Source of the DNA: Betaproteobacteria bacterium
Lineage (GTDB): Bacteria; Pseudomonadota; Gammaproteobacteria; Burkholderiales; SG8-41
Reading direction: 5' to 3'
NCBI GenBank assembly: GCA_021730905.1
Contig: JAKFYK010000025.1
Coordinates: 145,377 to 209,376 of the forward strand
DNA: 64,000 nt
How positions within the stretch are numbered: position 1 is the stretch's first letter; each line of letters opens with the position of its first letter. The notes beneath the pieces are model-generated. The model was not told the DNA's origin. It saw nothing but the letters and a program-made list of their open reading frames with translations, and did not search any database. The translations under genes and the position numbers were made by a program. This document shows positions 1-64,000 of the stretch, piece by piece.

Positions 1-342
1 GGCCAGCACCAGCTTGTCGTACGGCAGCTCATGACCGCGTGCCGAGCGCACCACTTTGCGTGCGCGATCAATGGCGACCGCCTTGTCTCCAAGTCTCAGC
101 GTGATGCCATGCTGCTCAAAAAATCCTTCGGGCACCAGGTTCAATTCGTCGGCGGATTTCCCGGAAAAGAAACTGGTGAGCTGCACGCGATCGTACGCAG
201 GCCTCGGCTCGGCACAGAAAACGGTGATGTCTATCGGGTGCGTTTCCGAACGGCTGACCAGTTGCTCCAGAAAGCGCTGACCAATCATGCCATTGCCAAT
301 AACGACAATTTTTTTGTTCTTCACGTTCGTTTCCTCGATCAT
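1..342 (-). CDS. nirB: NirB-type nitrite reductase flavoprotein, N-terminal part (cut by window edge)
   Basis: Only the first 114 codons are in the window; the frame runs open off the left edge. The protein begins MIEETNVKNKKIVVIGNGMIG, a Rossmann dinucleotide-binding loop (GxGxxG), followed by ITVFCAEP and AYDRVQLTSFFSGKS, which match the FAD-binding N-terminus of the large subunit of NAD(P)H-dependent assimilatory nitrite reductase. The ATG at 342 overlaps the stop of the preceding gene as ATGA, so translational coupling is likely; a GTG at 324 (just before KNKKIVVIG) is an alternative start. Reading order after nasA, cobA and a first flavoprotein supports a role in reducing nitrite to ammonium. 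Whether the siroheme domain follows cannot be seen, so the symbol is provisional. Confidence 0.8.
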   Translation of the reverse strand, partial: MIEETNVKNKKIVVIGNGMIGQRFLEQLVSRSETHPIDITVFCAEPRPAYDRVQLTSFFSGKSADELNLVPEGFFEQHGITLRLGDKAVAIDRARKVVRSARGHELPYDKLVLA

Positions 343-1694
343 TTCCGCACCGTATCATTCACTGCAAATTGCAGTGCTGCGCGATGCGCTGCGCCGTCAA
401 TCAGTGCCATTTCCGTCTCGCCGGACACTTCCATCCCGTCAGCCATTTGAGCAGCATTGCCTTGCGCCTGGCGACCGGCATTTTCGAGGCTCGCCTGGCC
501 GAACATCAAATGATCGCGAATGTCGGCGACGTTTTTTTTCCCGCACAGCATCTGCAAATACCATGCGCCATCACTGGTGTCGCCGACCATCACACCACCG
601 ACGATACAATCGTCTTTTAGCACCAGTTTTTTGTAAACGCCGCCTATGGGATCGTGCAAAACGATTTCTTCGGTTTCATCACCGCCTTGAAAACTGCCCG
701 CCGAAAAAAGTTCAACACCTGTCACCTTGAGCTTGGTCGAAGTCACCGAACCTTCGTAGCGCCCTATGCCCATGTTTGCGAGATGATTTGCGCACACCTT
801 GCCCATCTCGAACAGCGGCGCCACCAGCCCGTATGCGATACCACGATGCGAGGCACACTCGCCCACGGCGTAAATGCGCGGATCGTAGGTTTGCATGGTG
901 TCGCTCACCACTACGCCGCGCGTACAGTAGAGGCCCGCCGCCTTCGCCAGATCATCATTGGGTTTGATGCCTACCGCCATCACTACCAGATCGGCAGAAA
1001 TATCTTCGCCATCGGAAAAACGCAGACTACCGACCCGCCCGTCGGCATTCGCCAGAATCGCCGTGGTCTGCGTCCCCAGAAGAAATTTCAATCCCTTATT
1101 CTCCAGGGACTTTTGCAGCATATCCGCCGCGGTTTTATCCAACTGCCGCTCCATCAGCCATTCCGCCAGATGTACTACCGTGACATCCATGCCGCGCAGC
1201 TTCAGGCCATTGGCCGCTTCGAGCCCCAGCAAGCCGCCGCCGATCACCACCGCGCGCTGGTATTTGCTGGCAGCCTCGATCATGGCATTGGTATCTTGTA
1301 TGTCGCGGTAGGTAATCACGCCCGGCAAGTCCTTGCCCGGTATCGGCAGCACAAAGGGATTGGAGCCGGTCGCCAGCAACAAGCGGTCGTACGATTGTTC
1401 AGTGCCATCATCAACAATCACTTTGCGCGCCACGCGGTCAATCCGGGTGATTTTTTTCTCCAGGCGCAGCGTGATGCCGTTCTTCTCGTACCAATGGACG
1501 TCATTGAGCATGATCTCGCTGAACGTCATCTCGCCGGCAAGCACCGGCGACAGCAGGATGCGGTTGTAGTTGGCATGGGGTTCTGCGCCAAACACCGTAA
1601 TGTCGTACAAATCCGGAGAAATCCGCAGAATCTCTTCCAGAGTGCGAACACCCGCCATGCCGTTGCCGATCACTACCAGTTTCATTCTTTTCAC
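339..1694 (-). CDS. NirB-like FAD/NAD(P)-dependent oxidoreductase of the nitrate assimilation operon
   Basis: 451 residues. Two Rossmann loops are visible: VVIGNGMAG near residue 7 (FAD) and VVIGGGLLGLEAA near residue 148 (NAD(P)H); the FAD-contacting IYAVGECASHRG lies near residue 275. This is the architecture of the NirB flavin portion, but the protein ends after a short tail with no siroheme/4Fe-4S sulfite-reductase-like domain (NirB itself is about 800 residues). It is therefore a stand-alone flavoprotein, paralogous to the gene that follows it. Both ends overlap neighbours by ATGA, indicating one transcript with cobA and nasA. It may pass electrons from NAD(P)H to the nitrate reductase (NasB-like role) or be a separate nitrite reductase component; the sequence does not decide which. 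Confidence 0.85.
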   Translation of the reverse strand: MKRMKLVVIGNGMAGVRTLEEILRISPDLYDITVFGAEPHANYNRILLSPVLAGEMTFSEIMLNDVHWYEKNGITLRLEKKITRIDRVARKVIVDDGTEQSYDRLLLATGSNPFVLPIPGKDLPGVITYRDIQDTNAMIEAASKYQRAVVIGGGLLGLEAANGLKLRGMDVTVVHLAEWLMERQLDKTAADMLQKSLENKGLKFLLGTQTTAILANADGRVGSLRFSDGEDISADLVVMAVGIKPNDDLAKAAGLYCTRGVVVSDTMQTYDPRIYAVGECASHRGIAYGLVAPLFEMGKVCANHLANMGIGRYEGSVTSTKLKVTGVELFSAGSFQGGDETEEIVLHDPIGGVYKKLVLKDDCIVGGVMVGDTSDGAWYLQMLCGKKNVADIRDHLMFGQASLENAGRQAQGNAAQMADGMEVSGETEMALIDGAAHRAALQFAVNDTVRK

Positions 1695-2455
1695 GCCGAT
1701 TTCCTTGATAGTTCCCGCACGTCCTTGCGCACCGCAAATCGCACGACTTCACCCACCACTATCAGCGCCGGACTCGCCAAACCTTCGCGCGCTACCGCGT
1801 CAACCACCTGATCAAGCCGACTCACCACGCTGCGTTGCGTAGACAAAGTGCCGTTTTGCACCACCGCTACCGGCATCGATGCGGGTATACCCGCATCGCG
1901 CAATCCGCCAACGATGCCCGCGAGATTGCTCAACCCCATGTAAATCACCAACGTTGTATCGCTGTGCGCCAGCGCCCGCCAATTGGGTTGAGCACCAGCG
2001 CGCGAATTACCCGTAACGAAAGTGACGCCCCGGCAAAAGTCACGATGCGTCACCGGTATGCCCAGTGCTGCGGGCACGCCGAGGCCTGCCGTAATGCCGT
2101 TCACGATTTCCACTGCAATTCCCGCACGGCACAGGGTTTTTACTTCTTCTCCGCCGCGTCCAAACACGTACGGATCGCCACCCTTCACACGCGCCACCGT
2201 GAGACCCTGGCGCGCGAGTTGCAGCATTTTGCGTTCAATAAAGGCTTGCGGCGTGGAGCGGGCGCCACCGCGCTTTCCCACTTCGATAACCCGCGCTTGT
2301 GGCTTCACGAACCGCAAAACTTCCCGGTTCACCAGATCATCAATCAACACCACTTGCGCTTCACCCAGCGCGCGTACCGCTTTCAACGTAAGCATTTCCA
2401 CGTCACCGGGTCCCGCGCCGATCAGCCACACTTTGCCACCGATGGGTTTGCTCAT
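1691..2455 (-). CDS. cobA: Uroporphyrinogen-III C-methyltransferase (SUMT)
   Basis: 254 residues, the usual size of stand-alone SUMT. The N-terminal signature VWLIGAGPGDVEMLTLKA and the later VARVKGGDPYVFGRGGEE are the classic SAM-dependent tetrapyrrole methylase motifs; VTGNSRAG and TLVIYMGL follow in family order. The enzyme adds two methyl groups to uroporphyrinogen III to give precorrin-2, the entry to siroheme, which is the prosthetic group of assimilatory nitrite reductase. Its position between nasA and the NirB-like genes, with ATGA overlaps on both sides, fits dedicated siroheme supply. It lacks the CysG dehydrogenase/ferrochelatase domain, so those steps must be encoded elsewhere. 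The name cysG-type or nasF would be equally acceptable. Confidence 0.93.
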   Translation of the reverse strand: MSKPIGGKVWLIGAGPGDVEMLTLKAVRALGEAQVVLIDDLVNREVLRFVKPQARVIEVGKRGGARSTPQAFIERKMLQLARQGLTVARVKGGDPYVFGRGGEEVKTLCRAGIAVEIVNGITAGLGVPAALGIPVTHRDFCRGVTFVTGNSRAGAQPNWRALAHSDTTLVIYMGLSNLAGIVGGLRDAGIPASMPVAVVQNGTLSTQRSVVSRLDQVVDAVAREGLASPALIVVGEVVRFAVRKDVRELSRKSA

Positions 2456-5169
2456 GCCGCGGCCTTTTCATGTTCGGCCACCAGTAATTTCACCGCAGGC
2501 AGACAGGAACCGCATTCCGTGCCGCACCTGAGTTTGGCTTGCAAAACCGCGAGCCCCGACCCCGTGGCGACTTCGTTGCGGATTTCCTGTTCGGATACGT
2601 CATGGCACGCGCACACGATGCGTCCGCGGCCCGGGGTTGCGCGCGGTGCCGAGGCGACCGGCGCCAGCAGCCACGGACGCACCGCCTCGGCGGATGCGCC
2701 CTGCACCATCATGTTTTTCAGCCATTCCTGCGCCGCCGTCTCACCGGCAAGGCACACGCTCTGTACCACGCCGTCTTCGATACACGCTTTTTTCTCCACG
2801 CGGCGGCGCGTATCGACATAGCGCATGGTGTGTTCGACGCTCATGCCCAGCAGCACATCGAGTCGATCGAGCACCGCATCAGCGATCGGCGCGGTGCTGT
2901 AGCCGCGCACCTGAACCACGGTCGTTTCGCGTCCCGCCAATCCGACATGCGCGTAATCAAACTGCGCAAGCAGGGGTTGCACATCATCGATAAATGCGAG
3001 CGCATCGCCGTGGTGGTCCGCATCAAAGCGCCGCAAAGCGACCACCTGGAACGGCAAATCGAGCTTCTCGGCCTGAACGGCTGCGTGCTTGAGTTCCGGT
3101 TGTTTCGACAGGGCGTCGAACGCCGGCATCGTCAACGCGTTGGCGCCGCTCGAATTCATGTTGCGGCTGCCCCAGTGCATGGGCATGAAAGTCTGGCCGG
3201 AACGCAACTCATCGCTCGCCACGACGCGCACGGTAATCGCGCCGCGTTTCGATTTCACGCGCACCACGTCGCCATCAATGAGCCGCCGCAACGCCATGTC
3301 ATGCGTATTCATCGCCAGCTGCGGCTCTTCGGCGTGGTTGTGCAGCCGCGCAACTCTTCCGCTGCGGCTCATGCCATGCCATTGGTCGCGCAGCCGTCCA
3401 GTATTGAAATGCAGCGGATACCGCTCATCCGTTTTTTCCGCCGTGGCCTTGAACGGTGTATCGACGAAGCGTGCGCGGCCCGACGGCGTCGGAAATTTTC
3501 CGTCTTCGTACAAGCGCGTCTTGCCGCTTGTTGCGCCTTGTGGAAACGGCCATTGTTGCGGGCCACGCGATTCCAGCAGCGTATAACTCAGGCCGGTGAT
3601 ATCGAGGTCACGCCCGCGTGTGGATTCGCGATGCTCCTTGAACACGTCTTTGGCGTGGGGGTAGGCAAACAGGCGTTGCGTATCGGTATTGCCGAGTTTC
3701 TCGCCAAGGCACAGCGCAAAATCGCGCGCGATTTTCCAATCTGCCCGCGACTTGCCCGGTGCGGGCGCCGCACACCGCACGCGCGAGATCCGGCGCTCGG
3801 AATTGGTGACCGTGCCCTCTTTCTCGCCCCACGTGGCCGCCGGTAGCAGCACGTCCGCGTAAGCCGCCGTTTCGATTTCCGCAAACGCGTCCTGCACCAC
3901 CACCAACTCTGCCTTGGCCAGCGCCTCATGCACCCGCGTCACGTCGGGCATCGATTGCGCCGGATTGGTGCAGGCGATCCATACCGCTTTAATCGTGCCG
4001 GCATGCAGCGCGTCAAAGAGTTCCACAGCGGTCTTGCCGGGCGTGGCGGGCACATCCGCCACACCCCACAGTGCGGCGACTTCTGCGCGGTGCGCCGCGT
4101 TGGCCATGTCGCGATGCGCCGAGAGCAAATTCGCCATGCCGCCCACTTCGCGTCCGCCCATGGCATTCGGCTGCCCCGTCAACGAAAACGGACCCGCGCC
4201 GGGCTTGCCGATTTGCCGTGTAGCCAAATGCAGGTTGATCAGCGCTGCATTGTTGTGCGTGCCGTTGACCGATTGATTGAGGCCCTGGCAATAGAGTGAG
4301 AGCGTCGCCGCGGATTCAGCAAACAGCTTCGCGGCCCCGACGATATTCGCCGCCGGCACACCGCAGATTTCAGCCGCTGCTGCCGGCGTATATCCACTGA
4401 CCGTTTCCTTCAGCGCTTCAAAGCCCTCGGTATGTGCAGCGATGTAGTCATGGTCCACCAGCCCCTCCCGCAGCATCACATGCAGCATGCTGTTGTAGAG
4501 CGCGACGTCGCTGCCGGGGAGTATGGCCAGATGCAAATCGGCTTCGCGCGCGGTGTCTGTACGACGCGGGTCAACCACGATAGTCTTGAGATCGGGATTC
4601 GTGGTACGCGCAGCTTCGATGCGCCGGTACAGCACGGGATGCGCATACGCGGTATTGGATCCCGCGATAAACAGGCACGTTGCGTGGTCGATATCGTCGT
4701 AGCACGCTGGTGGCGCATCCGCGCCCAGCGTGGCTTTATAGCCCGCAACGGCGGACGACATGCAAAGCCGCGAATTGGTGTCGATGTTGTTGGTGCCAAT
4801 CAGCCCCTTGGCGAGCTTGTTGAATACATAGTAGTCCTCGGTCAACAATTGCCCGGAGATGTAAAACGCCACGCTGTCGGGGCCGTGCTCACGGATGATC
4901 GCGGCAAACCTTTCCGCGACAAAATCCAGCGCCGTATCCCAATCAGTGCGCGCGCGCGGCACACTGCGATTCACGCGCAACTCGGGATACAGCGCGCGGC
5001 CCGCAAGGCCCGTGGTCAGGTGCAGCGTCGAACCCTTGGTACACAATCGTCCCGAATTGGCAGGATGAGCTGGATCACCGCGTACGCCGGTGACGCGCTC
5101 GCCGTCGGTCGAGATCAATACGCCGCAGCCGACGCCGCAGTAGGGACAAGTAGACGCAATTTCTCGCAT
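2452..5169 (-). CDS. nasA: Assimilatory nitrate reductase catalytic subunit with C-terminal BFD-like 2Fe-2S domain
   Basis: 905 residues. The N-terminus has CPYCGVGCG (Cys 8, 11, 15) plus a later GRLCTKG cysteine, the 4Fe-4S ligands of the Mo-bisMGD oxidoreductase family. A long molybdopterin domain follows (SRLCMSSAVAGYK, GQPNAMGGREVGG, WGEKEGTVTNSERRISRVR) and then the MGD-binding C-terminal domain (LHFNTGRLRDQWH, MPMHWG). The last 60 residues (IVCACHDVSE, then LRCGTECGSCLPAVK) form a BFD-like 2Fe-2S domain as in NasA/NarB of many proteobacteria. The protein is cytoplasmic, with no signal peptide. It reduces nitrate to nitrite. It is first in the operon; its ATG lies one base after the predicted sigma-54 transcription start, so the message may be leaderless. 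Confidence 0.95.
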   Translation of the reverse strand: MREIASTCPYCGVGCGVLISTDGERVTGVRGDPAHPANSGRLCTKGSTLHLTTGLAGRALYPELRVNRSVPRARTDWDTALDFVAERFAAIIREHGPDSVAFYISGQLLTEDYYVFNKLAKGLIGTNNIDTNSRLCMSSAVAGYKATLGADAPPACYDDIDHATCLFIAGSNTAYAHPVLYRRIEAARTTNPDLKTIVVDPRRTDTAREADLHLAILPGSDVALYNSMLHVMLREGLVDHDYIAAHTEGFEALKETVSGYTPAAAAEICGVPAANIVGAAKLFAESAATLSLYCQGLNQSVNGTHNNAALINLHLATRQIGKPGAGPFSLTGQPNAMGGREVGGMANLLSAHRDMANAAHRAEVAALWGVADVPATPGKTAVELFDALHAGTIKAVWIACTNPAQSMPDVTRVHEALAKAELVVVQDAFAEIETAAYADVLLPAATWGEKEGTVTNSERRISRVRCAAPAPGKSRADWKIARDFALCLGEKLGNTDTQRLFAYPHAKDVFKEHRESTRGRDLDITGLSYTLLESRGPQQWPFPQGATSGKTRLYEDGKFPTPSGRARFVDTPFKATAEKTDERYPLHFNTGRLRDQWHGMSRSGRVARLHNHAEEPQLAMNTHDMALRRLIDGDVVRVKSKRGAITVRVVASDELRSGQTFMPMHWGSRNMNSSGANALTMPAFDALSKQPELKHAAVQAEKLDLPFQVVALRRFDADHHGDALAFIDDVQPLLAQFDYAHVGLAGRETTVVQVRGYSTAPIADAVLDRLDVLLGMSVEHTMRYVDTRRRVEKKACIEDGVVQSVCLAGETAAQEWLKNMMVQGASAEAVRPWLLAPVASAPRATPGRGRIVCACHDVSEQEIRNEVATGSGLAVLQAKLRCGTECGSCLPAVKLLVAEHEKAAA

Positions 5170-5180
5170 AGCACACTAGG

Positions 5181-5196
5181 AGCAACCTCCGTGCCA
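5181..5196 (-). promoter_or_regulatory. Sigma-54 (RpoN) promoter of the nasA operon
   Basis: On the minus strand the sequence TGGCACGGAGGTTGCT matches the sigma-54 -24/-12 consensus (TGGCAC, 5 bases, TTGCW) at every defining position. The -12 GC dinucleotide lies at 5182-5183, placing the expected transcription start near 5170, directly before the nasA ATG at 5169. Nitrogen-regulated sigma-54 control is well known for nas operons. Confidence 0.85.
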
Positions 5197-5256
5197 TGTA
5201 AATTTATAATTAATAAACAGTTATTTAAGCTCCGATTCCCAAGAGAGTGGCTCGTT

Positions 5257-5304
5257 ATTGGTGCAAAGCACCAATATGAGGCATGCTGTTGGTGCATAAT
5301 GCGC
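5257..5304. promoter_or_regulatory. Candidate activator site(s), NtrC-like half-sites upstream of the sigma-54 promoter
   Basis: A perfect palindrome ATTGGTGCAAAGCACCAAT occupies 5257-5275, with a third half-site TTGGTGCATAATGCGC at 5289-5304. These repeat the GCACC/GGTGC elements of NtrC sites and sit about 87-135 bases upstream of the expected nasA start, a normal distance for an enhancer-binding protein. The order of the half-sites is not the textbook NtrC arrangement, so another regulator is possible. The site also lies just upstream of the divergent DUF192 gene. Confidence 0.5.
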
Positions 5305-5390
5305 TGCAGATTGATTTCCACTCTGCCGCGGCAATTGCTTGGCGCGCCGCCAGTCAACGCCACAGCACAGCGCAGCGTTCAGTTCTGGCC

Positions 5391-5849
5391 ATGAAAAAAT
5401 CCCCCATCCTGATGTACCTGCGCGCCTTGATCTTGGTCGCGCTTGCCGCCACAACGATGGCTGCGCGCGCGCAAATGCCGGAAATAACCTTGACCATCGC
5501 CGGCAACAAACTCACCGCCGAAGTCGCCGCCACCAACCCGGAGCGCATGCAGGGTCTGATGCATCGGCGCATGATGCCGGAAAATCGCGGCATGCTGTTT
5601 GTGTTCACCGACGTGTCGCGACACGCGATGTGGATGGAAAATACCTACATTCCGCTGTCGGTCGCATTCATCGACAGCGACGGCGTCATCACCAATATCG
5701 AAGACATGAAACCACACACGCGCGATGCACACCCGGCGGTAAAACCTGTGCGCTACGCGCTGGAAATGAATCTGGGCTGGTTCACAAAGCGCGGCATCAA
5801 GCCGGGCGCGAAGCTTGAAGGACTGGAAAAAGCGCCTGCGCCAAAGTAA
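5391..5849 (+). CDS. DUF192 family secreted protein
   Basis: 152 residues from the ATG at 5391. Upstream in-frame ATGs exist (5283), but only the start MKKSPILMYLRALILVALA gives a proper signal peptide (two lysines, hydrophobic core, cleavage after ARA or RAQ). The mature part carries the DUF192 hallmarks: ITLTIAGNKLTAEVA, RMQGLMHRRMMPENRGMLF, MWMENTYIPLSVAFID and a C-terminal YALEMNLGWF. The family is small, beta-rich and of unknown biochemical role, usually periplasmic. It is divergent from nasA and ends at a strong bidirectional hairpin, so it is likely monocistronic. Confidence 0.88.
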   Translation: MKKSPILMYLRALILVALAATTMAARAQMPEITLTIAGNKLTAEVAATNPERMQGLMHRRMMPENRGMLFVFTDVSRHAMWMENTYIPLSVAFIDSDGVITNIEDMKPHTRDAHPAVKPVRYALEMNLGWFTKRGIKPGAKLEGLEKAPAPK

Positions 5850-5865
5850 CGCGCGCACACCAATA

Positions 5866-5892
5866 AAAAAGCCCGGCAGTGCCGGGCTTTTT
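5866..5892. terminator. Bidirectional rho-independent terminator
   Basis: Stem GCCCGGC / GCCGGGC with a 3-base loop, preceded by five A and followed by five T, so it works on both strands. It sits between the convergent DUF192 gene and the Urate_ox_N-like gene. Confidence 0.92.
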
Positions 5893-5911
5893 CATACGCC
5901 AGCAGCCTAAT

Positions 5912-6496
5912 TCACAGGCCGCCGTTTTGCTGTGCCACCATGCAGAATAGCATCGGAATCGACAGCATGGTATTAATGCGCGAGGTCATGCCAGCCAGTT
6001 TCGCGGCAGCGGCTTTTTCCTCAGCGGGAACGGTCACGATACCCAGCGCTTTCTTCTGGTTCGGCCAGATGATAAACCAGACGTTGAACGCCATCACCAG
6101 CGCGAGCCACATGCCTATGCCGATGGCGCGGAAGCCCGGGCCCAGCGTCAGTGCAGCGACGATGTAATTCGACATGGTTGCAAGCAGGAGTCCAGTCACT
6201 ACGGTTGCCAGCGCGGCCCAGCGGAACCAGAACAAAGCGGCCGGCGCAATCACTTTTCCGATGGCTGGTTTTTGCTCGTCGGGTATTTTCGGCATCGACG
6301 GCGTCTGCACGAAGTTGAAGTACCACAATATACCGATCCACATCACACCCGACATCACATGCAGCCAGCGCATGACAAACGTCCACCATGCATGCTCGCC
6401 AAATTTGCCGCCGGCGCCCATGATGAAAATAAGTGCGATGAGAATAACAACACCCGCGATAATGGTTTTCCCCAACGACGAAAAGAATGCAGCCAT
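5912..6496 (-). CDS. Urate_ox_N-like integral membrane protein (short PuuD-family form)
   Basis: 194 residues from the ATG at 6496, chosen because GGAGC lies just upstream and the start MAAFFSSLGKTIIAGV begins the first membrane segment; the longer open frame upstream is not protein-like. Four to five hydrophobic segments are visible (IIAGVVILIALIFIMG, WLHVMSGVMWIGILWYFN, FRWAALATVVTGLLLAT, MWLALVMAFNVWFIIWP). WLHVMSGVMWIG with the NFVQTPSMPKI stretch is typical of the urate oxidase N-terminal domain. Full-length PuuD urate hydroxylases carry an added cytochrome c domain, which is absent here, so urate oxidation is unproven. It is convergent with DUF192 and divergent from the kinase. Confidence 0.75.
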   Translation of the reverse strand: MAAFFSSLGKTIIAGVVILIALIFIMGAGGKFGEHAWWTFVMRWLHVMSGVMWIGILWYFNFVQTPSMPKIPDEQKPAIGKVIAPAALFWFRWAALATVVTGLLLATMSNYIVAALTLGPGFRAIGIGMWLALVMAFNVWFIIWPNQKKALGIVTVPAEEKAAAAKLAGMTSRINTMLSIPMLFCMVAQQNGGL

Positions 6497-6685
6497 AGGT
6501 ATGCTCCTTCCAGTATGTGTTGTAGTTCTTGCGGCGGGAATTCTAACACAAGGCCATTCGCGGGGCCGTCGCCGCGACGCTGCCGGATCGACCGCAATCG
6601 GTTGTTCGGCACGATTTAATTTCGCACCGGGCATGCTACGATGCCCGGCAGACATGAAAGCGCCTGGCCGAGATTCCCATTCTGC

Positions 6686-8869
6686 ATGAGCAGCCTGTCC
6701 ACCACGCCCGCCGCCGACACGCAACGAATGCCCATCTGGGCGTTGCTGACAGCGCTGATCATGACTGGCGCGGTAACGCACACCGTGTGGTACTTCACCT
6801 CAAGCCGCGACGATGCCGATGCTCGTGTTGGCTTCGAAATCCGCGCCAGCCAGATTGATATCGCCGTGCGCGAACGCATGCGCGAATACGAACAGGCGCT
6901 GCTGGGCATGTCGACGATTTTTGCTTCCGGCGTGTCGTTGGATCGCGCGCGCTGGATCGCGCAGTTCGAATTGCTGCGGCTGGCAGAGAATCATCCCGGC
7001 CTCGAGAACATCGGTTACGCGCCGAGGATAACGCCCGAAGAGAAACCGCACCACGAAGCCGCGCTGCGCAAACACGAGCACCCAGACTACGCCATACTTC
7101 CCGACGGTGCGCGGCCCATCTACACGCCGGTCGCCTATCTCGCTCCCACCCATGCGCAACAGCGCACGATGATCGGGCTCGATCTGTACCACGAAGCGTC
7201 ACTGCGCGCCGCCATGGACGCGGCAAGCGACACGGGGCGGGCCGTCATTTCGCGCAAAGCACTCGTGTCGCAAAATCAAAAAGACGGATGGCAAACCGGC
7301 TTTCTGATGGTCCTGCCGGTCTACCGGCGCGATGCCGCCATCACCACCGCGGCGCAGCGGCGCGAGGCGATTCAGGGTTTTGTCTTCTGCACTTTTCGCG
7401 CCCATGAGTTCGCGGCCACCCTGCTGGCAAGCAAACGCGATGTGCGCGTCGAGATATTCGACGGCACCGGCCAACACGCTGATGCCCTCGTGGTTGACAG
7501 CAGCGCAAAAAACGCGCCCACCGCCTCGCAGGCACCTCGATTTTTCATGCTCTCCACCATCCCGCTTCACGGCGGGACCTGGAGCCTGCGCGTCAGCACG
7601 CTGCCGGAGTTCGAATCGGCGATCAATCACGACAGCGCGCGCATCGCCACCGCAGGCGCGATGCTGATTTGTTTGCTTGCACTCACCATCCTCTGGTCGC
7701 AGCTAACGCTGCGCCGGCGCGCGGAAGTTATCGCCGAGCAAATGACGCGGGATCTGACGCAAAGCCGCGAGCAGTTGGAACTCGCACTCGAAGGGTCGGA
7801 CCTTGCGTTGTTCGACTGCAATATCAGCACGGGCGAATTACAACTGAGTTCGCGCTGGAGCCTTATGCTGGGTGGCAAGCCTGAACCCGTACGCACCACG
7901 CTGAAAGCGCTTGAGGCATTGGTCCCGCCGGAAGACCAGGGCGTTATCTCCACGCAGATCCGCGAACTTCTTGCTGGCCGCACCGACCGGTATCAGGTGG
8001 AACACCGCGTGCGCAGGCATGACGGCACGCTCATCTGGATTGCTAGTCACGCAAAGGTCGTCGAGCGCGACAGCATGAACCGTGCATTGCGGCTCGTCGG
8101 CACCAACCTCGACATCAGCCGGCGCAAGGAAATGGATCGCATGAAGAACGAATTCATTTCCACGGTAAGCCACGAGTTGCGCACACCGGTCACCGCCATG
8201 ATGGGCGCGCTGGGTCTGCTGCGCAGCGGCGCCGTCGGCCCTATACCCGGCAAGGCAGCGACGTTTGTCGACATGGCCTGCCAGAACGGCGAAAAACTGT
8301 CGGCGCTGGTCAACGACATACTCGCGCTTGAAAACTTGAATGCGGGACGCATGACATTGCAGATCAAGGCTGTCCCTCTCGCGTCATTTCTGCAACGCGC
8401 GATTTCGGCAAGCGCGGGCCTCGCCCAAAAAAAGAATATGCGCCTCACGCTCGCCCCCGTGCCCGAATCCTTGAGTGTGCACGCGGACGCCGAGCGGCTG
8501 TTGCAAGTTGTCACCAATCTGCTGTCCAACGCGGTAAAGTTCTCGCCCGCGGGTGAAAAAATCACTGTCACCGCCGAGGCGCGAGGCGCGGTAGCACGGG
8601 TCAGCGTCATCGACAACGGTTCGGGGATTCCGCCTGAGTTCAGGCAGCGCCTGTTTGAACGGTTTGCCCAGGCGGACGGCTCCAGCACCCGCGCGCAGGA
8701 CGGCACCGGACTGGGACTCGCCGTCTGCAAATCGCTGATTGAAGGCATGGGTGGCCAGATAGGTTATGCATCGGAAGCCGGAAAAAATACGCCGGGCACG
8801 ACGACGTTTTATTTTGATCTTCCCGTTGCCGGCGACGCGCAGCAACCCGCTGCACCTAAGAGCGCCTAA
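6686..8869 (+). CDS. Hybrid-less sensor histidine kinase (CHASE - PAS - HisKA - HATPase)
   Basis: 727 residues from the ATG at 6686. Order: N-terminal membrane segment (about 15-35), periplasmic CHASE domain (IDIAVRERMREYEQALLGM, NIGYAPRI), second membrane segment around residue 325, PAS/PAC region (ELALEGSDLALFDCNISTGE, VEHRVRRHDGTLIWIASH), then HisKA with the phosphorylated His496 in STVSHELRTPV and an HATPase domain with N box NLLSNAVKF, G1 DNGSGIP and G2 GTGLGLAV. No receiver domain and no neighbouring response regulator is present, so it is an orphan kinase; its ligand is unknown. Its stop codon lies inside the terminal inverted repeat of the element at 8859-9273, so the last residues (KSA) are partly element-derived. 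Confidence 0.9.
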   Translation: MSSLSTTPAADTQRMPIWALLTALIMTGAVTHTVWYFTSSRDDADARVGFEIRASQIDIAVRERMREYEQALLGMSTIFASGVSLDRARWIAQFELLRLAENHPGLENIGYAPRITPEEKPHHEAALRKHEHPDYAILPDGARPIYTPVAYLAPTHAQQRTMIGLDLYHEASLRAAMDAASDTGRAVISRKALVSQNQKDGWQTGFLMVLPVYRRDAAITTAAQRREAIQGFVFCTFRAHEFAATLLASKRDVRVEIFDGTGQHADALVVDSSAKNAPTASQAPRFFMLSTIPLHGGTWSLRVSTLPEFESAINHDSARIATAGAMLICLLALTILWSQLTLRRRAEVIAEQMTRDLTQSREQLELALEGSDLALFDCNISTGELQLSSRWSLMLGGKPEPVRTTLKALEALVPPEDQGVISTQIRELLAGRTDRYQVEHRVRRHDGTLIWIASHAKVVERDSMNRALRLVGTNLDISRRKEMDRMKNEFISTVSHELRTPVTAMMGALGLLRSGAVGPIPGKAATFVDMACQNGEKLSALVNDILALENLNAGRMTLQIKAVPLASFLQRAISASAGLAQKKNMRLTLAPVPESLSVHADAERLLQVVTNLLSNAVKFSPAGEKITVTAEARGAVARVSVIDNGSGIPPEFRQRLFERFAQADGSSTRAQDGTGLGLAVCKSLIEGMGGQIGYASEAGKNTPGTTTFYFDLPVAGDAQQPAAPKSA

Positions 8870-9273
8870 CATAATGAAACCGATGCGGCGCTGGCACGAT
8901 TTTGCTTCAGGGCGCGAAGCGCGGCGCAGCCAATATCGCGAATATTAGCAAGCCGTGCGACAAAGCCCTGGGGCAAAACTCGCGCCAGCCCTGCGGGTTG
9001 TGTCCAAAATCGGCGGCGCGCCGGAGCGTGGAGCAGGGGCCCCGCTTGCGGGGATACGACCGTGCAGGCACGCAAGAGGTCCGCGCGTGGTGGCACGCCA
9101 GTGTCCCGCTTCGGGGTCGCATCCAGGCGCGCTGCGCCCGGAACCTGCTCCGCCCTGCGCGGGACGCTTTGTCGGACTCGTCGCTCATATTCGCGATATG
9201 AGACTCCTCGTCCTTCGCGCCACCACCGATTTTGGACACAACGACGCATGGGTTTCATTATGTTAGGCGCTCT
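8859..9273. mobile_element. Non-autonomous inverted-repeat element 1 (MITE-like, 415 bp)
   Basis: The ends are perfect inverted repeats starting AGAGCGCCTAACATAATG and extending about 23 bases. Inside, both arms carry related modules: GTTGTGTCCAAAATCGG near each end, GCAAGCCGTGCGAC at 8948-8961 and the palindrome CTCATATTCGCGATATGAG at 9184-9202. There is no transposase and no convincing coding frame. It lies between the convergent kinase and pcm genes and supplies the stop codon of the kinase. It shares long blocks with the elements at 19334-19558 and 27037-27307. Confidence 0.8.
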
Positions 9274-9276
9274 AAA

Positions 9277-10008
9277 TTACTTTTTCGGCGCAGGCCCGCC
9301 CGTCAGCGGCACGAACCGCACCGCTAGCACGCGGCGCGTTTGCGTGGCGCCGTCGGCCGATTTGGTGATCACCAGCAGTTCCTGGTGCGAGGTCTGTGAT
9401 CCCACCGGAATCACCAGCTTGCCGTCGGGCTTCAATTGCTCGATCAACGCAGGCGGCACCTCGCGCGCCGCGGCCGTCACCATGATCGCGTCAAACGGCG
9501 CGGCCTCGCGCCAGCCCTGGTAACCATCGCCGATGCGCGCAATTACATTGCGGTAGCCGGCAGCCAACAGGCGCTGCGCAGCCAGTCGTCCCAGCGGCTC
9601 GACAATTTCAATGGTGTAAACCGTCGATGCCAGTTCGGCAAGCACAGCGGCCTGATAGCCGGAACCGGTGCCGATTTCCAGCACTTTGTCGCCGGGCTTC
9701 AGATCGAGCAGATCCGTCATCAGCGCCACGATATACGGCTGCGAAATCGTCTGTCCGTTACCGATGGCCAGCGGACGGTTGCGATAGGCGTTGGCTTCGT
9801 CACCCGTGGCGACGAAGCGGTGGCGTTCAACTTTGGTTATGGCGCTCATCACACGCAAACCAAACGCGGCACGACCGGTTTCAGATGCAGTATCGCGCGC
9901 CATGACCGCGATTTCATCGGCCATTTTCGCGCGTGCCGGAGCATGGATGTCCTGTGCCGAGGCAGATGTCATGGCAATCGCGAACAACAATCCATTTGAT
10001 ATTTTCAT
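9277..10008 (-). CDS. pcm: Protein-L-isoaspartate O-methyltransferase, exported form
   Basis: 243 residues from the ATG at 10008; the start MKISNGLLFAIAMTSASAQ looks like a short signal peptide, unusual for Pcm, which is normally cytoplasmic. SAM-binding motif I is VLEIGTGSGYQAAVLAELA; IEIVEPL, the IGDGYQGW segment and FDAIMVTAAAREVP follow in the order of the PIMT family. The enzyme methylates isoaspartyl residues in damaged proteins so they can be repaired. Upstream is the terminator of the psiF-like gene, so it is probably transcribed on its own. It ends four bases from repeat element 1. An upstream in-frame ATG at 10089 would run through that terminator and is rejected. Confidence 0.9.
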   Translation of the reverse strand: MKISNGLLFAIAMTSASAQDIHAPARAKMADEIAVMARDTASETGRAAFGLRVMSAITKVERHRFVATGDEANAYRNRPLAIGNGQTISQPYIVALMTDLLDLKPGDKVLEIGTGSGYQAAVLAELASTVYTIEIVEPLGRLAAQRLLAAGYRNVIARIGDGYQGWREAAPFDAIMVTAAAREVPPALIEQLKPDGKLVIPVGSQTSHQELLVITKSADGATQTRRVLAVRFVPLTGGPAPKK

Positions 10009-10018
10009 ACCGTGCAAT

Positions 10019-10049
10019 AAAAAAAGGGCATGCCGTTTCCAGTATGCCC
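10019..10049 (-). terminator. Rho-independent terminator of the psiF-like gene
   Basis: On the minus strand GGGCAT...ATGCCC forms a stem with a 12-base loop region that can pair further, followed by seven T. It lies about 40 bases after the PsiF-like stop codon and just before the pcm start. Confidence 0.8.
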
Positions 10050-10090
10050 TTCGTTGCACCGCCTGACAATCCGGCGGCCAGATGTGCAAG

Positions 10091-10588
10091 TTACTTCTTG
10101 GCAGGCGCTTCCACTTTGGGTGCAGCGGCGGCAGGCACGTCCTTCTTGGCGGACAAGCAGTCTTTCATGAAGGCTTTGCGATCGTCACCCTTCATTTTCT
10201 TGTCGTTGGCCTCTTTGTTGCATGCCGTATTTTTTGCCTGCTGGGCTTTTCGCTTGTCATCGTCGGCTTTCTTCTGCTCCTTTTCGCACGCGACCATAAA
10301 CTTCTTGCGCTCATCGCCCTTCTTTTCGCCGGCTTGCTCGTTGCACCGATTCCTGCGCTCTTGCTGGGCCTTTTGCTTTTCGCTCGGTTCCTTCTTGGCT
10401 TTATCGGCTTTCGGCGCATCAGCTTTCTTGGCATCTGCTTTGGGCGCGTCCGCTTTCACTGCCGGTGTCGCTGGTGCCGTGGCCGCAACCGGTGCGGCTT
10501 TCTTTGCATCGTCTTTTGCCTTGTCCTGCGCAAACGCAAGCGGTGAAACCGCCAGCATGAAACACGCCATCGCCATCAGTTTCTTCAT
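10091..10588 (-). CDS. PsiF repeat family protein
   Basis: 165 residues with a clear signal peptide (MKKLMAMACFMLAVSPLAFAQ). A Lys/Ala/Pro-rich low-complexity segment (about 22-70) separates it from two PsiF repeats: RRNRCNEQAGEKKGDERKKF and TACNKEANDKKMKGDDRKAF, each with paired cysteines (RCNEQ...VACEK, ACNKE...KDCLS). PsiF is a phosphate-starvation-inducible periplasmic protein of unknown activity in enterobacteria. A good AGGAGA ribosome site lies seven bases before the ATG, and a terminator follows. Function beyond the repeat family is not deducible. Confidence 0.88.
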   Translation of the reverse strand: MKKLMAMACFMLAVSPLAFAQDKAKDDAKKAAPVAATAPATPAVKADAPKADAKKADAPKADKAKKEPSEKQKAQQERRNRCNEQAGEKKGDERKKFMVACEKEQKKADDDKRKAQQAKNTACNKEANDKKMKGDDRKAFMKDCLSAKKDVPAAAAPKVEAPAKK

Positions 10589-10682
10589 TGCCCAATCTCC
10601 TGATTATTTTTTTATAAACAATAAGTTATATAGTGCGACCACTCACCGAGAGTAGCCTGGCACAGCGAATAACGCGCCACGT

Positions 10683-10850
10683 TCAGACGCGCTGACACAG
10701 ATTGAATGCACCAGCGACAAACGCTTGCGAATACGCGCGGCTGTCGTAGTCGCCGGCAATCGTGATCACCATCAACTCATCAGCCTCAATACCGGGTTTG
10801 CTGTTGTTTATTGTTCCCCAGCAGAGAAAAGGAATTGCCGTCCAGCACAT
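10683..10850 (-). pseudogene. Possible 3' remnant of an LLM-class flavin oxidoreductase gene
   Basis: A minus-strand frame of 55 codons ends at 10683 and contains SKPGIEADELMVITIAGDYD followed by SRAYSQAFVAGAFNL. This resembles the C-terminus of luciferase-like monooxygenases (ADELMVVT...YDxxARxxSxELxAxAF). No N-terminal half is present: the radical SAM gene begins its stop 21 bases away. The match is a short motif-level one, so this is a tentative call for a decayed fragment filling the gap 10589-10870. Confidence 0.3.
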
Positions 10851-10870
10851 ACCGGTGTGTGGGAAATTTT

Positions 10871-11989
10871 TTAAAACAACGACATCTGTTTTGCTGCTTC
10901 CGGAATCGATGCCGACAAACGAAACAACGTAGTATCCAGCGACGCATTGCGCAGCATGCGGCCACGCGCGTCGTAACCGATGCGCCGTTTGGCGATGGCA
11001 AAACGCTTCGCCAGCAGTTCGGCGAACTCGCCTTGCCCGCGCATGCGGCTGCCGAAATTCGGATCATTATCCCTCCCGCCGCGCAACTCGTGCACGCGAT
11101 TCATCACGTGTTTGGCCTTGAGCGGATAGTGGCGTTCGAGCCAATCTCGAAACAGCGTTTTTACCTCGTACGGCAGCCGTAGCACCACATAGCCTGCCTG
11201 CGTGGCGCCCGCCTCGAACGCGGCCTCGAGCACGGCTTCAATCTGGTCGTCGGTGAGAAAAGGAATCACTGGCGCTACCAGCACACCCACCGGTATGCCC
11301 GCCTGCGACAGCGTGCGTATCGCTTCCAGTCGCCGCTTGGGCGCTACGCAGCGCGGCTCCAGCCGGCGCGCGATCTCGTGATCGAGATTGTTGACCGACA
11401 GAAACACGTTCACCAGAGACTTTTGCGCCATTGGCACCAGTATGTCCAGATCACGCTCCACCATCGCATTCTTGGTAACGATACCTACCGGCTGGTTGAA
11501 CTCGGCACACACTTCGAGGATGCTGCGCGTGATGCCATATTTGCGCTCCGCGGGTTGATACGGATCAGTATTTGCGCCCAGCGAAATCACGTCGCACCGG
11601 TAGCCGGGCCGCGACAGCTCCTTGCGCAGCAACTCGGCGGCATTGACCTTGGCGAAAATGCGCGTCTCGAAATCGATGCCCGGTGACAGGTTGCGGTAGG
11701 CATGCGTTGGCCGGGCATAGCAATAGGAGCAGCCGTGCTCGCAACCCTGATAAGGATTGACCGACTGTGTAAATGGAATGTCCGGCGAATTGTTGCGCGA
11801 AATGATGCTCGCGGCGCGCTCCTCGATGATTTGTGTTTTCAGAGCATGTTCATCATCGTCGGCATTCTGTACCCAGCCATCATCGAACGCCTCGCGTTCG
11901 ACGTTCTCGAACCGCCCTTCGGGATTGATCGCCGCGCCGCGCCCTTTGCGCGGATCGATATGCTTGCCCGAAAGTGTTCTGAGTGCCAT
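10871..11989 (-). CDS. PA0069-family radical SAM protein
   Basis: 372 residues. The cluster motif CEHGCSYCYARPTH (CxxxCxxC) binds the 4Fe-4S cluster that cleaves S-adenosylmethionine; it is preceded by NPYQGCEHG and followed by DVISLGANTDPYQPAE and QPVGIVTKNAMVERD, which are typical of the PA0069/SplB-like group. The N-terminal GRGAAINPEGRFE segment is also characteristic. The substrate is unknown. The start is an ATG at 11989; the gene stands 15 bases downstream of the thioesterase-like gene and may be cotranscribed with it. Confidence 0.88.
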   Translation of the reverse strand: MALRTLSGKHIDPRKGRGAAINPEGRFENVEREAFDDGWVQNADDDEHALKTQIIEERAASIISRNNSPDIPFTQSVNPYQGCEHGCSYCYARPTHAYRNLSPGIDFETRIFAKVNAAELLRKELSRPGYRCDVISLGANTDPYQPAERKYGITRSILEVCAEFNQPVGIVTKNAMVERDLDILVPMAQKSLVNVFLSVNNLDHEIARRLEPRCVAPKRRLEAIRTLSQAGIPVGVLVAPVIPFLTDDQIEAVLEAAFEAGATQAGYVVLRLPYEVKTLFRDWLERHYPLKAKHVMNRVHELRGGRDNDPNFGSRMRGQGEFAELLAKRFAIAKRRIGYDARGRMLRNASLDTTLFRLSASIPEAAKQMSLF

Positions 11990-12004
11990 GGTTCTACCCG
12001 GTAC

Positions 12005-12937
12005 CTACCCGGCCTTGTGCGCGTGCGTGGTAATCATCTCCATCACGCGCTTGTTGTTCTTGCCGGTGATTTCGGTGCGCACCACCGCAGTCAAACGCCC
12101 ATGATGGATGATTCTGGATTTCGCCTTGATCACGCGGCCTTCTCCGGGACGGATGTACCACGCGGTCACCGCGCTTAACATCCAGCTCGCGGGCAGCGCA
12201 GTTTCGGCAGTGGCGATGCCCAGTCCCATCGTTACGCCGCCCTGCAAATGCCCGACGCGATTGCCTACGTGCGGGCCATTGCGCAACTTGCCCGACGCGC
12301 CCCTGACAATCGCGTGCGTCTCGAAGCCCCAGAAGCGGCGGATAAACGCTTCACCATTTTGCGCGGCAGCTATCGCCGTATCGGCGATGTCCAGCACCTT
12401 GCGTTCATCGCGTTTCAGTTCGCTTTCGGCGAGCGGCACGACATCCTGGTCGGTGTCCTTGCGGTGCGACATCGGATACAGCGCCACGCCCTTGGGCGGA
12501 TCGAGCACCATGAACGTCCCCACGCCATGACACACCGGCTTGCCGCCGCACGTCACCGTCACCTGCCCCGCGCCCTGACAACTGGTGATGCCGCCGACGT
12601 AACCTTGCAAACTCGATGCCGCCATCAGCTTGCCGTTCATCGGTGCGCCGGTAAACTGCAGATTCATCTGCACCGTGGCAAGCCTTGAGGCCGGCGTATG
12701 TCCTGCGCGCACATTGGCCGCCAGCGCGATATCGGCCAGCACCGCCACCGCGCCGTAACTCACGTTGCCGTTCAACTCGGTCACATGCGGGCCGCACTCC
12801 ATCGACATGCGCACATCCTCCGGCGTGTTGCTGTCGAAAGAAAAATTCAGGAAATTGCCGGTGAAGTGATAGCCCGGCGTGCGGTTGAGAGCCAGGCCGC
12901 GCAGGACGCGCGTGCGGATAAATGTTTCGACAGTCAA
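12005..12937 (-). CDS. PaaI/4HBT-type double-hotdog thioesterase family protein
   Basis: 310 residues, about twice a single hotdog domain. The N-terminal half has NGNVSYGAVAVLADIALAAN and the C-terminal half GNRVGHLQGGVTMGLGIATAE; both correspond to the central helix-containing segment (G-x-hydrophobic-x-A-D/G) of the PaaI-like hotdog fold, followed by beta-rich stretches (LATVQMNLQFTG; VTAWYIRPGEG). A role as acyl-CoA thioesterase or dehydratase is likely but the substrate cannot be told. No signal peptide. It is adjacent to, and upstream of, the radical SAM gene in the same direction. Confidence 0.75.
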   Translation of the reverse strand: MTVETFIRTRVLRGLALNRTPGYHFTGNFLNFSFDSNTPEDVRMSMECGPHVTELNGNVSYGAVAVLADIALAANVRAGHTPASRLATVQMNLQFTGAPMNGKLMAASSLQGYVGGITSCQGAGQVTVTCGGKPVCHGVGTFMVLDPPKGVALYPMSHRKDTDQDVVPLAESELKRDERKVLDIADTAIAAAQNGEAFIRRFWGFETHAIVRGASGKLRNGPHVGNRVGHLQGGVTMGLGIATAETALPASWMLSAVTAWYIRPGEGRVIKAKSRIIHHGRLTAVVRTEITGKNNKRVMEMITTHAHKAG

Positions 12938-13008
12938 GGTGTTGACTCAACATGAAATGGAAGCGCGTATTTTACTGCGGCAGCCATCGCCACAACGGTT
13001 CTTGGCTT

Positions 13009-13938
13009 TCATTTTCCGGATTGCAGCAATTGTTCAATAGCCTTAGACGACACCGCGCCTGCGCCTCCCTGTGCCCGCGCCAGTTTAACCGCGATCACAC
13101 CTAGCGCACGATAGATTTCTGCCACACGCGGATCAGTTGCGTGAAGCGCATCGAGTTGCCGTGCCACCACTGCGTGATCGCCGCGCGCCACCGGACCAGT
13201 CAGCGCTTTTACCGTACCCAGTTTGAACACATTGTCCACGGTCTCGCGCACCAGTGGCTCCATCATCGCCATCGCATCGGCGCGGGAAATACCCGCCTTT
13301 TCGTAGCATTGCAGCCCCGCTTCCATCAGCGCGGTGAGGTTGTTGCACACCAGCACGCTGGCGGCGTGGTACAGTGTCTTGTGCTGCGGATCAATTCGCA
13401 CCACGCGCGCGCCGATCGCCTCGAACGCGGGCTTGAGCATAGCCAGCGCCGCCGCATCACCCTCCGCGGTACACCAGGTGCCGGCGAAAGTGCGTACCGC
13501 ATCGGCGGGATCGGCAAAACTTTTCAGCGGGTGAACGCTGGCCACGTGCACGCTGACGCCAGACAAGCTGGCGCTACGCGCGCCGTCCGTCACCACCGCG
13601 CGCAATTCGCTGGACGCCAGCGCGCCGCTGCAATGAAACACCACGTCGCCCGCACGCAGCACACCGACGGCTGCGAGGTTTTGCGCCACGAGCGCCAATT
13701 CGGCGTCTGGCGTAGCGAGCAGCCACTGATCGGCGGGCGACATGGCAGCGAGCGTTTCCACCGCGCTACCGGTGCCCATGAATGCCACCGCCTCGCGCGC
13801 ACTTTCCGCACCGCGGGTCAGCATGCTCTGCACGCGAAACACCCGTGCGTCGTGCCACAGCTTGCCGAGCGTGCGGCCTACGCGGCCGGCGCCGATGATG
13901 TTTAGCGTGCGAGCATCCAATTTATGAAATAAAAACAA
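13009..13938 (-). CDS. Rossmann-fold and DUF2520 domain protein
   Basis: 309 residues in this reading. TLNIIGAGRVGRTLGKLWHD is an NAD(P)-binding loop at the N-terminus, followed by DQWLLATPDAELALVAQ, DVVFHCSGALASSEL and VASVHPLKSFADP; the second half (HKTLYHAASVLVCNNLTALM, GPVARGDHAVV) is the helical DUF2520 domain seen in pantothenate-pathway-like ketopantoate reductase relatives. The first codon here is TTG; no ATG precedes the Rossmann loop, and a second TTG at 13920 (directly before DARTLNIIG) would fit family length better. The 5' border carries a diverged copy of the AT-rich border motif (13931-13946). Confidence 0.82.
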   Translation of the reverse strand: MFLFHKLDARTLNIIGAGRVGRTLGKLWHDARVFRVQSMLTRGAESAREAVAFMGTGSAVETLAAMSPADQWLLATPDAELALVAQNLAAVGVLRAGDVVFHCSGALASSELRAVVTDGARSASLSGVSVHVASVHPLKSFADPADAVRTFAGTWCTAEGDAAALAMLKPAFEAIGARVVRIDPQHKTLYHAASVLVCNNLTALMEAGLQCYEKAGISRADAMAMMEPLVRETVDNVFKLGTVKALTGPVARGDHAVVARQLDALHATDPRVAEIYRALGVIAVKLARAQGGAGAVSSKAIEQLLQSGK

Positions 13939-14063
13939 ATAGTTACGTATTATCCAAATGTTTCACCTGATGCGCCGCCCGTCAGCACACAACGCTGCGT
14001 TATGCTACACGCTGTTACCGCTTGGCAGTTTCATTTCAATAACTCACGAGGAGCACCACGCTT

Positions 14064-15038
14064 ATGTTTCACCCCATCCGAACAATTCGCCCCATCGCCA
14101 TTGCCGCCATCCTGATGCTGCCCGCGTTCGCGCCGGCGCAGAACTTCCCCGTCAAACCATTGGAGATGGTCATCCACTCCAACCCCGGCGCGGGGCAGGA
14201 TGTGTTCGGGCGTCTCATCGCCGAAATCAGCGCCAAGGAAAAACTGCTGCCGCAGCCTTTCACCGTCGTCAATCGGCCCGGCGGCAGCGGCGCGGTGGCC
14301 TCCACCTTCATCAAATCGAAAAAAGGCGATCCGTATTACCTGTTGTCGCTGTCGAGCACGATTGTGCTCGCACTGGCAAATCGTCCGGGCAGCGAACTGG
14401 GACTGGACATTTACACGCCGGTAGCGCTGTTCGGGTTCGACCTGCAATCGGTCACGGTACCGGCGGATTCGCGGTTCAAGACATTCCGCGATCTGGTGGA
14501 AGCCGCAAAACAATCGCCCGACACCATCGTCAACGGCATCGCCTCGGCCACCGGCACCGCGCGCTTTTTCCAGTATCAACTCGACAAAATGACCGGCGCG
14601 AAATTCAAGTACGTGTCGTTCAAGAGCGGCGCCGACGCGATGGCCGCGGTGATGGGCAAGCATGTCGATCTCACCATGGAAAACGTGAGCGAGGTATTGA
14701 GCGGCGTCGAGGCAAAACGTTTGCGCATCCTTGCGGTGCCCGCCGAGCAGCGGCTGGCGCACCTGCCCGACGTGCCGACGCTGAAAGAGCTGGGCTACAA
14801 CATTCACGTCGGCGGCGGGCGCGGGCTGGCGATGCCCGCCGGCGTACCAAAAGAAACGCTGGCGGCAATGGAAGCCGCCGCCGAACGCGCGCACAAGAGC
14901 GCAATCTGGCGGGACTACGCCACCAAGAACATGTATGAAAACACCTACATGAACAGCGCGCAACTCACGCAGTATCTTGCCAAACAAATGCCTGTGGTGG
15001 CCGAATTCATGGAATTCATTGGCGCCAAAAAGCCGTAA
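14064..15038 (+). CDS. Bug/TctC-family solute-binding protein, divergent subgroup
   Basis: 324 residues with a signal peptide (MFHPIRTIRPIAIAAILMLPAFAPAQ). Bug proteins are periplasmic receptors for organic acids that classically deliver to TctAB permeases. After cleavage comes NFPVKPLEMVIHSNPGAGQD, the first ligand-loop region. The usual xPDGYTL motif is replaced by KKGDPYYLLSL, placing it with the protein at 61739-62776 in a divergent subgroup. AGGAGC lies 13 bases before the ATG. It is followed after 24 bases by a muconate-lactonizing-enzyme-like gene, so the ligand may be an organic acid handled by that enzyme. Confidence 0.88.
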   Translation: MFHPIRTIRPIAIAAILMLPAFAPAQNFPVKPLEMVIHSNPGAGQDVFGRLIAEISAKEKLLPQPFTVVNRPGGSGAVASTFIKSKKGDPYYLLSLSSTIVLALANRPGSELGLDIYTPVALFGFDLQSVTVPADSRFKTFRDLVEAAKQSPDTIVNGIASATGTARFFQYQLDKMTGAKFKYVSFKSGADAMAAVMGKHVDLTMENVSEVLSGVEAKRLRILAVPAEQRLAHLPDVPTLKELGYNIHVGGGRGLAMPAGVPKETLAAMEAAAERAHKSAIWRDYATKNMYENTYMNSAQLTQYLAKQMPVVAEFMEFIGAKKP

Positions 15039-15062
15039 CACAGCCAAGTCAAAATACGCCGC

Positions 15063-16190
15063 ATGAGCAAGATCTCCGCCGTCAATACCTACCCGATACG
15101 CGCGCCGCTCAAGCGCAGGCACCGCACCGCGCAGGAACCTCGCGAAAACGTGGAACTGCTGCTCACGGAAGTCGTCACCGACGACGGCATCAAAGGCTAC
15201 GGGCAGGTGAGCAGCACGCCGATGAAGGACATCGCGGCGTGGATTGCCAAACTCGCGCCGCACGCCGTCGGCATGGATGCGCTGGCGCACAACGACGTGT
15301 GGGAAAAACTGTTCGCGCTGACCTCGCCGCAGCCTGGGGTGGGTGGTCTGCCGCGCGGCGCGCGTCCGCAAATCATGGCGGCAATCGGCGGCATTGACAT
15401 GGCGTTGTGGGACATCGCGGGCAAGGCCGCGGGCATGCCGGTGTATCAGTTGCTCGGCGCGCAGAACCGGCCGCTGTTCACCTACGGCACGGGCGGCTAT
15501 TACGTCGAGGGCGCGCCGCTCACCGCGTGCGCCGATGAACTGGCAGGCTTCGTCGCCAACGGTTACAAGGCGGTCAAACTCAAAACCGGCGCCGATACCA
15601 TCGCCAACGAAGTGAAGCGCATCGCCGCCACGCGCGCCGCCATCGGCCCGGACATTCCGCTGATGCTCGACATGAATGCCGCGTACGATCTGCCGGCGTG
15701 CATCGAATTCGCGCGCGCGGTCGAACCCTACAACATCTTCTGGCTCGAAGAGCCGCTGCACTGGTATTTGCAGCCGGCGGACTTCGCGCAACTGGCCAAG
15801 GCCACGCCGATTCCGCTGGCGCACGGCGAGCGCGAGCTCACGCGTTTTACCACGCGCGATTTCATGACCGGCGGTTCGATTCGCTATGTGCAATTCGACT
15901 CTACGCGCTACGCCGGTTTCACCGAAGCGCTGCGCATCGCGCACATGGCCGATCACGCCGGTGTGATGATCGCACCGCATCAGGCGCCGGAACTGCATTG
16001 CCATCTCGTCGCCGCGTTTCCGCGCACCGGCTTCGCCGTCGAATCGCACGGTTCAGTTGACCGCAATCCGATCTGGCACGGGCTATTCAGCGACCGCGCG
16101 CAGATACGCGACAGTTACACCACCATGAACGACAAGCCCGGCTTTGGCGTCGAGATCGACTGGGATTACGCGAAACAGCGCATCGCATAA
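15063..16190 (+). CDS. Mandelate racemase/muconate lactonizing enzyme family protein
   Basis: 375 residues, the usual length for the enolase superfamily. An N-terminal capping domain (residues 1-130) leads into the barrel with the KxK catalytic pair in YKAVKLKTG (near 180), metal-ligand regions LMLDMNAAYD and FWLEEPLHW, then AHGERELTRF and a final APHQAPELHCHL near the C-terminus. Such enzymes abstract a proton alpha to a carboxylate; the reaction (racemase, dehydratase or cycloisomerase) cannot be set from sequence alone. It directly follows a Bug gene and precedes PhoD and TauD-like genes on the same strand, suggesting uptake and use of an acid substrate. Confidence 0.88.
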   Translation: MSKISAVNTYPIRAPLKRRHRTAQEPRENVELLLTEVVTDDGIKGYGQVSSTPMKDIAAWIAKLAPHAVGMDALAHNDVWEKLFALTSPQPGVGGLPRGARPQIMAAIGGIDMALWDIAGKAAGMPVYQLLGAQNRPLFTYGTGGYYVEGAPLTACADELAGFVANGYKAVKLKTGADTIANEVKRIAATRAAIGPDIPLMLDMNAAYDLPACIEFARAVEPYNIFWLEEPLHWYLQPADFAQLAKATPIPLAHGERELTRFTTRDFMTGGSIRYVQFDSTRYAGFTEALRIAHMADHAGVMIAPHQAPELHCHLVAAFPRTGFAVESHGSVDRNPIWHGLFSDRAQIRDSYTTMNDKPGFGVEIDWDYAKQRIA

Positions 16191-16237
16191 AATATCAATA
16201 AAAATTAATGCTTAAATGTGATGTGCGCTCTATAGCC

Positions 16238-17779
16238 ATGCCTAGCCGCCGCACTTTTCTGCTTGCCGCATCCGGTGCGCTGCTATCCGCGCTGCCGCCG
16301 CAGTTGCTGGCGCAGCCGCGCTTCGATAAAAATCCGTTCGTACTCGGCGTAGCGTCCGGCTACCCGCAAGCCGACGGCATCGTGCTATGGACGCGGCTTG
16401 CGCCCGATGCGTTGAACGGCGGCGGCATGCCGGATGCCGCAGTGGAAGTCGCGTGGGAAATTGCCGACAGCGCGTCGTTCGGCGCAGTGCTGCGCAAAGG
16501 CGTCGAGCGCGCCACACCCGACGACGCGCACTCTATTCATGCCGAGATCAAGGGACTGGAACCGGCGCGCTGGTATCACTACCGCTTTCACGCCGGCGGT
16601 GCCGTCAGCACCGTCGGGCGGTTTCGTACCGCACCCGCTATCGACGCCGCCAACGAGCGGCTGCGTTTTGCGCTTGCTTCGTGCCAGCATTGGGAGCAGG
16701 GACATTTCAGCGCGTATCGCGGCATGGCGGCCGACGATCTCGACCTGGTAGTACACGTGGGCGACTATATTTACGAATCGTCGCGCGCGGGCGACAAGCT
16801 GCGTGACCACGTCGCACCGGAACCGACCACGCTGATTGAATACCGCAACCGCTATGCGCTCTACAAAAGCGATCCCGGTTTGCAGGCGGCACATGCCGCG
16901 TTTGCCTGGATGGTGACCTGGGACGATCATGAAGTCGATAACGATTACGCCAACGACCGCTCGCAGGATCTCGATCCGCCTGAGGAATTCCTGAAACGCC
17001 GCGCGGCCGCGTATCAGGCGTACTACGAGCACATGCCACTGCCGGCATGGGCACGCCCGCGCGGCGCGCATGCGCAAATTTACACGCACGCCGCATTCGG
17101 ACAGCTCATGCAAATCTGTCTGCTCGACAGCCGCCAGCACCGTTCGCATCAGGTGTGTCCGCGGCCAGGACGCGGCGGAGGTACTACTGTCGATGCCGCA
17201 CAGTGCCCGGATCGCGTTGCGCCGCATCTCACGCTGCTCGGCGCCGAACAGGAACGCTGGCTCGACGGCGCGCTCGCAAAATCCGGCGCACACTGGAACG
17301 TGATCGCGCAGCAGACGCTGATGGCGCAGAGCGACCGCGATCCGCTGTGGGGGCAACGGTTCTGGACCGACGGCTGGGACGGTTATCCGAAAGCGCGCGA
17401 AAGGCTGCTCACCTCTGTCGCAGGCCGCAAGGTGTCGAATCCGCTGGTGCTGGGCGGCGACGTGCACACCGCGATGGTGGCCGACCTCAAGCTCGACTTC
17501 AACGACAACCGCTCGCCAGTGGTCGCGACCGAAATCCTCGGCCCGTCGATAACCTCGCGCGGACCTGCGCCAAGACTGCTCGAAGCCGTGCGCCACAAGA
17601 ACCCGCACTTCAAGTGGGCGAATCCGTCGGAGCGCGGCTATGCGAGTTTCGAAATTACCGCACAGCGTTGCGTCGCACGCATGCGGTCGGTGACAAGTGT
17701 CAGCCGGCCCGACGCGAGCATGCGCGATCTCGCGACATTCGTCGTGGAAAACGGCAAGCCCGGCGCGCAACCCGCATGA
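16238..17779 (+). CDS. phoD: PhoD-type alkaline phosphatase/phosphodiesterase
   Basis: 513 residues from the ATG at 16238, where MPSRRTFLLAASGALLSAL forms a Tat signal (SRRTFL) with cleavage near LAQP. An N-terminal fibronectin-like domain is followed by the metallophosphatase motifs: FALASCQHWEQGHFSAYRGM, VVHVGDYIYES, WDDHEVDNDY and VLGGDVHTAM. These bind the metal centre of PhoD enzymes, which release phosphate from phosphate esters outside the cytoplasm. A longer in-frame start at 16208 adds ten residues before the Tat motif and is less likely. The gene is the third in the plus-strand cluster. Confidence 0.9.
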   Translation: MPSRRTFLLAASGALLSALPPQLLAQPRFDKNPFVLGVASGYPQADGIVLWTRLAPDALNGGGMPDAAVEVAWEIADSASFGAVLRKGVERATPDDAHSIHAEIKGLEPARWYHYRFHAGGAVSTVGRFRTAPAIDAANERLRFALASCQHWEQGHFSAYRGMAADDLDLVVHVGDYIYESSRAGDKLRDHVAPEPTTLIEYRNRYALYKSDPGLQAAHAAFAWMVTWDDHEVDNDYANDRSQDLDPPEEFLKRRAAAYQAYYEHMPLPAWARPRGAHAQIYTHAAFGQLMQICLLDSRQHRSHQVCPRPGRGGGTTVDAAQCPDRVAPHLTLLGAEQERWLDGALAKSGAHWNVIAQQTLMAQSDRDPLWGQRFWTDGWDGYPKARERLLTSVAGRKVSNPLVLGGDVHTAMVADLKLDFNDNRSPVVATEILGPSITSRGPAPRLLEAVRHKNPHFKWANPSERGYASFEITAQRCVARMRSVTSVSRPDASMRDLATFVVENGKPGAQPA

Positions 17780-17911
17780 AAAAAGCATTGCGCCGCCCTA
17801 GATAAACGCCCGCAACCCGGCAAGTCCAACATGCCGCACACCGCGTCTTGACGCTGGCAGGTAGCGGGCACAGAATGAACTTCAAGCAATGTCTTTGAAC
17901 GGAGAAACCCT

Positions 17912-18883
17912 ATGCAAGCAACCAGCCTTAATGCATCGACGACCCGTCACGGCGGCGCCGCCAACACCCTCGCAACCTTCAAAGTCGTGCCCACGGGCGC
18001 CGCAGTAGGCGCGGAAGTTCAGGGCATGGATCTGTCGCTGCCGATTCCCGACGAAGTAAAGGAAGCGCTGCGTCAGGCGTGGGCGGAACACATGGTGATT
18101 TACTGGCGCGGGCAAAAAATCGACGACGAACAACTGATGGCGGTATCTGGAATTTTCGGCCCGCCGCATGAAGCGGCTGCGCGCAAATACCATCTTAACG
18201 TCGGCGAAAAAGTGGACGACGAGTTCATGATTTCACGGCATCCAAGCGTAAGCATCATTTCCAACGTCGGCCCCGACGGCAAACCGGTGATGGATAACGG
18301 CGGTCTCGGCAGTTACGAAGTGGTATGGCACACGGACAACTCGTACGTGAAAACACCGCCGGCGGGCAGCATGCTGTATTCGCTGGAAGTGCCGGTAAAC
18401 GGCGGCGGTGACACTTCATTCAACAATCAGTACAGGGCATACGATGAATTGCCTGAAGATCTCAAGCGCGCCATCGAAGGCAAATCACAGGTGCACGATT
18501 CCAGCCGCAACAGCGCCGGCGTGCTGAGGCCCGGTGTGAAGTTGCCAACCAAGCCGGAAGAAGTCGAAGGCCCCACGCATCCGCTGGTACGCGTGCATCC
18601 GGTCACGGGAAAGCGCGCGCTGTATCTGGGCCGCCGCCGCGTGTGGCCGTCCAACTACATCCACGGCCTGTCCAATGAAGAAAGCGAAGCGCTGCTCGAT
18701 AAACTATGGGCGCATGCCACACAGGAAAAATATGCGTGGACGCACTATTGGAAAGTGGGCGACATCATCCTGTGGGACAACCGCTGCTGCATGCACTACC
18801 GCACCGAAATCGATGTCACGCAACGCCGCATCATGCATCGCACGACGATCAAGGGCGAGGTGGTGCAGGCACCCTGGCAGTAG
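17912..18883 (+). CDS. TauD/TfdA-family 2-oxoglutarate-dependent dioxygenase
   Basis: 323 residues. The Fe(II)-binding HxD pair is in VVWHTDNSYVKTPPAG, the distal His lies in DNRCCMHYRTEID and an Arg for 2-oxoglutarate follows in IMHRTTIKG. N-terminal FKVVPTGAAVGAEVQGMDLS is the usual beginning of the family. These enzymes hydroxylate small acids such as taurine or aryloxyalkanoates. The ATG is preceded by GGAGAAACCCT. It lies 132 bases after phoD and could be a separate unit; the neighbouring Bug and racemase-type genes make a role in acid catabolism plausible but the substrate is unknown. Confidence 0.9.
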   Translation: MQATSLNASTTRHGGAANTLATFKVVPTGAAVGAEVQGMDLSLPIPDEVKEALRQAWAEHMVIYWRGQKIDDEQLMAVSGIFGPPHEAAARKYHLNVGEKVDDEFMISRHPSVSIISNVGPDGKPVMDNGGLGSYEVVWHTDNSYVKTPPAGSMLYSLEVPVNGGGDTSFNNQYRAYDELPEDLKRAIEGKSQVHDSSRNSAGVLRPGVKLPTKPEEVEGPTHPLVRVHPVTGKRALYLGRRRVWPSNYIHGLSNEESEALLDKLWAHATQEKYAWTHYWKVGDIILWDNRCCMHYRTEIDVTQRRIMHRTTIKGEVVQAPWQ

Positions 18884-18937
18884 GCGCAATTTTTTGACCG
18901 TCGCCGCCAGCGCGGTAACTGTCAGCGCGCGCAAAAT

Positions 18938-18952
18938 ATAAGTATTTGTTTT
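18938..18952 (+). repeat. AT-rich border motif, copy A
   Basis: ATAAGTATTTGTTTT between the convergent dioxygenase and Hsp15 genes, 11 bases beyond the Hsp15 stop. Near-identical copies lie at 20382, 40322, 53272 and 61476. Confidence 0.6.
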
Positions 18953-18962
18953 ATTATATTTT

Positions 18963-19331
18963 TTAAATATCCCGCCAGCGCTCCAGTTGCCGCCGTTCGC
19001 GCTTGGTAGGACGGCCGTGCCGCTGCGCTGACGGGTCGGAAACGAATTTTCGCAATACCGCCTGCTCGGTGCGGCGCGCGAGGCTTTCCGGCGTCTCTTC
19101 GTACAATTTATGCGCCACCGCCGCGGACCCGCGCTTGTCGCTCAACTGCACGACGCGAATCTGCCAGTCATACGCGCCGATGTGTATCGATAGTTGATCG
19201 CCGGGTTTCAGTTCTTTCGCCGGCTTGACGCGCTCGCCGTTCAACCTGACTTTGCCGCCTTCCACCGCGAGCTGCGCCAACGAACGCGTTTTATGGAAGC
19301 GCGCCGCCCACAGCCATTTGTCGATGCGCAT
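18963..19331 (-). CDS. hslR: Hsp15-like S4-domain RNA-binding protein
   Basis: 122 residues. The S4 domain starts at once: MRIDKWLWAARFHKTRSLA, then GKVRLNGERVKPAKELKPGD. The C-terminus is basic (HGRPTKRERRQLERWRDI), as in E. coli Hsp15, which binds stalled 50S subunits carrying nascent chains and helps ribosome rescue after heat shock. The ATG at 19331 is three bases from the end of repeat element 2, whose terminal repeat on this strand contains AGGGA at a suitable ribosome-binding distance. No promoter is evident outside the element, so the element may shape its expression. Confidence 0.92.
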   Translation of the reverse strand: MRIDKWLWAARFHKTRSLAQLAVEGGKVRLNGERVKPAKELKPGDQLSIHIGAYDWQIRVVQLSDKRGSAAVAHKLYEETPESLARRTEQAVLRKFVSDPSAQRHGRPTKRERRQLERWRDI

Positions 19332-19333
19332 AC

Positions 19334-19558
19334 AGAGTCCCTAGCACCATGAAACCCATGTTGCGCTGGCACGATTTTGCTTCAGGGCGCGACAAAGCCC
19401 TGATGCAAAACTCGCGCCAGCCCTTCGGGTTGTGTCCAAAATCGGCGCTGGCTTTGTCGGACTCGTCGCTCATATTCGCGATATGAGACTCCTCGTCCTT
19501 CGCGCCACCACCGATTTTGGACACAACGCAATATAGGTTTCATGGTGCTAGGGACTCT
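19334..19558. mobile_element. Non-autonomous inverted-repeat element 2 (225 bp)
   Basis: Terminal inverted repeats AGAGTCCCTAGCACCATG, about 23 bases and perfect. The interior shares long blocks with element 1: GCGCTGGCACGATTTTGC, GTTGTGTCCAAAATCGG at both ends, and the palindrome CTCATATTCGCGATATGAG at 19469-19487. It fills the gap between the stop of the membrane protein gene (19560) and the start of hslR (19331) almost exactly. No coding capacity. Confidence 0.8.
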
Positions 19559-19559
19559 T

Positions 19560-19967
19560 TTACATAGGCATTGGCTTGCGCGACAGCAATGCCAGCCAGC
19601 CGCGCGCGATGCGGTAGAGCACCCACACCCCGGTAGCAACCGCAATCACCCACGCCACCGGAATGCCGATAACCGTCATGATCAGCAACCCGGCGAGCAG
19701 CACCCACAGCACTGCCCACCAGAACGTGCGTATCTGCCAAGAAAAATGTGAATCGAGAAAGGTGCCGCGCACGTCGCCGCGCTTCACGTAGTTGATGATG
19801 ACCGCGATGATCGACGGCCAGCCGGTGAGAAACGCGGTGACGATGAACGCGGCCGTGGTCAAGCCGGTAATCGCGCTGAACGCATGCAGGCCGTAGACCA
19901 CGTGTGTGAGCGTGATCAGATTCGCCGCCGGTAACTGGAGTTGGGTGTTGCCGTCGTAATCCGCCAT
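19560..19967 (-). CDS. Small integral membrane protein (DUF4870-like)
   Basis: 135 residues with four hydrophobic segments: ITLTHVVYGLHAFSAITGLT, IVTAFLTGWPSIIAVIINYV, FWWAVLWVLLAGLLIMTVIG and VAWVIAVATGVWVLYRIARG. The layout (helix pair, short polar loop RGDVRGTFLDSHFSWQIRTF, helix pair, RIARGW tail) fits the DUF4870/Tic20-like family of unknown function, which is common in Burkholderiales. The stop codon abuts repeat element 2. Eleven bases separate it from the upstream DUF2237 gene, so the two are probably one operon. Confidence 0.72.
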   Translation of the reverse strand: MADYDGNTQLQLPAANLITLTHVVYGLHAFSAITGLTTAAFIVTAFLTGWPSIIAVIINYVKRGDVRGTFLDSHFSWQIRTFWWAVLWVLLAGLLIMTVIGIPVAWVIAVATGVWVLYRIARGWLALLSRKPMPM

Positions 19968-19978
19968 CCCGATATCCT

Positions 19979-20368
19979 CTAGCTCAAATCAATCGCAAAT
20001 TTTTTCAGTTCGTCCAGCGACACAAATTCCAGCGTCGTCTCGTGCGTCGCGCGCAGCACTACGCGCGGCGCAGCGTTGGCATCGAACGCTTCCTTCCAGC
20101 GCGCGGCGCACAGGCACCACTGGTCGCCCGGCTTCAGCCCGTCGAAGCCGAATTGCGGCATCGGCGTCGACAGATCATTGCCGCTCGCCTTGCTGAATTC
20201 CAGAAACTCCGCCGTCACGCGCACGCACACCGAATGCACACCGAGATCATCCGGCCCGACGTTGCAGCAACCGTCGCGATAAAAGCCCGTCACCGGATCT
20301 TCGCTGCACGATTGCAGCTTTTCGCCCAGCACATTGCGGGCATGTTCGTGGGGATTGAATCGTCTCAT
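19979..20368 (-). CDS. DUF2237 family protein
   Basis: 129 residues. ARNVLGEKLQSCSEDPVTGF, RDGCCNVGPDDLGVHSVCV, FLEFSKASGNDLSTP and LKPGDQWCLCAARWKEAF are the conserved segments of DUF2237, a small cysteine-containing family of unknown role found across bacteria and algae. No signal peptide. It lies 32 bases after a radical SAM gene on the same strand; that gap carries a copy of the AT-rich border motif. Nothing in the context identifies a function. Confidence 0.9.
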   Translation of the reverse strand: MRRFNPHEHARNVLGEKLQSCSEDPVTGFYRDGCCNVGPDDLGVHSVCVRVTAEFLEFSKASGNDLSTPMPQFGFDGLKPGDQWCLCAARWKEAFDANAAPRVVLRATHETTLEFVSLDELKKFAIDLS

Positions 20369-20381
20369 TAAATATTCAATT

Positions 20382-20396
20382 AAAACAAATACTTAT
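20382..20396 (-). repeat. AT-rich border motif, copy B
   Basis: AAAACAAATACTTAT on the plus strand, in the 32-base gap between the B12-binding radical SAM gene and the DUF2237 gene. Confidence 0.6.
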
Positions 20397-20400
20397 ATTA

Positions 20401-21915
20401 TCACGCATTCACGTGCCGCGCCTGGCGCATGCGGCTGCGACCGGTTGAGGCCGGCGCCCGCTGTGGACGCACGCCCGACGCCATGAACGCAAGCCGCCCG
20501 CGCGCGCCGCTCGCTTCATAGTCGCCGAGCAGCGCCGCATCGGCCGCCGCGGATTCAACGCCGCGTTCATGCGCGAGATAGCGGTGCAGATGATCGCACA
20601 ATTTCTCGAAAGCGAACTCGTGCGTCTTGCCCGTCGCGCTGAACAGCCAGTCTGTGAAATGCATGAAGCGCTCGAATGGCGTGTCGGCCAGCAGCAGCGG
20701 CAGCGTGCGATGAAAGCGCCCGGAATTGCCAACGAGATCCCAGTAGCGAGCGAAGCGTGAAATCCGCTGCATGTCGGCAAAGCCGATGCAATCAGTGGCG
20801 AGCACATTGTACGGCGGGTCCGGGTTGTAGCGCATGCCATGCGCCCCGGTATGGCGCGCGATCGGCGTGCCGCGCAGGCGCTTCAACACGCCGACCTGGA
20901 TTTCGTGCGGCTTCAGCGCGTACAAACGGTCGAAGCCCTGTCCGAAGCTCGCGAGGTCCTCGCCCGGCAGCCCGGCAATGAGATCGACGTGGATCAGCGC
21001 ATTCGAGCATTCGCGCAGCCAGCGGATATTCGCTTCGGCCTGTGCGTTATCCTGCTTGCGCGAAATACGCGACTGCACCTCGGGGTTCCAGGTCTGGATG
21101 CCGACCTCGAAATGCAGCGAGCCGGCAGGAAAGCGCGTAATCGCCTGTTTGAGGCTCGCCGGCAGATGATCGGGTATCAACTCGAAATGCAGGAACAGGT
21201 CGCCGTCCATGCGCTGCAGAAAAAACTCGAGGATGCGCAGACTGGCGGCAATTTTCAGATTGAAGGTGCGGTCGACAAAACGAAAATGCCTTGCGCCGCG
21301 CGCGTAGAGCTTGCCGAGCTCCACGATGAATGCGCCAAGGTCAAACGGCCACGCGGTCTTGTCGAGCGCCGACAGGCAGAACTCGCACTTGAACGGGCAG
21401 CCGCGCGAAGCCTCCACGTACAGAAAGCGCCGCGCGATGTCCTCGTCCGTGTATTCGTCGTACGGCAGCGCGATGTGCGCCAGCGGCGGCTGTGCGCCCG
21501 AGAGCATTTTTTGCTCAGGCATGTTGCCGTCGAGCAAATCACGGCAGAGTTGCGCAAAAGTCACGTCGCCCCAGCCGGTGATCACGTAATCGGCGTCGCG
21601 GCAAATCCGCTGGTCTTCAGTCTCGTAACTCACTTCGGGGCCGCCGACCACCACCATCACGTCCGGCGCGATGCGCTTGATCAGCGCGACGACTTTGGCG
21701 CTTTCCTCAGCGTTCCAGATGTAGACGCCGAGGCCGACGATGCGCGGCTGGAGCGCCAGCAGATTTTCTGCGATGTCGCCCGACCGCTGCCCCAGCACGA
21801 ATTCCGCGATGTGCGCGCGCGGCCGCAAATCGCCGAGATTCGCGGCGAGATAGCGCAAGCCAAGCGCGGCATGAACGTAGCGCGCGTTGATGGTGGCAAG
21901 AACGATGTCAGGCAT
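20401..21915 (-). CDS. B12-binding-domain radical SAM protein (DUF4080 type)
   Basis: 504 residues from the ATG at 21915 (MPDIVLATINARYVHAALGL); an earlier start at 21987 only adds a non-conserved leader. Residues 1-130 form a cobalamin-binding Rossmann domain (LQPRIVGLGVYIWNAEESAK, VVVGGPEVSYE), followed by the radical SAM cluster EASRGCPFKCEFCLSALD (CxxxCxxC), HFEVGIQTWNPEVQ and a C-terminal DUF4080-like region (GIRGTP-like LRGTPIARHTGAHGMRYNPD). This architecture is found in widely distributed, uncharacterised enzymes. The last 50 residues are basic and low-complexity (RAPASTGRSRMRQARHVNA). It is likely cotranscribed with DUF2237. Confidence 0.88.
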   Translation of the reverse strand: MPDIVLATINARYVHAALGLRYLAANLGDLRPRAHIAEFVLGQRSGDIAENLLALQPRIVGLGVYIWNAEESAKVVALIKRIAPDVMVVVGGPEVSYETEDQRICRDADYVITGWGDVTFAQLCRDLLDGNMPEQKMLSGAQPPLAHIALPYDEYTDEDIARRFLYVEASRGCPFKCEFCLSALDKTAWPFDLGAFIVELGKLYARGARHFRFVDRTFNLKIAASLRILEFFLQRMDGDLFLHFELIPDHLPASLKQAITRFPAGSLHFEVGIQTWNPEVQSRISRKQDNAQAEANIRWLRECSNALIHVDLIAGLPGEDLASFGQGFDRLYALKPHEIQVGVLKRLRGTPIARHTGAHGMRYNPDPPYNVLATDCIGFADMQRISRFARYWDLVGNSGRFHRTLPLLLADTPFERFMHFTDWLFSATGKTHEFAFEKLCDHLHRYLAHERGVESAAADAALLGDYEASGARGRLAFMASGVRPQRAPASTGRSRMRQARHVNA

Positions 21916-22031
21916 GGCGCTAGTGTAGCGCAGTGCGGCTTCAGCCCGGCAGATACGCTCCACGCTTGAGCGCGATGGGCTGCGCACTCGACCACCACGG
22001 CAGCCACGCCGCGCGTTGCGCCGTTGGGGCG

Positions 22032-23039
22032 CTAGCGTATTCCTGCAAGTTGCAGGTATCGCAGATCGACGAAGCGTTCGGGTGAAGGCAGCGGCCCCTT
22101 CAACTGGCCCGCTTCGGCCATGAAGGCGATCACCTGCGCGAGCCCCTTCAAGTCGATCTCGCCCTGCCGCGGTAGCACTTTCTTTTCGGGTTCGAAGTAC
22201 AGCGCGAGCGTGCGTTCAGCAATAGCCGTGGTGACGCCGGTGGTCTCAGTGATCGCCTTTAACACCACATCGCGTTTGCGGGGATCGCGGATGACGCCAA
22301 ACGCGGCGGCAAGCGCGCGCACGTAGCGCACGACGGTATCCTGATTCGCTGCTGCCCACGAGCGCCGCGCCGCAGTGACCGTGTAGAGAAATTCCGGCAC
22401 CGCTTCGGTTGACAGTCCCAGCAGCCGGTAACCCTCGCTCAGCGCGACCAGATCCTGCGGCTGCCCGAGCGGCACCGCCGCACATTCTCCGCGCCGCAAA
22501 CAGTTCAGTCGCGTCGGCGTGCCTTCGATAACCTTCACGCGGATGTCGCCGTCGCGCATGCCATGCAGGGTGAGCAGCTTGCGCATCGACATTGCGATGC
22601 TGCCGCCGGGATCGGCCATGCCCACCAGTTTTCCTTTCAAGTCGGCGACGCGCGCGATCTCGGGTCTTGCAACCAGAGAGTAGATGGGATTGTTGAATTC
22701 CGCGGCAATCGCCACGGCATCCGACCCGGCCAGCGCTGCGCGCACCAGGAAGGTCGTAGCGACATGGGTCACGTCGACGGTGTCGTCGTGCAGCGCCTCT
22801 ATCATCTTGTCCGAGCCCCCGGGTATGGGGATGACAACGCGGAAATCCAGTCCTTCGCGCTGGAACAGTCCCTCGCGCTGGGCCACCACAACAGGGAGGG
22901 AAAAGATGCTCCGCGCCGCCGATATGGCCTGGCCGTAGCGCAACACGGGTGCCTGCGCGTGCGCCTCGGGTGCGCCGCTCCCCATCGCGACCAGCAGTAC
23001 GGCGCCGGCGCAAAGAACTACTGACGCTGCAGCCGGCAC
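22032..23039 (-). CDS. ABC-type NMT1/SsuA-like solute-binding protein
   Basis: 335 residues from a GTG at 23039 (VPAAASVVLCAGAVLLVAMG..., signal peptide ending AHAQ). The coding frame is open further upstream but there it overlaps the real gene 23018-23422; the GTG gives a 22-base overlap. The mature part starts VLRYGQAISAARSIFSLPVV, then VAQREGLFQREGLDFRVVIP, VADLKGKLVGMADPGGS and RRGECAAVPLGQPQDL, a typical periplasmic type II binding fold of the NMT1/THI5/sulfonate group. No ABC permease or ATPase is nearby. It is the last gene of the heme-propeller cluster, so its ligand could relate to that system. Confidence 0.82.
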   Translation of the reverse strand: MPAAASVVLCAGAVLLVAMGSGAPEAHAQAPVLRYGQAISAARSIFSLPVVVAQREGLFQREGLDFRVVIPIPGGSDKMIEALHDDTVDVTHVATTFLVRAALAGSDAVAIAAEFNNPIYSLVARPEIARVADLKGKLVGMADPGGSIAMSMRKLLTLHGMRDGDIRVKVIEGTPTRLNCLRRGECAAVPLGQPQDLVALSEGYRLLGLSTEAVPEFLYTVTAARRSWAAANQDTVVRYVRALAAAFGVIRDPRKRDVVLKAITETTGVTTAIAERTLALYFEPEKKVLPRQGEIDLKGLAQVIAFMAEAGQLKGPLPSPERFVDLRYLQLAGIR

Positions 23040-23422
23040 TCGGTCTCGATCGATTTGACGGGCCTGCCTTTCACGACAGGCCGCCTGAAGACACGGATCT
23101 GCTTGTAGCCTTCCTTGGCGCAGGAGATCGTCACGTCGCTCGGGCTGATTTCCTTCTTGAAGCCGCGCACCCGGTAGGCACCGATCGCATTGGTACGGGT
23201 TATCAGTGTCAGGCTGGTCTTGTACGCGGCCGATACCTTCGCGTCCACGATCGGCTTGCCCGCCGCGTCCTTGACGAAACCCCAGTAGGCCGGCCCCTCG
23301 TCCGGACTGTGCTCGTCGGGATCTCCGAAGCTGGAGCCGCCCGCCCACGCACCGGGTCCCGCCCCGGCGATGAGCAGCGCCAAGCAGGCGAGAAGACCAA
23401 GGAGTCGCAACGGAAACCTCAC
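23018..23422 (-). CDS. Secreted carboxypeptidase-regulatory-like domain protein
   Basis: 134 residues with a signal peptide (MRFPLRLLGLLACLALLIAG...AWAG). The mature part is one beta-sandwich: YWGFVKDAAGKPIVDAKVSA, then LITRTNAIGAYRVRGF, matching the CarboxypepD_reg fold (G-x-V-x-D-x2-G-x-P-I). The C-terminus KSIETECRLQRQ and ISCAKEGYKQIR give two cysteines that could pair. The same domain is fused to the propeller protein at 24284, which suggests the two work together at the cell surface. Biochemical role unknown. It overlaps the solute-binding gene by 22 bases. Confidence 0.75.
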   Translation of the reverse strand: MRFPLRLLGLLACLALLIAGAGPGAWAGGSSFGDPDEHSPDEGPAYWGFVKDAAGKPIVDAKVSAAYKTSLTLITRTNAIGAYRVRGFKKEISPSDVTISCAKEGYKQIRVFRRPVVKGRPVKSIETECRLQRQ

Positions 23423-23459
23423 GCTGTGCGGTTCTTGAGGAAAGTCGGCGATTCTTCCG

Positions 23460-23798
23460 CTACCTCAGGAAGAATTCTCTGAGCAAGTAGCCGCTGGCAA
23501 TCATCGCGCACACCGGGACAACCCACGACCAGCCTGACCACAAGCGCCGCTTCACGAACTCCGGCAGCAATGCTGCGATCAAGCCCGCGAGGAACGCGAC
23601 AACACCCGCAGTTGCCATCCAGCCGTACCAGTACATGGCAGGACCGCTTCTCGGCTTTTCCACCCACACGCCGAACTCGCCGATAGCCGGGTGATAAGTG
23701 AAGAGCGCGAGATTCTTCTCGACAGCGATCACATACACGACTGCGTAGACGGCCGCGAACACGATGGCGAATACGGGAAACGAGCGCGGCGGCGTCAT
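23460..23798 (-). CDS. Small membrane protein of the heme-propeller cluster
   Basis: 112 residues from the ATG at 23798, which overlaps the stop of the upstream gene as ATGA. Three hydrophobic segments: VFAIVFAAVYAVVYVIAVE, YGWMATAGVVAFLAGLIAALL and WVVPVCAMIASGYLLREFF. Between them is YHPAIGEFGVWVEKPRSGPAMYWYG, rich in aromatic residues. I do not recognise a named family. The ATGA overlap and the shared orientation with 23795 and 24284 indicate an operon. Confidence 0.7.
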   Translation of the reverse strand: MTPPRSFPVFAIVFAAVYAVVYVIAVEKNLALFTYHPAIGEFGVWVEKPRSGPAMYWYGWMATAGVVAFLAGLIAALLPEFVKRRLWSGWSWVVPVCAMIASGYLLREFFLR

Positions 23799-24265
23799 GA
23801 CCCGAAACCACGGATGTTGTTGAGTATGTGTCCCACCAGGAAATTCCACCACACGATGAAAGCGAGCAGCGCTGTCAACATGGCGCGGGTGCGGGCATGC
23901 TCCGCTGCCAGCGGCTGGCGCCAGTAATACCAGTACGCCGGCAGCACTCCCAAGCCGACCGCTGCGAAATGCTCCTTCAACTCGAACGCACCGTTTTGCG
24001 GCCACATCTCCAGTTGCTCAATCACCACCCTCACCTCGACACGGTAGGTCGCATAGATGATGCCGCCCAGAATGGCAGTCAGCACGTAGAGGACGATGAT
24101 CGCGTTGGTGTACGGCGCCCCGGACACCGCGCGGAAGCGTCCGATGAAGGAGCCAGCCGGTTTGCGCGCAGGCGCCAGAACACTCATTGCCTGGTGAGTG
24201 ATCGCACCGAGCAGCGCAACCGCGAGCAACCCGTGTACGATCAGCAGTACAGTCACGGTATTCAT
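23795..24265 (-). CDS. Membrane protein of the heme-propeller cluster
   Basis: 156 residues, four predicted membrane helices: VTVLLIVHGLLAVALLGAIT, AIIVLYVLTAILGGIIYATY, HFAAVGLGVLPAYWYYW and AMLTALLAFIVWWNFLVG. Histidines sit at or near helix ends (VHGLL, ITHQAM, KEHFA, GHILNN), a pattern compatible with, but not proof of, heme b ligation. I do not recognise the family with certainty. It lies 18 bases after the propeller gene and overlaps the next gene, so the three are almost surely cotranscribed. Confidence 0.72.
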   Translation of the reverse strand: MNTVTVLLIVHGLLAVALLGAITHQAMSVLAPARKPAGSFIGRFRAVSGAPYTNAIIVLYVLTAILGGIIYATYRVEVRVVIEQLEMWPQNGAFELKEHFAAVGLGVLPAYWYYWRQPLAAEHARTRAMLTALLAFIVWWNFLVGHILNNIRGFGS

Positions 24266-24283
24266 CGGATCTTCGCCGCCCGC

Positions 24284-25954
24284 TCAGTCGAGTGGCTCGA
24301 GCTTGATCAGGGACGCGCCGTGGTTGCTGCCCACCCAGAAGGTGACGGGCGTGGTCGAGTTGTCGACGAAGACCCGGCGCACGTTAGTGGTCCGCGGCAG
24401 CAGATATTCGACGAACTGTCCGCTCTTGGTGTTGAGCCGCGCGATGCGGTCGTTCAACATCGAACCGGTCCACGCCTCGTTGTTCTTGTCGAGCGCAACG
24501 TCGTAGGGGCCGGACCAGGGCGTAGGCACCGCCCACTCCTGGAAGCGCTCGGTCTTGGTGTCGAACATCGCGATGCGGTTGCCACGGTACTGACCGAACC
24601 AGATGCGGTCCTGCGCGTCCATGATGCCGCGGCGCGGCCCCGAACTCTTGGTGGGTGTCTCATAGAGCCTGACTTCCTTGGTCTTGGCATCGATACGGCC
24701 GATGGTTTCCCGGCCGATGTCGGTGAACCAGGCGTTGTTCTGTGAATCGGAGATCACGTCGTAGATGTTGTGGCCGACCGGGGCATCCTTGAACGGCTCC
24801 CAGGTTTCCCATTCGCCGGTCTTCAGGTCCATGCGGTGCACACCGGCAAAGCCGTTGTTTTGCGACCACACCTTGCCGTCAACAGCGATGTTGAGCGGAC
24901 TCGTCATGTTGACCTGGGTGTTGGGCCGGTTCCATTGAGCGGGTATCGGCCACACCTGCAGCTTCTCGGACTTGGTGTCGAATTTGCCGATGGCCGCCTG
25001 GTACATCATGCCGAGCCACAGATTCTCGTCCCGGTCCATGCGGATGGAAAGCGCACCCAGCGGAGAACCCTTTTTGAGCTCAGGCGTGGGAATCTCCGTG
25101 AGTTTCCCCGACTTCGGGTCGAATTTGCCGATGATCTGGGAGCTGAAATCCGAATACCACACCGTGCCCTTCGAATCGACTACCACGTCGTGCGGTTGTA
25201 TCGTCGGGCGCGGCAGATCCCACTCGGTGATGACGACGCGCGTCGCGCGGCCCTTGGGACGGGCGAAAGCCTTCAACTCGTAGGGCCATGCCGTCGGAGT
25301 CGCCGCTGTGCTTTGATTGATCGAGGCGAAATACTCGGCCTGCGCGCGCTGGAGCTTCGCGCGCTCCTCGCCGACCAGATCGGTGTCGCGGCCGGTCAGG
25401 CGTTTTTGTGGGTTGCGAAAAGTGCTCTGGTTGGCGTACGTGCCCATGCGTTGTATCGTCGCTACGAAGCCATCGGCGTCGAGACGTGAACGCGTAATCT
25501 TGTCGAGCGTGTGGCAGCCAACGCAGGAGAGCAGCGGCCGCTTCTGCTGCGGCGCGCCCGGCGCGCTGTGCAGCCACTCGGCGTTCGAGAGCTGGGAAGC
25601 GAGGTCTTTCGTCTTGACCAGCTTCAGGTCGGCCGTAGCGGCGCCTTTGCCCGTAACTTGCGAAGTCGGGGCACCGGTCAGGTCGTAACCGATGGCGCGG
25701 ATCGAAAGCGTGTACTTGCCCGGCTCCAAGTACGCCGTCGGGAAGCGGTAGCGGCCTTTTTCGTCGCTCACCACAGTGATGGTTTTGTTAGCGCCTTCCC
25801 GCCTGGCATTCACCAGCACGCCTTCCATAACGCCCTCTTCGGCGGAGGACACCGTGCCCGTCAGGGCGTCAGACTGGGCCGATGCAACCAGCGGCTGGAA
25901 GAAAATAAACAAGAACGCGGCGATTGCCGCCAGAAAGTTTTGCATAGCTCGCAT
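24284..25954 (-). CDS. Secreted heme-motif protein fusing a regulatory-like domain to a seven-bladed Vgb-like propeller
   Basis: 556 residues with a signal peptide ending SAQ (26). Residues 30-93 are a carboxypeptidase-regulatory-like domain (LTGTVSSAEEGVMEGVLVNA); a c-type heme motif CVGCH follows at 144-148 (LLSCVGCHTLDKI); from about 235 to the end are seven repeats whose central strand reads hydrophobic-W-x: VWYSDF, LWLGMM, VWSQNN, AWFTDI, IWFGQY, AWTGSM, FWVGSN. This is the virginiamycin-B-lyase-like seven-bladed propeller. AGGAGGG precedes the ATG by seven bases. Such fusions suggest a periplasmic dehydrogenase or electron-transfer role; actual antibiotic lyase activity is unlikely. It heads a cluster of two membrane proteins, a related secreted domain and a solute-binding protein. 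Confidence 0.85.
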   Translation of the reverse strand: MRAMQNFLAAIAAFLFIFFQPLVASAQSDALTGTVSSAEEGVMEGVLVNARREGANKTITVVSDEKGRYRFPTAYLEPGKYTLSIRAIGYDLTGAPTSQVTGKGAATADLKLVKTKDLASQLSNAEWLHSAPGAPQQKRPLLSCVGCHTLDKITRSRLDADGFVATIQRMGTYANQSTFRNPQKRLTGRDTDLVGEERAKLQRAQAEYFASINQSTAATPTAWPYELKAFARPKGRATRVVITEWDLPRPTIQPHDVVVDSKGTVWYSDFSSQIIGKFDPKSGKLTEIPTPELKKGSPLGALSIRMDRDENLWLGMMYQAAIGKFDTKSEKLQVWPIPAQWNRPNTQVNMTSPLNIAVDGKVWSQNNGFAGVHRMDLKTGEWETWEPFKDAPVGHNIYDVISDSQNNAWFTDIGRETIGRIDAKTKEVRLYETPTKSSGPRRGIMDAQDRIWFGQYRGNRIAMFDTKTERFQEWAVPTPWSGPYDVALDKNNEAWTGSMLNDRIARLNTKSGQFVEYLLPRTTNVRRVFVDNSTTPVTFWVGSNHGASLIKLEPLD

Positions 25955-26225
25955 GGGTAAACCCTCCTAGATCCTAGGTTAGCGTGCTGAGCTGCAACTT
26001 CCTCGAATATTTATTGTGTGCGAACAGGAAATTCAAAAACGCTTGTTCACTGAGGGGAATGTATCCCCGGATCGGCAGGCAGTCAATCACGCAAGTATTC
26101 CATCAGGTTTTGTGCGACGCACCAGCCCATCGCATTTGATGTCATCGGGTCAACGGCATGCCGCGCACTCGATGCAAGGAACCGCGCCACGGCTGCATTT
26201 ACTGGCACGCTTCACGCGATCGCAC

Positions 26226-26981
26226 TCAGCCCGGCTCCAGACCCGTCTTGCGTATGATGGCGGCCGCCGCCGGCGTGGCGAGAAACCGGGCCAGCGCCCT
26301 CGCTGCATCCGGATGCGTGGCGAGCATGGGCACGCCGGCGGAGAAAACGATGGTGTGCTGGAGTTCCGCCGGCAACGGCCCGACATAGTTGACGCCCTTA
26401 ACCGCGAGCAGTTCACTGCTCTGCTGAAATCCGATTTCGGCATCCCCGCGCGCCAATACCTCACCTATCGGCACGCCTTTCACCACTTTGATTTTTGGCT
26501 TTAATTCGTCCGCTATCCCCATGCGCTGGAACAGGCCGGTAACATAGATGCCGCTCAGGCCGGTGGAGTGGGTGATCGATTTCGCCGCGAGCAGCGCACG
26601 CTTGAAGGCATCCGCAGTACTAATATCCGGCCGCGGCGCTCCCGGACGAACCGCCATGCCGATTCCCGATCTCGCAAGGTCAACGCGGCTGCCTGGCGTA
26701 ATCCTGCCGAGCGTGATGAGTTCGTCTATCGGCTCGACCGCCATGATCACGAGATCGACGATCTCGCCGTCTTTGACGCGCCTCGCCATCTCGGCGGTAG
26801 GCGCCCACGTCGTCAAAACCTTGTGCCCGCTGGTGCGTTCGAATTCGGGCTGGAGTTCCAGATAGGCCCTTTTGATGGCCGCAGACGCCAGCACTTTGAT
26901 TTCGGCAGCGTGTGCCATCCCTGCCATCAGGATCATGCCTGTAGCAAGATGTGCCGCCGCGACGATGACTCTCATGAGCAT
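26226..26981 (-). CDS. ModA-like type II periplasmic solute-binding protein
   Basis: 251 residues from the ATG at 26981, with GGAGG five bases before it. The start MLMRVIVAAAHLATGMILMA is a signal peptide (cleavage after AHA). The mature chain EIKVLASAAIKRAYLELQPE, then VTTWAPT-like LTTWAPTAEMARRVKDGEIVD and RSGIGMAVRPGAPRPDIS is typical of the molybdate-binding/substrate-binding group; this subgroup is common in proteobacteria without modBC and its ligand is often unknown. Near the end it has IGFQQSSELLAVKGVNYVGP. No transporter gene is adjacent. The open frame continues upstream through repeat element 3, which is not coding. Confidence 0.82.
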   Translation of the reverse strand: MLMRVIVAAAHLATGMILMAGMAHAAEIKVLASAAIKRAYLELQPEFERTSGHKVLTTWAPTAEMARRVKDGEIVDLVIMAVEPIDELITLGRITPGSRVDLARSGIGMAVRPGAPRPDISTADAFKRALLAAKSITHSTGLSGIYVTGLFQRMGIADELKPKIKVVKGVPIGEVLARGDAEIGFQQSSELLAVKGVNYVGPLPAELQHTIVFSAGVPMLATHPDAARALARFLATPAAAAIIRKTGLEPG

Positions 26982-27036
26982 TGCAGCCTCCGCTTTACAG
27001 ATGTCAGAAAACAGAAAATTCAAACGCCACTTTTCA

Positions 27037-27307
27037 TTAGAACCTATTTCATAATTATTCGCGCGATGCGTTGTGGCCCAAACACGATGGATGCAAGGAG
27101 CGCGGCAGTCCCAGCTTCGAATAGGGGCAAGCCGTGCGACGCCGCAGACGCGTGTTTGGACCACAACCCTCCGGGACGGGGCAATGCGGGCGCGCTGCTT
27201 CGTCGGCCTCGCTTGCCATATTCGCGATATGGCTGCGCGAGCCCTCCTCGCATCGCATCCCGCATTGCCGCCATCGCACACGTGAATAATTGTGAAATAG
27301 GTTCTAA
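27037..27307. mobile_element. Non-autonomous inverted-repeat element 3 (271 bp)
   Basis: Terminal inverted repeats beginning TTAGAACCTATTTCA (one mismatch over about 24 bases on each end). The termini differ from elements 1 and 2, but the interior has the same modules: GCAAGCCGTGCGAC at 27127-27140, GTTGTGGxCCAAAC near both ends and the palindrome CCATATTCGCGATATGG at 27216-27232. No transposase. It sits upstream of the ModA-like gene. Confidence 0.8.
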
Positions 27308-27452
27308 CTGGAAATGTATCTGCCGGCTGGCGCGCGGTCAAATCCGACCTGCCGGACATGATGAACATTGCGCTAGCGCGCGCAGCTTCGGACCCGCAGG
27401 CGATTTCTGATAACCTTGGATTGCCATGACCCATTACACTAGGCCATTGAAT

Positions 27453-27572
27453 TCACTGCCCGCGTTCGTCGCACACGCGCCCGCCGATGGCCACACCATC
27501 GTCAGCGCTACCGTCGGGGCATGGACGGTAACACCGCATTTCGGCAAACTTTTCGCCAAACGGCCGCCCCCA
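27453..27572 (+). pseudogene. Decayed Bug/TctC gene fragment
   Basis: A short plus-strand frame reads FVAHAPADGHTIVSATVGAW then TVTPHFGKLFAK, which parallels the Bug segment around PADGYTLL...NPxLYxKLPYD. No signal peptide, upper domain or downstream sequence accompanies it, and an intact Bug gene starts 48 bases later. I read it as the remnant of a second Bug gene, left after deletion. The remaining stretch 27308-27452 shows nothing recognisable. Confidence 0.4.
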
Positions 27573-27619
27573 CTATTTGTCGGGCACACCAGGGAATCAA
27601 TCACTAGAGGAGAAACAGG

Positions 27620-28630
27620 ATGATAGCGCGTGATGTCAGGTCGAAGCAGCCGATACTCATTCGTGCTTGCGCACTACGAACCGCAACGTGCTGTGCAGCT
27701 ACGTTGCTCGTGGTCACCCCGGTAGCGGCCGAGTATCCCGAACGCCCGTTGCGTTACATCGTGCCGCAGGCCGCCGGCAGCGCATCCGATACCTCGGCAC
27801 GCATCATCGCTTTCGAACTCACGCGCATCCTCGGACAGCAAGTCGTGGTCGACAACCGCCCCGGCGGCGGACTGACTATCGGCATCGACATGGTGGTGCG
27901 CGCTGCCCCCGACGGTTACACCGTCGGCTACGGCAACATCGGGGGGCTGGCGATCAATCGCAGCATCCTGCCCAAGGTTCCCTATGACTCGCTCAAGGAT
28001 GTGCAGCCGATCGCGCAGACCAACACCGGCAGTCAGATGCTGGCGGTGACGAACCTGATACCCATCAAATCCGTGCGCGAGCTGATCGATCACGCAAAGG
28101 CGAATCCGGGCAAGCTGCTCAACGGCTCGTCGGGCAACGGCACGCCGGGGCATCTGGCGGGCGAGTTGTTCAAGCAAATGGCCAAGGTCAGCATCACGCA
28201 CGTCCCGTACAAGGGCGGCGCGCAAGCAATGACCGACATGATGAGCGGGCAAGTGCAGCTCATTTTCGAGAGCACGAGCTCAATCTCGCCGCATCACCGC
28301 GCGGGGCGGCTGCGCGGCATCGCCGTCACCGGGCTGAAGCGCTCGGCGAGCTTTGCGGATCTGCCGACCATCGCCGAGTCTGGCGTGCCCGGTTACGACG
28401 TAACGGTATGGGCCGGTCTGATCACGCCGGTGGGCGTGTCAAAAACCGTCATCGTCAAACTGAACGACGCGGTGAATAAGGCCATGGTCTCGCCGAGCCT
28501 TCTGGAGAAGTACGCGGCCAACGGCGTGGATCCGGTCGGCGGCACCGTCGAGGAATACGGTGCCCTGATCAAACGCGAAGTGGAGAAATACGCGATGATT
28601 GCGAAGACACTCAAGGCGAAAGTGGATTGA
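27620..28630 (+). CDS. Bug/TctC-family solute-binding protein
   Basis: 336 residues; signal peptide around ILIRACALRTATCCAATLLV, cleavage near VAAE. Family landmarks in order: YPERPLRYIVPQAAGSASDT, QQVVVDNRPGGG, AAPDGYTVGYG, KVPYDSLKDVQPI, THVPYKGGAQAM and DLPTIAESGVPGYDV. The loop AAGSASDTSAR replaces the common PPGGxxD, so the ligand may differ from its neighbours'. AGGAGAAACAGG precedes the ATG. It is convergent with an MFS gene eight bases away and follows a decayed Bug fragment. Confidence 0.92.
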   Translation: MIARDVRSKQPILIRACALRTATCCAATLLVVTPVAAEYPERPLRYIVPQAAGSASDTSARIIAFELTRILGQQVVVDNRPGGGLTIGIDMVVRAAPDGYTVGYGNIGGLAINRSILPKVPYDSLKDVQPIAQTNTGSQMLAVTNLIPIKSVRELIDHAKANPGKLLNGSSGNGTPGHLAGELFKQMAKVSITHVPYKGGAQAMTDMMSGQVQLIFESTSSISPHHRAGRLRGIAVTGLKRSASFADLPTIAESGVPGYDVTVWAGLITPVGVSKTVIVKLNDAVNKAMVSPSLLEKYAANGVDPVGGTVEEYGALIKREVEKYAMIAKTLKAKVD

Positions 28631-28637
28631 GCGATGA

Positions 28638-29912
28638 TCACGCCGGTGACGCGGCAATGGCAGGCCTGCCGCCGCCGCGCGCGCGCCACAGCAGAAACAC
28701 CACGATGCCGACGTTGAACAGGTTCCACGCCGTGCCATTGATAAACGCAGCCTGATAGGAACCGGTGAGATCGAAGATCGCGCCGCACATCCATCCGCCC
28801 AGCGCCATGCCCAGCAGGGTGCACATCAACACAGCGCCGACGCGCGCGCCCGCTTCCGCAGGCGAAAAATATTCGCGCACAATGAGCGCATAGCTCGGCA
28901 CGATGCCGCCCTGGAACAGGCCGAACATGCCGGCGACGAGGTAGAGCGAGGGAAGCCCATCCACGAACAGGAACATCAGCAGCGCTATTCCCTGCAGCAC
29001 GGAACCCACCAGCAGCGTTTTCAGCCCGCCGATGTGATCGGAAATCCTTCCGGAGACCAGACGGCTGACAATACCCATCGCCATCATCAGCGACAGCATC
29101 TCCGCACCGCGAGCCGCCCCGAAGCCGAGGTCGCCGCAATAGGCAACGATATGCACCTGCGGCATCGACATGGCAAGGCAGCACGCTACGCCCGCCACAC
29201 ACAGCAGGCCCTGCAGCATTGCGGGAGAGAGTCCCAGCGGACGCGACCGATCAACGACGGGCAGGTTGTAATGCACCGCTGTAGCCTTGGAAACGGGAGC
29301 AGCGTCAGGCTGTGCCGGGATCGGACGACGCAATACGAATGCGAGCGGCACCATCGCCACCAGGCAGAATACGCCCATGCCGAAATAGGTTTCGCGCCAG
29401 CCCGCAGCATCGAAGAAGTAGCGCAGCACCTGCGACCACACGGCACCGGCAAGGTAGTTGCCGCTCATGCAGATGGCGATCGCAATGCCGCGGTTGCGGC
29501 TGAACCACTTGGAAGTGTCTGCCGCGAGTGGCGCGAACGTAGCCGCGCTGCCGAGAAACCCCATCAGCAGGCCCTGCGCGGCGCTGAACTGCCACAAGCT
29601 GTCTGAGGCCCCGGCAGTGAAGAATCCAGCACTCAGGCCAATCGCGCCGATGAGCACGGGTACGATTACGCCAAAACGGTCGGCGAGCCGCCCCATGACG
29701 ATGCCACCAAGCCCGAATCCGATCATCGCCATGGTGTACGGCAGAGAGGCATCTCCCCGCGCCACACCGAACTCGGCCTGAATACGCGGCAGGGCGACGG
29801 TAACGGCGTAAACACCAGAGCCGCCGATAGTCATCAGCAGCAGCGAGACGAAAAGGCGCGTCCACGCGTAGGGAGATTCGATACCGCTGCTGGACCTGAT
29901 AGGGACTGTCAT
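28638..29912 (-). CDS. MFS transporter
   Basis: 424 residues with about twelve hydrophobic segments. The loop 2-3 signature GRLADRFGVIVPVLIG and the later SGRISDHIGGLKTLLVG are major facilitator hallmarks. The N-terminal LPRIQAEFGVARGDASLPYT resembles the oxalate/formate and monocarboxylate branches, and the helix 10-11 region has FGLFQGGIVPSYALIVREYF. It probably carries a small carboxylate. It is transcribed toward, and ends eight bases from, the Bug gene at 27620. Confidence 0.87.
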   Translation of the reverse strand: MTVPIRSSSGIESPYAWTRLFVSLLLMTIGGSGVYAVTVALPRIQAEFGVARGDASLPYTMAMIGFGLGGIVMGRLADRFGVIVPVLIGAIGLSAGFFTAGASDSLWQFSAAQGLLMGFLGSAATFAPLAADTSKWFSRNRGIAIAICMSGNYLAGAVWSQVLRYFFDAAGWRETYFGMGVFCLVAMVPLAFVLRRPIPAQPDAAPVSKATAVHYNLPVVDRSRPLGLSPAMLQGLLCVAGVACCLAMSMPQVHIVAYCGDLGFGAARGAEMLSLMMAMGIVSRLVSGRISDHIGGLKTLLVGSVLQGIALLMFLFVDGLPSLYLVAGMFGLFQGGIVPSYALIVREYFSPAEAGARVGAVLMCTLLGMALGGWMCGAIFDLTGSYQAAFINGTAWNLFNVGIVVFLLWRARGGGRPAIAASPA

Positions 29913-30198
29913 GTTTCTTCCTGAACGGATTGCCCGTCAGCACACCCATTCCAGAATATCGCTGATCGAGCACTCGAGATTACGCATTGTGCTGCATATC
30001 GTCACCCGATTGCAAAACGGAACATAGCGATCCACGTCAGAATCGCCGCTCGCCGCATGCGCCCGCATTCCGGGCGGAGCCAGGACTTAACTGCAATTTC
30101 GCGCAATTGACCGCAGGCTACTCCGTGGATACAGTGCCTGTCAGCGAAAGACACTGTCGTCGAGGGGAAGAAAAACAATTAGTCCTGAGGGGAAAAAC
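29913..30198. other. Intergenic region between divergent MFS and Bug genes
   Basis: 286 bases; no convincing coding frame, hairpin terminator or repeat. It must hold the promoters of both divergent genes, but I cannot place confident -35/-10 boxes. Confidence 0.4.
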
Positions 30199-31200
30199 AT
30201 GATCTTAGTCGTGAAGAACTCCGTAGTCGTGTTACTCGCAGCCGCGCTTACCGGTACTACAGGTGGTGTTGCGGCACAAGCCACTTCGACAAGCTCAGGA
30301 CAGGCTTATCCGGTGAAACCGATGCGCATCATTGTGCCGTTTCCGCCGGGCGGCGCAACAGACATCGTGGGCCGCTACATAGGGATTAAACTCGGTGAGA
30401 CGTTCGGGCAGCAAGTCGTCGCCGATAACCGCGGCGGGGCAAACGGAACGCTGGGGCTCGACCTCGCCGCCAAAGCACCGCCGGACGGCCACACGCTGGT
30501 GATCGGGCAGACCGGCAATCTCAGCATCAGCCCCAGTCTCACCAAGGTGGGCTACGACACGCTGCGCGATTTCGCGCCGATCACGATGGTGGTCGCGTCA
30601 CCGCATGTCATAGCGACCCATCCGGCACTGCCCGTGCGCTCGGTAAAGGAGCTGGTCGCCCTCGCGAGATCGAGGCCCGGGGAGCTCAACTACGCGTCTA
30701 CTGGCGCTGGCAGCGCGGGACATCTGGGTGTCGAGTTGTTCAAGAAAATGATGAAAATAAATCTTACGCACGTACCCTACAAGGGTGCCGCGCAGGGTTT
30801 CACCGATCTCATAGCAGGTCAGGTGGCGATGATATTCACCTCCGTGCTGTCGACGCAGAGTTTCGCCAGGACCGGACGGGTGCGTATGATGGCCGTGGCC
30901 AGCCCGCAGCGTTCGCCCTCCGCACCCGATACGCCGACGCTCGCCGAGTCCGGCTTTCCCGGCATCGAATTGACGTCGTGGTGGGGCGTGCTCGGTCCCG
31001 CGGCGATGCCCAAGGACGTCGTCGCGCGGCTCAATACGGAAATCGTGAGAATCATGGGTACGGCGGACGCGCGCGATCGCATCGGAGCCCTGGGCGCCGA
31101 CATCATCACCAGCACACCGTCACAGTTTGCCGACTATATCAAGCTCGAGAACGCGAAATGGGGGCAACTGATCAAGGAAACGGGCGCGCGAGTCGATTGA
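30199..31200 (+). CDS. Bug/TctC-family solute-binding protein with repeat-derived junction
   Basis: 333 residues; signal peptide ending near VAAQ. The mature start ATSTSSGQAYPVKPMRIIVP includes the codons TTCGACAAGCTCAGG of a dispersed repeat (30284-30305). Landmarks: FPPGGATDIVGRYIG, QVVADNRGGANG, APPDGHTLVIG, KVGYDTLRDFAPI, THVPYKGAAQGF and DTPTLAESGFPG. GAGGGGAAAAAC is just before the ATG. The NMT1-like binding protein gene 69 bases downstream may be cotranscribed. Confidence 0.92.
   Translation: MILVVKNSVVVLLAAALTGTTGGVAAQATSTSSGQAYPVKPMRIIVPFPPGGATDIVGRYIGIKLGETFGQQVVADNRGGANGTLGLDLAAKAPPDGHTLVIGQTGNLSISPSLTKVGYDTLRDFAPITMVVASPHVIATHPALPVRSVKELVALARSRPGELNYASTGAGSAGHLGVELFKKMMKINLTHVPYKGAAQGFTDLIAGQVAMIFTSVLSTQSFARTGRVRMMAVASPQRSPSAPDTPTLAESGFPGIELTSWWGVLGPAAMPKDVVARLNTEIVRIMGTADARDRIGALGADIITSTPSQFADYIKLENAKWGQLIKETGARVD
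30284..30305 (+). repeat. TTCGACAAGCTCAGG half-repeat inside a Bug gene
   Basis: The TTCGACAAGCTCAGG unit is read in frame as STSSGQ at the signal-peptide/mature junction. The Bug gene on the other strand has the counterpart at 33269-33290 in the same codon position. Confidence 0.75.
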
Positions 31201-31268
31201 CCGGCACGGCGACAGAGCATGCATACTCGCGTCCCCTCCATTGTTGATTTTCAGGTGAAGCCTTTTCC

Positions 31269-32207
31269 ATGAATGCATCAACCAGCAGCATCGCCGGCGA
31301 ATTGCGCATCTACGGTAATTTGTCCCTGCTGGAAATGGCGCCTGTCCTGTTGGCCGCCGATCGAATTTACCCGGGCAAGACGGTGATAGAACATGGCGGC
31401 GTAATGAACCTGTGGGGACGCAGGAGCGATCTCGCAAGCCTCCATGCCGCAGGCGAATGCGATCTCGCCGCCAATTCCGAAACCCAGATTCTGCGCGGGG
31501 CATCGTCCAACCCGGATTTGCGCATCCTGTTTACCGTGGCCCAGTATCCGTACCGCCTCGTGGCGCGACGCTCGGCGGGCATCGGCAGCCTGGCCGGCTT
31601 GCGCGGCAAGAAAGTTGGCACCATGGCGAAATCATCCGCTGAGTTTTGCCTGGATCGCCTGCTGCGCACCGTGGGTTCGTCGGCGGATGAGGTCGCGATC
31701 GTGCCCTACATGGCGAAAACGGCTGCACCGCTCACCGACATACCGGCTGCGCTAAAGCGCGGCGATCTCGACGCGGCGGTATTGTGGGAGCCGGTGTTGC
31801 AAAAAGCTGTCAGGGCGATCGGCGACGATGCCATCGTGTTTCGCGATGCTTCGGCCTACAGCGAACAGTTTTGTTTATGCAGTTCGCAGGCCAAGCTCGA
31901 AGATGCGGCGTTGCGGGGCAAGATTGTTGAATTCCTGCGCGCGCTGATCGCCGCCACACAGACACTGCAGCGCGAGCCGCTGGCGGCGCAGCAACTGGTG
32001 GCCGATGCGGCGGAACTCGATATCGAAACCGTTCGTGATTCGTGGCCATACCTCAGTTACCCCGGCACACTGTCGCCCCGTCTGCTCGACGCTTTGTTGC
32101 CGGTAGATGCATGGCAGGCAAAACATGCGGGGCGTGCGCCAAACACGCGCGACGCGCTGGCGAAGCTGATCGACGGCAGTGTGCTGCGCGAAGCACTCGC
32201 ATCGTAA
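31269..32207 (+). CDS. NMT1/TauA-like solute-binding protein without signal peptide
   Basis: 312 residues. The chain starts MNASTSSIAGELRIYGNLSL with no hydrophobic leader, so it is either cytoplasmic or the start is mis-set. Type II binding-fold features: APVLLAADRIYPGKTVIEHG, GECDLAANSETQIL, IGSLAGLRGKKVGTMAKSS and DIPAALKRGDLDAAVLWEPV, as in the nitrate/sulfonate/taurine and NMT1 groups. No ABC permease or ATPase is adjacent. It follows the Bug gene on the same strand. Role unknown; a sensor or enzyme-like role of a binding-protein fold is possible. Confidence 0.8.
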   Translation: MNASTSSIAGELRIYGNLSLLEMAPVLLAADRIYPGKTVIEHGGVMNLWGRRSDLASLHAAGECDLAANSETQILRGASSNPDLRILFTVAQYPYRLVARRSAGIGSLAGLRGKKVGTMAKSSAEFCLDRLLRTVGSSADEVAIVPYMAKTAAPLTDIPAALKRGDLDAAVLWEPVLQKAVRAIGDDAIVFRDASAYSEQFCLCSSQAKLEDAALRGKIVEFLRALIAATQTLQREPLAAQQLVADAAELDIETVRDSWPYLSYPGTLSPRLLDALLPVDAWQAKHAGRAPNTRDALAKLIDGSVLREALAS

Positions 32208-32264
32208 TGCAGGCATCCGCAGCGCACAGGCTACTCCCTATACCGTTTGTTTCGCAAAATTACC

Positions 32265-32350
32265 CCGTTCGGGCTGAGCTTGTCGAAGCCCTGTGTCATA
32301 GCACTGCCCTGTGTCATAGCACTGCCCTTCGACAAGCTCAGGGCGAACGG
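32265..32350. repeat. Inverted TTCGACAAGCTCAGG repeat with an 18-bp tandem duplication in the loop
   Basis: Arms of 24 bases at 32265-32288 and 32327-32350 (22 of 24 pair; unit CTTCGACAAGCTCAGGGC extended by GAACGG). The loop has CCCTGTGTCATAGCACTG twice in tandem (32289-32306 and 32307-32324). It lies between a plus-strand gene and a convergent Bug gene, so it may also act as a transcription barrier. Confidence 0.85.
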
Positions 32351-32373
32351 ACATTAAGTGAACAACGTTGGGT

Positions 32374-33387
32374 CTACTCGACCTTTAAATTCAGCGCACG
32401 CACTACTTTGCCCCAGCGCTGGATTTCGGATTCGATAAGCTGGCCGAATTCTTCGGGTGTGCTCAATGCGATTTCCACGCCCACGTTCTTCATGGCATCC
32501 ATCATATCCGCCGAGCGCATGACTTTATGCACTTCGGCGTTCAACAACTCGACAATCGGACGCGGTGTGCGCGCGGGCGCCAGCAACCCCAGCACGGCAT
32601 CCGCGCTATAGCCCGGAACGCCTGCTTCCGCGATCGTGGGCATTTCAGGTGCGGATGCGGAACGCTTGGGACTGGCGATGCCCAAGGCGCGCAGCCGCCC
32701 GCTTTGTATGTGGGGCTTCACCGTCAGCGCGTTGCCGAATACCAGCGCCACCTGCCCGGCCAGTACCGCCGTCAGCGCCGGCCCCGCACCTTTGTACGGG
32801 ATCTCGCGCAGCTTGATGCCCGCCATCTGGTTAAACAATTCCGCGGCTAAATGCGCCGAACTGCCGGATCCGCCGGAGGCATAGTCGATTTGCCCCGGCT
32901 TCGCCTTGGCCAGCGCAATCAACTCTTTGACATTGCGCACCGGCAGGGAACCATGCACCACCAGCACATAAGGCGATGTCGCCGCCATGGAAACCGGCGC
33001 AAAATCCCGCACAGTGTCGTAGGGCAGCTTTGCATACAAGCTGGGATTTACCGAGTGCGGGCTGGACACAAACAGCAGCGTGTAGCCATCGGCAGGCGCA
33101 TGCGCGACGTTTTCAGTTCCTACGATGCCGTTGGCCCCCGCGCGATTGTCCACGACGATTTGACGTTTGAGCGATTCGGACATGCGTGCCGCCAGGTGCC
33201 GCGCGATCACATCCGTGCCGCCCCCCGGCGCGAACGGAACCACCATGCGTATCGGTTTTACCGGGTAAGCCTGCCCTGAGCCCGTCGAAGCAGTTTGTGC
33301 AAACGTTGCGCCGTTGCCGGTACCCGCTATGATCACGGCGACGACGACAGCAGCCGCGCATGCGCGCGTATTAAAATAATCAGGCAT
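32374..33387 (-). CDS. Bug/TctC-family solute-binding protein with repeat-derived junction
   Basis: 337 residues from the ATG at 33387; the start MPDYFNTRACAAAVVVAVII gives the signal peptide, whereas the longer frame to 33474 runs into repeat element 4. The mature start TASTGSGQAYPVKPIRMVVP repeats the STxSGQAYPVKP string of the Bug gene at 30199. Landmarks: FAPGGGTDVIARHLA, IVVDNRAGANG, APADGYTLLFVS, KLPYDTVRDFAPV, REIPYKGAGPAL and EMPTIAEAGVPG. It may be a translocated paralogue of 30199. Confidence 0.92.
   Translation of the reverse strand: MPDYFNTRACAAAVVVAVIIAGTGNGATFAQTASTGSGQAYPVKPIRMVVPFAPGGGTDVIARHLAARMSESLKRQIVVDNRAGANGIVGTENVAHAPADGYTLLFVSSPHSVNPSLYAKLPYDTVRDFAPVSMAATSPYVLVVHGSLPVRNVKELIALAKAKPGQIDYASGGSGSSAHLAAELFNQMAGIKLREIPYKGAGPALTAVLAGQVALVFGNALTVKPHIQSGRLRALGIASPKRSASAPEMPTIAEAGVPGYSADAVLGLLAPARTPRPIVELLNAEVHKVMRSADMMDAMKNVGVEIALSTPEEFGQLIESEIQRWGKVVRALNLKVE
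33269..33290 (-). repeat. TTCGACGGGCTCAGG half-repeat inside a Bug gene
   Basis: Minus-strand counterpart of the unit at 30284-30305, two substitutions, read in frame as STGSGQ just after the signal peptide. Confidence 0.75.
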
Positions 33388-33439
33388 CAGTGTTGCTTTC
33401 AAAGATCGTAACAACTCAGCCGCTATGAATATTACTTTA

Positions 33440-33563
33440 AGAGTGCCTAACAAAAGGAATGGGCCACCGTTCATGGTTCGACAAGCTCACCACGAACGGC
33501 TCACAAAATAACCGTTCGCCCTGAGCCTGTCGAAGGGTGGATGGTCATTTTGTTAGGCACTCT
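33440..33563. mobile_element. Non-autonomous inverted-repeat element 4 (124 bp)
   Basis: Terminal inverted repeats AGAGTGCCTAACAAAA, 16 bases perfect, clearly related to the AGAGCGCCTAACATAATG ends of element 1. The interior is different: it carries two CCGTTC...GAACGG/TTCGAC...CTCA palindromic units of the TTCGACAAGCTCAGG repeat. It lies between divergent genes at 33387 and 33605. Confidence 0.78.
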
Positions 33564-33604
33564 AAGTGAGTATAGTGCAAGTTGACATAAAGGACGGTGA
33601 GCCG

Positions 33605-33952
33605 ATGATTCAACGACCGCAGAACGTGCACGCCCAGTACCACGCCCATGTTTACTTTGACGCGAAATCAACTGAGCAGGCACGCGCGCTTTGCCAAACT
33701 GCCGCGACTTTATTCGGCGTGACCATGGGGCGCGTCCATCAGAAACTCGTGGGACCCCATCCTCACTGGAGCTGCCAGCTTGCGTTCGACTCGACCCAGT
33801 TCGATGCGCTGATTCCGTGGCTCGATACGAACCGCAACGGCCTGAACATTCTGGTCCACGCGCAAACCGGCAACAACATCGAGGATCACACGACTCATGC
33901 GTCGTGGCTGGGAGAGCCTGCCACGTTGGATCTTTCCCGCTTCAAGGCGTAA
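33605..33952 (+). CDS. DOPA 4,5-dioxygenase family protein
   Basis: 115 residues from the ATG at 33605 (MIQRPQNVHAQYHAHVYFDA), preferred over an upstream GTG at 33566 because AAAGGACGG lies before it. Conserved histidines follow the family pattern: QYHAHVYFD, GPHPHWSCQLAFD, LVHAQTGNNIEDH and THASWLGEP. Members are small vicinal-oxygen-chelate-like proteins related to fungal/plant DOPA extradiol dioxygenase; bacterial roles are poorly known. A Bug gene follows 59 bases later and an amidohydrolase after it, so aromatic-acid breakdown is a fair guess. Confidence 0.88.
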   Translation: MIQRPQNVHAQYHAHVYFDAKSTEQARALCQTAATLFGVTMGRVHQKLVGPHPHWSCQLAFDSTQFDALIPWLDTNRNGLNILVHAQTGNNIEDHTTHASWLGEPATLDLSRFKA

Positions 33953-34011
33953 GAGAACTGCTCAGTGTTCTATTGCAACACCGCAAGCCTCCACCATCAG
34001 GAGCACAGCCC

Positions 34012-34995
34012 ATGCATGCCATCATCGAAAATCGAGTATTCGTGCGCCTGATAGCAGGTAGCGGTCTCGCAGTGTGTACGGCCTGCGCGCTGGCGCAGCA
34101 AGCCTGGCCGAACCGGCCGATACGTCTTATCGTACCTTTGGCGCCGGGCGGCACCACCGACATACTCGCGCGCACCATGGGACCGCTGCTGACGGCGGGC
34201 CTTGGACAGCCGGTGGTGGTGGACAATCGCGGCGGCGCCGGCGGCGTGGTCGGCGTCGATGTGGTGGCAAAGGCGCCGCCCGACGGCTACACCATGCTGC
34301 TGATTTCCAGTGACACCTACACCGTCAACGCAGGTTTGTTTGCAAAGCTGCCTTACGATGCACGCAAGGATTTGAAATCCATTGCCATCCTCGCGGCCTC
34401 CCCCACCATGCTGAGCGTGCACCCTTCGCTGCCGGTACATTCCGTGCGCGAGCTGGTGGCATTGTCGAAGCAGCGCCCCAAGGACCTGAGTTACGGCGTC
34501 GGCGGCGCGGGCGGGCAGGTGCGCATGGAGATGATCAAAATGCAAACCGGCCTGCAAATCACTAACATTCCCTACAAAGGCTCGGGCCCTGCGCTCATCG
34601 ACTTGGTGGCAGGGCACATACAGGCGGGCTTTTTCAACCTGGTAGCAACCGCGCCGTTTGTCGACTCCGGCCGCGTGCGCGGCCTAATCATTACCGGCAG
34701 CAAACGCTCGGACCGTCTGCCAAAAGTGCCCTATGCAGCCGAAGCCGGCATCAAGGGCTTCGAGGAAAACGCGGGCTACATCATGATGGTGCCCAGTGCT
34801 ACGCCGGCAGAAATCATTGTGCGCCTGCACCGCGAGATCATCAGGACCTTGGGCACGCCAGAAGTCAAAAGCCGGCTTGCGGCGGAAGGCTCGGAAGTCA
34901 TCGGCAGTTCGACCGAACAGGCAACGGCGACGCTGCTGCGCGACCTCGACGTCATGACGGATCTGATCCGCCGCACAGGAATAAAACAACAGTAA
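34012..34995 (+). CDS. Bug/TctC-family solute-binding protein
   Basis: 327 residues from the ATG at 34012, with AGGAG eight bases before it; the longer open frame has no signal peptide. The signal MHAIIENRVFVRLIAGSGLA ends near ALAQ. Landmarks: LAPGGTTDILARTM, QPVVVDNRGGAGG, APPDGYTMLLIS, KLPYDARKDLKSI, TNIPYKGSGPAL and KVPYAAEAGIKG. It sits between the DOPA-dioxygenase-like gene and an ACMSD-type amidohydrolase on the same strand, likely one operon for an aromatic or dicarboxylic acid. Confidence 0.92.
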   Translation: MHAIIENRVFVRLIAGSGLAVCTACALAQQAWPNRPIRLIVPLAPGGTTDILARTMGPLLTAGLGQPVVVDNRGGAGGVVGVDVVAKAPPDGYTMLLISSDTYTVNAGLFAKLPYDARKDLKSIAILAASPTMLSVHPSLPVHSVRELVALSKQRPKDLSYGVGGAGGQVRMEMIKMQTGLQITNIPYKGSGPALIDLVAGHIQAGFFNLVATAPFVDSGRVRGLIITGSKRSDRLPKVPYAAEAGIKGFEENAGYIMMVPSATPAEIIVRLHREIIRTLGTPEVKSRLAAEGSEVIGSSTEQATATLLRDLDVMTDLIRRTGIKQQ

Positions 34996-35029
34996 ACACA
35001 GCACTAACCATCACAGGGAGCGCAGCAAA

Positions 35030-36094
35030 ATGCAAAAACCAAACAGTTCCATCAGAAAAGCATCGCCGGTGGTATTTACCGGCTGCGAGATGACCAATGG
35101 CATGCAGGCGGCTGCGGGCGGTCAGCGGCGGCACGTGTCGGTCAACGGCAAACGCGTGAAGACCATCGATGTGCATGCGCACTGCATCGTGCCGGAGGCG
35201 TTCGCGCTCGCCGGAAAAACTGCCGCCGATCATCAGTTTCCCGACCTCGATGAAGTGGGGACTAAGCGCATGGCAGCCATGGACCAGCAAGGCGTCGATA
35301 TTGAGGCGCTCAGCATCAACCCGTTCTGGTATCGCGAGAAGCGCGACCTCGCCGCCGAAATCTGCCGCATCCAGAATGAAAAGCTCGCCGAGATGTGCGC
35401 CCTGCATCCCGACCGGCTGGTCGCCTTCGCTTCGGTAACGCTGCAAGACCCGGCACTGGCTGTCGAGCAACTTGTGCATGGCGTGAAGAAGCTCGGTTTG
35501 CGCGGCGCGGCAGTCGGCGCAAGCTGTGCCGACCAGGAATTCTCCGACCCGAAGTTTCACCCGTTCTGGGCCAAGGCCGAGGAACTCGGCGTGCTGATTT
35601 TCATACATCCGCAAAGCACGCCCGAACTGAGCCGGCGCTTCAAGGGCAACGGCTGGCTCGCCAACACCATCGGTAATCCGCTCGACACCACCATCTGCCT
35701 GTCGCACCTGATTTTCGACGGCACGCTGGATAAATTCCCCAATCTCAAGCTGTGCTCGGCGCACGGCGGCGGCTACCTGCCGTCGTACGCGCCGCGCTCA
35801 GATCATCCGTGCCGCGTGGCGCCATGGCATTGCGACGCCAACGTCAAGCTGAAAAAGAAACCGACCGAATACCTGAAAACGATGTACTACGACACGCTGG
35901 TGTTCACGCCCGAGATGCTGCGCCATCTGGCGACCATGGTCGGCGTCAGCCAGTTGGTGATCGGTACCGACCATCCGATTCCGTGGCACGAGGATCCGGT
36001 TACGCACATCATGAATACGCCCGGTTTCACCGACGACGAGCGTATCGCCATGCTTGGTGGTACTGCGGCAAAACTGCTGGGTATCAAGCCGTAG
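35030..36094 (+). CDS. Amidohydrolase-2 family protein (ACMSD-like decarboxylase/hydrolase)
   Basis: 354 residues. Metal-binding motifs in family order: TIDVHAHCIVP (HxH), IFIHPQSTPEL, LCSAHGGGYLPSYAPRSD and GTDHPIPWHEDP. This is the aminocarboxymuconate-semialdehyde decarboxylase (ACMSD) type, which cleaves or decarboxylates ring-fission acids. The first 40 residues (NSSIRKASPVVFTGCEMTNG) precede the usual start and show no clear signal. It follows a Bug gene by 34 bases in the same direction, so it probably acts on the imported compound. Confidence 0.9.
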   Translation: MQKPNSSIRKASPVVFTGCEMTNGMQAAAGGQRRHVSVNGKRVKTIDVHAHCIVPEAFALAGKTAADHQFPDLDEVGTKRMAAMDQQGVDIEALSINPFWYREKRDLAAEICRIQNEKLAEMCALHPDRLVAFASVTLQDPALAVEQLVHGVKKLGLRGAAVGASCADQEFSDPKFHPFWAKAEELGVLIFIHPQSTPELSRRFKGNGWLANTIGNPLDTTICLSHLIFDGTLDKFPNLKLCSAHGGGYLPSYAPRSDHPCRVAPWHCDANVKLKKKPTEYLKTMYYDTLVFTPEMLRHLATMVGVSQLVIGTDHPIPWHEDPVTHIMNTPGFTDDERIAMLGGTAAKLLGIKP

Positions 36095-36233
36095 CGCGCG
36101 AGGCGCCCGGCTTTTCGAATGGCGCCCTGGTCGGCGAGACTGTCGTCGACTAGGCACACACCGGTCGGGCATCATCGCGTGCCGCGTTGCTCTGCATGTG
36201 CAAAGCCGCGGGCCGGTGACGCAACTTTCCCCG

Positions 36234-36782
36234 TTAGTTCTCGACCAGACCGCCGATGTCCGCAAGATCCGCTGCGAAGCGCAGATCGATCTTGCGCGCA
36301 TCGCCGCTCGTGCTCTTTTCATCACTGGTAAAACGGCCTTCCACCCGCTTCGCGGTATTAACCTTTACTGCGCTCGTGCCTATGCCCGACAAGTTCATAT
36401 TGGAGCCTGGAGGTTTAAAGAAATACAAACCCTTGATTTCCCCGCTTTGATCGACTTCAAATTGCGCATACGCCGTACTGTCGAGGTACGGCCCCCGTTG
36501 CAACGCCATTACCTTGCGCTCTTTTTTCAGCGCGGCGGTCATGGCTTTCTTGTCCAGCGGCGACTCACTCAAGATCACCACAGTCAGTTGTTTCTTATCG
36601 GAGTCTACGGCACGAAAAGCATAGATATCCTTGAAGGTGAGCGACACACGCTGAGATCCGATCGCTCCAACGAACGTGCCACCCGCAGAATCCGCTGCCA
36701 CCGCGGGCATGTTCCACGCCACCAGAGCAGCAAGAACGAAAAATAAGCCGAACTTTTGTATCCCGAAAAAAAGAGTCTTCAC
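36234..36782 (-). CDS. Secreted protein of unknown function
   Basis: 182 residues from a GTG at 36782 (VKTLFFGIQKFGLFFVLAAL..., signal peptide ending AVAA), with GGGAG seven bases upstream; a longer ATG start at 36857 adds only a non-conserved leader. The mature part has beta-strand-like segments (GGTFVGAIGSQRVSLTFKDI, QLTVVILSESPLDKKAM, TAYAQFEVDQSGEIKGLYFF) and ends DLADIGGLVEN. I recognise no family. It lies 81 bases after the MFS gene on the same strand. Confidence 0.7.
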   Translation of the reverse strand: MKTLFFGIQKFGLFFVLAALVAWNMPAVAADSAGGTFVGAIGSQRVSLTFKDIYAFRAVDSDKKQLTVVILSESPLDKKAMTAALKKERKVMALQRGPYLDSTAYAQFEVDQSGEIKGLYFFKPPGSNMNLSGIGTSAVKVNTAKRVEGRFTSDEKSTSGDARKIDLRFAADLADIGGLVEN

Positions 36783-36863
36783 GATATTGCTCCCAAGAAA
36801 GATGTACGTTCGGTTGCTGCCTCGATCAAATCCCAAAAAAGCTCCTTGAGCGTTCACGCCCGG

Positions 36864-38492
36864 TCAGTGAAAGAATTTTGCGACGATTTGCAAGGTGCGG
36901 TACACCCCCCAGGCTAGCGGAATTCCCACCGCAGCCCACGCTACCACCACCACAGGGCTCACCGCATCATGGCTACCCTCGCTGTCATGCGCAAGCTCGG
37001 AAACAGCTTCTTTTTCGTGCGCCAGGCGCTTTTCTTCGGCCAGCTCGGCGTCGGTCATGAACCACTTGTCGGCCAGCGGACGCACCATCAGGTTGCAAAT
37101 CAAGCCCACCATCAGCATGCCGGTGAGGATGTACATGGTCTGGTTATATACCTGCTCACGCGGCAACCCCAGGCTAAGCTGGTATTCACGCATGTAATTC
37201 ACCACGACCGGGCCCAACACGCCGGCGGTGGCCCAAGCCGTGAGCAGGCGACCATGAATGGCACCGACCATCTGCGTGCCAAAGATATCGGCCAGGTAAG
37301 CCGGCACGGTCGCAAAACCGCCGCCGTACATGCTCAGAATGACGCAAAACGCGGCCACAAACAATACGATACTGCCCGCCGCTGCGCTGCCCGGCACGCC
37401 AAAATACAACACAGCACCCAGCACAAAAAATACGACATAAGTAATTTTGCGGCCAAGCGTGTCGGACAGGCTGGCCCAGAAGAAACGCCCGCCAATGTTG
37501 AACAAACTCAGCAGCGCGGTAAAGCCCGCCGCCACGGTGGCAATGGCTGCCAGTTGCGTCTTGTCGAGTTCGTCAAACTTTTGGGCTACTCCGATCAGGG
37601 AGCCGCCAAACACCTCCTGCAGCATCGGCGAGGCCATGCCGATCACGCCGATGCCGGCGCTCACGTTCATGCACAACACCATCCAGATCAGCCAGAACTG
37701 GGGAATGCCCCAGACCTTGCTGACGTGAACGTGGCGTTGCGTGATCATTGCATTGCCGGCTTGCGCGAGTGGTGGTGTCCAGCCGGCGGGCTTCCAGCCT
37801 GTTTCGGGCACGCGGTAACCGAGCGCACCGGCCATCATGAAAACAAAGTACACCAGCGCCATCACCACCAAAGTCTGCGTTACACCGACGCTGGTCGGCG
37901 TGGCGAAAATCTTCATCAAATCAGCCGCCAGTGGTGAGCCAATCATCGCACCGCCGCCAAAACCCATGATGGCCATGCCGGTGGCCATGCCGCGGCGGTC
38001 AGGAAACCACTTGATCAAGGTCGACACCGGTGAAATGTAGCCCAGCCCGAGCCCGATGCCGCCAATCACCCCGGAGCCCAAAATCACTATCCAGAACTGG
38101 TGCAAGTAAACGCCCAATGCCGAGATGAGCATTCCGCCACACCAGCAAAATGCCGATACCACACCGGCCTTGCGCGGGCCGGCGCGTTCCAGCCAGCCGC
38201 CCCAGGTTGCGGCGCTGGATCCGAGCAACACGAAAAACAGCGTATACATCCAGCCCAGCGTTGAGATTTCCCAGTCGCAGGTGGTGGTGAACAGTTCGGC
38301 AAAAAAGCCGACATCGGGGCCACACGGGATGGCCTCTGTGATGCCCAACGCCCTGGACAGCGGCAACCAAAATACGGAGAACCCATACGCCATGCCGATA
38401 CACAAGTGGATCGCAAGCGCGGCGGGAGGGACCAACCATCGGTTGAAACCAGGTCCCGCGATGATGCGTTCTTTGTCCAGAAACCCTGGCAT
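36864..38492 (-). CDS. OFA-family MFS transporter (oxalate/formate antiporter type)
   Basis: 542 residues with twelve membrane segments and an extra long loop (VPETGWKPAGWTPPLAQAGN) in the middle, as in the OxlT/YhjX group. Signatures: GMAYGFSVFWLPLSRALG at helix 1, WFPDRRGMATGMAIMGFGGG, GRFFWASLSDTLGRK and AFCVILSMYGGGFATVPAYL. The C-terminal extension RLAHEKEAVSELAHDSEG is cytoplasmic, followed by one more hydrophobic stretch. A carboxylate exchanger is likely. It precedes the secreted protein of unknown function on the same strand. Confidence 0.9.
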   Translation of the reverse strand: MPGFLDKERIIAGPGFNRWLVPPAALAIHLCIGMAYGFSVFWLPLSRALGITEAIPCGPDVGFFAELFTTTCDWEISTLGWMYTLFFVLLGSSAATWGGWLERAGPRKAGVVSAFCWCGGMLISALGVYLHQFWIVILGSGVIGGIGLGLGYISPVSTLIKWFPDRRGMATGMAIMGFGGGAMIGSPLAADLMKIFATPTSVGVTQTLVVMALVYFVFMMAGALGYRVPETGWKPAGWTPPLAQAGNAMITQRHVHVSKVWGIPQFWLIWMVLCMNVSAGIGVIGMASPMLQEVFGGSLIGVAQKFDELDKTQLAAIATVAAGFTALLSLFNIGGRFFWASLSDTLGRKITYVVFFVLGAVLYFGVPGSAAAGSIVLFVAAFCVILSMYGGGFATVPAYLADIFGTQMVGAIHGRLLTAWATAGVLGPVVVNYMREYQLSLGLPREQVYNQTMYILTGMLMVGLICNLMVRPLADKWFMTDAELAEEKRLAHEKEAVSELAHDSEGSHDAVSPVVVVAWAAVGIPLAWGVYRTLQIVAKFFH

Positions 38493-38627
38493 TTGTATTC
38501 CCTTACTGCCTCACCCGAAAAGGTGGACGCAGCATCACCGTCCGTCAGTCGTTAAGCGAAATTTAATTCGAGCCTGACCTTATATCGCGCAACGGTTCGT
38601 GCACAACTGTTGGTAGTTCGCGCCGTG

Positions 38628-39383
38628 TTAGGCTAGCGCCATCGCAGAAATCGGAACGATTCGACGCTTTGGCATTGCATCATAGGTGCGGCCGTTCATT
38701 TCTCGGCCAAATTTGTCTTTCCGTACACCGCCCCATTGTTTAAAGAAAAATGCGATGTGGTGTTCTTCGCATTGCTCGCGAATATCTTGCGCCCACTTCT
38801 CCATCATTGGTCGCGCCTTCGGCCCCGACTCGCCACCAACAATAACCCAATGAATGCCCGTTAAATCAAGTTTGCTGAGTGGTCCGATTAGCGGCTCACA
38901 AGAGAGAAAGCGCACCGCGGCGGGCACGCGGCGCAAGTCGTCAATTCTGTGTAGTACGCGAGAATCTTCCACACTGACCCCCATCCAGACGTTCGCGGGC
39001 CATGGTAACCGTGACGACAGTTTTGCAAGCCGGCCAGCGCGTTTAGTCAGAACTTGATAAGTATGCTGTGGCGAAGCGGCCATGGTCTTGAATACGCGTT
39101 GAATAAATTCAAGCGGCACCGCTTCCTGAAACAAATCGCTCATCGAATTCACAAACACTGTGCGCGGTTTCTGCCACTGCAACGGTCGCTCGACAAGGTC
39201 TTCGTGTAAAGTGGGCTTAAATCCGTCGGGGTAACGTGAACTGCCCATTGCTTGCAATCGCTTCGCCATGCGCTCGGCATAGCAATGCTTGCAGCCCTGC
39301 GATATCTTGACGCAACCCGTCACCGGATTCCACGTCATTTCAGTCCATTCGATGTTCGATCTGCTTGCCACGCTGCGCCCCAC
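38628..39383 (-). CDS. Phage Gp37/Gp68-family three-Cys-motif protein (DUF5131)
   Basis: 251 residues from a GTG at 39383 (a GTG at 39371 is also possible). The family signature is SNIEWTEMTWNPVTGC then KISQGCKHCYAERMAKR, with cysteines 24, 31 and 34 giving the three-Cys motif, which suggests a 4Fe-4S cluster of radical-SAM type. Later landmarks: TVFVNSMSDLFQEAVP, WMGVSVED, RFLSCEPLIGPL and WVIVGGESGPKARPM, then FFFKQWGG at the C-terminus, as in phage Gp37/Gp68 proteins. It lies 15 bases after its partner TcmP. The DNA is visibly less GC-rich than its surroundings. Substrate unknown. Confidence 0.9.
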   Translation of the reverse strand: MGRSVASRSNIEWTEMTWNPVTGCVKISQGCKHCYAERMAKRLQAMGSSRYPDGFKPTLHEDLVERPLQWQKPRTVFVNSMSDLFQEAVPLEFIQRVFKTMAASPQHTYQVLTKRAGRLAKLSSRLPWPANVWMGVSVEDSRVLHRIDDLRRVPAAVRFLSCEPLIGPLSKLDLTGIHWVIVGGESGPKARPMMEKWAQDIREQCEEHHIAFFFKQWGGVRKDKFGREMNGRTYDAMPKRRIVPISAMALA

Positions 39384-39398
39384 TTTTAGCGTTCTACT

Positions 39399-40226
39399 TC
39401 AAAAATAAAAACCACGTTGCGTCAGATCGGACGCTGCGCTATTCCATATTTTATGCGCGAGGTCTTTCCTTGAAAACAAGATCAAGCGATACAACTCGGC
39501 TCGCCTGGCGTTCTTGAAAACAGGTCGATTCAAAGAAGGCTTTAATCCGGTTTGTTCCACCAGCTTGATCCAGTAGTTCTCAAACGCTTGCGGCGCTTCG
39601 CGCTTATTTAATTGCTTGGCAGGAACATGAACTCGCCAATTCGGTGCAACGAGGTCGAACGAACCGCCACCGTCACGGTATTGCGTGATCAGATTGCGTC
39701 GTAGGTCCATCAAACTAAAATGGGCGATGATGTCAACGTGCTTGAGTTTGGCTAACGCGCTGATTACCGAGAACTGCAGCAGGTTCAAGTTGAACGGGTC
39801 AAGCACTGCCAAATTGAGCCCCGAGTGATCTACGTGCTTAATTGCCTGAACGACAGTTTCGTGCGCAGGCCCCAGCAATAAAATTGGCTTGCCACCACGG
39901 CGGGAAATTCGCTCCGCACAAACCCTGAGGTTTTCCGAGTCGATATCGCCGATGATAAATTTCGTGAATGCCCCACCTTTCAGAATTGACTGACTAAATG
40001 CGCTGACAGCGCTACCATCCTGCCATTCCTTTCCAAAGCGTTCGTATACGCGCCCCGGACCGCAGAACAAGTCTATGTAAGTACGTTGGGAGAAATGAGT
40101 ACGGGCGGCCCAGCAAGCATCCACATAACGGCGAATGCGGTCCGTTTTATCGGTAGACCAAAATCCAACGGAAAGCGCGCGCAAGCCATCAATCGGATCG
40201 TCGACATATCTAACGCGCGAAGCCAT
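39399..40226 (-). CDS. tcmP: Three-Cys-motif partner protein TcmP
   Basis: 275 residues. The N-terminal GFWSTDKTDRIRRYVDACW and the methyltransferase-like loop TYIDLFCGPGRVYERF are hallmarks of TcmP, named for its co-occurrence with the Gp37/Gp68 three-Cys protein that follows it here. Further segments: AFTKFIIGDIDSENLRVCAE, LNLAVLDPFNLNLLQFSVI and DIIAHFSLMDLRRNLI; the fold is probably Rossmann-like but the activity is unknown. The two genes form a compact, lower-GC cassette with its own promoter (40262-40290). It is absent from the core-gene style of the flanks, suggesting horizontal gain. Confidence 0.9.
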   Translation of the reverse strand: MASRVRYVDDPIDGLRALSVGFWSTDKTDRIRRYVDACWAARTHFSQRTYIDLFCGPGRVYERFGKEWQDGSAVSAFSQSILKGGAFTKFIIGDIDSENLRVCAERISRRGGKPILLLGPAHETVVQAIKHVDHSGLNLAVLDPFNLNLLQFSVISALAKLKHVDIIAHFSLMDLRRNLITQYRDGGGSFDLVAPNWRVHVPAKQLNKREAPQAFENYWIKLVEQTGLKPSLNRPVFKNARRAELYRLILFSRKDLAHKIWNSAASDLTQRGFYF

Positions 40227-40261
40227 AACCTTTCCATGATCAAGAGCAGATAAGATTACTG

Positions 40262-40290
40262 ATTATATATACAGTTAACTAATTACCTAA
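40262..40290 (-). promoter_or_regulatory. Sigma-70-like promoter of the tcmP cassette
   Basis: On the minus strand TTAGGT (40285-40290), a 17-base spacer, and a perfect TATAAT (40262-40267), about 36 bases before the tcmP ATG. The region is AT-rich, unlike other intergenic DNA here. Confidence 0.6.
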
Positions 40291-40321
40291 GCTGAAATAA
40301 ACGATAAGTAGCAATGTATAA

Positions 40322-40337
40322 ATAAGTATTTGTTTTT
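40322..40337 (+). repeat. AT-rich border motif, copy C
   Basis: ATAAGTATTTGTTTTT, 20 bases beyond the stop of the XDH-type gene, identical over 16 bases to copy D at 53272. Confidence 0.65.
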
Positions 40338-40357
40338 AAACATATTTTTATTATGGC

Positions 40358-42655
40358 TCACTTCACCATCTGCATCGCTTGCCAAAGTTTCGACGGCGTC
40401 AGTGGCATATCCAGGTGCTTCACCCCTACCGGCCTAACAGCATCCAGCACCGCGCTGACGAGTGACGGTATCGATGCCGTGCATCCCGACTCACCCACCC
40501 CCTTGACGCCGAGCGGACTGACCTTGCTGGTGGTGGCATGTTCCTCACCGCGCAGTTCGGGCACCAGTCCCGCGCGCGGCATGATGTAATCCATGAAACT
40601 TGCGCTGAGCGGTTGCCCGGATTTCTGGTCGTAGACGATTTGTTCACCAAACACCTGGCCCGCACCCTGCACCACGCCGCCGTGCAACTGGCCTTCGACG
40701 ATGGCGTGGTTGATGACGACGCCGCAATCATCCACCGCACAGTACGACACGATTTGCGATGCGCCGGTTTCTCTGTCGATTTCAACTTCTGTGATATGAC
40801 AACCGTTGGGAAACGTCGAGCCAAATTTGCCTTCAGCCATGACGCTGATGGTCCTGGATTTTGCGAGTTCGGCGAGCTTGATCGCGCGCTTCGATTCGCT
40901 GGATTTGAATTCACCCTTTGCATACTGCACTTGCGACGGTTCGAGTTTCAACTCAAGAGCAGCAAGCGCCTTGCCTTCCTCGATCAGCTTTTGCGCTGCG
41001 AGGTAGCTGACGCTGCCCACGCCCACCGTGGTGCGCGAGCCGCCGGTGTGGTTGCCTTCGAGCTTGCTGCCCGGCGCGCACTGCACGACCTTCACCTTTT
41101 CCAACGGAATGCCCAGCGCAGTGGCGACGATGGTGCCCAGCGTGGTTTCGTGGCCGTGGCCCTGCGCCTTGGAGACGGTGTACAGCGTCACCGTGCCGCT
41201 GGCATCGAGCTGCATTTCCACTTCGTCCTTCGGCGCATTGCCGGCGCCGGAGGCTTCGATCACGGTGGAAATGCCGATGCCGCGCAGCTTGCCGACCTTG
41301 GCCGATTGCGCGCGACGCGCGTCAAAGCCCGCCCAGTCGGCAAGCACCAGCGCTTTCGACAGCACGCCCGGCAGATCGGCATTTTCGTAGACGGAACCGG
41401 TGGGCGTTTTGTACGGAAATGCATTCGGCGGAATGAAGTTGCGGCGACGCAGGTCGGCTTTGTCCATGCCCAGTTCGACAGCGGCCTGATCGACAAAACG
41501 TTCGACCACATAGGCGATGTCCGGTCGCCCCGCGCCGCGGTACGACCCGACTGGCGTGGTGTTGGTGAGCGGCACGCGAAACAACGCATACAAAGCAGGT
41601 ATGTGGTACACGCCGGTCAGGCAGGTGGTGGTGTTGCGGATATGCCCCGCGGAACCGGGCGTGAGATAAGCGCCCATGTCGGCGATCCAGTTGAGCCGAA
41701 AGGCGACAAATTTGCCGTCGCGATCCATCGCGAGTTCGCCTTCAGCGATGTTGCCGCGCCCGTGGTTGTCGGTGAGAAAACTTTCCACGCGCGAGGACAC
41801 CCATTTCACCGGCCGGCCGGAAGCCTTGGCGGCGATCATCAGCGCGCAGTATTCGGGGTAGGCCGGCGTGCGCTGGCCAAACCCGCCGCCGACATCGAGC
41901 GCTTCGAATATCAGTTTGTCTTCGGGCACCTTGGTCCACGACGACATCATCTTGCGCAGCGTGGTCACGCCCTGCATCACCACGTTGAAGTGGTACGAAT
42001 CCGCTGCAGGGTTGTAGGCAACCATGCATGCGCGCGGCTCCATCGGACTCGGTGTCACGCGCGTGGAGTCAACCTTGAGCCGCGTCACGTGCGCCGCGTT
42101 CTTGATGGCTTCTGCGACGGCGGCTTCGTTGCCGGTCTCGGTCTCGTACACCAGATTGCCGGGTACGGCGTCGTCGAGTTGCGGCGCGCCGGAGGCGAGC
42201 GCTTGTTCCGGATTGACGATGGCCTGGAGTTCTCGATACTCGACTTCCACCAGCTCGCCGGCATCCGCCGCAGCGTCAGCACTCTCCGCCACCACCAGCG
42301 CCACGGCCTCGCCGACAAAGCGCACCTTGCCATGCGCGAGCACCGGGCGATCCAGCGCGCACGCCTTCATGCCGCCCTTGCCCGGCGTGCCGAGCACATG
42401 TGCCACGCGCACATACCCCGCCGCAACCGCATCCGCGCCCGTGAACACGTGCGTGACGCCGCGATGCGCCAGCGCAGGCTTGATGTTGATCGACACGATC
42501 TCGGCATGCGCGTGATCGGAGCGCACAAAGTAGCCATAGAGCTGGTTCGGCGCACTCCAGTCGGCGGCATATTTGCCGGCGCCGGTAATCAGACGCTGGT
42601 CTTCTACCCGGCGGCCGTCGTGGCGATGTGCGTCATGTGTTGTGTGGGCGTCCAT
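40358..42655 (-). CDS. Xanthine dehydrogenase/aldehyde oxidase family molybdopterin-binding subunit (copy 1)
   Basis: 765 residues from the ATG at 42655 (AAGGAAAATATCAAC upstream). The start MDAHTTHDAHRHDGRRVEDQ is histidine-containing, then LITGAGKYAADW begins the usual CoxL/XdhB-type fold. Landmarks: ALDVGGGFGQRTPAYPEY, VGSYRGAGRPDIAYVVERFV and the C-terminal VKGVGESGCTASIPSLV with the conserved catalytic Glu. It binds Mo-pterin and would need 2Fe-2S and FAD partners, none of which is in the window. A close paralogue (copy 2, 43884) lies on the other side of an NHL-repeat gene. Substrate class (aldehyde, purine, N-heterocycle or CO-like) is not deducible. Confidence 0.9.
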   Translation of the reverse strand: MDAHTTHDAHRHDGRRVEDQRLITGAGKYAADWSAPNQLYGYFVRSDHAHAEIVSINIKPALAHRGVTHVFTGADAVAAGYVRVAHVLGTPGKGGMKACALDRPVLAHGKVRFVGEAVALVVAESADAAADAGELVEVEYRELQAIVNPEQALASGAPQLDDAVPGNLVYETETGNEAAVAEAIKNAAHVTRLKVDSTRVTPSPMEPRACMVAYNPAADSYHFNVVMQGVTTLRKMMSSWTKVPEDKLIFEALDVGGGFGQRTPAYPEYCALMIAAKASGRPVKWVSSRVESFLTDNHGRGNIAEGELAMDRDGKFVAFRLNWIADMGAYLTPGSAGHIRNTTTCLTGVYHIPALYALFRVPLTNTTPVGSYRGAGRPDIAYVVERFVDQAAVELGMDKADLRRRNFIPPNAFPYKTPTGSVYENADLPGVLSKALVLADWAGFDARRAQSAKVGKLRGIGISTVIEASGAGNAPKDEVEMQLDASGTVTLYTVSKAQGHGHETTLGTIVATALGIPLEKVKVVQCAPGSKLEGNHTGGSRTTVGVGSVSYLAAQKLIEEGKALAALELKLEPSQVQYAKGEFKSSESKRAIKLAELAKSRTISVMAEGKFGSTFPNGCHITEVEIDRETGASQIVSYCAVDDCGVVINHAIVEGQLHGGVVQGAGQVFGEQIVYDQKSGQPLSASFMDYIMPRAGLVPELRGEEHATTSKVSPLGVKGVGESGCTASIPSLVSAVLDAVRPVGVKHLDMPLTPSKLWQAMQMVK

Positions 42656-42708
42656 GTTGATATTTTCCTTGAAACAGATTGGATCGTATTGGAATAATGA
42701 AATGGCGA

Positions 42709-42721
42709 ATGGTAAACCGGG
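42709..42721 (-). promoter_or_regulatory. Leader motif shared by both XDH-type genes, copy 1
   Basis: CCCGGTTTACCAT on the minus strand 54 bases before the copy 1 start. The identical 13 bases occur 45 bases before copy 2 (46235-46247), and TTCAAGGAA follows near the start codon in both. It may be a promoter element or simply retained from duplication. Confidence 0.4.
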
Positions 42722-42878
42722 TGAGCGATTGGGGGCAGTCAAGCGACTTTTATTATGGTACGCCAATGGTAGATTTTAGTGCAGGGAACAGGTTTCGTTG
42801 GGAACCCTCACATTGTTTCATCCGGCGCTGTGTTATGGGCACCCGCCTACGCACGCTTTACACCGCATTGATGCGCAG

Positions 42879-43850
42879 CTAACTTGCCGTTACTTTAACC
42901 AGTTTTTGCAGGCAACGAATCCGCGCTGGCTTCGGAATATCCGGGAATGACCGCGAGAACGACACGTAGGCGACCTCTCCCACATAAAGATCGCCGTGTG
43001 AATCCACCGCCATGCCGTGCGGAGAAATAAACTGCCCCGGCCCGGTGCCACGCGCGGGGTCGGCTTGGACGGTGGCCAGCAGCTTGCCCTTGCTGTCCAT
43101 CACACTGATGCGTGGACCGATGTTCGGGTGGTTACGGTTGACTGATAAATGCGGCCCCAGTTCGGCTATGTAGCAAAGCGGACATTTGCCGCTGGTCATG
43201 AAAAGGCCGCTGGGGCGATGCAGGTTATTCCACTGAGTTTCGTAACGGCCATTGCCGTCAAACACCTGCACACGATGATTCTCCCGGTCCGCGACATAGA
43301 CCCAGCCATCCGCGTCACAGGTAATGTTGTGCGCAATGTTGAACTCTCCGGGTCTGGTGCCGGGGCTGCCCCAGGAAAATAACAATTTCCCGTTCGGTGA
43401 GTATTTATGTACGCGGGCGTTGCCATAGCCGTCCGAGATATAGATATCGCCTTGTGGCGACAGCGCGGTATGGGTGCAGCGATTAAACGGCTCCCCGCTC
43501 ATATACGCCGATGACTTGCCGGGAATGCCGATGGTCAGCAGCACTTTGCCGTCCAGCGTGCATTGCCGCATCGTGTGATCGCCATCGTCGGTCAGGAAGA
43601 TGGTGTCATCGGCGCCCATGTGGACACCGTGCGCGTTCTTGAACACGCCTTCTCCGAAAGACCGCAGAAAATTGCCCTCGCGATCAAACACCACCATCGG
43701 GTGCGGGCCGCGGTTGAAGGCATACACATTGTCCCAGCGGTCGACGCCGACCGCGGCAACATCGCCGCTATCCCAGCCGTCGGGCCACTTCGCCCAGCCG
43801 TCCTGCGCCTGGTATGCGAAATCGCCGCTTCCCATGATGCCGCTGCTCAT
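42879..43850 (-). CDS. NHL-repeat propeller protein (peptidyl-alpha-hydroxyglycine-lyase-like)
   Basis: 323 residues, no signal peptide. At least five NHL-type repeats: NVYAFNRGPHPMVVFDREGN, TIFLTDDGDHTMRQCTLDGK, DIYISDGYGNARVHKYSPNG, WVYVADRENHRVQVFDGNGR and DLYVGEVAYV near the end. Family names include peptidyl-alpha-hydroxyglycine alpha-amidating lyase, though that activity has not been shown for bacterial members. It lies between two XDH-type large-subunit genes on the same strand; 33 bases separate it from copy 2 upstream. It may bind or help assemble the oxidoreductase, or act on a related substrate. Confidence 0.85.
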   Translation of the reverse strand: MSSGIMGSGDFAYQAQDGWAKWPDGWDSGDVAAVGVDRWDNVYAFNRGPHPMVVFDREGNFLRSFGEGVFKNAHGVHMGADDTIFLTDDGDHTMRQCTLDGKVLLTIGIPGKSSAYMSGEPFNRCTHTALSPQGDIYISDGYGNARVHKYSPNGKLLFSWGSPGTRPGEFNIAHNITCDADGWVYVADRENHRVQVFDGNGRYETQWNNLHRPSGLFMTSGKCPLCYIAELGPHLSVNRNHPNIGPRISVMDSKGKLLATVQADPARGTGPGQFISPHGMAVDSHGDLYVGEVAYVSFSRSFPDIPKPARIRCLQKLVKVTAS

Positions 43851-43883
43851 GTTCGATTCCTGTCGAGGGTGTTCATTGTGCTT

Positions 43884-46190
43884 TCACCTTACCTCTTGTA
43901 TTGCCCGCCAAAGCTTGGAAGGTGTCAACGGCATATCAAGCTTTTGCACACCGAGCGGGCGCAGCGCGTCTATCACCGCATCGACAAGCGAGGGTATCGA
44001 CGCAGTGCAGCCGGATTCACCCATGCCCTTGACACCGAGCGGACTGACCTTGCTGGTGGTGGGGTGTTCTTCGCCGCGCAATTCGCGCAGCAGGCTGGCG
44101 CGCGGCATGTAGTAGTCCATGAAGCTCGCGGTGAGCGGCTGACCGGATTTGTGGTCGTAGATGATGTGTTCGCCGAACACCTGACCCGCGCCCTGCACCA
44201 CGCCGCCGTGCAACTGGCCTTCGACGATGGCGTGGTTGATCACCACGCCGCAGTCATCTACCGCACAGTACGACACAATTTCCGGCGCACCGGTTTCCCT
44301 GTCGATTTCGACTTCGGTGATGTGGCAGCCATTGGGAAAAGTGGAGCCGAATTTGCCATCGGCCTTGAGGGTGAGCGTTTTTGTCTTCGCAAGGTCCGCA
44401 AGCTTGATGACACGCGGCGATTCATTCGAGCGAAACTCGCCCTTCGCGTATTGCACCTGCGACGGCTCCACCTTGAGTTCCAGCGCGGCCAGCGACTTGC
44501 CTTCTTCAATCAGCTTCTGCGCCGCGAGAAAACACACACTACCCGCACCCACCATGGTGCGCGAGCCGCCGGTGCCATTGCCCTCAAGTTTGGTGCCCGG
44601 CTCGCACTGCACGACCTTGACGTGTTCCATGGAAATGCCGAGCGCATCCGACACGATCATCGCCATCGTCGTTTCGTGGCCGTGGCCCTGTGTTTTGGCG
44701 ACGGTGTAGACCGTAATCGTACCGTTCGCTTCGAGCGTCAATTCGATTTCGTCAGTGAAGTTGCCTGCACCGGTGGGCTCGATCACCACCGCGATGCCGA
44801 TGCCGCGCAGCTTGCCTGCCGCCGCAGATTGCGCGCGGCGCGACGCAAAACCCTGCCAGTCGGCGAACTTCAGCGCCTGCTGCAGCAGCCCCGGAAAATC
44901 AGCATTTTCATAGACGGAACCCGTCGGTGTTTTGTACGGGTAGGCGTCATTGGATATGAAGTTGCGCCGCCGCAACTCTGCGCCATCGATCCCCAGTTCA
45001 ACGGCAGCCTGACTCACGATGCGCTCGACCGCGTAGGCAACGTCGGGGCGCCCCGCCCCACGGTACGCGCCCACCGGCGTGGTGTTCGTCAGCGGCACGC
45101 GGTATGCCGCATACAACGCAGGAATGCGGTACACCCCTGTCATGCAGGTAGCGGTATTGCGGATGTGGCCTTGCGGCCCCGGCGCGAGATAGGCGCCAAA
45201 CTCGCTGATCCAGTCGAAGCGCATCGCCAGAAATTTGCCGTCGCGGTCCATCGCGAGCTGGCCGTCGATGACGGTGGCGCGTCCATGATTGTCCGCGAGA
45301 AACGCTTCGACACGCGTGGCAACCCACTTCACCGGCCTGCCGCTGGTCTTGGCTGCGATCATCAGCGCCAGATACTCTGGATAAGCCGGCGAACGCTGGC
45401 CGAAACCGCCGCCGACATCGCGCACTTCAAGAATCAGCTTGTCTTCCGGAACCTTCGAGTAAGTGGATAACGCCTTGCGTATGGTGGTGACGCCCTGCAT
45501 CGGTACGTTGAAGCGATATACACCGGTCGCCGCATCGTACTGCACGAGGGCCGCGCGCGGCTCCATCGGACTGGGCGATACGCGCGTGGACACCACCTTG
45601 AGCCGCGTGACGTGCGCAGCGCCCTTGATCGCGGCGGCCACGGCCTGCTCGTCGCCGGTCTCGGATTCGAAAACCAGATTGCCGGGCACGGCCTCATCCA
45701 GTTGCGGCGCGCCCGGTGCCAGCGCTTCCTCCCCGTCGGTCAACGCCGGCAGCTCACGGTACTCGATCTCAACCAGTTCGGCGGCATCCGCTGCTGCGCC
45801 GGCGCTTTCCGCCACGACCAGCACCACCGCCTCGCCGACGAAGCGCACTTTGCGGTGCGCCAATGCCGGCCGGTCCAGCACCCGCGGTTTCATGCCATTG
45901 CGTCCCGGGAATGCCGCCAACGCATTCTGCCCTCTAATGTAACCCTCGCGCACGGCGTCTTCACCGGTGAATACGTGTTTGACGCCGGGATGCGCCAGCG
46001 CGCGCGCCGTATTCACCGAGATAATCTCTGCATGCGCATGATCCGAACGCACGAAATGACCATACAGTTGCCCCGGCGCATGCCAGTCCGCGGCAAATTT
46101 GCCGGTGCCGGTGATGAGACGGAAATCTTCTACCCGTTTGCCGCTATGGTGATGATCGTGGTGCGTGTCGTGCCCGTCGTGCGTAGTCAT
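43884..46190 (-). CDS. Xanthine dehydrogenase/aldehyde oxidase family molybdopterin-binding subunit (copy 2)
   Basis: 768 residues, colinear with copy 1 over its length. The N-terminus is strikingly histidine-rich (MTTHDGHDTHHDHHHSGKRV, nine His in 17 residues) before VEDFRLITGTGKFAADW. Landmarks: VRDVGGGFGQRSPAYPEYLA, VGAYRGAGRPDVAYAVERIV and the terminal VKGMGESGCTASIPSLV with the catalytic Glu. The two copies are recent-looking tandem duplicates separated by the NHL-repeat gene. Neither the 2Fe-2S nor the FAD subunit is adjacent. The His-rich tail could bind metal ions; this is inference from composition only. Confidence 0.9.
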   Translation of the reverse strand: MTTHDGHDTHHDHHHSGKRVEDFRLITGTGKFAADWHAPGQLYGHFVRSDHAHAEIISVNTARALAHPGVKHVFTGEDAVREGYIRGQNALAAFPGRNGMKPRVLDRPALAHRKVRFVGEAVVLVVAESAGAAADAAELVEIEYRELPALTDGEEALAPGAPQLDEAVPGNLVFESETGDEQAVAAAIKGAAHVTRLKVVSTRVSPSPMEPRAALVQYDAATGVYRFNVPMQGVTTIRKALSTYSKVPEDKLILEVRDVGGGFGQRSPAYPEYLALMIAAKTSGRPVKWVATRVEAFLADNHGRATVIDGQLAMDRDGKFLAMRFDWISEFGAYLAPGPQGHIRNTATCMTGVYRIPALYAAYRVPLTNTTPVGAYRGAGRPDVAYAVERIVSQAAVELGIDGAELRRRNFISNDAYPYKTPTGSVYENADFPGLLQQALKFADWQGFASRRAQSAAAGKLRGIGIAVVIEPTGAGNFTDEIELTLEANGTITVYTVAKTQGHGHETTMAMIVSDALGISMEHVKVVQCEPGTKLEGNGTGGSRTMVGAGSVCFLAAQKLIEEGKSLAALELKVEPSQVQYAKGEFRSNESPRVIKLADLAKTKTLTLKADGKFGSTFPNGCHITEVEIDRETGAPEIVSYCAVDDCGVVINHAIVEGQLHGGVVQGAGQVFGEHIIYDHKSGQPLTASFMDYYMPRASLLRELRGEEHPTTSKVSPLGVKGMGESGCTASIPSLVDAVIDALRPLGVQKLDMPLTPSKLWRAIQEVR

Positions 46191-46234
46191 GGTGGGTGTT
46201 CCTTGAAGCGAGGTTGAATCAAGCTGGGAAGCAG

Positions 46235-46247
46235 ATGGTAAACCGGG
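46235..46247 (-). promoter_or_regulatory. Leader motif shared by both XDH-type genes, copy 2
   Basis: CCCGGTTTACCAT on the minus strand, 45 bases before the copy 2 start; see 42709-42721. Confidence 0.4.
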
Positions 46248-46329
46248 CGGGCGCTAGCCGCCAGTTCGCGTCACGTCCGATAACCTGCGGACATATGTGG
46301 ACTGGCGGGCGGGTCGGCGACCCGTGGCT

Positions 46330-47325
46330 TTACTCGACGCGGATGCCGGCGAGCTTGACGATCTTGCGGATCTTCTCGATCTCGGTACGGACGAAGCGGG
46401 AGAATTCCTCCGGCGTACTGGATCTTCCCTCTTCGCCCTGATTCTGGAATTGCTTCTTGATGTCCGGGAGTTCCACGATGCGCGCGATCTCTTTGCTGAT
46501 CTGGTTAACCACCGGTCGCGGCGTGCCGGTGGGCGCGAACACGCCAAACCACGCCTGAAATTCGTAACCGGGCAACGCAGCCTCGGCCATCGTTGGCACA
46601 TCGGGCAGGATCGCCACACGGCGCGCGGTAGTCACCGCCAACGGCAGCAACCGCGCGTCCCTGATAAACGGCAACGCCGGCACCAGGGGTGTCAGGACAT
46701 AATGTATGCGCCCGGTCACGATGTCGACGAGCTGCTCCGGTACGCCCTTGTACGGCACATGCACGACGTCAAGGCCGGCGGCAAAACGAAATTGCTCCGC
46801 ATTCAGATGCATGCCGCTGCCGACGCCGGACGTGCTGAAGTTCAACTGCCCCGGCTTTTGCTTGGCCAGCGCGATGAGCTCCTTGACCGATTTCACGCCG
46901 AGCGACGGCGCCACCACCAGCAGGCTGGTCGTGATGGTAATCTGGCTTACGCCTGCGAGATCTTTGACGGGATCGAAAGGAAGCTTCGAGTACAGCGCCG
47001 CGCTCATCGCATAAGCGATGGAGTGCACCAGCAGCGTGTAGCCGTCGGGAGTGGCTTTGGCGACGATGTGTGACCCCAACGTTCCGCCCCCGCCGCCGCG
47101 GTTGTCCACCACCACCTGCTGGTTCCAGCTGTCAGTCATCTTGAACGCGAGCCGGCGCGCGATGAGGTCGGTCGCACTGCCGCCCGTAAACGGCACGATC
47201 ATGCGCACCGGCTTGTTCGGATAAGTCTCCGCCGCCCACGCCACAATCGGCACGGTAGCGAACGCCATGCCGGTGACGATAACGAAGGAGAATGATGCTC
47301 TTTGCAGACGTTGCAAATTACGCAT
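46330..47325 (-). CDS. Bug/TctC-family solute-binding protein
   Basis: 331 residues from the ATG at 47325, with GGGAGG four bases upstream; the frame extends much further but is not protein-like there. Signal peptide MRNLQRLQRASFSFVIVTGM, cleavage near AWAAE. Landmarks: FTGGSATDLIARRLAF, QVVVDNRGGGGG, ATPDGYTLLVH, KLPFDPVKDLAGV, VHVPYKGVPEQL and DVPTMAEAALPG. It lies 139 bases downstream of the XDH-type copy 2 start on the same strand orientation, so it may supply the substrate of that cluster. Confidence 0.92.
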   Translation of the reverse strand: MRNLQRLQRASFSFVIVTGMAFATVPIVAWAAETYPNKPVRMIVPFTGGSATDLIARRLAFKMTDSWNQQVVVDNRGGGGGTLGSHIVAKATPDGYTLLVHSIAYAMSAALYSKLPFDPVKDLAGVSQITITTSLLVVAPSLGVKSVKELIALAKQKPGQLNFSTSGVGSGMHLNAEQFRFAAGLDVVHVPYKGVPEQLVDIVTGRIHYVLTPLVPALPFIRDARLLPLAVTTARRVAILPDVPTMAEAALPGYEFQAWFGVFAPTGTPRPVVNQISKEIARIVELPDIKKQFQNQGEEGRSSTPEEFSRFVRTEIEKIRKIVKLAGIRVE

Positions 47326-47487
47326 GGCGCCTCCCATTGCTGATTGAATTTGAGGTAAGCCCGGGTGGAGGCCTGATTTCAACCGGCGCCGCGGTAAGGG
47401 CGGGGGATGAGAGAGGGCGCCATCCGTGAAACAGCAGAACACGAGCAGCGGCCCTGCGTCAAGCTTTGCGCAACTGAAAGGTGTAGC

Positions 47488-47826
47488 ATGGCCCGACACC
47501 GACCGGAGGACTATGCCGTGGCCGCCAGCAAACCCAACGATGACAGAACCCGTGAAATAGACCTGGAAGAAGTCGCCGCGCTGATTGACGCTCTCGAGCG
47601 CGATCTGCAAAAAATCCAGGGTGATTCCCGGGACGTTCAACGCCTTCGAGACGAGGTGGAGACACTCAAGAACCTGCTGCGCTCCCCCGTGCGCAGGCAC
47701 CACTGGGTGAGAGACGCGCTGCATGGCATACGCGAAGGATTCGACGACGCGCTGGACGCCGCCGTGGCCGAGGGCGTGGAGGCCGGCCGCTACGTAGCAG
47801 AAATCGGGCGCATTTTGGGAATGTGA
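47488..47826 (+). CDS. Small coiled-coil protein of unknown function
   Basis: 112 residues from the ATG at 47488, chosen because GAAAGGTG lies before it; an upstream ATG at 47407 adds a non-conserved leader. The middle (EVAALIDALERDLQKIQGDS, RDVQRLRDEVETLKNLL) has heptad spacing typical of a coiled coil, and the end DALDAAVAEGVEAGRYVAEI is an amphipathic helix. No signal or membrane segment. I recognise no named family; the layout resembles hypothetical proteins often seen in Burkholderiales. Confidence 0.65.
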   Translation: MARHRPEDYAVAASKPNDDRTREIDLEEVAALIDALERDLQKIQGDSRDVQRLRDEVETLKNLLRSPVRRHHWVRDALHGIREGFDDALDAAVAEGVEAGRYVAEIGRILGM

Positions 47827-47978
47827 CTTAGATTCGGCGCACACCAAAACGTGAGGGAAGCGAGCGCGCCTTCCAGGGCCTTGCGGCAACGCCTTGATAC
47901 GGGAAACTCCTTATGCCGCAGGCACCCAGCCGAGATGCTTGAGTGACAGACCCTCGGTATCGGTATTAGACTGGGCGT

Positions 47979-48947
47979 ATGTTCACGTACGCATTCGTGC
48001 CCCGGCTGTCGATCGCGCTGGCCTTGTGCCTGCCGTTCGCGTTTGCCGGTGCCGCCGACTACCCTATCCGCCCGATCCGCGTGATCGTACCGTTCGTCGC
48101 GGGTGGCGGCACGGATCTTCTGGCGCGTTTCGTATCGCAACGCTTCGGTGAGCTGCTCGGCCAGCAGATCGTCGTGGACAACCGCGGCGGCGCCGGCAGC
48201 GTGCTGGGCACGCAGATTCTTGCCAGGTCGGCCCCCGACGGCTACACACTCGGCGTGTTTGACACGGCATTCGCCATCAATCCTGCTATCGCGGAGAAGT
48301 TGCCGTACGACGCCGAACGCGATTTCGTGTTCATCGCCATCATCGCGACCTCTCCCTCGCTGCTGGTGACGCACCCGGGGCTCAAGGTACGCACAGTGCA
48401 GGAGCTGGTGGCGCTGGCAAAGCGCCAGCCCGGCAAGATCTCCTTCGGCTCCGCCGGCGTAGGCTCTTCAAGCCACCTCACGGCACAGATGTTCATGACC
48501 GCCGCACAGATCGAGCTGCTGCATGTCCCTTACAAGGGCGCGGGTGCGGCGATTCTGGAGGTCCTCGGCGGCCATACCGATCTCACCTCTGTGGTACCGG
48601 GCTCGGTGATGCAGCAGCTTCAGTCCGGCGCGCTGATTCCGCTGGTCATCACCGGAAAGAATCCCTACCACACGCTGCCCAACGTGCCCACGTATGCAAG
48701 CGTCGGCCTCGGCGCCGTGAATCCGGGCGCCTTCCGGTTTCTCGTGGCGCCGGCAGGATTGCCGGTTGCGATCCAGAAAAGGCTTGCCGCCGCCATGCGC
48801 ACCACGCTGGAACCCCCGGAATTCCGCAAGCGCCTGTCCGACAACGGCTTCGACGTGGAATTGCTGGTGGACGCAGAGGCCCGCGCCTATATCGTGCAGG
48901 AAATCCGCAAGTGGCGGCAGGCGGTAAAGGACGCCGGCGCTAAATAG
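47979..48947 (+). CDS. Bug/TctC-family solute-binding protein
   Basis: 322 residues; signal peptide MFTYAFVPRLSIALALCLPF, cleavage near AGAA. Landmarks: VIVPFVAGGGTDLLARFVSQ, QQIVVDNRGGAGS, SAPDGYTLGVF, KLPYDAERDFVFI, LHVPYKGAGAAI and NVPTYASVGLG. No clear ribosome site; the ATG at 47979 is the only start giving a signal peptide. It is convergent with the TctC gene at 48960 (12 bases apart), so two Bug genes of opposite orientation adjoin. Confidence 0.9.
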   Translation: MFTYAFVPRLSIALALCLPFAFAGAADYPIRPIRVIVPFVAGGGTDLLARFVSQRFGELLGQQIVVDNRGGAGSVLGTQILARSAPDGYTLGVFDTAFAINPAIAEKLPYDAERDFVFIAIIATSPSLLVTHPGLKVRTVQELVALAKRQPGKISFGSAGVGSSSHLTAQMFMTAAQIELLHVPYKGAGAAILEVLGGHTDLTSVVPGSVMQQLQSGALIPLVITGKNPYHTLPNVPTYASVGLGAVNPGAFRFLVAPAGLPVAIQKRLAAAMRTTLEPPEFRKRLSDNGFDVELLVDAEARAYIVQEIRKWRQAVKDAGAK

Positions 48948-48959
48948 AAACGGCCTGCC

Positions 48960-49937
48960 TCACTCCGGCTTGATGCCCGCCGCCGCAGCAATCTTGCGGT
49001 ACTTCTCGATATCGGTCTTCTGGCGGACGCTCAACGCTTCGGCGCTGGAACCGACGATGTCGGTCGCCGCTTCGAGCTGGCGCTGCTTGTAATCGGGGGA
49101 TTGAATAACACTGATGAGGTCTGCGTGCAGCTTGTCGACGATGTCCTTGGGCGTTTTTGCCGCTACCCAAATGGCGTACCACTGCACGATGTCAAATCCC
49201 GGCGCGCCTGATTCCGCGACGGTCGGCACCTCAGGCATCGCGCCGGAACGCTGTGCCGACGTTACCGCCAGCGCGCGCAGCCTGCCAGACTTGATGTGCG
49301 GGATGGCAGTCGTGGGTGCGGTCAACCCGATCGGCACATGGCCACCAAGAAGATCGATCAATGCCGGCGCGGCACCCTTGTACGGCACGTGCACCATGTC
49401 GATACCGAACGTTGTTTTCATCAATTCGCCCGCGAAATGTTGCGGCGTGCCGTTGCCGATCGATGCATAACTCAGCGCGCCCGGCTTTGCGCGCGCGAGC
49501 GCGACCAGTTCCTTCACCGATTTCACTGGCAAGGACGGATGCGCCATCAGTACCGGCGGCGTGGTGCCCACGAGCGTGATGGGCTGAAGGTCGCGCACCG
49601 GGTCGTACGGCATCTTTTTGAACAGCACGGTATTCATTGACACTTCACTCGATGCGCTCAGCAGCAGGGTGTAGCCATCGGCCGGGCTCCGCACGACGAA
49701 GTCGGTGCCGATCATCGCGCTGCCGCCAGGCCGGCTTTCGACGACGACGGACTGGCCCCAACGCTCCGTAAGCTTCTGCGCAATCGGACGCACCGTGAAA
49801 TCGGAGCCGCCGCCTGTCGGATAGGTAATTACAAAACGAACTGTTTTTACAGGATAGCCCTGCGCGGCGGCCAGGGTGGCGCTTGCCGCCACCGTCGCAA
49901 CCGCACCTCGCCACCACCACGAGTGTGTCATTGTCAT
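48960..49937 (-). CDS. tctC: TctC: Bug-family receptor of the complete tripartite transporter
   Basis: 325 residues from the ATG at 49937, with AGAGGAAAT four bases before it (an upstream ATG at 49964 adds nine residues). Signal peptide MTMTHSWWWRGAVATVAASA, cleavage near LAAA. Landmarks: ITYPTGGGSDFTVRPIA, SVVVESRPGGSA, SPADGYTLLLS, KMPYDPVRDLQPI, VHVPYKGAAPAL and EVPTVAESGAPG. Of the thirteen Bug genes in the window only this one lies directly behind tctB and tctA, so it is the likely dedicated receptor. The substrate (citrate-like or other acid) is not predictable. Confidence 0.92.
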   Translation of the reverse strand: MTMTHSWWWRGAVATVAASATLAAAQGYPVKTVRFVITYPTGGGSDFTVRPIAQKLTERWGQSVVVESRPGGSAMIGTDFVVRSPADGYTLLLSASSEVSMNTVLFKKMPYDPVRDLQPITLVGTTPPVLMAHPSLPVKSVKELVALARAKPGALSYASIGNGTPQHFAGELMKTTFGIDMVHVPYKGAAPALIDLLGGHVPIGLTAPTTAIPHIKSGRLRALAVTSAQRSGAMPEVPTVAESGAPGFDIVQWYAIWVAAKTPKDIVDKLHADLISVIQSPDYKQRQLEAATDIVGSSAEALSVRQKTDIEKYRKIAAAAGIKPE

Positions 49938-50041
49938 CAGATTTCCTCTGCACGAATAAATCAAATCGGGATCACAACCCGGTCAACAGGATTATCCCGC
50001 AAACCACCAAGGAACTACGCGTCACTCGTTACGCTTTCTTT

Positions 50042-51544
50042 TCATCCGCCGCCCGCCGCCGGCTTGATGCGACGCACCGCGGGCACCACCATGGCAATCA
50101 GAATCAGCACAGTTGCAATCATGAACACGAGGCTGATCGGGCGCGTAAAGAACACCGTCGGGTCACCGCGCGAAATCAGCAAGGCGCGCCGCAGATATTC
50201 CTCCATCAGGGGGCCAAGCACGTAGCCGAGCAAAAGCGGCGCGGGCTCGCACTCGAGTTTCAAGAGAACATAGCCCAGCACGCCGACGAAGGCGCACAGG
50301 TAAAGATCGACCGGATTGTTGCTGACGCTGTAGTTGCCGATGCAGCAAAACATGATGATCGACGGAAACAACCAGCGGTACGGCACCCGCAACATCCTCA
50401 CCCAGATGCCGACCAGCGGCAGGTTGAGAATGACCAGCATCAGGTTGCCGATCCACATGCTTGCGATGAGACCCCAGAACAGTTCCGGCTTCGACATCAT
50501 CACATGCGGCCCGGGCTCTATGCCCTGCATGGTCATCGCGCCCAGCATCAGCGCCATTGTCGCGCTGGTGGGGATGCCGAGCGTGAGCATGGGAATGAAC
50601 GAGGTCTGCGCGGAAGCGTTGTTGGCTGCTTCCGGCGCCGCCACGCCCTCGATCGCGCCCTTGCCGAAGCGCGACGGGTCCTTCGCGAGTTTCTTTTCAA
50701 GCATGTAGGTGGCGAACGTGGACAGCGCCGGGCCGGTGCCCGGCAGCACACCGAAGATGGCGCCCACTACCGTCCCGCGCACAGTGGGCCACGACGCGTC
50801 CTTGATGTCCTTCGCGACCGGCATCAGATTCGCGATGCGGCCGGTGAAGACTTCGCGCTTTTCCTTGAGTTCCAGATTGGCCACGATCTCGGCGACCGCG
50901 AACAATCCCACTGCGATCACCGTGAAGCCGATGCCGTCGGAAAGTTGGGGCACGCCGAAGGTGTAGCGCGACATGCCCGAATTGACGTCGGTGCCTGCCA
51001 GCCCCAGCACCAATCCCAGCACGACCATCGCCAGCCCCTTGATCACATCACCCTGCGTCATTACTGCCGACGCGACCAGCCCCATCAGCATCAGCGAACA
51101 GTACTCGGCCGCGCCGAAGGCGAGCGCCCATTCTCCCATCGGCGGTCCGGCGACCGCGATCAGCAGCGTGCCAACACACCCGGCGAAGAACGAGGCAAGC
51201 GCTGCAGTCGCGAGCGCCGGCCCGGCGCGACCCTGCCGTGCCATCTGGTAGCCGTCGATGCAGGTCACCGCCGAGGCAGTCTCGCCCGGCAGGTTGACGA
51301 GGATCGAGGTAGTGGAGCCGCCGTATTGCGCGCCGTAAAAAATGCCCGCGAGCATGATGATCGCCGGCACCGCGGGCAGGTTGAAGGTGATCGGAAACAG
51401 CATCGCGATGGTGACCAGCGGGCCGACGCCAGGCAGCACGCCGATCAGCGTGCCCAGAAGGACGCCGATGAAGCAGTACGCCAGATTCTGCAGCGACAGC
51501 GCCACGCTGAAGCCGAGCAGCAGATTATCCAGAATATCCATCAA
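50042..51544 (-). CDS. tctA: TctA: large permease subunit of a tripartite tricarboxylate transporter
   Basis: 500 residues with about twelve hydrophobic segments. Two internally repeated hairpin motifs of the family are present: GVLLGTLIGVLPGVGPLVTI with GAQYGGSTTSILVNLPGE, and GAIFGVLPGTGPALSTFATY with IPMLTLGIPTSATMALMLGA. TctA forms the membrane channel driven by a cation gradient; TctC delivers the solute. The stop of tctB overlaps its ATG (ATGA), and tctC follows 104 bases later. This is the only such permease in the window. Confidence 0.95.
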   Translation of the reverse strand: MMDILDNLLLGFSVALSLQNLAYCFIGVLLGTLIGVLPGVGPLVTIAMLFPITFNLPAVPAIIMLAGIFYGAQYGGSTTSILVNLPGETASAVTCIDGYQMARQGRAGPALATAALASFFAGCVGTLLIAVAGPPMGEWALAFGAAEYCSLMLMGLVASAVMTQGDVIKGLAMVVLGLVLGLAGTDVNSGMSRYTFGVPQLSDGIGFTVIAVGLFAVAEIVANLELKEKREVFTGRIANLMPVAKDIKDASWPTVRGTVVGAIFGVLPGTGPALSTFATYMLEKKLAKDPSRFGKGAIEGVAAPEAANNASAQTSFIPMLTLGIPTSATMALMLGAMTMQGIEPGPHVMMSKPELFWGLIASMWIGNLMLVILNLPLVGIWVRMLRVPYRWLFPSIIMFCCIGNYSVSNNPVDLYLCAFVGVLGYVLLKLECEPAPLLLGYVLGPLMEEYLRRALLISRGDPTVFFTRPISLVFMIATVLILIAMVVPAVRRIKPAAGGG

Positions 51545-51993
51545 TAGCTGCCAAACAGCGGATAGGGAAGCTGCAAGCCGTAGACGAAGACTGCAGCGGC
51601 AAATGCGCTCATCAGGATGGAAAGCAGCAGCACTTCCTTGAAGCGGAACTCACGACCGGCGAGCGCGGCGATAAAGAACAACAGTATCAACGCCGGCACC
51701 AACCCCAGCTTCTCCATGGCGAAGCCGAAGGTCACGATCGAAAGCGTGATCAGCCCCAGAGGCCGCCATCCCCACGTTCCCTGCACCGGCTCGCCGGAAC
51801 GGATGCCGCGGATCATCACGATGACGCCGAACAAGCACAGGATGCCTCCCAGCACCGTGGGGAAGTAGCCCGGACCCATGCGCGCCGCGAGGCCCATCGG
51901 ATAGTCGCGCGCGAAGAACACGGTAAGCACGCCGAGCGCAAGAAACAGCAGCCCGGCAAGGAAATCCTTGTTGTTGCGCAGATCCGGATTCAT
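51541..51993 (-). CDS. tctB: TctB: small subunit of a tripartite tricarboxylate transporter
   Basis: 150 residues from the ATG at 51993 (MNPDLRNNKDFLAGLLFLAL); a GTG at 52017 adds eight residues, with an AAAAGGA directly against it, and cannot be excluded. Four hydrophobic segments: DFLAGLLFLALGVLTVFF, FPTVLGGILCLFGVIVMIR, LGLITLSIVTFGFAMEKLG and VLLLSILMSAFAAAVFVYGL, with RMGPGYFPTVLGG typical of TctB. It opens the tctBAC operon and overlaps tctA by ATGA. Confidence 0.92.
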   Translation of the reverse strand: MNPDLRNNKDFLAGLLFLALGVLTVFFARDYPMGLAARMGPGYFPTVLGGILCLFGVIVMIRGIRSGEPVQGTWGWRPLGLITLSIVTFGFAMEKLGLVPALILLFFIAALAGREFRFKEVLLLSILMSAFAAAVFVYGLQLPYPLFGSY

Positions 51994-52077
51994 GCGTGGA
52001 ATAGGAATATCAAGCACTCCTTTTCACCGGCTGGAACTGTATTCCCCGGCTGACCAGCAGTCAATCGCAAGAGATCG

Positions 52078-53238
52078 TTATTTCAGCAATCGCGCGGACA
52101 ACCAATCCGCCATGTAGTCGGTGCCCACCTGCCGGTTGTCCACCTGGCAGTGTTCAGCGCCGCCTTCATCCTCGTCAAAAATCTTCAGCGTCTTGTCCTT
52201 CGAACCGACGTTGTCGTGCAGCTGATGCGCCACGTCGCGCGGCGTGAGTTTGTCCTGCGTGCCCCACATGATCAGGAACGGACATTTGATTTTGTCTGCG
52301 ACACCGGCCAGCGTGAACTTTTTCACCTTCTCCATCGCGCTTTCCATGTCAGGCGTGCCCAGCACCCACGGCAATTGAAAATGCGAGGAAGCGACGCTGT
52401 TGTAATCTTTCTTCATCGCTGACCAGCGCTGCTGCCACACCGCATGGTAATCGTAGTGCGGGCCCCACGCGATGCAGGCGGCGTAGCGCGGTTCAAACGC
52501 AGCGGCGCGCGGCGCGTAATAGCCGCCCGCGCTGTAGGCCATGATCGCAACCCGCTTCGCATCTACGTCGTTGCGCCTGGCAACGAATTCGTACGCGGGC
52601 GTGCCGGCGGCTTCATAGTCATAGCGCGCAGGCAGGTTGCGCAGCCGCAGCGCTTCGCCCTGTCCGGGACCGTCGATCGCCAGCGTGTGAAATCCGCGCT
52701 GCGCCAATTCAACGCCGGCAAACAGCACACTCATTTCTTTGCAGTTGTCGAGGCCGTCGAACAACACCACGGTCGGCGCCAGACCTGTCGCGTACGGCGA
52801 TTTCAGAAAATACGCGGGCAACGCGCTGCCTTCGTACGGCACATCGACGATTTCAAGATTCGGATAGCGCCGCTTGAGTCCTTCCTGAAAGCAGCGCAGC
52901 GCCTTGCGGTAAATGCCGGTCTTCAGTTCGCCGGGCGGCACCATGCGCTCGCCGGTGTAGTAATAGTTGCCGGCGCGCAGATAATTGTTTCCCGCCGTCG
53001 CGCTGCGGCCTTCATTCGCAGCAACGTCGGCGGCGGCGGCAACCTTGTCGCCCACCGCGCACCATTCTTCGTGCCAGGCACTGGGCTCGTCCGCGCGCAA
53101 GTGCAGCTTTTGCACGATCCAGTCGATTTCGCCCAGCGCTACCGCGCCATAGGGCGCCATGCCCTTGCACACCAGCGTGGCATTCGACCATTGAAAATTC
53201 TGTGGGAAGCTGTGTATCCAGTTGCCGGGGTAATGCAT
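52078..53238 (-). CDS. Alpha/beta hydrolase (dihydropseudooxynicotine-hydrolase-like)
   Basis: 386 residues. A helical N-terminal cap (residues 1-130, including RAGNYYYTGERMVPP) precedes the hydrolase core. Nucleophile elbow: VAIMAYSAGGYYAP; acid: LIMWGTQDKLTP; base His: GGAEHCQVDNRQ. The N-terminal cap and spacing resemble 2,6-dihydropseudooxynicotine hydrolase and related carbon-carbon bond hydrolases. No signal peptide. It is the first of a minus-strand run downstream of a CocE-type hydrolase gene, with a 72-base gap that holds AT-rich motif copy D. Confidence 0.85.
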   Translation of the reverse strand: MHYPGNWIHSFPQNFQWSNATLVCKGMAPYGAVALGEIDWIVQKLHLRADEPSAWHEEWCAVGDKVAAAADVAANEGRSATAGNNYLRAGNYYYTGERMVPPGELKTGIYRKALRCFQEGLKRRYPNLEIVDVPYEGSALPAYFLKSPYATGLAPTVVLFDGLDNCKEMSVLFAGVELAQRGFHTLAIDGPGQGEALRLRNLPARYDYEAAGTPAYEFVARRNDVDAKRVAIMAYSAGGYYAPRAAAFEPRYAACIAWGPHYDYHAVWQQRWSAMKKDYNSVASSHFQLPWVLGTPDMESAMEKVKKFTLAGVADKIKCPFLIMWGTQDKLTPRDVAHQLHDNVGSKDKTLKIFDEDEGGAEHCQVDNRQVGTDYMADWLSARLLK

Positions 53239-53271
53239 GATGTCTCCGATGGATGGTTATGCTTTAGTATT

Positions 53272-53287
53272 ATAAGTATTTGTTTTT
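53272..53287 (+). repeat. AT-rich border motif, copy D
   Basis: ATAAGTATTTGTTTTT followed by AAA, 23 bases beyond the stop of the CocE-type gene; 19-base match to copy C at 40322. Confidence 0.65.
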
Positions 53288-53310
53288 AAAGTATTTTTTA
53301 TATTCCACCA

Positions 53311-55026
53311 TTACGCCGGAGTGCGCGGAATCACCGGCAACAGCAGATAACAATTCTTGTCACCGCCGGCGTGTATGGTGTTGCGCGCACCGGTGTTGTA
53401 GTCGGCGTGGTAATGCCGGTAGACCGAAGCGCCGACACCGTCGCGCGGCTGTACATCAAGACGAATACGGTGGCCTTTTTTGAACACCATGCACGTCGGC
53501 CAGATTTCAATGTGGCACTCGACGGGTTCACCCGGTTTAAGCCACAGGCGCTCGGTGTGCGCGTGGTATGGCCGGTAAGGCAACGACTTATCTGGATCGA
53601 GCTTGCGGTGCGACACGCGCAGCCAGCCCTTGGCCACGGGAACATAATCCTGTCCGCCTTGCTGGCCTTCTTCCCACACATCCTTGCCGTCGGGTCCGAT
53701 GTTGCGCAGCGTCGCAAAGATATCCGCATCTTCCGATGTGCTCGACAACCAGACCACCAACACGACAGGGCCGGTAATCTCGGTGTCCTCGGCAAAAGGC
53801 GCGGCGAGAAACGAGACGCCGGTACGATCTACGCTGCCCAGGGCATTTGACGGCGCAGACGAACTCACGCCGGCGTGCGACGGCGGGCTTGCGGCATACT
53901 CGCATTGCGCGGTTGCGGCCGGTGTTGCCTCAACCAGTTCGCCTTCGCATTCACCGGATTTATTTTGGATGGTAGCGTTCACCTTTAGATACTTTTTGGT
54001 CCACCGCGTACGCGCGATCGGCCACTCATTCTCGAAGCGGAACTGATAGCTGCTGGCGTTGCCGCCGCCGGTGCGGATCATCAGTTTTACCGGCGGCTCG
54101 TCCATGATGCCGGTGTCCTGCCCCTTCAGCCAGTGATCGAAAAACCGCAACTGGTCGAGCCGTCCCTCTTCGGAATGGAACGGGTGGAAATGTGTGCCGC
54201 TGTGCACACGCAGCTTCTTGTGCTTCGACGCTGCATTGACGAAACCTTCGACGTTGCCCCGCAGATGCAGTCCCATGCCGGTCCAGTTGCCGACGCTGTA
54301 GAACGGTACCGTGGTTTTCGTCCAGTCGGCGCTGCGCGCGCGCCAGAATTCGGAATCAAGGTTGTTAGTCGCCCATTGCCACAACATGTTGTTGTTGAAT
54401 GCGCCGGGGTTATAGCTGCGCGGCTTGCCGATGACCTGATGCGCCATGTTGGTGGCGATCCAGTTCGCGAGAAAGCCCATTGCGAACACGCCGCCGTGGA
54501 ACGTCTGGTCGCGGTAGAGATCGGCGCGGCCCTCCCACGGGATGATCGCCTTCAGCGACGGCGGCTGCAGCTTCGCCACGCGCCACTGGCAGTTCGCGTG
54601 ATACGACACGCCCAGCGTGCCGATATTGCCGGAGCACCACGGCAGCTTCGCCGTCCATTCGATGGCGTCATAAAAATCCACAGCCTCGGCGTATGAGCTG
54701 GGGTCGGACTGCCCGGGCGACTTGCCCGACCCGCGCGAATCGACGCGCACCAGCGCATAGCCGCGCGGGCACCAGTACATCGGGTTGCCGGCTTCCCACG
54801 CGAGATACGGATTCGCGGCTTCGTCGAGGTCGTGCGGCGGTATCCACACCTTGTCTTTCTGGTACGGCCCGATGTTCATGATCGCCGGTACACGCTCGCC
54901 ACCGGCGTCCGGCCGCAGCACATCGGCGTACAGTATCGCGCCATCGCGCATCGGGATTTTCACGTCCTTCTCGACGATCAGCTTCCAGTCCTTGGGTTGC
55001 GAAACGTTGTTCAGCTTGTCAGTCAT
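53311..55026 (-). CDS. CocE/NonD-family hydrolase (X-Pro dipeptidyl-peptidase S15 type)
   Basis: 571 residues, close to the family norm. Catalytic region GTLGVSYHANCQWRVAK (GxSxxA nucleophile), an N-terminal beta portion starting VEKDVKIPMRDGAILYADVL, GYALVRVDSRGSGKSPGQ, and a C-terminal jelly-roll-like domain (DITGPVVLVVWLSSTSEDAD, HRIRLDVQPRDG). Members hydrolyse esters and amides, such as cocaine esterase or alpha-amino-acid esters. A Bug gene lies immediately upstream (29 bases) on the same strand, suggesting import and hydrolysis of an ester or amide. Confidence 0.9.
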   Translation of the reverse strand: MTDKLNNVSQPKDWKLIVEKDVKIPMRDGAILYADVLRPDAGGERVPAIMNIGPYQKDKVWIPPHDLDEAANPYLAWEAGNPMYWCPRGYALVRVDSRGSGKSPGQSDPSSYAEAVDFYDAIEWTAKLPWCSGNIGTLGVSYHANCQWRVAKLQPPSLKAIIPWEGRADLYRDQTFHGGVFAMGFLANWIATNMAHQVIGKPRSYNPGAFNNNMLWQWATNNLDSEFWRARSADWTKTTVPFYSVGNWTGMGLHLRGNVEGFVNAASKHKKLRVHSGTHFHPFHSEEGRLDQLRFFDHWLKGQDTGIMDEPPVKLMIRTGGGNASSYQFRFENEWPIARTRWTKKYLKVNATIQNKSGECEGELVEATPAATAQCEYAASPPSHAGVSSSAPSNALGSVDRTGVSFLAAPFAEDTEITGPVVLVVWLSSTSEDADIFATLRNIGPDGKDVWEEGQQGGQDYVPVAKGWLRVSHRKLDPDKSLPYRPYHAHTERLWLKPGEPVECHIEIWPTCMVFKKGHRIRLDVQPRDGVGASVYRHYHADYNTGARNTIHAGGDKNCYLLLPVIPRTPA

Positions 55027-55054
55027 TTTATTTCCTGGTTTTCCATAATTTCGT

Positions 55055-56038
55055 TTACTCCACTTTCAGCGCGCCATTCTTGATCAGCACACGCAACTGC
55101 TGCGCCTGGCCCTTGATGAACCGCTCGAAATGTTCCGGCGTGCCGCCTTCGGCATCAAGTCCCAGTTGCTCGAAGCGTTGTTTCACGTCGGGCAGTTGCA
55201 GGACGCGATTCATTTCGCGATTCAGCTTCTCGACGATGGCACGCGGCACTTTCCCGGTGGTCACCAGCCCCATCCACAACAGATTGTCGGCGCCGGTGAT
55301 GCCCTGCTCCGCAAGCGTCGGCGTGCTGGGAATAATCGCCTGCCGCTTCGGCCCCGCAACGCCCAGCACTTTGATGCGGCCCGAACGAATGAACGGTTCC
55401 GCCGAGACCGTGGTGGTAAATAGCCCGTCGATCTGCCCGCCCACGGCGTCGGTCAGCGCGGGCGCCGTGCCTTTGTAGGGAACATGCGTGATATTCACGC
55501 CGGTGACGGCCTTCAGCGTCTCCAGCGCCGCGTGCGGATTGCTGCCGGTGCCCGACGAACCCCACGTCGCTTTGCCGGGGTTTGCTTTCGCCCAGGCGAT
55601 GAGTTCTTTCACGTCGTTCGGCGGAAACTTCGGATTCGCGACGGCGATGACCGGCGCGGAACCAATGTAAATCACCGGCGCGAAATCGGTGAAGGTATAA
55701 GCCGGCTTCTGTTTCAGCAGAATGTTGTTGAGGCCCGGCCCTGGATTGGTAATCATCAGCGTATAGCCGTCGGGCGTCGCGCGTGCAACTGTTTCCGCGC
55801 CCACGCCGCCCCCGGCACCGGGACGATTGTCCGTGATGACCTGCTGGCCCCATGCCTCGGTCAGCTTTTGGCCAAGCAGCCGCGCGACAATGTCCGACGA
55901 CGCGCCCGCCGAGAACGGCACCACCAGCCGCACCGGCTTGTCAGGATAGTTGCTTGCCGCAGGCTGCGCCCACACTACGTGCGACGCAAACGCGAACAAA
56001 CAGGTGGCGCGCCATGCTGCGAGCATTACGTGATTCAT
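55055..56038 (-). CDS. Bug/TctC-family solute-binding protein
   Basis: 327 residues; signal peptide MNHVMLAAWRATCLFAFASH, cleavage near VWAQ. Landmarks: VVPFSAGASSDIVARLLG, QVITDNRPGAGGG, ATPDGYTLMIT, AYTFTDFAPV, THVPYKGTAPAL and STPTLAEQGITG. The loop SAGASSD lacks the paired glycines of most others. It lies 12 bases from an Asp-box repeat gene upstream and 28 bases from the CocE-type gene downstream; all three point the same way and probably form one transcript. Confidence 0.92.
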   Translation of the reverse strand: MNHVMLAAWRATCLFAFASHVVWAQPAASNYPDKPVRLVVPFSAGASSDIVARLLGQKLTEAWGQQVITDNRPGAGGGVGAETVARATPDGYTLMITNPGPGLNNILLKQKPAYTFTDFAPVIYIGSAPVIAVANPKFPPNDVKELIAWAKANPGKATWGSSGTGSNPHAALETLKAVTGVNITHVPYKGTAPALTDAVGGQIDGLFTTTVSAEPFIRSGRIKVLGVAGPKRQAIIPSTPTLAEQGITGADNLLWMGLVTTGKVPRAIVEKLNREMNRVLQLPDVKQRFEQLGLDAEGGTPEHFERFIKGQAQQLRVLIKNGALKVE

Positions 56039-56050
56039 ATATTCATCGAC

Positions 56051-57130
56051 TCAAAGACAGGCGACGGTGTAGGCGTCGTGGACGCCTTGTGGCAAAGGGT
56101 ATTCTTTCCACGAAGCGCCGGCGTCCTGCGTGCCGAATACCTGTCCGCCGCGCGAGACGCAAACCACCTGCGCGGCATCACGCGGATGCACGCAAACTGC
56201 CATCAGCGTGGATGCGGCCTTCACCCCTTGGTCGATACGCCGCCACGTCTGCGCGATATCGTCGCTGCGGTACAGCGATCCGTCATTGCTGAACGCGGCC
56301 GGCGACAGGCAGGCGTACATCACGCGCGCATCATGCGGCGAAACAATCACGTCGCGGCAATACGTCAGCGGCGAGAAGCGGCCGATGCTCGTATCGTGCC
56401 AGGTGGCGCCGCGATCATCGCTGCGGAAAAGTCCCATGCGTATCGCGAGAAACGCGGTGCCCGGCGCAGCCGGGCTCACCGCAATGGCATGCGAATCCAG
56501 CATGCCTTCGCAATGCCCGCAGTGGCGGCCTCCGACATTGCTTTGCAGATGCGGCTGCTCTGCAAGCTTGATGAGTGACGCCGACATGTCGCTCCAGGTG
56601 TCGCCGCCGTCGCTGCTGCGGATCACGCCGCTCACTTCCAGCGCCGCGTAAACATCGTCCGGCCGGCTCGGATCGACGGTGATGCGCACCACCCGCGTTT
56701 CGAAGCCTTTGCGTTCGCAATGCGCAGGTGATATCGCGCGCGGCAACCTGCTCCAGTTATCGCCGCCATCCATGCTGCGATACAGCGCAACCGGCGCAGT
56801 GCCCGCATACAGAATGTTCGGCCGCGTCGGATGGATCGACAGCGCCCAGATCACCGCGCCACGATCGGGAAAGCCCAGTCGCTCCCATCGATTGCCACCA
56901 TCGGTGCTGCGGTACGGGCCATCCTGCGTCCCGGCATAGATGATGTCGGGGTTTTGCGGATGCACCGCAATCGCGCGCACCTCGACATTCTGCGGCAGGC
57001 CTGCACTCAGCGCCTCCCATTCACCCTCGCCGGTAGTACGCCGAAACAAGCCGCCGCGCAGTTGAGCCCCGGTAGCCGACACAGAATATCCCGCGCCCGC
57101 GAGAATGCGTGATTTATCATTGCCTGCCAT
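56051..57130 (-). CDS. BNR/Asp-box repeat (sialidase/sortilin-like) propeller protein
   Basis: 359 residues from the ATG at 57130 (AGGAGAGATAGC upstream); the longer frame to 57505 is the shadow of the Bug gene behind it. Six Asp-box motifs (S-x-D-x-G-x-T/N-W): RSTDGGNRW, RSMDGGDNW, RSSDGGDTW, RSDDRGATW, RSDDIAQTW and GTQDAGASW, spaced about 45-60 residues, making a beta-propeller. There is no signal peptide (MAGNDKSRILAGAGYSVSAT). Such proteins are called exo-alpha-sialidase-like or WD40/YVTN/BNR-like, but enzymatic activity is not implied. It leads a unit with a Bug and a hydrolase gene. Confidence 0.87.
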   Translation of the reverse strand: MAGNDKSRILAGAGYSVSATGAQLRGGLFRRTTGEGEWEALSAGLPQNVEVRAIAVHPQNPDIIYAGTQDGPYRSTDGGNRWERLGFPDRGAVIWALSIHPTRPNILYAGTAPVALYRSMDGGDNWSRLPRAISPAHCERKGFETRVVRITVDPSRPDDVYAALEVSGVIRSSDGGDTWSDMSASLIKLAEQPHLQSNVGGRHCGHCEGMLDSHAIAVSPAAPGTAFLAIRMGLFRSDDRGATWHDTSIGRFSPLTYCRDVIVSPHDARVMYACLSPAAFSNDGSLYRSDDIAQTWRRIDQGVKAASTLMAVCVHPRDAAQVVCVSRGGQVFGTQDAGASWKEYPLPQGVHDAYTVACL

Positions 57131-57276
57131 GCTATCTCTCCTTAGTCGAGGAACACCCCGCCTGCCACGCCGCGTTGCTCCTGCAGCGCTGGCTAACGGT
57201 GCGTCGCCAATATTTCGTGTGAATGACGGGCGAGCAGGACTGTCCGATGCACTCGCGCAATAACGGTTAACCCGCG

Positions 57277-58275
57277 CTAGAGCGCCAGTTTCACGCCGGT
57301 TTGTTTGATCACCTTGCCCCATTTCGCGCGCTCGGTCTGGATATGCGCAGCGAATTCCTCTGGCGTATTGCCGACCACATAGCCGGCGCTGACGTTGGTT
57401 AATTTCTCTGTCACCTCGGTCTGTTTCAGCGTATCGACAATGGCTGCGCGCATGCGCACGATCATTGGTCGCGGCGTGCCGGCAGGCGCAACCGGGCCAT
57501 ACCATGCGGATGAATCGAATGCGGGCACACCGGCTTCGATGAACGTCGGAACATCAGGCACCTGGGGACGCCGCTGTTTGCCGCTCAACGCCAGCGCCCG
57601 CAGTTTGCCCGCCTTGACGTTGGGCAGGAAAGGCGACAGCGTGTCGAACATCAACGGCAACTGTCCGCTGACCAGATCTGCATAGGGACCGCCGGCACCG
57701 TATGGAATATGGCGCATATCGGTACCCGTCAGCGACTTGAACAGTTCCGCCGAAAGATGGTGGAAGCCGCCGTTGCCCGCGGAACCGAAGGTTAACTGTC
57801 CCGGCTTTGATTTTGCCAATGCGATGAGTTGTGCAACCGTTTTGGCCGGTAGCGCTGGATTTACCACCAGTGCGCACGGTATCAGTTCAATCATGCTGAT
57901 CGGCATGAAATCCCGGTCGAGGTCGAACGGCAGTTTTTCGTACAGACTGGGTACCGCGGCAAACACCGTCGCAGTGCCCAGCAACAGCGTGTAGCCGTCG
58001 GGCGCCGACTTTGCCGCCAGTTGCGTCCCGATGATGCCGCTCGCGCCCGGCCGGTTATCGATGAGCAGTTGCTGCCCCAGCGGGCGGGCAAGGCCAGCCG
58101 CAAGCACACGCGCATTGGCGTCGGGACCGCTGCCCGCGGGAAACGGAACGATGAGCCGGATCGGCTTGTTCGGATAGTCCGCGGCAGCGCTGGTTGCGGT
58201 ATCGGCGGCCAGTGCGGACATCGGCAGCAGCCAGGCGGTAATCAGAATACAGGCCGTGCAGCGTGTAGGCGTCAT
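57277..58275 (-). CDS. Bug/TctC-family solute-binding protein
   Basis: 332 residues; signal peptide MTPTRCTACILITAWLLPMS, cleavage near ALAAD. Landmarks: LIVPFPAGSGPDANARVLA, QLLIDNRPGASG, SAPDGYTLLLG, KLPFDLDRDFMPI, RHIPYGAGGPYA and DVPTFIEAGVPA. HIPYGAGG in place of VPYKGxxP is a notable change in the hinge/ligand loop. It stands apart from the genes on either side by about 130-150 bases. Confidence 0.92.
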   Translation of the reverse strand: MTPTRCTACILITAWLLPMSALAADTATSAAADYPNKPIRLIVPFPAGSGPDANARVLAAGLARPLGQQLLIDNRPGASGIIGTQLAAKSAPDGYTLLLGTATVFAAVPSLYEKLPFDLDRDFMPISMIELIPCALVVNPALPAKTVAQLIALAKSKPGQLTFGSAGNGGFHHLSAELFKSLTGTDMRHIPYGAGGPYADLVSGQLPLMFDTLSPFLPNVKAGKLRALALSGKQRRPQVPDVPTFIEAGVPAFDSSAWYGPVAPAGTPRPMIVRMRAAIVDTLKQTEVTEKLTNVSAGYVVGNTPEEFAAHIQTERAKWGKVIKQTGVKLAL

Positions 58276-58408
58276 CGGTTTCCTTCGTTAGTAGGCCTGT
58301 GCATCATGCTATGCAATAACCATCGCAAAGGCAATTCAAACGACCAGCACAACTGCTTTGCGGACTGAAACATCCCTCAGACACTGCCCTGACGCCAATG
58401 GCATGCCG

Positions 58409-59116
58409 CTATTGCAGCAAGCCCGGTTTCACCAGCAACGCAATCGCCAGCAGATGCAAGGGATAAACAGCGTAGAAAAACCATTTCAGGCGCGGGACGT
58501 TCATGCGTATCCCGTGTGTCGCCGCTGCTATCGGTATCGCCAGCAGGGTCCACGGACTCGATGTGAGGTATGCAATCGCCATGCAACAAAGGAGTGCCGC
58601 CGCTGCGGCTTGCGGGCCGGGCCACCGGTATAAGGCGTACACGCTGAAAATCAGGAACACGCCCGGCGCATAGTAATCGCAGCCGAAGCTCGCAACGAAG
58701 ATACCCAGATACGCGAGCTGTTTGCGCCATTTCTGCAGCGGCGAACTCGCTACCCAGCACGCCAGCGCCCCCAAACTCAAGGTGAAAAAAATGTTGGGCG
58801 TCCACAACCGTTCCATCGCGAGGTAAAACGGCACGAACGAGATCAGCGCCCACAGGAACAGGCGCTTGACCGTATGCAGGCTCGACGAGGAACCGTCGGC
58901 CGCCTTGACGCTGAGCTTGTAGCCAAGAACGAACGCGAAGAGCGGAAAGGCCAACCGTCCGATGCGGTAAGCGAACGAGGAAGTGCCCTGATCGAACAGC
59001 AACGCCCCGGCGTGGTCGACAAGCATCGCGGCCAGTGCGATCCACTTGACGAACTCAATCGTGCCGTCGTGGGGACGGCTGGCGAAGACAGCAGTGTGCG
59101 TGATAGCGGGTATCAC
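58409..59116 (-). CDS. TraX-family membrane protein
   Basis: 235 residues from a GTG at 59116. Seven or so hydrophobic segments, beginning FVKWIALAAMLVDHAGALLF, which contains the conserved KWIALxxMxxDHxG signature of TraX; then RIGRLAFPLFAFVLGYK and WFFYAVYPLHLLAIALL near the end. F-plasmid TraX N-acetylates pilin, but chromosomal copies in many proteobacteria have unknown roles. No other conjugation gene is in the window, so this is a solitary copy. Another frame on the same strand overlaps it but is not protein-like. Confidence 0.88.
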   Translation of the reverse strand: MIPAITHTAVFASRPHDGTIEFVKWIALAAMLVDHAGALLFDQGTSSFAYRIGRLAFPLFAFVLGYKLSVKAADGSSSSLHTVKRLFLWALISFVPFYLAMERLWTPNIFFTLSLGALACWVASSPLQKWRKQLAYLGIFVASFGCDYYAPGVFLIFSVYALYRWPGPQAAAAALLCCMAIAYLTSSPWTLLAIPIAAATHGIRMNVPRLKWFFYAVYPLHLLAIALLVKPGLLQ

Positions 59117-59125
59117 ACGCCCGCG

Positions 59126-59440
59126 TTACTTTGGAGACGGCTTCTTTGCGCCTCCCGCGGGAGGCGCCAATTTGGACTCCTGCGCGCCCGCACCTTCCGT
59201 ACTTTTCACGGCATCTTTCTTTTTGGTGCCGGGCGCCTCCTTCGCGGCAGGCGGTGCTTTGGCTGAAGCACCGGCATCCTTCTTAGTCGTCATTGTCGCG
59301 TTTGCACTTGCCGCAACCATCGCGGCCACAGCCACGATACAGCAGCCCAGCGTTTTCGCGCGACACAACGTTTTATTTTGCAGCGCGGCCTGGATGGTGC
59401 CGGAAGATACGTTTTGAAACCCGTGCAGACGTTCTGTCAT
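59126..59440 (-). CDS. Short Ala/Lys/Pro-rich protein of unknown function
   Basis: 104 residues from the ATG at 59440 (GGGGGAG five bases upstream). A hydrophobic stretch (TLGCCIVAVAAMVAASANA, about residues 30-48) follows a charged start and may be a signal anchor or signal peptide; the rest (KAPPAAKEAPGTKKKDAVKS, PPAGGAKKPSPK) is low-complexity. No family recognised. It lies nine bases upstream of TraX on the same strand and may be cotranscribed. Confidence 0.6.
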   Translation of the reverse strand: MTERLHGFQNVSSGTIQAALQNKTLCRAKTLGCCIVAVAAMVAASANATMTTKKDAGASAKAPPAAKEAPGTKKKDAVKSTEGAGAQESKLAPPAGGAKKPSPK

Positions 59441-59535
59441 AGCTCCCCCTTTTAAGCCTGTTCGCACATGCCGGGATGACATGATTCGGACAAGGCGCTA
59501 AATTGCAAATTAAACGGCCCGGCACATATTCGTCT

Positions 59536-60510
59536 TCACTGGCTGCGAATATTCGCCACCTTGGCCACGTTTGCCCACTTCGCCATTTCCACCGGCAGCA
59601 TTTTGCGCACTTCTTCCGGCGTGCGGATATCGGCATCCACGCCTTCGGCCTCGAAGCGTTTGAGCGTTTCCGGCAGCTTGAGGTAGCGCGCGATTTCCGT
59701 GTTGAGCTTGGTGATGATCCCGGCGGGTGTGCCCGCAGGTGCGGCAACGGCCCACCAGTTGTTCGCCTCATAGCCCGGCACACCGGCTTCGGCGATGGTC
59801 GGAAGATCAGGGGTCGGCGACGAGCGCCTGGCGCCCGTGGTGGCCAGTGCCCTGATCTTGCCGCCCTTCAAATGCGGAATGGTCTGAATCAGCGAACCCA
59901 GATTGATCTGCGCTTGCCCCGCCATCGCGTCGATCAGCGCCGGAAATCCACCCTTGTAGACGACGACAATCAGCTTCATGCCCGACATGTGGTGAAACAA
60001 CTCCGAGCTGAACTGTGCGTATCCACCCGAGGTCGAGAACACCAGCTTGCCGGGATTGGCCTTGCCGTACACGATCAATTCCTTCACCGAATTCGCCGGC
60101 ACGGCCGCATGCACCGAAAGCACGCTCGGCCCCAGCCCCAGCGTTCCAGCCCACGCAAAAGAGTTGATCGGATCGTACGGCACCTTGCGCGTGCCGCCGT
60201 TGACGGCGTGCGCCGCCGACGCCACCAGCAAGGTGTAACCGTCGGGCTGCGCGCGCGCCACGATCTCGGTGCCGATAATGCCGTCGGCGCCCGGACGATT
60301 GTCCAGCACCACGTGGCGGCCCAGGCGCTCGGTGAGATATTGCGCGAAATAGCGCCCCATGATGTCGTTGCTGCCGCCGGGCGGGAACGGCACGATCATG
60401 CGGATCGGCCGCGCGGGATAACCGTCCGCGGATTGCGCCATCGCCGCTGGAACATGCGCAACGCTGATCAGCAAAATAACAGACGTTGCGATACCGATTA
60501 TTTTTCTCAT
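59536..60510 (-). CDS. Bug/TctC-family solute-binding protein
   Basis: 324 residues from the ATG at 60510 (GAGGACAAGC upstream); the frame extends to 60693 but that portion overlaps the divergent amidohydrolase start. Signal peptide MRKIIGIATSVILLISVAHV, cleavage near AMAQ. Landmarks: FPPGGSNDIMGRYFAQ, HVVLDNRPGADG, AQPDGYTLLVA, KVPYDPINSFAWA, VVVYKGGFPAL and DLPTIAEAGVPG. Divergent from an Amidohydrolase-2 gene 129 bases away, with which it may share regulation. Confidence 0.92.
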   Translation of the reverse strand: MRKIIGIATSVILLISVAHVPAAMAQSADGYPARPIRMIVPFPPGGSNDIMGRYFAQYLTERLGRHVVLDNRPGADGIIGTEIVARAQPDGYTLLVASAAHAVNGGTRKVPYDPINSFAWAGTLGLGPSVLSVHAAVPANSVKELIVYGKANPGKLVFSTSGGYAQFSSELFHHMSGMKLIVVVYKGGFPALIDAMAGQAQINLGSLIQTIPHLKGGKIRALATTGARRSSPTPDLPTIAEAGVPGYEANNWWAVAAPAGTPAGIITKLNTEIARYLKLPETLKRFEAEGVDADIRTPEEVRKMLPVEMAKWANVAKVANIRSQ

Positions 60511-60639
60511 GCTTGTCCTCTTCCTTGGCATGCAATCCAATATAACAGACTTGGGAAACGGCGGTGCTCGCCCGCTATAATCCGGCAAGCGGCAGCACTC
60601 CCCGTCCAATCCATTACTGGCCATTGCGCCTGAATCTCC

Positions 60640-61461
60640 ATGCAAAATAACGCTGCGGCAGCAGATGCTCCACTCGTCGATACGCACGCCCACGTCTACA
60701 CTACCGACATGCCGTTAAGCGCCACGGCCTGGCACAAGCCACCCGAAGACGCAACCATCGAACGGTATGTCGCCACGCTCGACCAGCACGGTGTGCGCTA
60801 CGCGGTAATGGCAGCAGCGAGCCTGTACGACGATTACAACGATTACATGATCGAGTCTACGCGCAGGCACAAGCACCGCCTGCGCACCACGGCCATCGTC
60901 AGGCCCGCCATCGATCCGTACATCATGCGCATGATGAAGGACGACGGCGTCACCGGCGTGCGCTTGCAATGGCGCAACGTCAGCAATCCGCCTGACATCA
61001 CCACGCCGGAATATCGCAAATTCTTTCGCCGCGTCGCCGATCTCGACTGGCATGTGCATCTGAATCAGTCCGGAGAACTGATAGCGCAGCCGATTGCCGC
61101 GCTGGAATCCGCAGGCGTGAAAGTCGTCATCGATCATTTCGGCCATCCGCAGCGCGGCAAGGGCGTTGCCTGCGAGGGTTTTCAGGCGGTGCTGCGTTCC
61201 GTCGAACGCGGCCGCACCTGGGTCAAACTGTCGGCTGGCTACCGCATGGAGTCGCCCGAAGTCGCGCAAGCCTGCGCGCGCGAACTGGTAAAGCACTGCG
61301 GGCCGGAGCGCCTGCTGTGGGGCAGCGACTGGCCGTTCGCGGCCTTTGAAAACAAAGTGCGCTACAGCGACACTATCGCGGCGCTGAAACACTGGGTGCC
61401 CGACGCAGCCGTGCGACGCATTATCGGCGGCGAATCCGCACTCAAGCTGTATTTTACGTGA
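60640..61461 (+). CDS. Amidohydrolase-2 family metal-dependent hydrolase
   Basis: 273 residues. Metal motifs: PLVDTHAHVYT (HxH) at the N-terminus, WHVHLNQSGEL, VVIDHFGHPQRG and LLWGSDWPFAAF near the C-terminus, the order of the lactonase/decarboxylase group such as 2-pyrone-4,6-dicarboxylate lactonase relatives. It probably opens or decarboxylates a ring-derived acid. A remnant of an HpcH/HpaI aldolase gene follows on the same strand, which would have catalysed the next cleavage step, and a Bug gene diverges upstream. Confidence 0.88.
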   Translation: MQNNAAAADAPLVDTHAHVYTTDMPLSATAWHKPPEDATIERYVATLDQHGVRYAVMAAASLYDDYNDYMIESTRRHKHRLRTTAIVRPAIDPYIMRMMKDDGVTGVRLQWRNVSNPPDITTPEYRKFFRRVADLDWHVHLNQSGELIAQPIAALESAGVKVVIDHFGHPQRGKGVACEGFQAVLRSVERGRTWVKLSAGYRMESPEVAQACARELVKHCGPERLLWGSDWPFAAFENKVRYSDTIAALKHWVPDAAVRRIIGGESALKLYFT

Positions 61462-61475
61462 ATGAAAATATCAAC

Positions 61476-61491
61476 AAAAACAAATACTTAT
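61476..61491 (-). repeat. AT-rich border motif, copy E
   Basis: AAAAACAAATACTTAT on the plus strand, 14 bases after the amidohydrolase stop and 29 before the aldolase remnant start; 16-base match to copies C and D. Confidence 0.65.
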
Positions 61492-61520
61492 ATAATATTC
61501 AAGACAAACGGAGCGCGCGC

Positions 61521-61731
61521 ATGAACAAGATTAAACAGAAGCTGGCCGCCGGTCAGGTGGTCACGATGTTTAATCCGGATTTCGCATCGCCGCGCCTCGT
61601 CGAGTATCTGGGCGGGCTGGGCTTCGACGTGGTGTGGATCGACGCCGAGCGCATGAGCTACGATTTCGAGCGCATCGAGGAGATGACGCGCGCGGCAGTA
61701 CACCGATCTGCTAAAACAACATGGCGCGTGA
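61521..61731 (+). pseudogene. HpcH/HpaI aldolase gene with internal deletion
   Basis: The intact 5' part encodes MNKIKQKLAAGQVVTMFNPD, then EYLGGLGFDVVWIDAERMSY and ERIEEMTRAA, the first 60 residues of an HpcH/HpaI (2-keto-3-deoxy acid) aldolase. It then joins, in another frame, 11 codons reading YTDLLKQHGA and a stop at 61729-61731, which look like the natural C-terminus. About 190-200 codons including the metal-binding Glu/Asp and catalytic Arg are missing, so it cannot be functional. GGAG lies before the ATG, so the leader was once a normal gene start. Confidence 0.7.
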
Positions 61732-61738
61732 TTAGAGC

Positions 61739-62776
61739 CTATTTCGCCATGCCGAGATCGACCATGACTGCTTTGCTCTGGCTGTAATCGTTCTCAAGGT
61801 ACTTTGCAAACTCGCGGCTGCGCAGGAAATTTCCGTCCCAGAACTGCACCTCCAGGCTCTTGCTCCACGCCTCGGTCGCCACTACTTTGGCGAGCACGTC
61901 TTCCCAGTACGCCACCTGCGCCGCGCTCAGTCCCTTTGCGCCGACGATGCCGCGCCAATTCGACACCACCACATCGATCCCCTGTTCACGCAGCGTCGGC
62001 ACCCCGGCCAGCGCGCCGCCCATGCGCCGCGGCGCGCCCAGCGCAATGATCCGCGCGTTGCCCGCCCTGACCTGCGCCATGGCCGACGACACCGCGGAGG
62101 CAACCATGTGCAGGTGTCCGCCCATCACCGCCGTCATGCCTTCAGTGTTCGATTTGAACACCACCACCTTGAGCTTTTTCGCGTCCACGCCCGCCGACCT
62201 GGCGAGCAGCGTATAGGTCAGGTGATTGGTCCCGCCGAGATTGCTGACGCCCACGGACCAGCCCTCGGGATTCTTCTTGAGTATGTCGACCAGATCGCGG
62301 GCGTTTTTCACGGGCGAATCCGCTTTGACCGTAAGCGCGGTGTACTCATTCAGCAACAGTGCAACGGGACTGAAGTCGGTGTAATGCTGGGCCGTGATGC
62401 CGAGGATATGATTCACGGTCAGCGTCGGATTGCCGAGATCGAAATAATGGGCATCGCCCGCATGCTGGTTGAGATAAGTGCGCACCAGCGTCTGATTGCC
62501 GCCCACCTTGTTCAGAACATTGACCGGCACCGGCACCAGCTTTTGCTCCTGCATGATTCTCTGCAGATGACGCCCCAGGGTATCGTTGCTGCCGCCGGCG
62601 CCGGAGCCCACCAGCAACTCCACCGCTTTCTCCGGCTTCCATGATTGCGGTTGTGCCTGCGCGACAGGCATACCCGACACAACGGCTGTGATCGTCATGC
62701 CGGCCAGCATCCGCGTGGCCTCCCTTAGCCTGACGCACCGCACGCCCAAGTAATTCCGGGTACTACCGCTGCCCAT
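61739..62776 (-). CDS. Bug/TctC-family solute-binding protein, divergent subgroup
   Basis: 345 residues from the ATG at 62776; an ATG at 62710 (GGGAGG eight bases before) gives 323 residues but leaves a signal peptide without basic residues, so the start is unsettled. The mature part begins QSWKPEKAVELLVGSGAGGS, then NDTLGRHLQRIMQEQ, VPVNVLNKVGGNQT and GDAHYFDLGNPT instead of xPDGYTL, like the protein at 14064. Later: GVSNLGGTNHLTYT and VPTLREQGIDVVVSN. The stop codon lies eight bases from the aldolase remnant, so the genes are convergent. Confidence 0.85.
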   Translation of the reverse strand: MGSGSTRNYLGVRCVRLREATRMLAGMTITAVVSGMPVAQAQPQSWKPEKAVELLVGSGAGGSNDTLGRHLQRIMQEQKLVPVPVNVLNKVGGNQTLVRTYLNQHAGDAHYFDLGNPTLTVNHILGITAQHYTDFSPVALLLNEYTALTVKADSPVKNARDLVDILKKNPEGWSVGVSNLGGTNHLTYTLLARSAGVDAKKLKVVVFKSNTEGMTAVMGGHLHMVASAVSSAMAQVRAGNARIIALGAPRRMGGALAGVPTLREQGIDVVVSNWRGIVGAKGLSAAQVAYWEDVLAKVVATEAWSKSLEVQFWDGNFLRSREFAKYLENDYSQSKAVMVDLGMAK

Positions 62777-62915
62777 AGGGATTAATCGCCTTTTTTCGGA
62801 TTGCAACTGAACTGTATAGCATGAAGGCTGGCCGTTGTAGCGCGGCACAGTTTCGGACACGCGGGCATTTTCTGATAACCTTCGGTTTTATCGACTGAAT
62901 CAATACGAGGCTACC

Positions 62916-63311
62916 ATGGCATTACGTCCCCCCGAAGATCGCGGCGTCGAAGCAAAGATGGACGCGGACAATCTGTACCGTGAAGAAATCATCACCGACC
63001 GCAAGGTCGGCACGCTGCGCATGATGACCCCGGTCAAAAACGACGGCACAACCGACGCCGCGCGCGCCACGCTGTTCATCGGCGAAGCACAGATCATGAC
63101 GCAGGCCGGCCCGCTGCCGATCAATTTTGAAATCGAGGCTAAAAACCTTGGCGAGGCCGTAGCCAAATTCGGCGAGGCGGCAAAAGAAGGCGTCGAACGC
63201 ACCGTGCGCGAATTGCAGGAATTGCGCCGCCAGCAATCGTCCTCCATTGTCGTGCCCGGCGCGGGAGGAATGGGTGGCATGGGTGGCGGCGGCAAGTTGC
63301 AGTTGCCCTGA
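62916..63311 (+). CDS. Conserved cytoplasmic protein of unknown function
   Basis: 131 residues, no signal peptide. Sequence: RPPEDRGVEAKMDADNLYRE, then TDRKVGTLRMMTPV, ARATLFIGEAQIMTQAGPLP and NFEIEAKNLGEAVAKFGEAA; helix-rich C-terminal half ERTVRELQELRRQQ, ending in a flexible glycine/methionine tail (GAGGMGGMGGGG). Strings of this kind occur in Burkholderiales proteins without assigned function. It precedes a Bug gene by 21 bases in the same direction, so it may be part of that unit. Confidence 0.75.
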   Translation: MALRPPEDRGVEAKMDADNLYREEIITDRKVGTLRMMTPVKNDGTTDAARATLFIGEAQIMTQAGPLPINFEIEAKNLGEAVAKFGEAAKEGVERTVRELQELRRQQSSSIVVPGAGGMGGMGGGGKLQLP

Positions 63312-63332
63312 GCATTGTTGCGCATCCAACTC

Positions 63333-64000
63333 ATGAAAACAGCTCTGTTGCGCGCGGTGGTAATACTGCCGTCGGCTCTAGCGATGAGCAGTGCGGCATG
63401 GGCGCAGCAGCGCATCGATTATCCGAGCAAGCCGATACGTTTCGTGGTGCCGTTCGTTCCTGGCGGTCCGATGGATGTGATCGGCCGCCTCGTCGGCCAA
63501 AAGTTGCTCGGGGCGTGGGGACAAAACGTCATCATCGATAACCGCGCCGGTGCCGGTGGCATCATCGGCACCGAGCTTGCGGCAAAAGCGCCACCCGACG
63601 GTTACACGCTGCTGCACACCTCCAGCGCGCATGCATTGCTGCCCGCCTTCAACAAGCTGCCTTATGATCCGGTGCGCGACTTCGCTGCCGTTTCCACAGC
63701 GACGCGCACCGTGGGCTATGTGCTCGGCGTGCATCCATCGATTCCGGCAAATTCCATGGGCGAGTTGCTTGCGCTGGCCAGGAAAAATCCGGGGAAGCTC
63801 AATTACGGCAACTCGGGTTACGGCGGCGTGCTGCATGTAGGCATGGAGCTTTTCAATGCGGCGGCAAACATCAAGATGACCACGGTGCAATACAAAGGCA
63901 TCGGCCAGCTCGTGACCGACCTCGCTGGCGGTCACATCGATCTCGCGTTCCTCAGCTCGTCCAACGCGGTGGGCATGGCGAAGGCGGGAAAGATCAAGGC
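63333..64000 (+). CDS. Bug/TctC-family solute-binding protein (cut by window edge)
   Basis: 222 full codons are visible and the frame stays open at the right edge, so the C-terminal third is missing. Signal peptide MKTALLRAVVILPSALAMSS, cleavage near AWAQ. Landmarks: VVPFVPGGPMDVIGRLVG, NVIIDNRAGAGG, APPDGYTLLHTS, KLPYDPVRDFAAV and TTVQYKGIGQLV. The gene is the thirteenth Bug/TctC member of the window. It follows the conserved hypothetical gene at 62916. Confidence 0.9.
   Translation, partial: MKTALLRAVVILPSALAMSSAAWAQQRIDYPSKPIRFVVPFVPGGPMDVIGRLVGQKLLGAWGQNVIIDNRAGAGGIIGTELAAKAPPDGYTLLHTSSAHALLPAFNKLPYDPVRDFAAVSTATRTVGYVLGVHPSIPANSMGELLALARKNPGKLNYGNSGYGGVLHVGMELFNAAANIKMTTVQYKGIGQLVTDLAGGHIDLAFLSSSNAVGMAKAGKIK

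What the first reader, a model, noticed from the sequence alone, without database searches (positions are those of the whole stretch)
38628..40290. Two-gene TcmP / Gp37-Gp68 three-Cys cassette with its own promoter: candidate undescribed system
Two genes in tandem, 15 bases apart, encode TcmP (methyltransferase-like loop TYIDLFCGPGR) and a three-Cys Gp37/Gp68 protein (cysteines 24, 31 and 34) likely to be a radical-SAM-type enzyme. The cassette is visibly less GC-rich than its flanks and has a TATAAT/TTAGGT promoter. Partnership of these families is known, but to my knowledge their joint function is not. A phage-related or defence-related nucleic-acid modification is a working guess.
Basis: partly seen in the sequence, partly recalled or inferred. 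Interest (0 to 1): 0.75.

Follow-up and report, generated by a model that had tools for sequence, protein, structure and literature searches.

The report
SOS-linked radical-SAM and methyltransferase-like gene pair
Two neighbouring bacterial genes of unknown function, listed so far as a phage-associated pair and a candidate virus-defence system, sit behind a sequence that looks like the switch bacteria use to turn on DNA-damage genes, and one of them is predicted to be shaped like a DNA-repair enzyme, so the pair may repair or modify nucleic acid when DNA is damaged.

Summary
Both genes are real: TcmP (39399-40226, -) and a DUF5131/Gp37-Gp68 protein with Cys24/31/34 (38628-39383, -), 15 bp apart. 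The pairing is already in NCBIfam and PADLOC (candidates PDC-M41/M30); I found no published function. In relatives the boxes tend to follow the local LexA type: beta/gamma CTG-N10-CAG 13/148 pair promoters vs 0/602 controls; alpha GTTC-N7-GTTC 6/33 vs 3/171. Twelve other loci carry a LexA-like gene in or beside the cassette. DUF5131 lies within about 2 kb of TcmP in 77/80 genome, 41/41 viral and 35/36 further loci. DUF5131's closest solved fold is spore photoproduct lyase (Z 14.5; next 11.7); TcmP's are Trm1 and RlmJ, by a small margin. In mycobacteria a TcmP-domain gene apparently lies in the mitomycin-induced recA-recX operon (published). Best reading: an SOS-induced radical-SAM plus methyltransferase-like module acting on damaged or modified nucleic acid, probably DNA. 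Chemistry untested; defence and RNA modification stay open; most loci show no recognisable box.

The parts
38628..39383 (-). DUF5131 (Gp37/Gp68) protein, 251 aa, GTG start; predicted radical-SAM barrel, CX6CX2C (C24, C31, C34)
39399..40226 (-). TcmP, 275 aa; class I methyltransferase fold, motif I D52-x-F-x-G56-x-G58-R, motif IV D143-P144-F
40257..40276 (-). LexA-type (SOS) box AACTGTATATATAATCAGTA, 31-50 bases upstream of the TcmP start codon
   Evidence: survey of relatives
40262..40267 (-). -10 element TATAAT, inside the LexA box
   Evidence: sequence printed
40285..40290 (-). weak -35 element TTAGGT (2 of 6 to TTGACA), spacer 17
   Evidence: sequence printed; not listed by the scan

Best explanation
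A probably acquired SOS operon. LexA sits on the box over the -10 element and keeps the operon off. When DNA damage activates RecA, LexA cleaves itself and TcmP and DUF5131 are made together. DUF5131 is a radical-SAM enzyme on a spore-photoproduct-lyase-like scaffold that uses a 5'-deoxyadenosyl radical on a base in damaged or modified nucleic acid, most likely DNA. TcmP is an RlmJ/Trm1-like class I methyltransferase-fold partner that binds, presents or methylates the same target. Supported by computation: the pairing, the box and its enrichment, the LexA-like repressor genes, the predicted folds. Inferred: repression by LexA, cluster and SAM binding, DNA as substrate, the division of labour.
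For: Box: best 20-mer of the 64-kb window, 24/28 against 18 for the next; the same score gives own lexA 22, recA 21, integron integrase 24. Relatives, window not counted, duplicates and redundancy removed: CTG box at 21 or more in 13/148 pair promoters vs 0/602 controls, p 4e-10, in 11 of 66 beta/gamma loci; 300 composition-matched shuffled palindromes gave at most 7, mean 0.33, on the same 148. Alpha-type box 6/33 vs 3/171 in alpha loci, 7/55 vs 2/346 in viral contigs; CTG box 0/33 in alpha loci. All 3 own-genus pairs whose promoter is on the contig have a box (24, 23, 23). LexA-like gene beside or inside the cassette in 12 distinct loci, six of them divergent with a shared near-palindromic site; a similar gene and site accompany a TcmP-less DUF5131 in G068. 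Folds: DUF5131 nearest spore photoproduct lyase; TcmP nearest Trm1/RlmJ. Published: a TcmP-domain gene numbered next to recX (PMC7387457), Rv2735c co-transcribed with recA-recX (PMC3062782), Rv2734-Rv2735c-recX-recA a mitomycin C cluster (PMC5057432); passages read.
Against: Most loci show no recognisable box: 55 of 66 beta/gamma and 11 of 17 alpha loci. In the own genome the number of near-consensus sites is not above the reversed-pattern control (4 vs 6 strand hits); only their positions are telling. The alpha-type box also turns up in some beta/gamma pair promoters (6/148 vs 11/602 controls, p 0.1; L207). No sequence-level link to spore photoproduct lyase, TM-scores about 0.5, no fourth conserved cysteine. 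TcmP's nearest folds act on RNA, and other methyltransferases follow closely. In rhizobial prophages the box lies nearer a small divergent ORF than TcmP. Four of 20 family genomes with DUF5131 over the cut-off have no TcmP hit.
Confidence: 0.55

Rival explanations
1. SOS- or phage-triggered antiphage defence: the pair modifies or damages invading nucleic acid, with LexA control serving as an infection alarm.
For: PADLOC lists DUF5131 and TcmP families as candidate defence systems PDC-M41 and PDC-M30. In one published set PDC-M30 was predicted in 32 P. aeruginosa strains, 68.8% of them phage-resistant (PMC10855318, passage; a correlation). Pairs lie on viral contigs (41 loci) and plasmids; in Gordonia phage Easley next to the immunity repressor. 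Near neighbours include AAA_21, TIR, AbiEii and FRG families in 2-4 of 149 proteins. SMa2243 (TcmP) and SMa2245 (hna) are listed together in S. meliloti (PMC12445080, passage).
Against: The neighbourhood signal is weak; far neighbours (150 proteins) also hit PADLOC models. The window's cassette lies between a xanthine-dehydrogenase-like and an MFS gene. Recurrent LexA-type control is not what I would expect of most defence genes (general knowledge).
Confidence: 0.22
2. SOS-induced RNA modification: DUF5131 acts like RlmN/MiaB and TcmP like RlmJ/Trm1 on rRNA or tRNA during stress.
For: TcmP's best folds are RNA methyltransferases, Trm1 Z 15.4 and RlmJ up to 14.5, with sequence-level kinship to an RlmJ (E 3.8e-8). 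RlmN is among the next folds for DUF5131 (Z 11.6).
Against: DUF5131's best fold is a DNA enzyme and stands clear of the rest. In a mycobacterial prophage DUF5131 lies among recE, recT, ruvC and DNA methyltransferase genes.
Confidence: 0.15
3. A mobile-element gene pair that modifies the element's own DNA during induction, with SOS control serving prophage or island excision rather than repair.
For: An S24-type repressor lies a few hundred bases from TcmP in 11 related prophage loci; low GC3 and patchy presence.
Against: Of the three genes flanking the window's cassette that were scanned with Pfam none is phage-like, and the window has no tRNA; own-genus chromosomal copies keep a host-type LexA box.
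Confidence: 0.08

Closest known systems
Spore photoproduct lyase / SplB radical-SAM DNA repair enzymes
   Same: Nearest solved fold (Z 14.3-14.5, 196-198 residues, rmsd 2.9); SplB is described as SOS-regulated in several species (PMC8565304, PMC3765255, passages)
   Different: No detectable sequence similarity; CX6CX2C instead of the usual CX3CX2C (recalled); no fourth conserved cysteine; usually has a methyltransferase-fold partner gene
RlmJ (23S rRNA A2030-N6) and Trm1 tRNA methyltransferases
   Same: Fold and SAM-binding motif of TcmP; weak sequence kinship to RlmJ
   Different: RlmJ is a solitary housekeeping gene (recalled); TcmP is accessory and paired with DUF5131
PADLOC candidate systems PDC-M41 and PDC-M30
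   Same: Same two protein families
   Different: The window's short TcmP matches PDC-M41A only weakly (3.5e-9); I found no function or SOS link in print
Radical SAM mobile pair protein A (TIGR04471)
   Same: Related protein: window DUF5131 96.9 bits
   Different: Far below its cut-off of 355; its partner is another family (recalled)
recA-recX-Rv2735c operon of Mycobacterium tuberculosis
   Same: A TcmP-domain gene under DNA-damage control (PMC7387457, PMC3062782, PMC5057432, passages); that BCG_2748c is Rv2735c is inferred from position
   Different: Inside the recA operon; whether Rv2734 is DUF5131 could not be checked here

Membership tests
TcmP, NCBIfam TIGR04474 | score over the curated cut-off | tested here: met
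   130.4 bits vs 53
DUF5131, PF07505 | score over the gathering cut-off | tested here: met
   345.6 bits vs 28.9
TcmP-DUF5131 pair | the two genes close together | tested here: met
   window: 15 bases apart; own family 17/17 loci, one DUF5131 cut by a contig end; 77/80 genome and 41/41 viral loci within about 2 kb; 35/36 in further samples, one a duplicate of an earlier locus
Radical SAM superfamily | radical-SAM barrel with cluster-binding cysteines | tested here: met
   model pLDDT 92.6; top hits are radical-SAM enzymes; three invariant Cys in 55 sequences
Radical SAM superfamily | canonical CX3CX2C | tested here: not met
   CX6CX2C; variant spacings exist in the superfamily (recalled)
Radical SAM superfamily | [4Fe-4S] cluster and SAM cleavage | not testable with these tools
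   needs purified protein
Spore photoproduct lyase | sequence similarity | tested here: inconclusive
   no PDB chain at E up to 10 with the family profile; fold only
Spore photoproduct lyase | additional conserved cysteine (C140; its H-donor role is recalled) | tested here: not met
   only C24, C31, C34 invariant. So it is not filed as a photoproduct lyase
LexA (SOS) regulon | LexA box of the host's type over the promoter | tested here: met
   24/28; host lexA 22, recA 21
LexA (SOS) regulon | LexA binding and damage induction | not testable with these tools
   wet-lab; indirect published support in mycobacteria
PADLOC PDC-M41 | both members matched | tested here: inconclusive
   B 405 bits; A only 34.6 bits; PADLOC's own thresholds not available here
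Antiphage defence system | reduces phage infection | not testable with these tools
   no infection data
Class I methyltransferase | fold and SAM motif I | tested here: met
   D52, G56 and G58 invariant in 8 close sequences; G56 and G58 invariant and D52 nearly so in 68

The most novel reading that the evidence does not exclude
A previously unrecognised SOS-regulated nucleic-acid repair system: a radical-SAM enzyme that directly reverses or rewrites a base lesion, working with a dedicated methyltransferase-like partner, under LexA control of the local type in alpha- and beta/gamma-proteobacteria, under private LexA-like repressors elsewhere, and spread by prophages and plasmids.
Probability: 0.35. 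Interest if true: 0.88.

Novelty: new variant of a known kind. Interest (0 to 1): 0.66.

Why it matters
A gene pair of unknown function, found on chromosomes, prophages and plasmids and counted as putative defence, gains a concrete handle: when it is probably switched on (DNA damage) and what its radical-SAM protein most resembles (a DNA-lesion reversal enzyme). Either outcome, a new damage-reversal pathway or a damage-triggered defence, can be tested directly with mitomycin C, a LexA mutant and nucleoside mass spectrometry.

Tried and rejected
Cassette as a conserved core locus: rejected; 4 of 14 genus members have it. Consensus promoter scan: one unrelated site where 2.2 are expected by chance. 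Sequence-level link of DUF5131 to a solved structure: none. TcmP against PDB sequences: only weak hits, among them haemoglobin and catechol O-methyltransferase. The window's TcmP in phage records: none at 1e-5, although a distant TcmP sits in phage Easley. Xanthomonad box TTAGN6TACTA: no hit in any group. Alpha-type box in beta/gamma promoters: 6/148 vs 11/602, p 0.1. Defence-island test by PADLOC and Pfam on near and far neighbours: inconclusive (only the first 25 families of each are shown). Weak TIGR04474 matches in many genomes: the two scanned with Pfam are RlmJ and four more look alike by eye. Mycobacterial chromosomes could not be reached, so Rv2734 is unchecked. No paper that names TcmP or DUF5131 together with SOS or LexA turned up (listings; one search listed 30 of 394 papers, nearly all unrelated uses of the letters).

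Full report
OBSERVATION. Both genes are present as described. TcmP (39399-40226, -, 275 aa) scores 130.4 bits against TIGR04474, cut-off 53; the downstream gene (38628-39383, -, 251 aa) scores 345.6 bits against PF07505 DUF5131, cut-off 28.9. They are 15 bases apart. GC3 of both (0.575 and 0.554) lies below that of all 32 other window ORFs measured (mean 0.725, lowest 0.606); GC is 0.536 and 0.506 against a mean of 0.611, with one other ORF at 0.524. The cassette lies between a xanthine-dehydrogenase-like gene and an MFS transporter gene. ARAGORN finds no tRNA in the window.

PAIRING AND SPREAD. In 74 genomes of the same family 16 have TcmP at E up to 0.001 (14 over the cut-off; 4 of 14 in the genus), at 17 loci, and DUF5131 is beside it in 17 of 17, once cut by a contig end. 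A named-genome scan kept the best 80 of 102 relatives and a viral-contig scan gave 41 loci; DUF5131 lies within about 2 kb of TcmP in 77 of 80 and 41 of 41. Of the three misses, two contigs end shortly after TcmP. Further, partly overlapping samples of 399 genomes of the order and 398 of the phylum have TcmP over the cut-off in 21 and 24 genomes; of 36 newly held loci, 35 have DUF5131, one of the 36 duplicating an earlier locus. Gene order varies: tandem as here, convergent in most of the viral contigs, DUF5131 first, and a three-gene form with a second, longer TcmP. A partnership kept through changes of order argues for a joint function. DUF5131 is the broader family: 161 of 50,697 phage records, 407 of 72,556 plasmid records; in the family 20 of 74 genomes have it over the cut-off, four of them without a TcmP hit.

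THE SOS BOX. On the minus strand the promoter reads TTAGGT-17-TATAAT, but TATAAT is part of AACTGTATATATAATCAGTA (40257-40276). The LexA box of E. [quoted passage not shown] Against the 20-base consensus, with the CTGT and ACAG positions weighted double, the site scores 24 of 28; the next best 20-mer in 64 kb scores 18. In the same genome the lexA promoter scores 22, recA 21 and an integron integrase 24; SOS control of integron integrases is published (PMC3108266). Within 3 mismatches of the 16-base consensus the 5.1-Mb genome has four sites: the cassette, the integrase, lexA and one unassigned. Their number is not above the reversed-pattern control (4 vs 6 strand hits), so the case rests on position and on relatives.

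RELATIVES. Promoter regions (-250 to +60) of the pair genes were compared with those of other ORFs in the same loci, after removing duplicates and redundancy and leaving the window out. Beta/gamma loci: CTG box at 21 or more in 13 of 148 vs 0 of 602 (p 4.4e-10), in 11 of 66 loci. Alpha loci: CTG box 0 of 33, but the alpha LexA box GTTC-N7-GTTC (PMC3091678, passage) in 6 of 33 vs 3 of 171 (p 7e-4), in 6 of 17 loci. Viral contigs: alpha box 7 of 55 vs 2 of 346 (p 2e-5), CTG box 1 of 55 vs 0 of 346. The alpha box in beta/gamma loci is not significant, 6 of 148 vs 11 of 602 (p 0.1). Three hundred shuffled palindromes of equal composition gave at most 7 hits on the beta/gamma pair set, mean 0.33, the best being a near copy of the LexA box itself. 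In the own genus the pairs of G062 and G064, only distantly similar to the window's, also have boxes scoring 23; the fourth, G063, is cut by a contig end. The further sample gave two more boxes at 24 (L206, L209) and alpha-type boxes in L230, L232 and L245 from outside the own class, but also in L207 from the own order, where it is not the local type (no control set was made for these). Against the reading, most loci have no recognisable box.

LEXA-LIKE GENES. In 12 distinct loci a LexA-like gene is next to TcmP (six, divergent) or between TcmP and DUF5131 (six). The cluster had 15 labels: two contigs are held twice, and in L147 a LexA gene lies about 2.3 kb away. Three of these proteins were scanned: all have a Peptidase_S24 domain and match TIGR00498 LexA below its cut-off (105, 76 and 80 bits vs 111). 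Where the gene is divergent, a near-palindrome close to GATACCGAACGATCGTTCGGTATC lies at the shared promoter in L051, L052, L054, L060, L123 and L140 (in some of these inside an over-long ORF call); a very similar site lies upstream of TcmP in L059 and L214. In genome G068, which has DUF5131 but no TcmP hit, a LexA-like gene recognised by eye and a matching site sit beside DUF5131. In rhizobial prophages, related to one another, an S24-type repressor lies a few hundred bases from TcmP in 11 of the 12 loci of its cluster (two scanned). So LexA-type control was met in three forms.

PRINTED DATA THAT FIT. BCG_2748c is described as holding a three-Cys-motif partner domain and recX is BCG_2749c (PMC7387457, passages). 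Rv2735c follows recA-recX in the same orientation and is at least partly co-transcribed with recA (PMC3062782, passages). Rv2734, Rv2735c, recX and recA form one cluster of genes changed by mitomycin C, where 128 of 131 changed genes went up and the three that went down were RNA genes (PMC5057432, passages). That BCG_2748c equals Rv2735c is my inference from position. I could not check what Rv2734 is.

STRUCTURES. DUF5131 was modelled from an alignment of 55 sequences (pLDDT 92.6, pTM 0.89). In Foldseek against the PDB the only six hits under 1e-3 are spore photoproduct lyase; realigned they score Z 14.3-14.5 over 196-198 residues, ahead of viperin (11.7), RlmN (11.6) and lipoyl synthase (11.2). 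I had written spore photoproduct lyase down as a hypothesis before the fold search. TM-scores are about 0.5 and no sequence similarity is detectable. Only C24, C31 and C34 are invariant among cysteines, so a lyase-type extra cysteine is not conserved, and it should not be called a photoproduct lyase. TcmP (68 sequences, pLDDT 95.0, pTM 0.92) is nearest to Trm1 (Z 15.4), an RlmJ-family protein of Legionella (2oo3, 14.6) and E. coli RlmJ (13.4-14.5); N6AMT1 (14.1) and other methyltransferases follow at 13-14, so this ranking is not sharp. The TcmP profile weakly hits an RlmJ protein. Its DP[FY] motif IV recalls DPFG of Trm1 (recalled).

MECHANISM. The most economical reading is an SOS operon whose products act together on damaged or modified nucleic acid: DUF5131 supplies radical chemistry on a base, and TcmP binds, presents or methylates the same target. 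DNA is favoured by SOS control, the lyase-like fold, and company such as recE, recT and ruvC in a mycobacterial prophage and an error-prone polymerase, a Y-family polymerase and imuA on a Burkholderia plasmid. RNA is favoured by TcmP's nearest relatives. Defence is favoured by PADLOC's listing, by a published correlation for PDC-M30 (PMC10855318, passage) and by some neighbours, but far neighbours hit PADLOC models as well. Among near neighbours Peptidase_S24 is in 5 of 149 proteins and is not among the 25 families shown for the far set.

KNOWN OR NEW. The families, the partnership and a candidate-defence label exist already. I found no paper in the held library that states the SOS link or the fold (the library holds open-licence PMC papers only). 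I rate it a new variant of a known kind: an SOS-controlled radical-SAM module comparable in regulation to splB, with a partner and chemistry of its own still to be found.

Noticed in passing
G000:C2:185893-185908 (L194:279-1508, minus strand): The window's genome carries an integron integrase (TIGR02249, 467 bits) with a LexA-like box at its start.
   Followed up: partly
L048 / G062:C127: A same-genus genome has a divergent TcmP-DUF5131 pair (33% and 40% identical) in the same slot right after the xanthine-dehydrogenase-like gene: an insertion hotspot, allele replacement or chance.
   Followed up: partly
L064, L065, L066 (Paraburkholderia, Burkholderia and Acidovorax plasmids): Three-gene form: DUF5131, a long TcmP of about 420 aa and a short TcmP; on the Burkholderia plasmid an error-prone polymerase, Y-family polymerase and imuA follow.
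   Followed up: partly
L254 (G068:C64): DUF5131 divergent from a LexA-like gene with the same kind of near-palindromic site, and no TcmP hit in that genome.
   Followed up: partly
L067 (Gordonia phage Easley gp38-gp39): gp39, annotated only as a methyltransferase, is TcmP (187 bits), convergent with DUF5131 gp38, next to the immunity repressor and near the integrase.
   Followed up: partly
L150-L153, L157, L159, L160 and similar (rhizobial prophages): The GTTC-N7-GTTC box lies about 133 bases upstream of TcmP, nearer a divergent small ORF (89 aa in some), which it may control instead.
   Followed up: no
L153:14532-15281: One prophage contig holds a second DUF5131 gene away from the pair.
   Followed up: no
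L257 (G024:C36): Another DUF5131 with no LexA-like box or GAAC-N4-GTTC site in the 3.7 kb held, in a genome without a TcmP hit; its neighbours were not identified.
   Followed up: no
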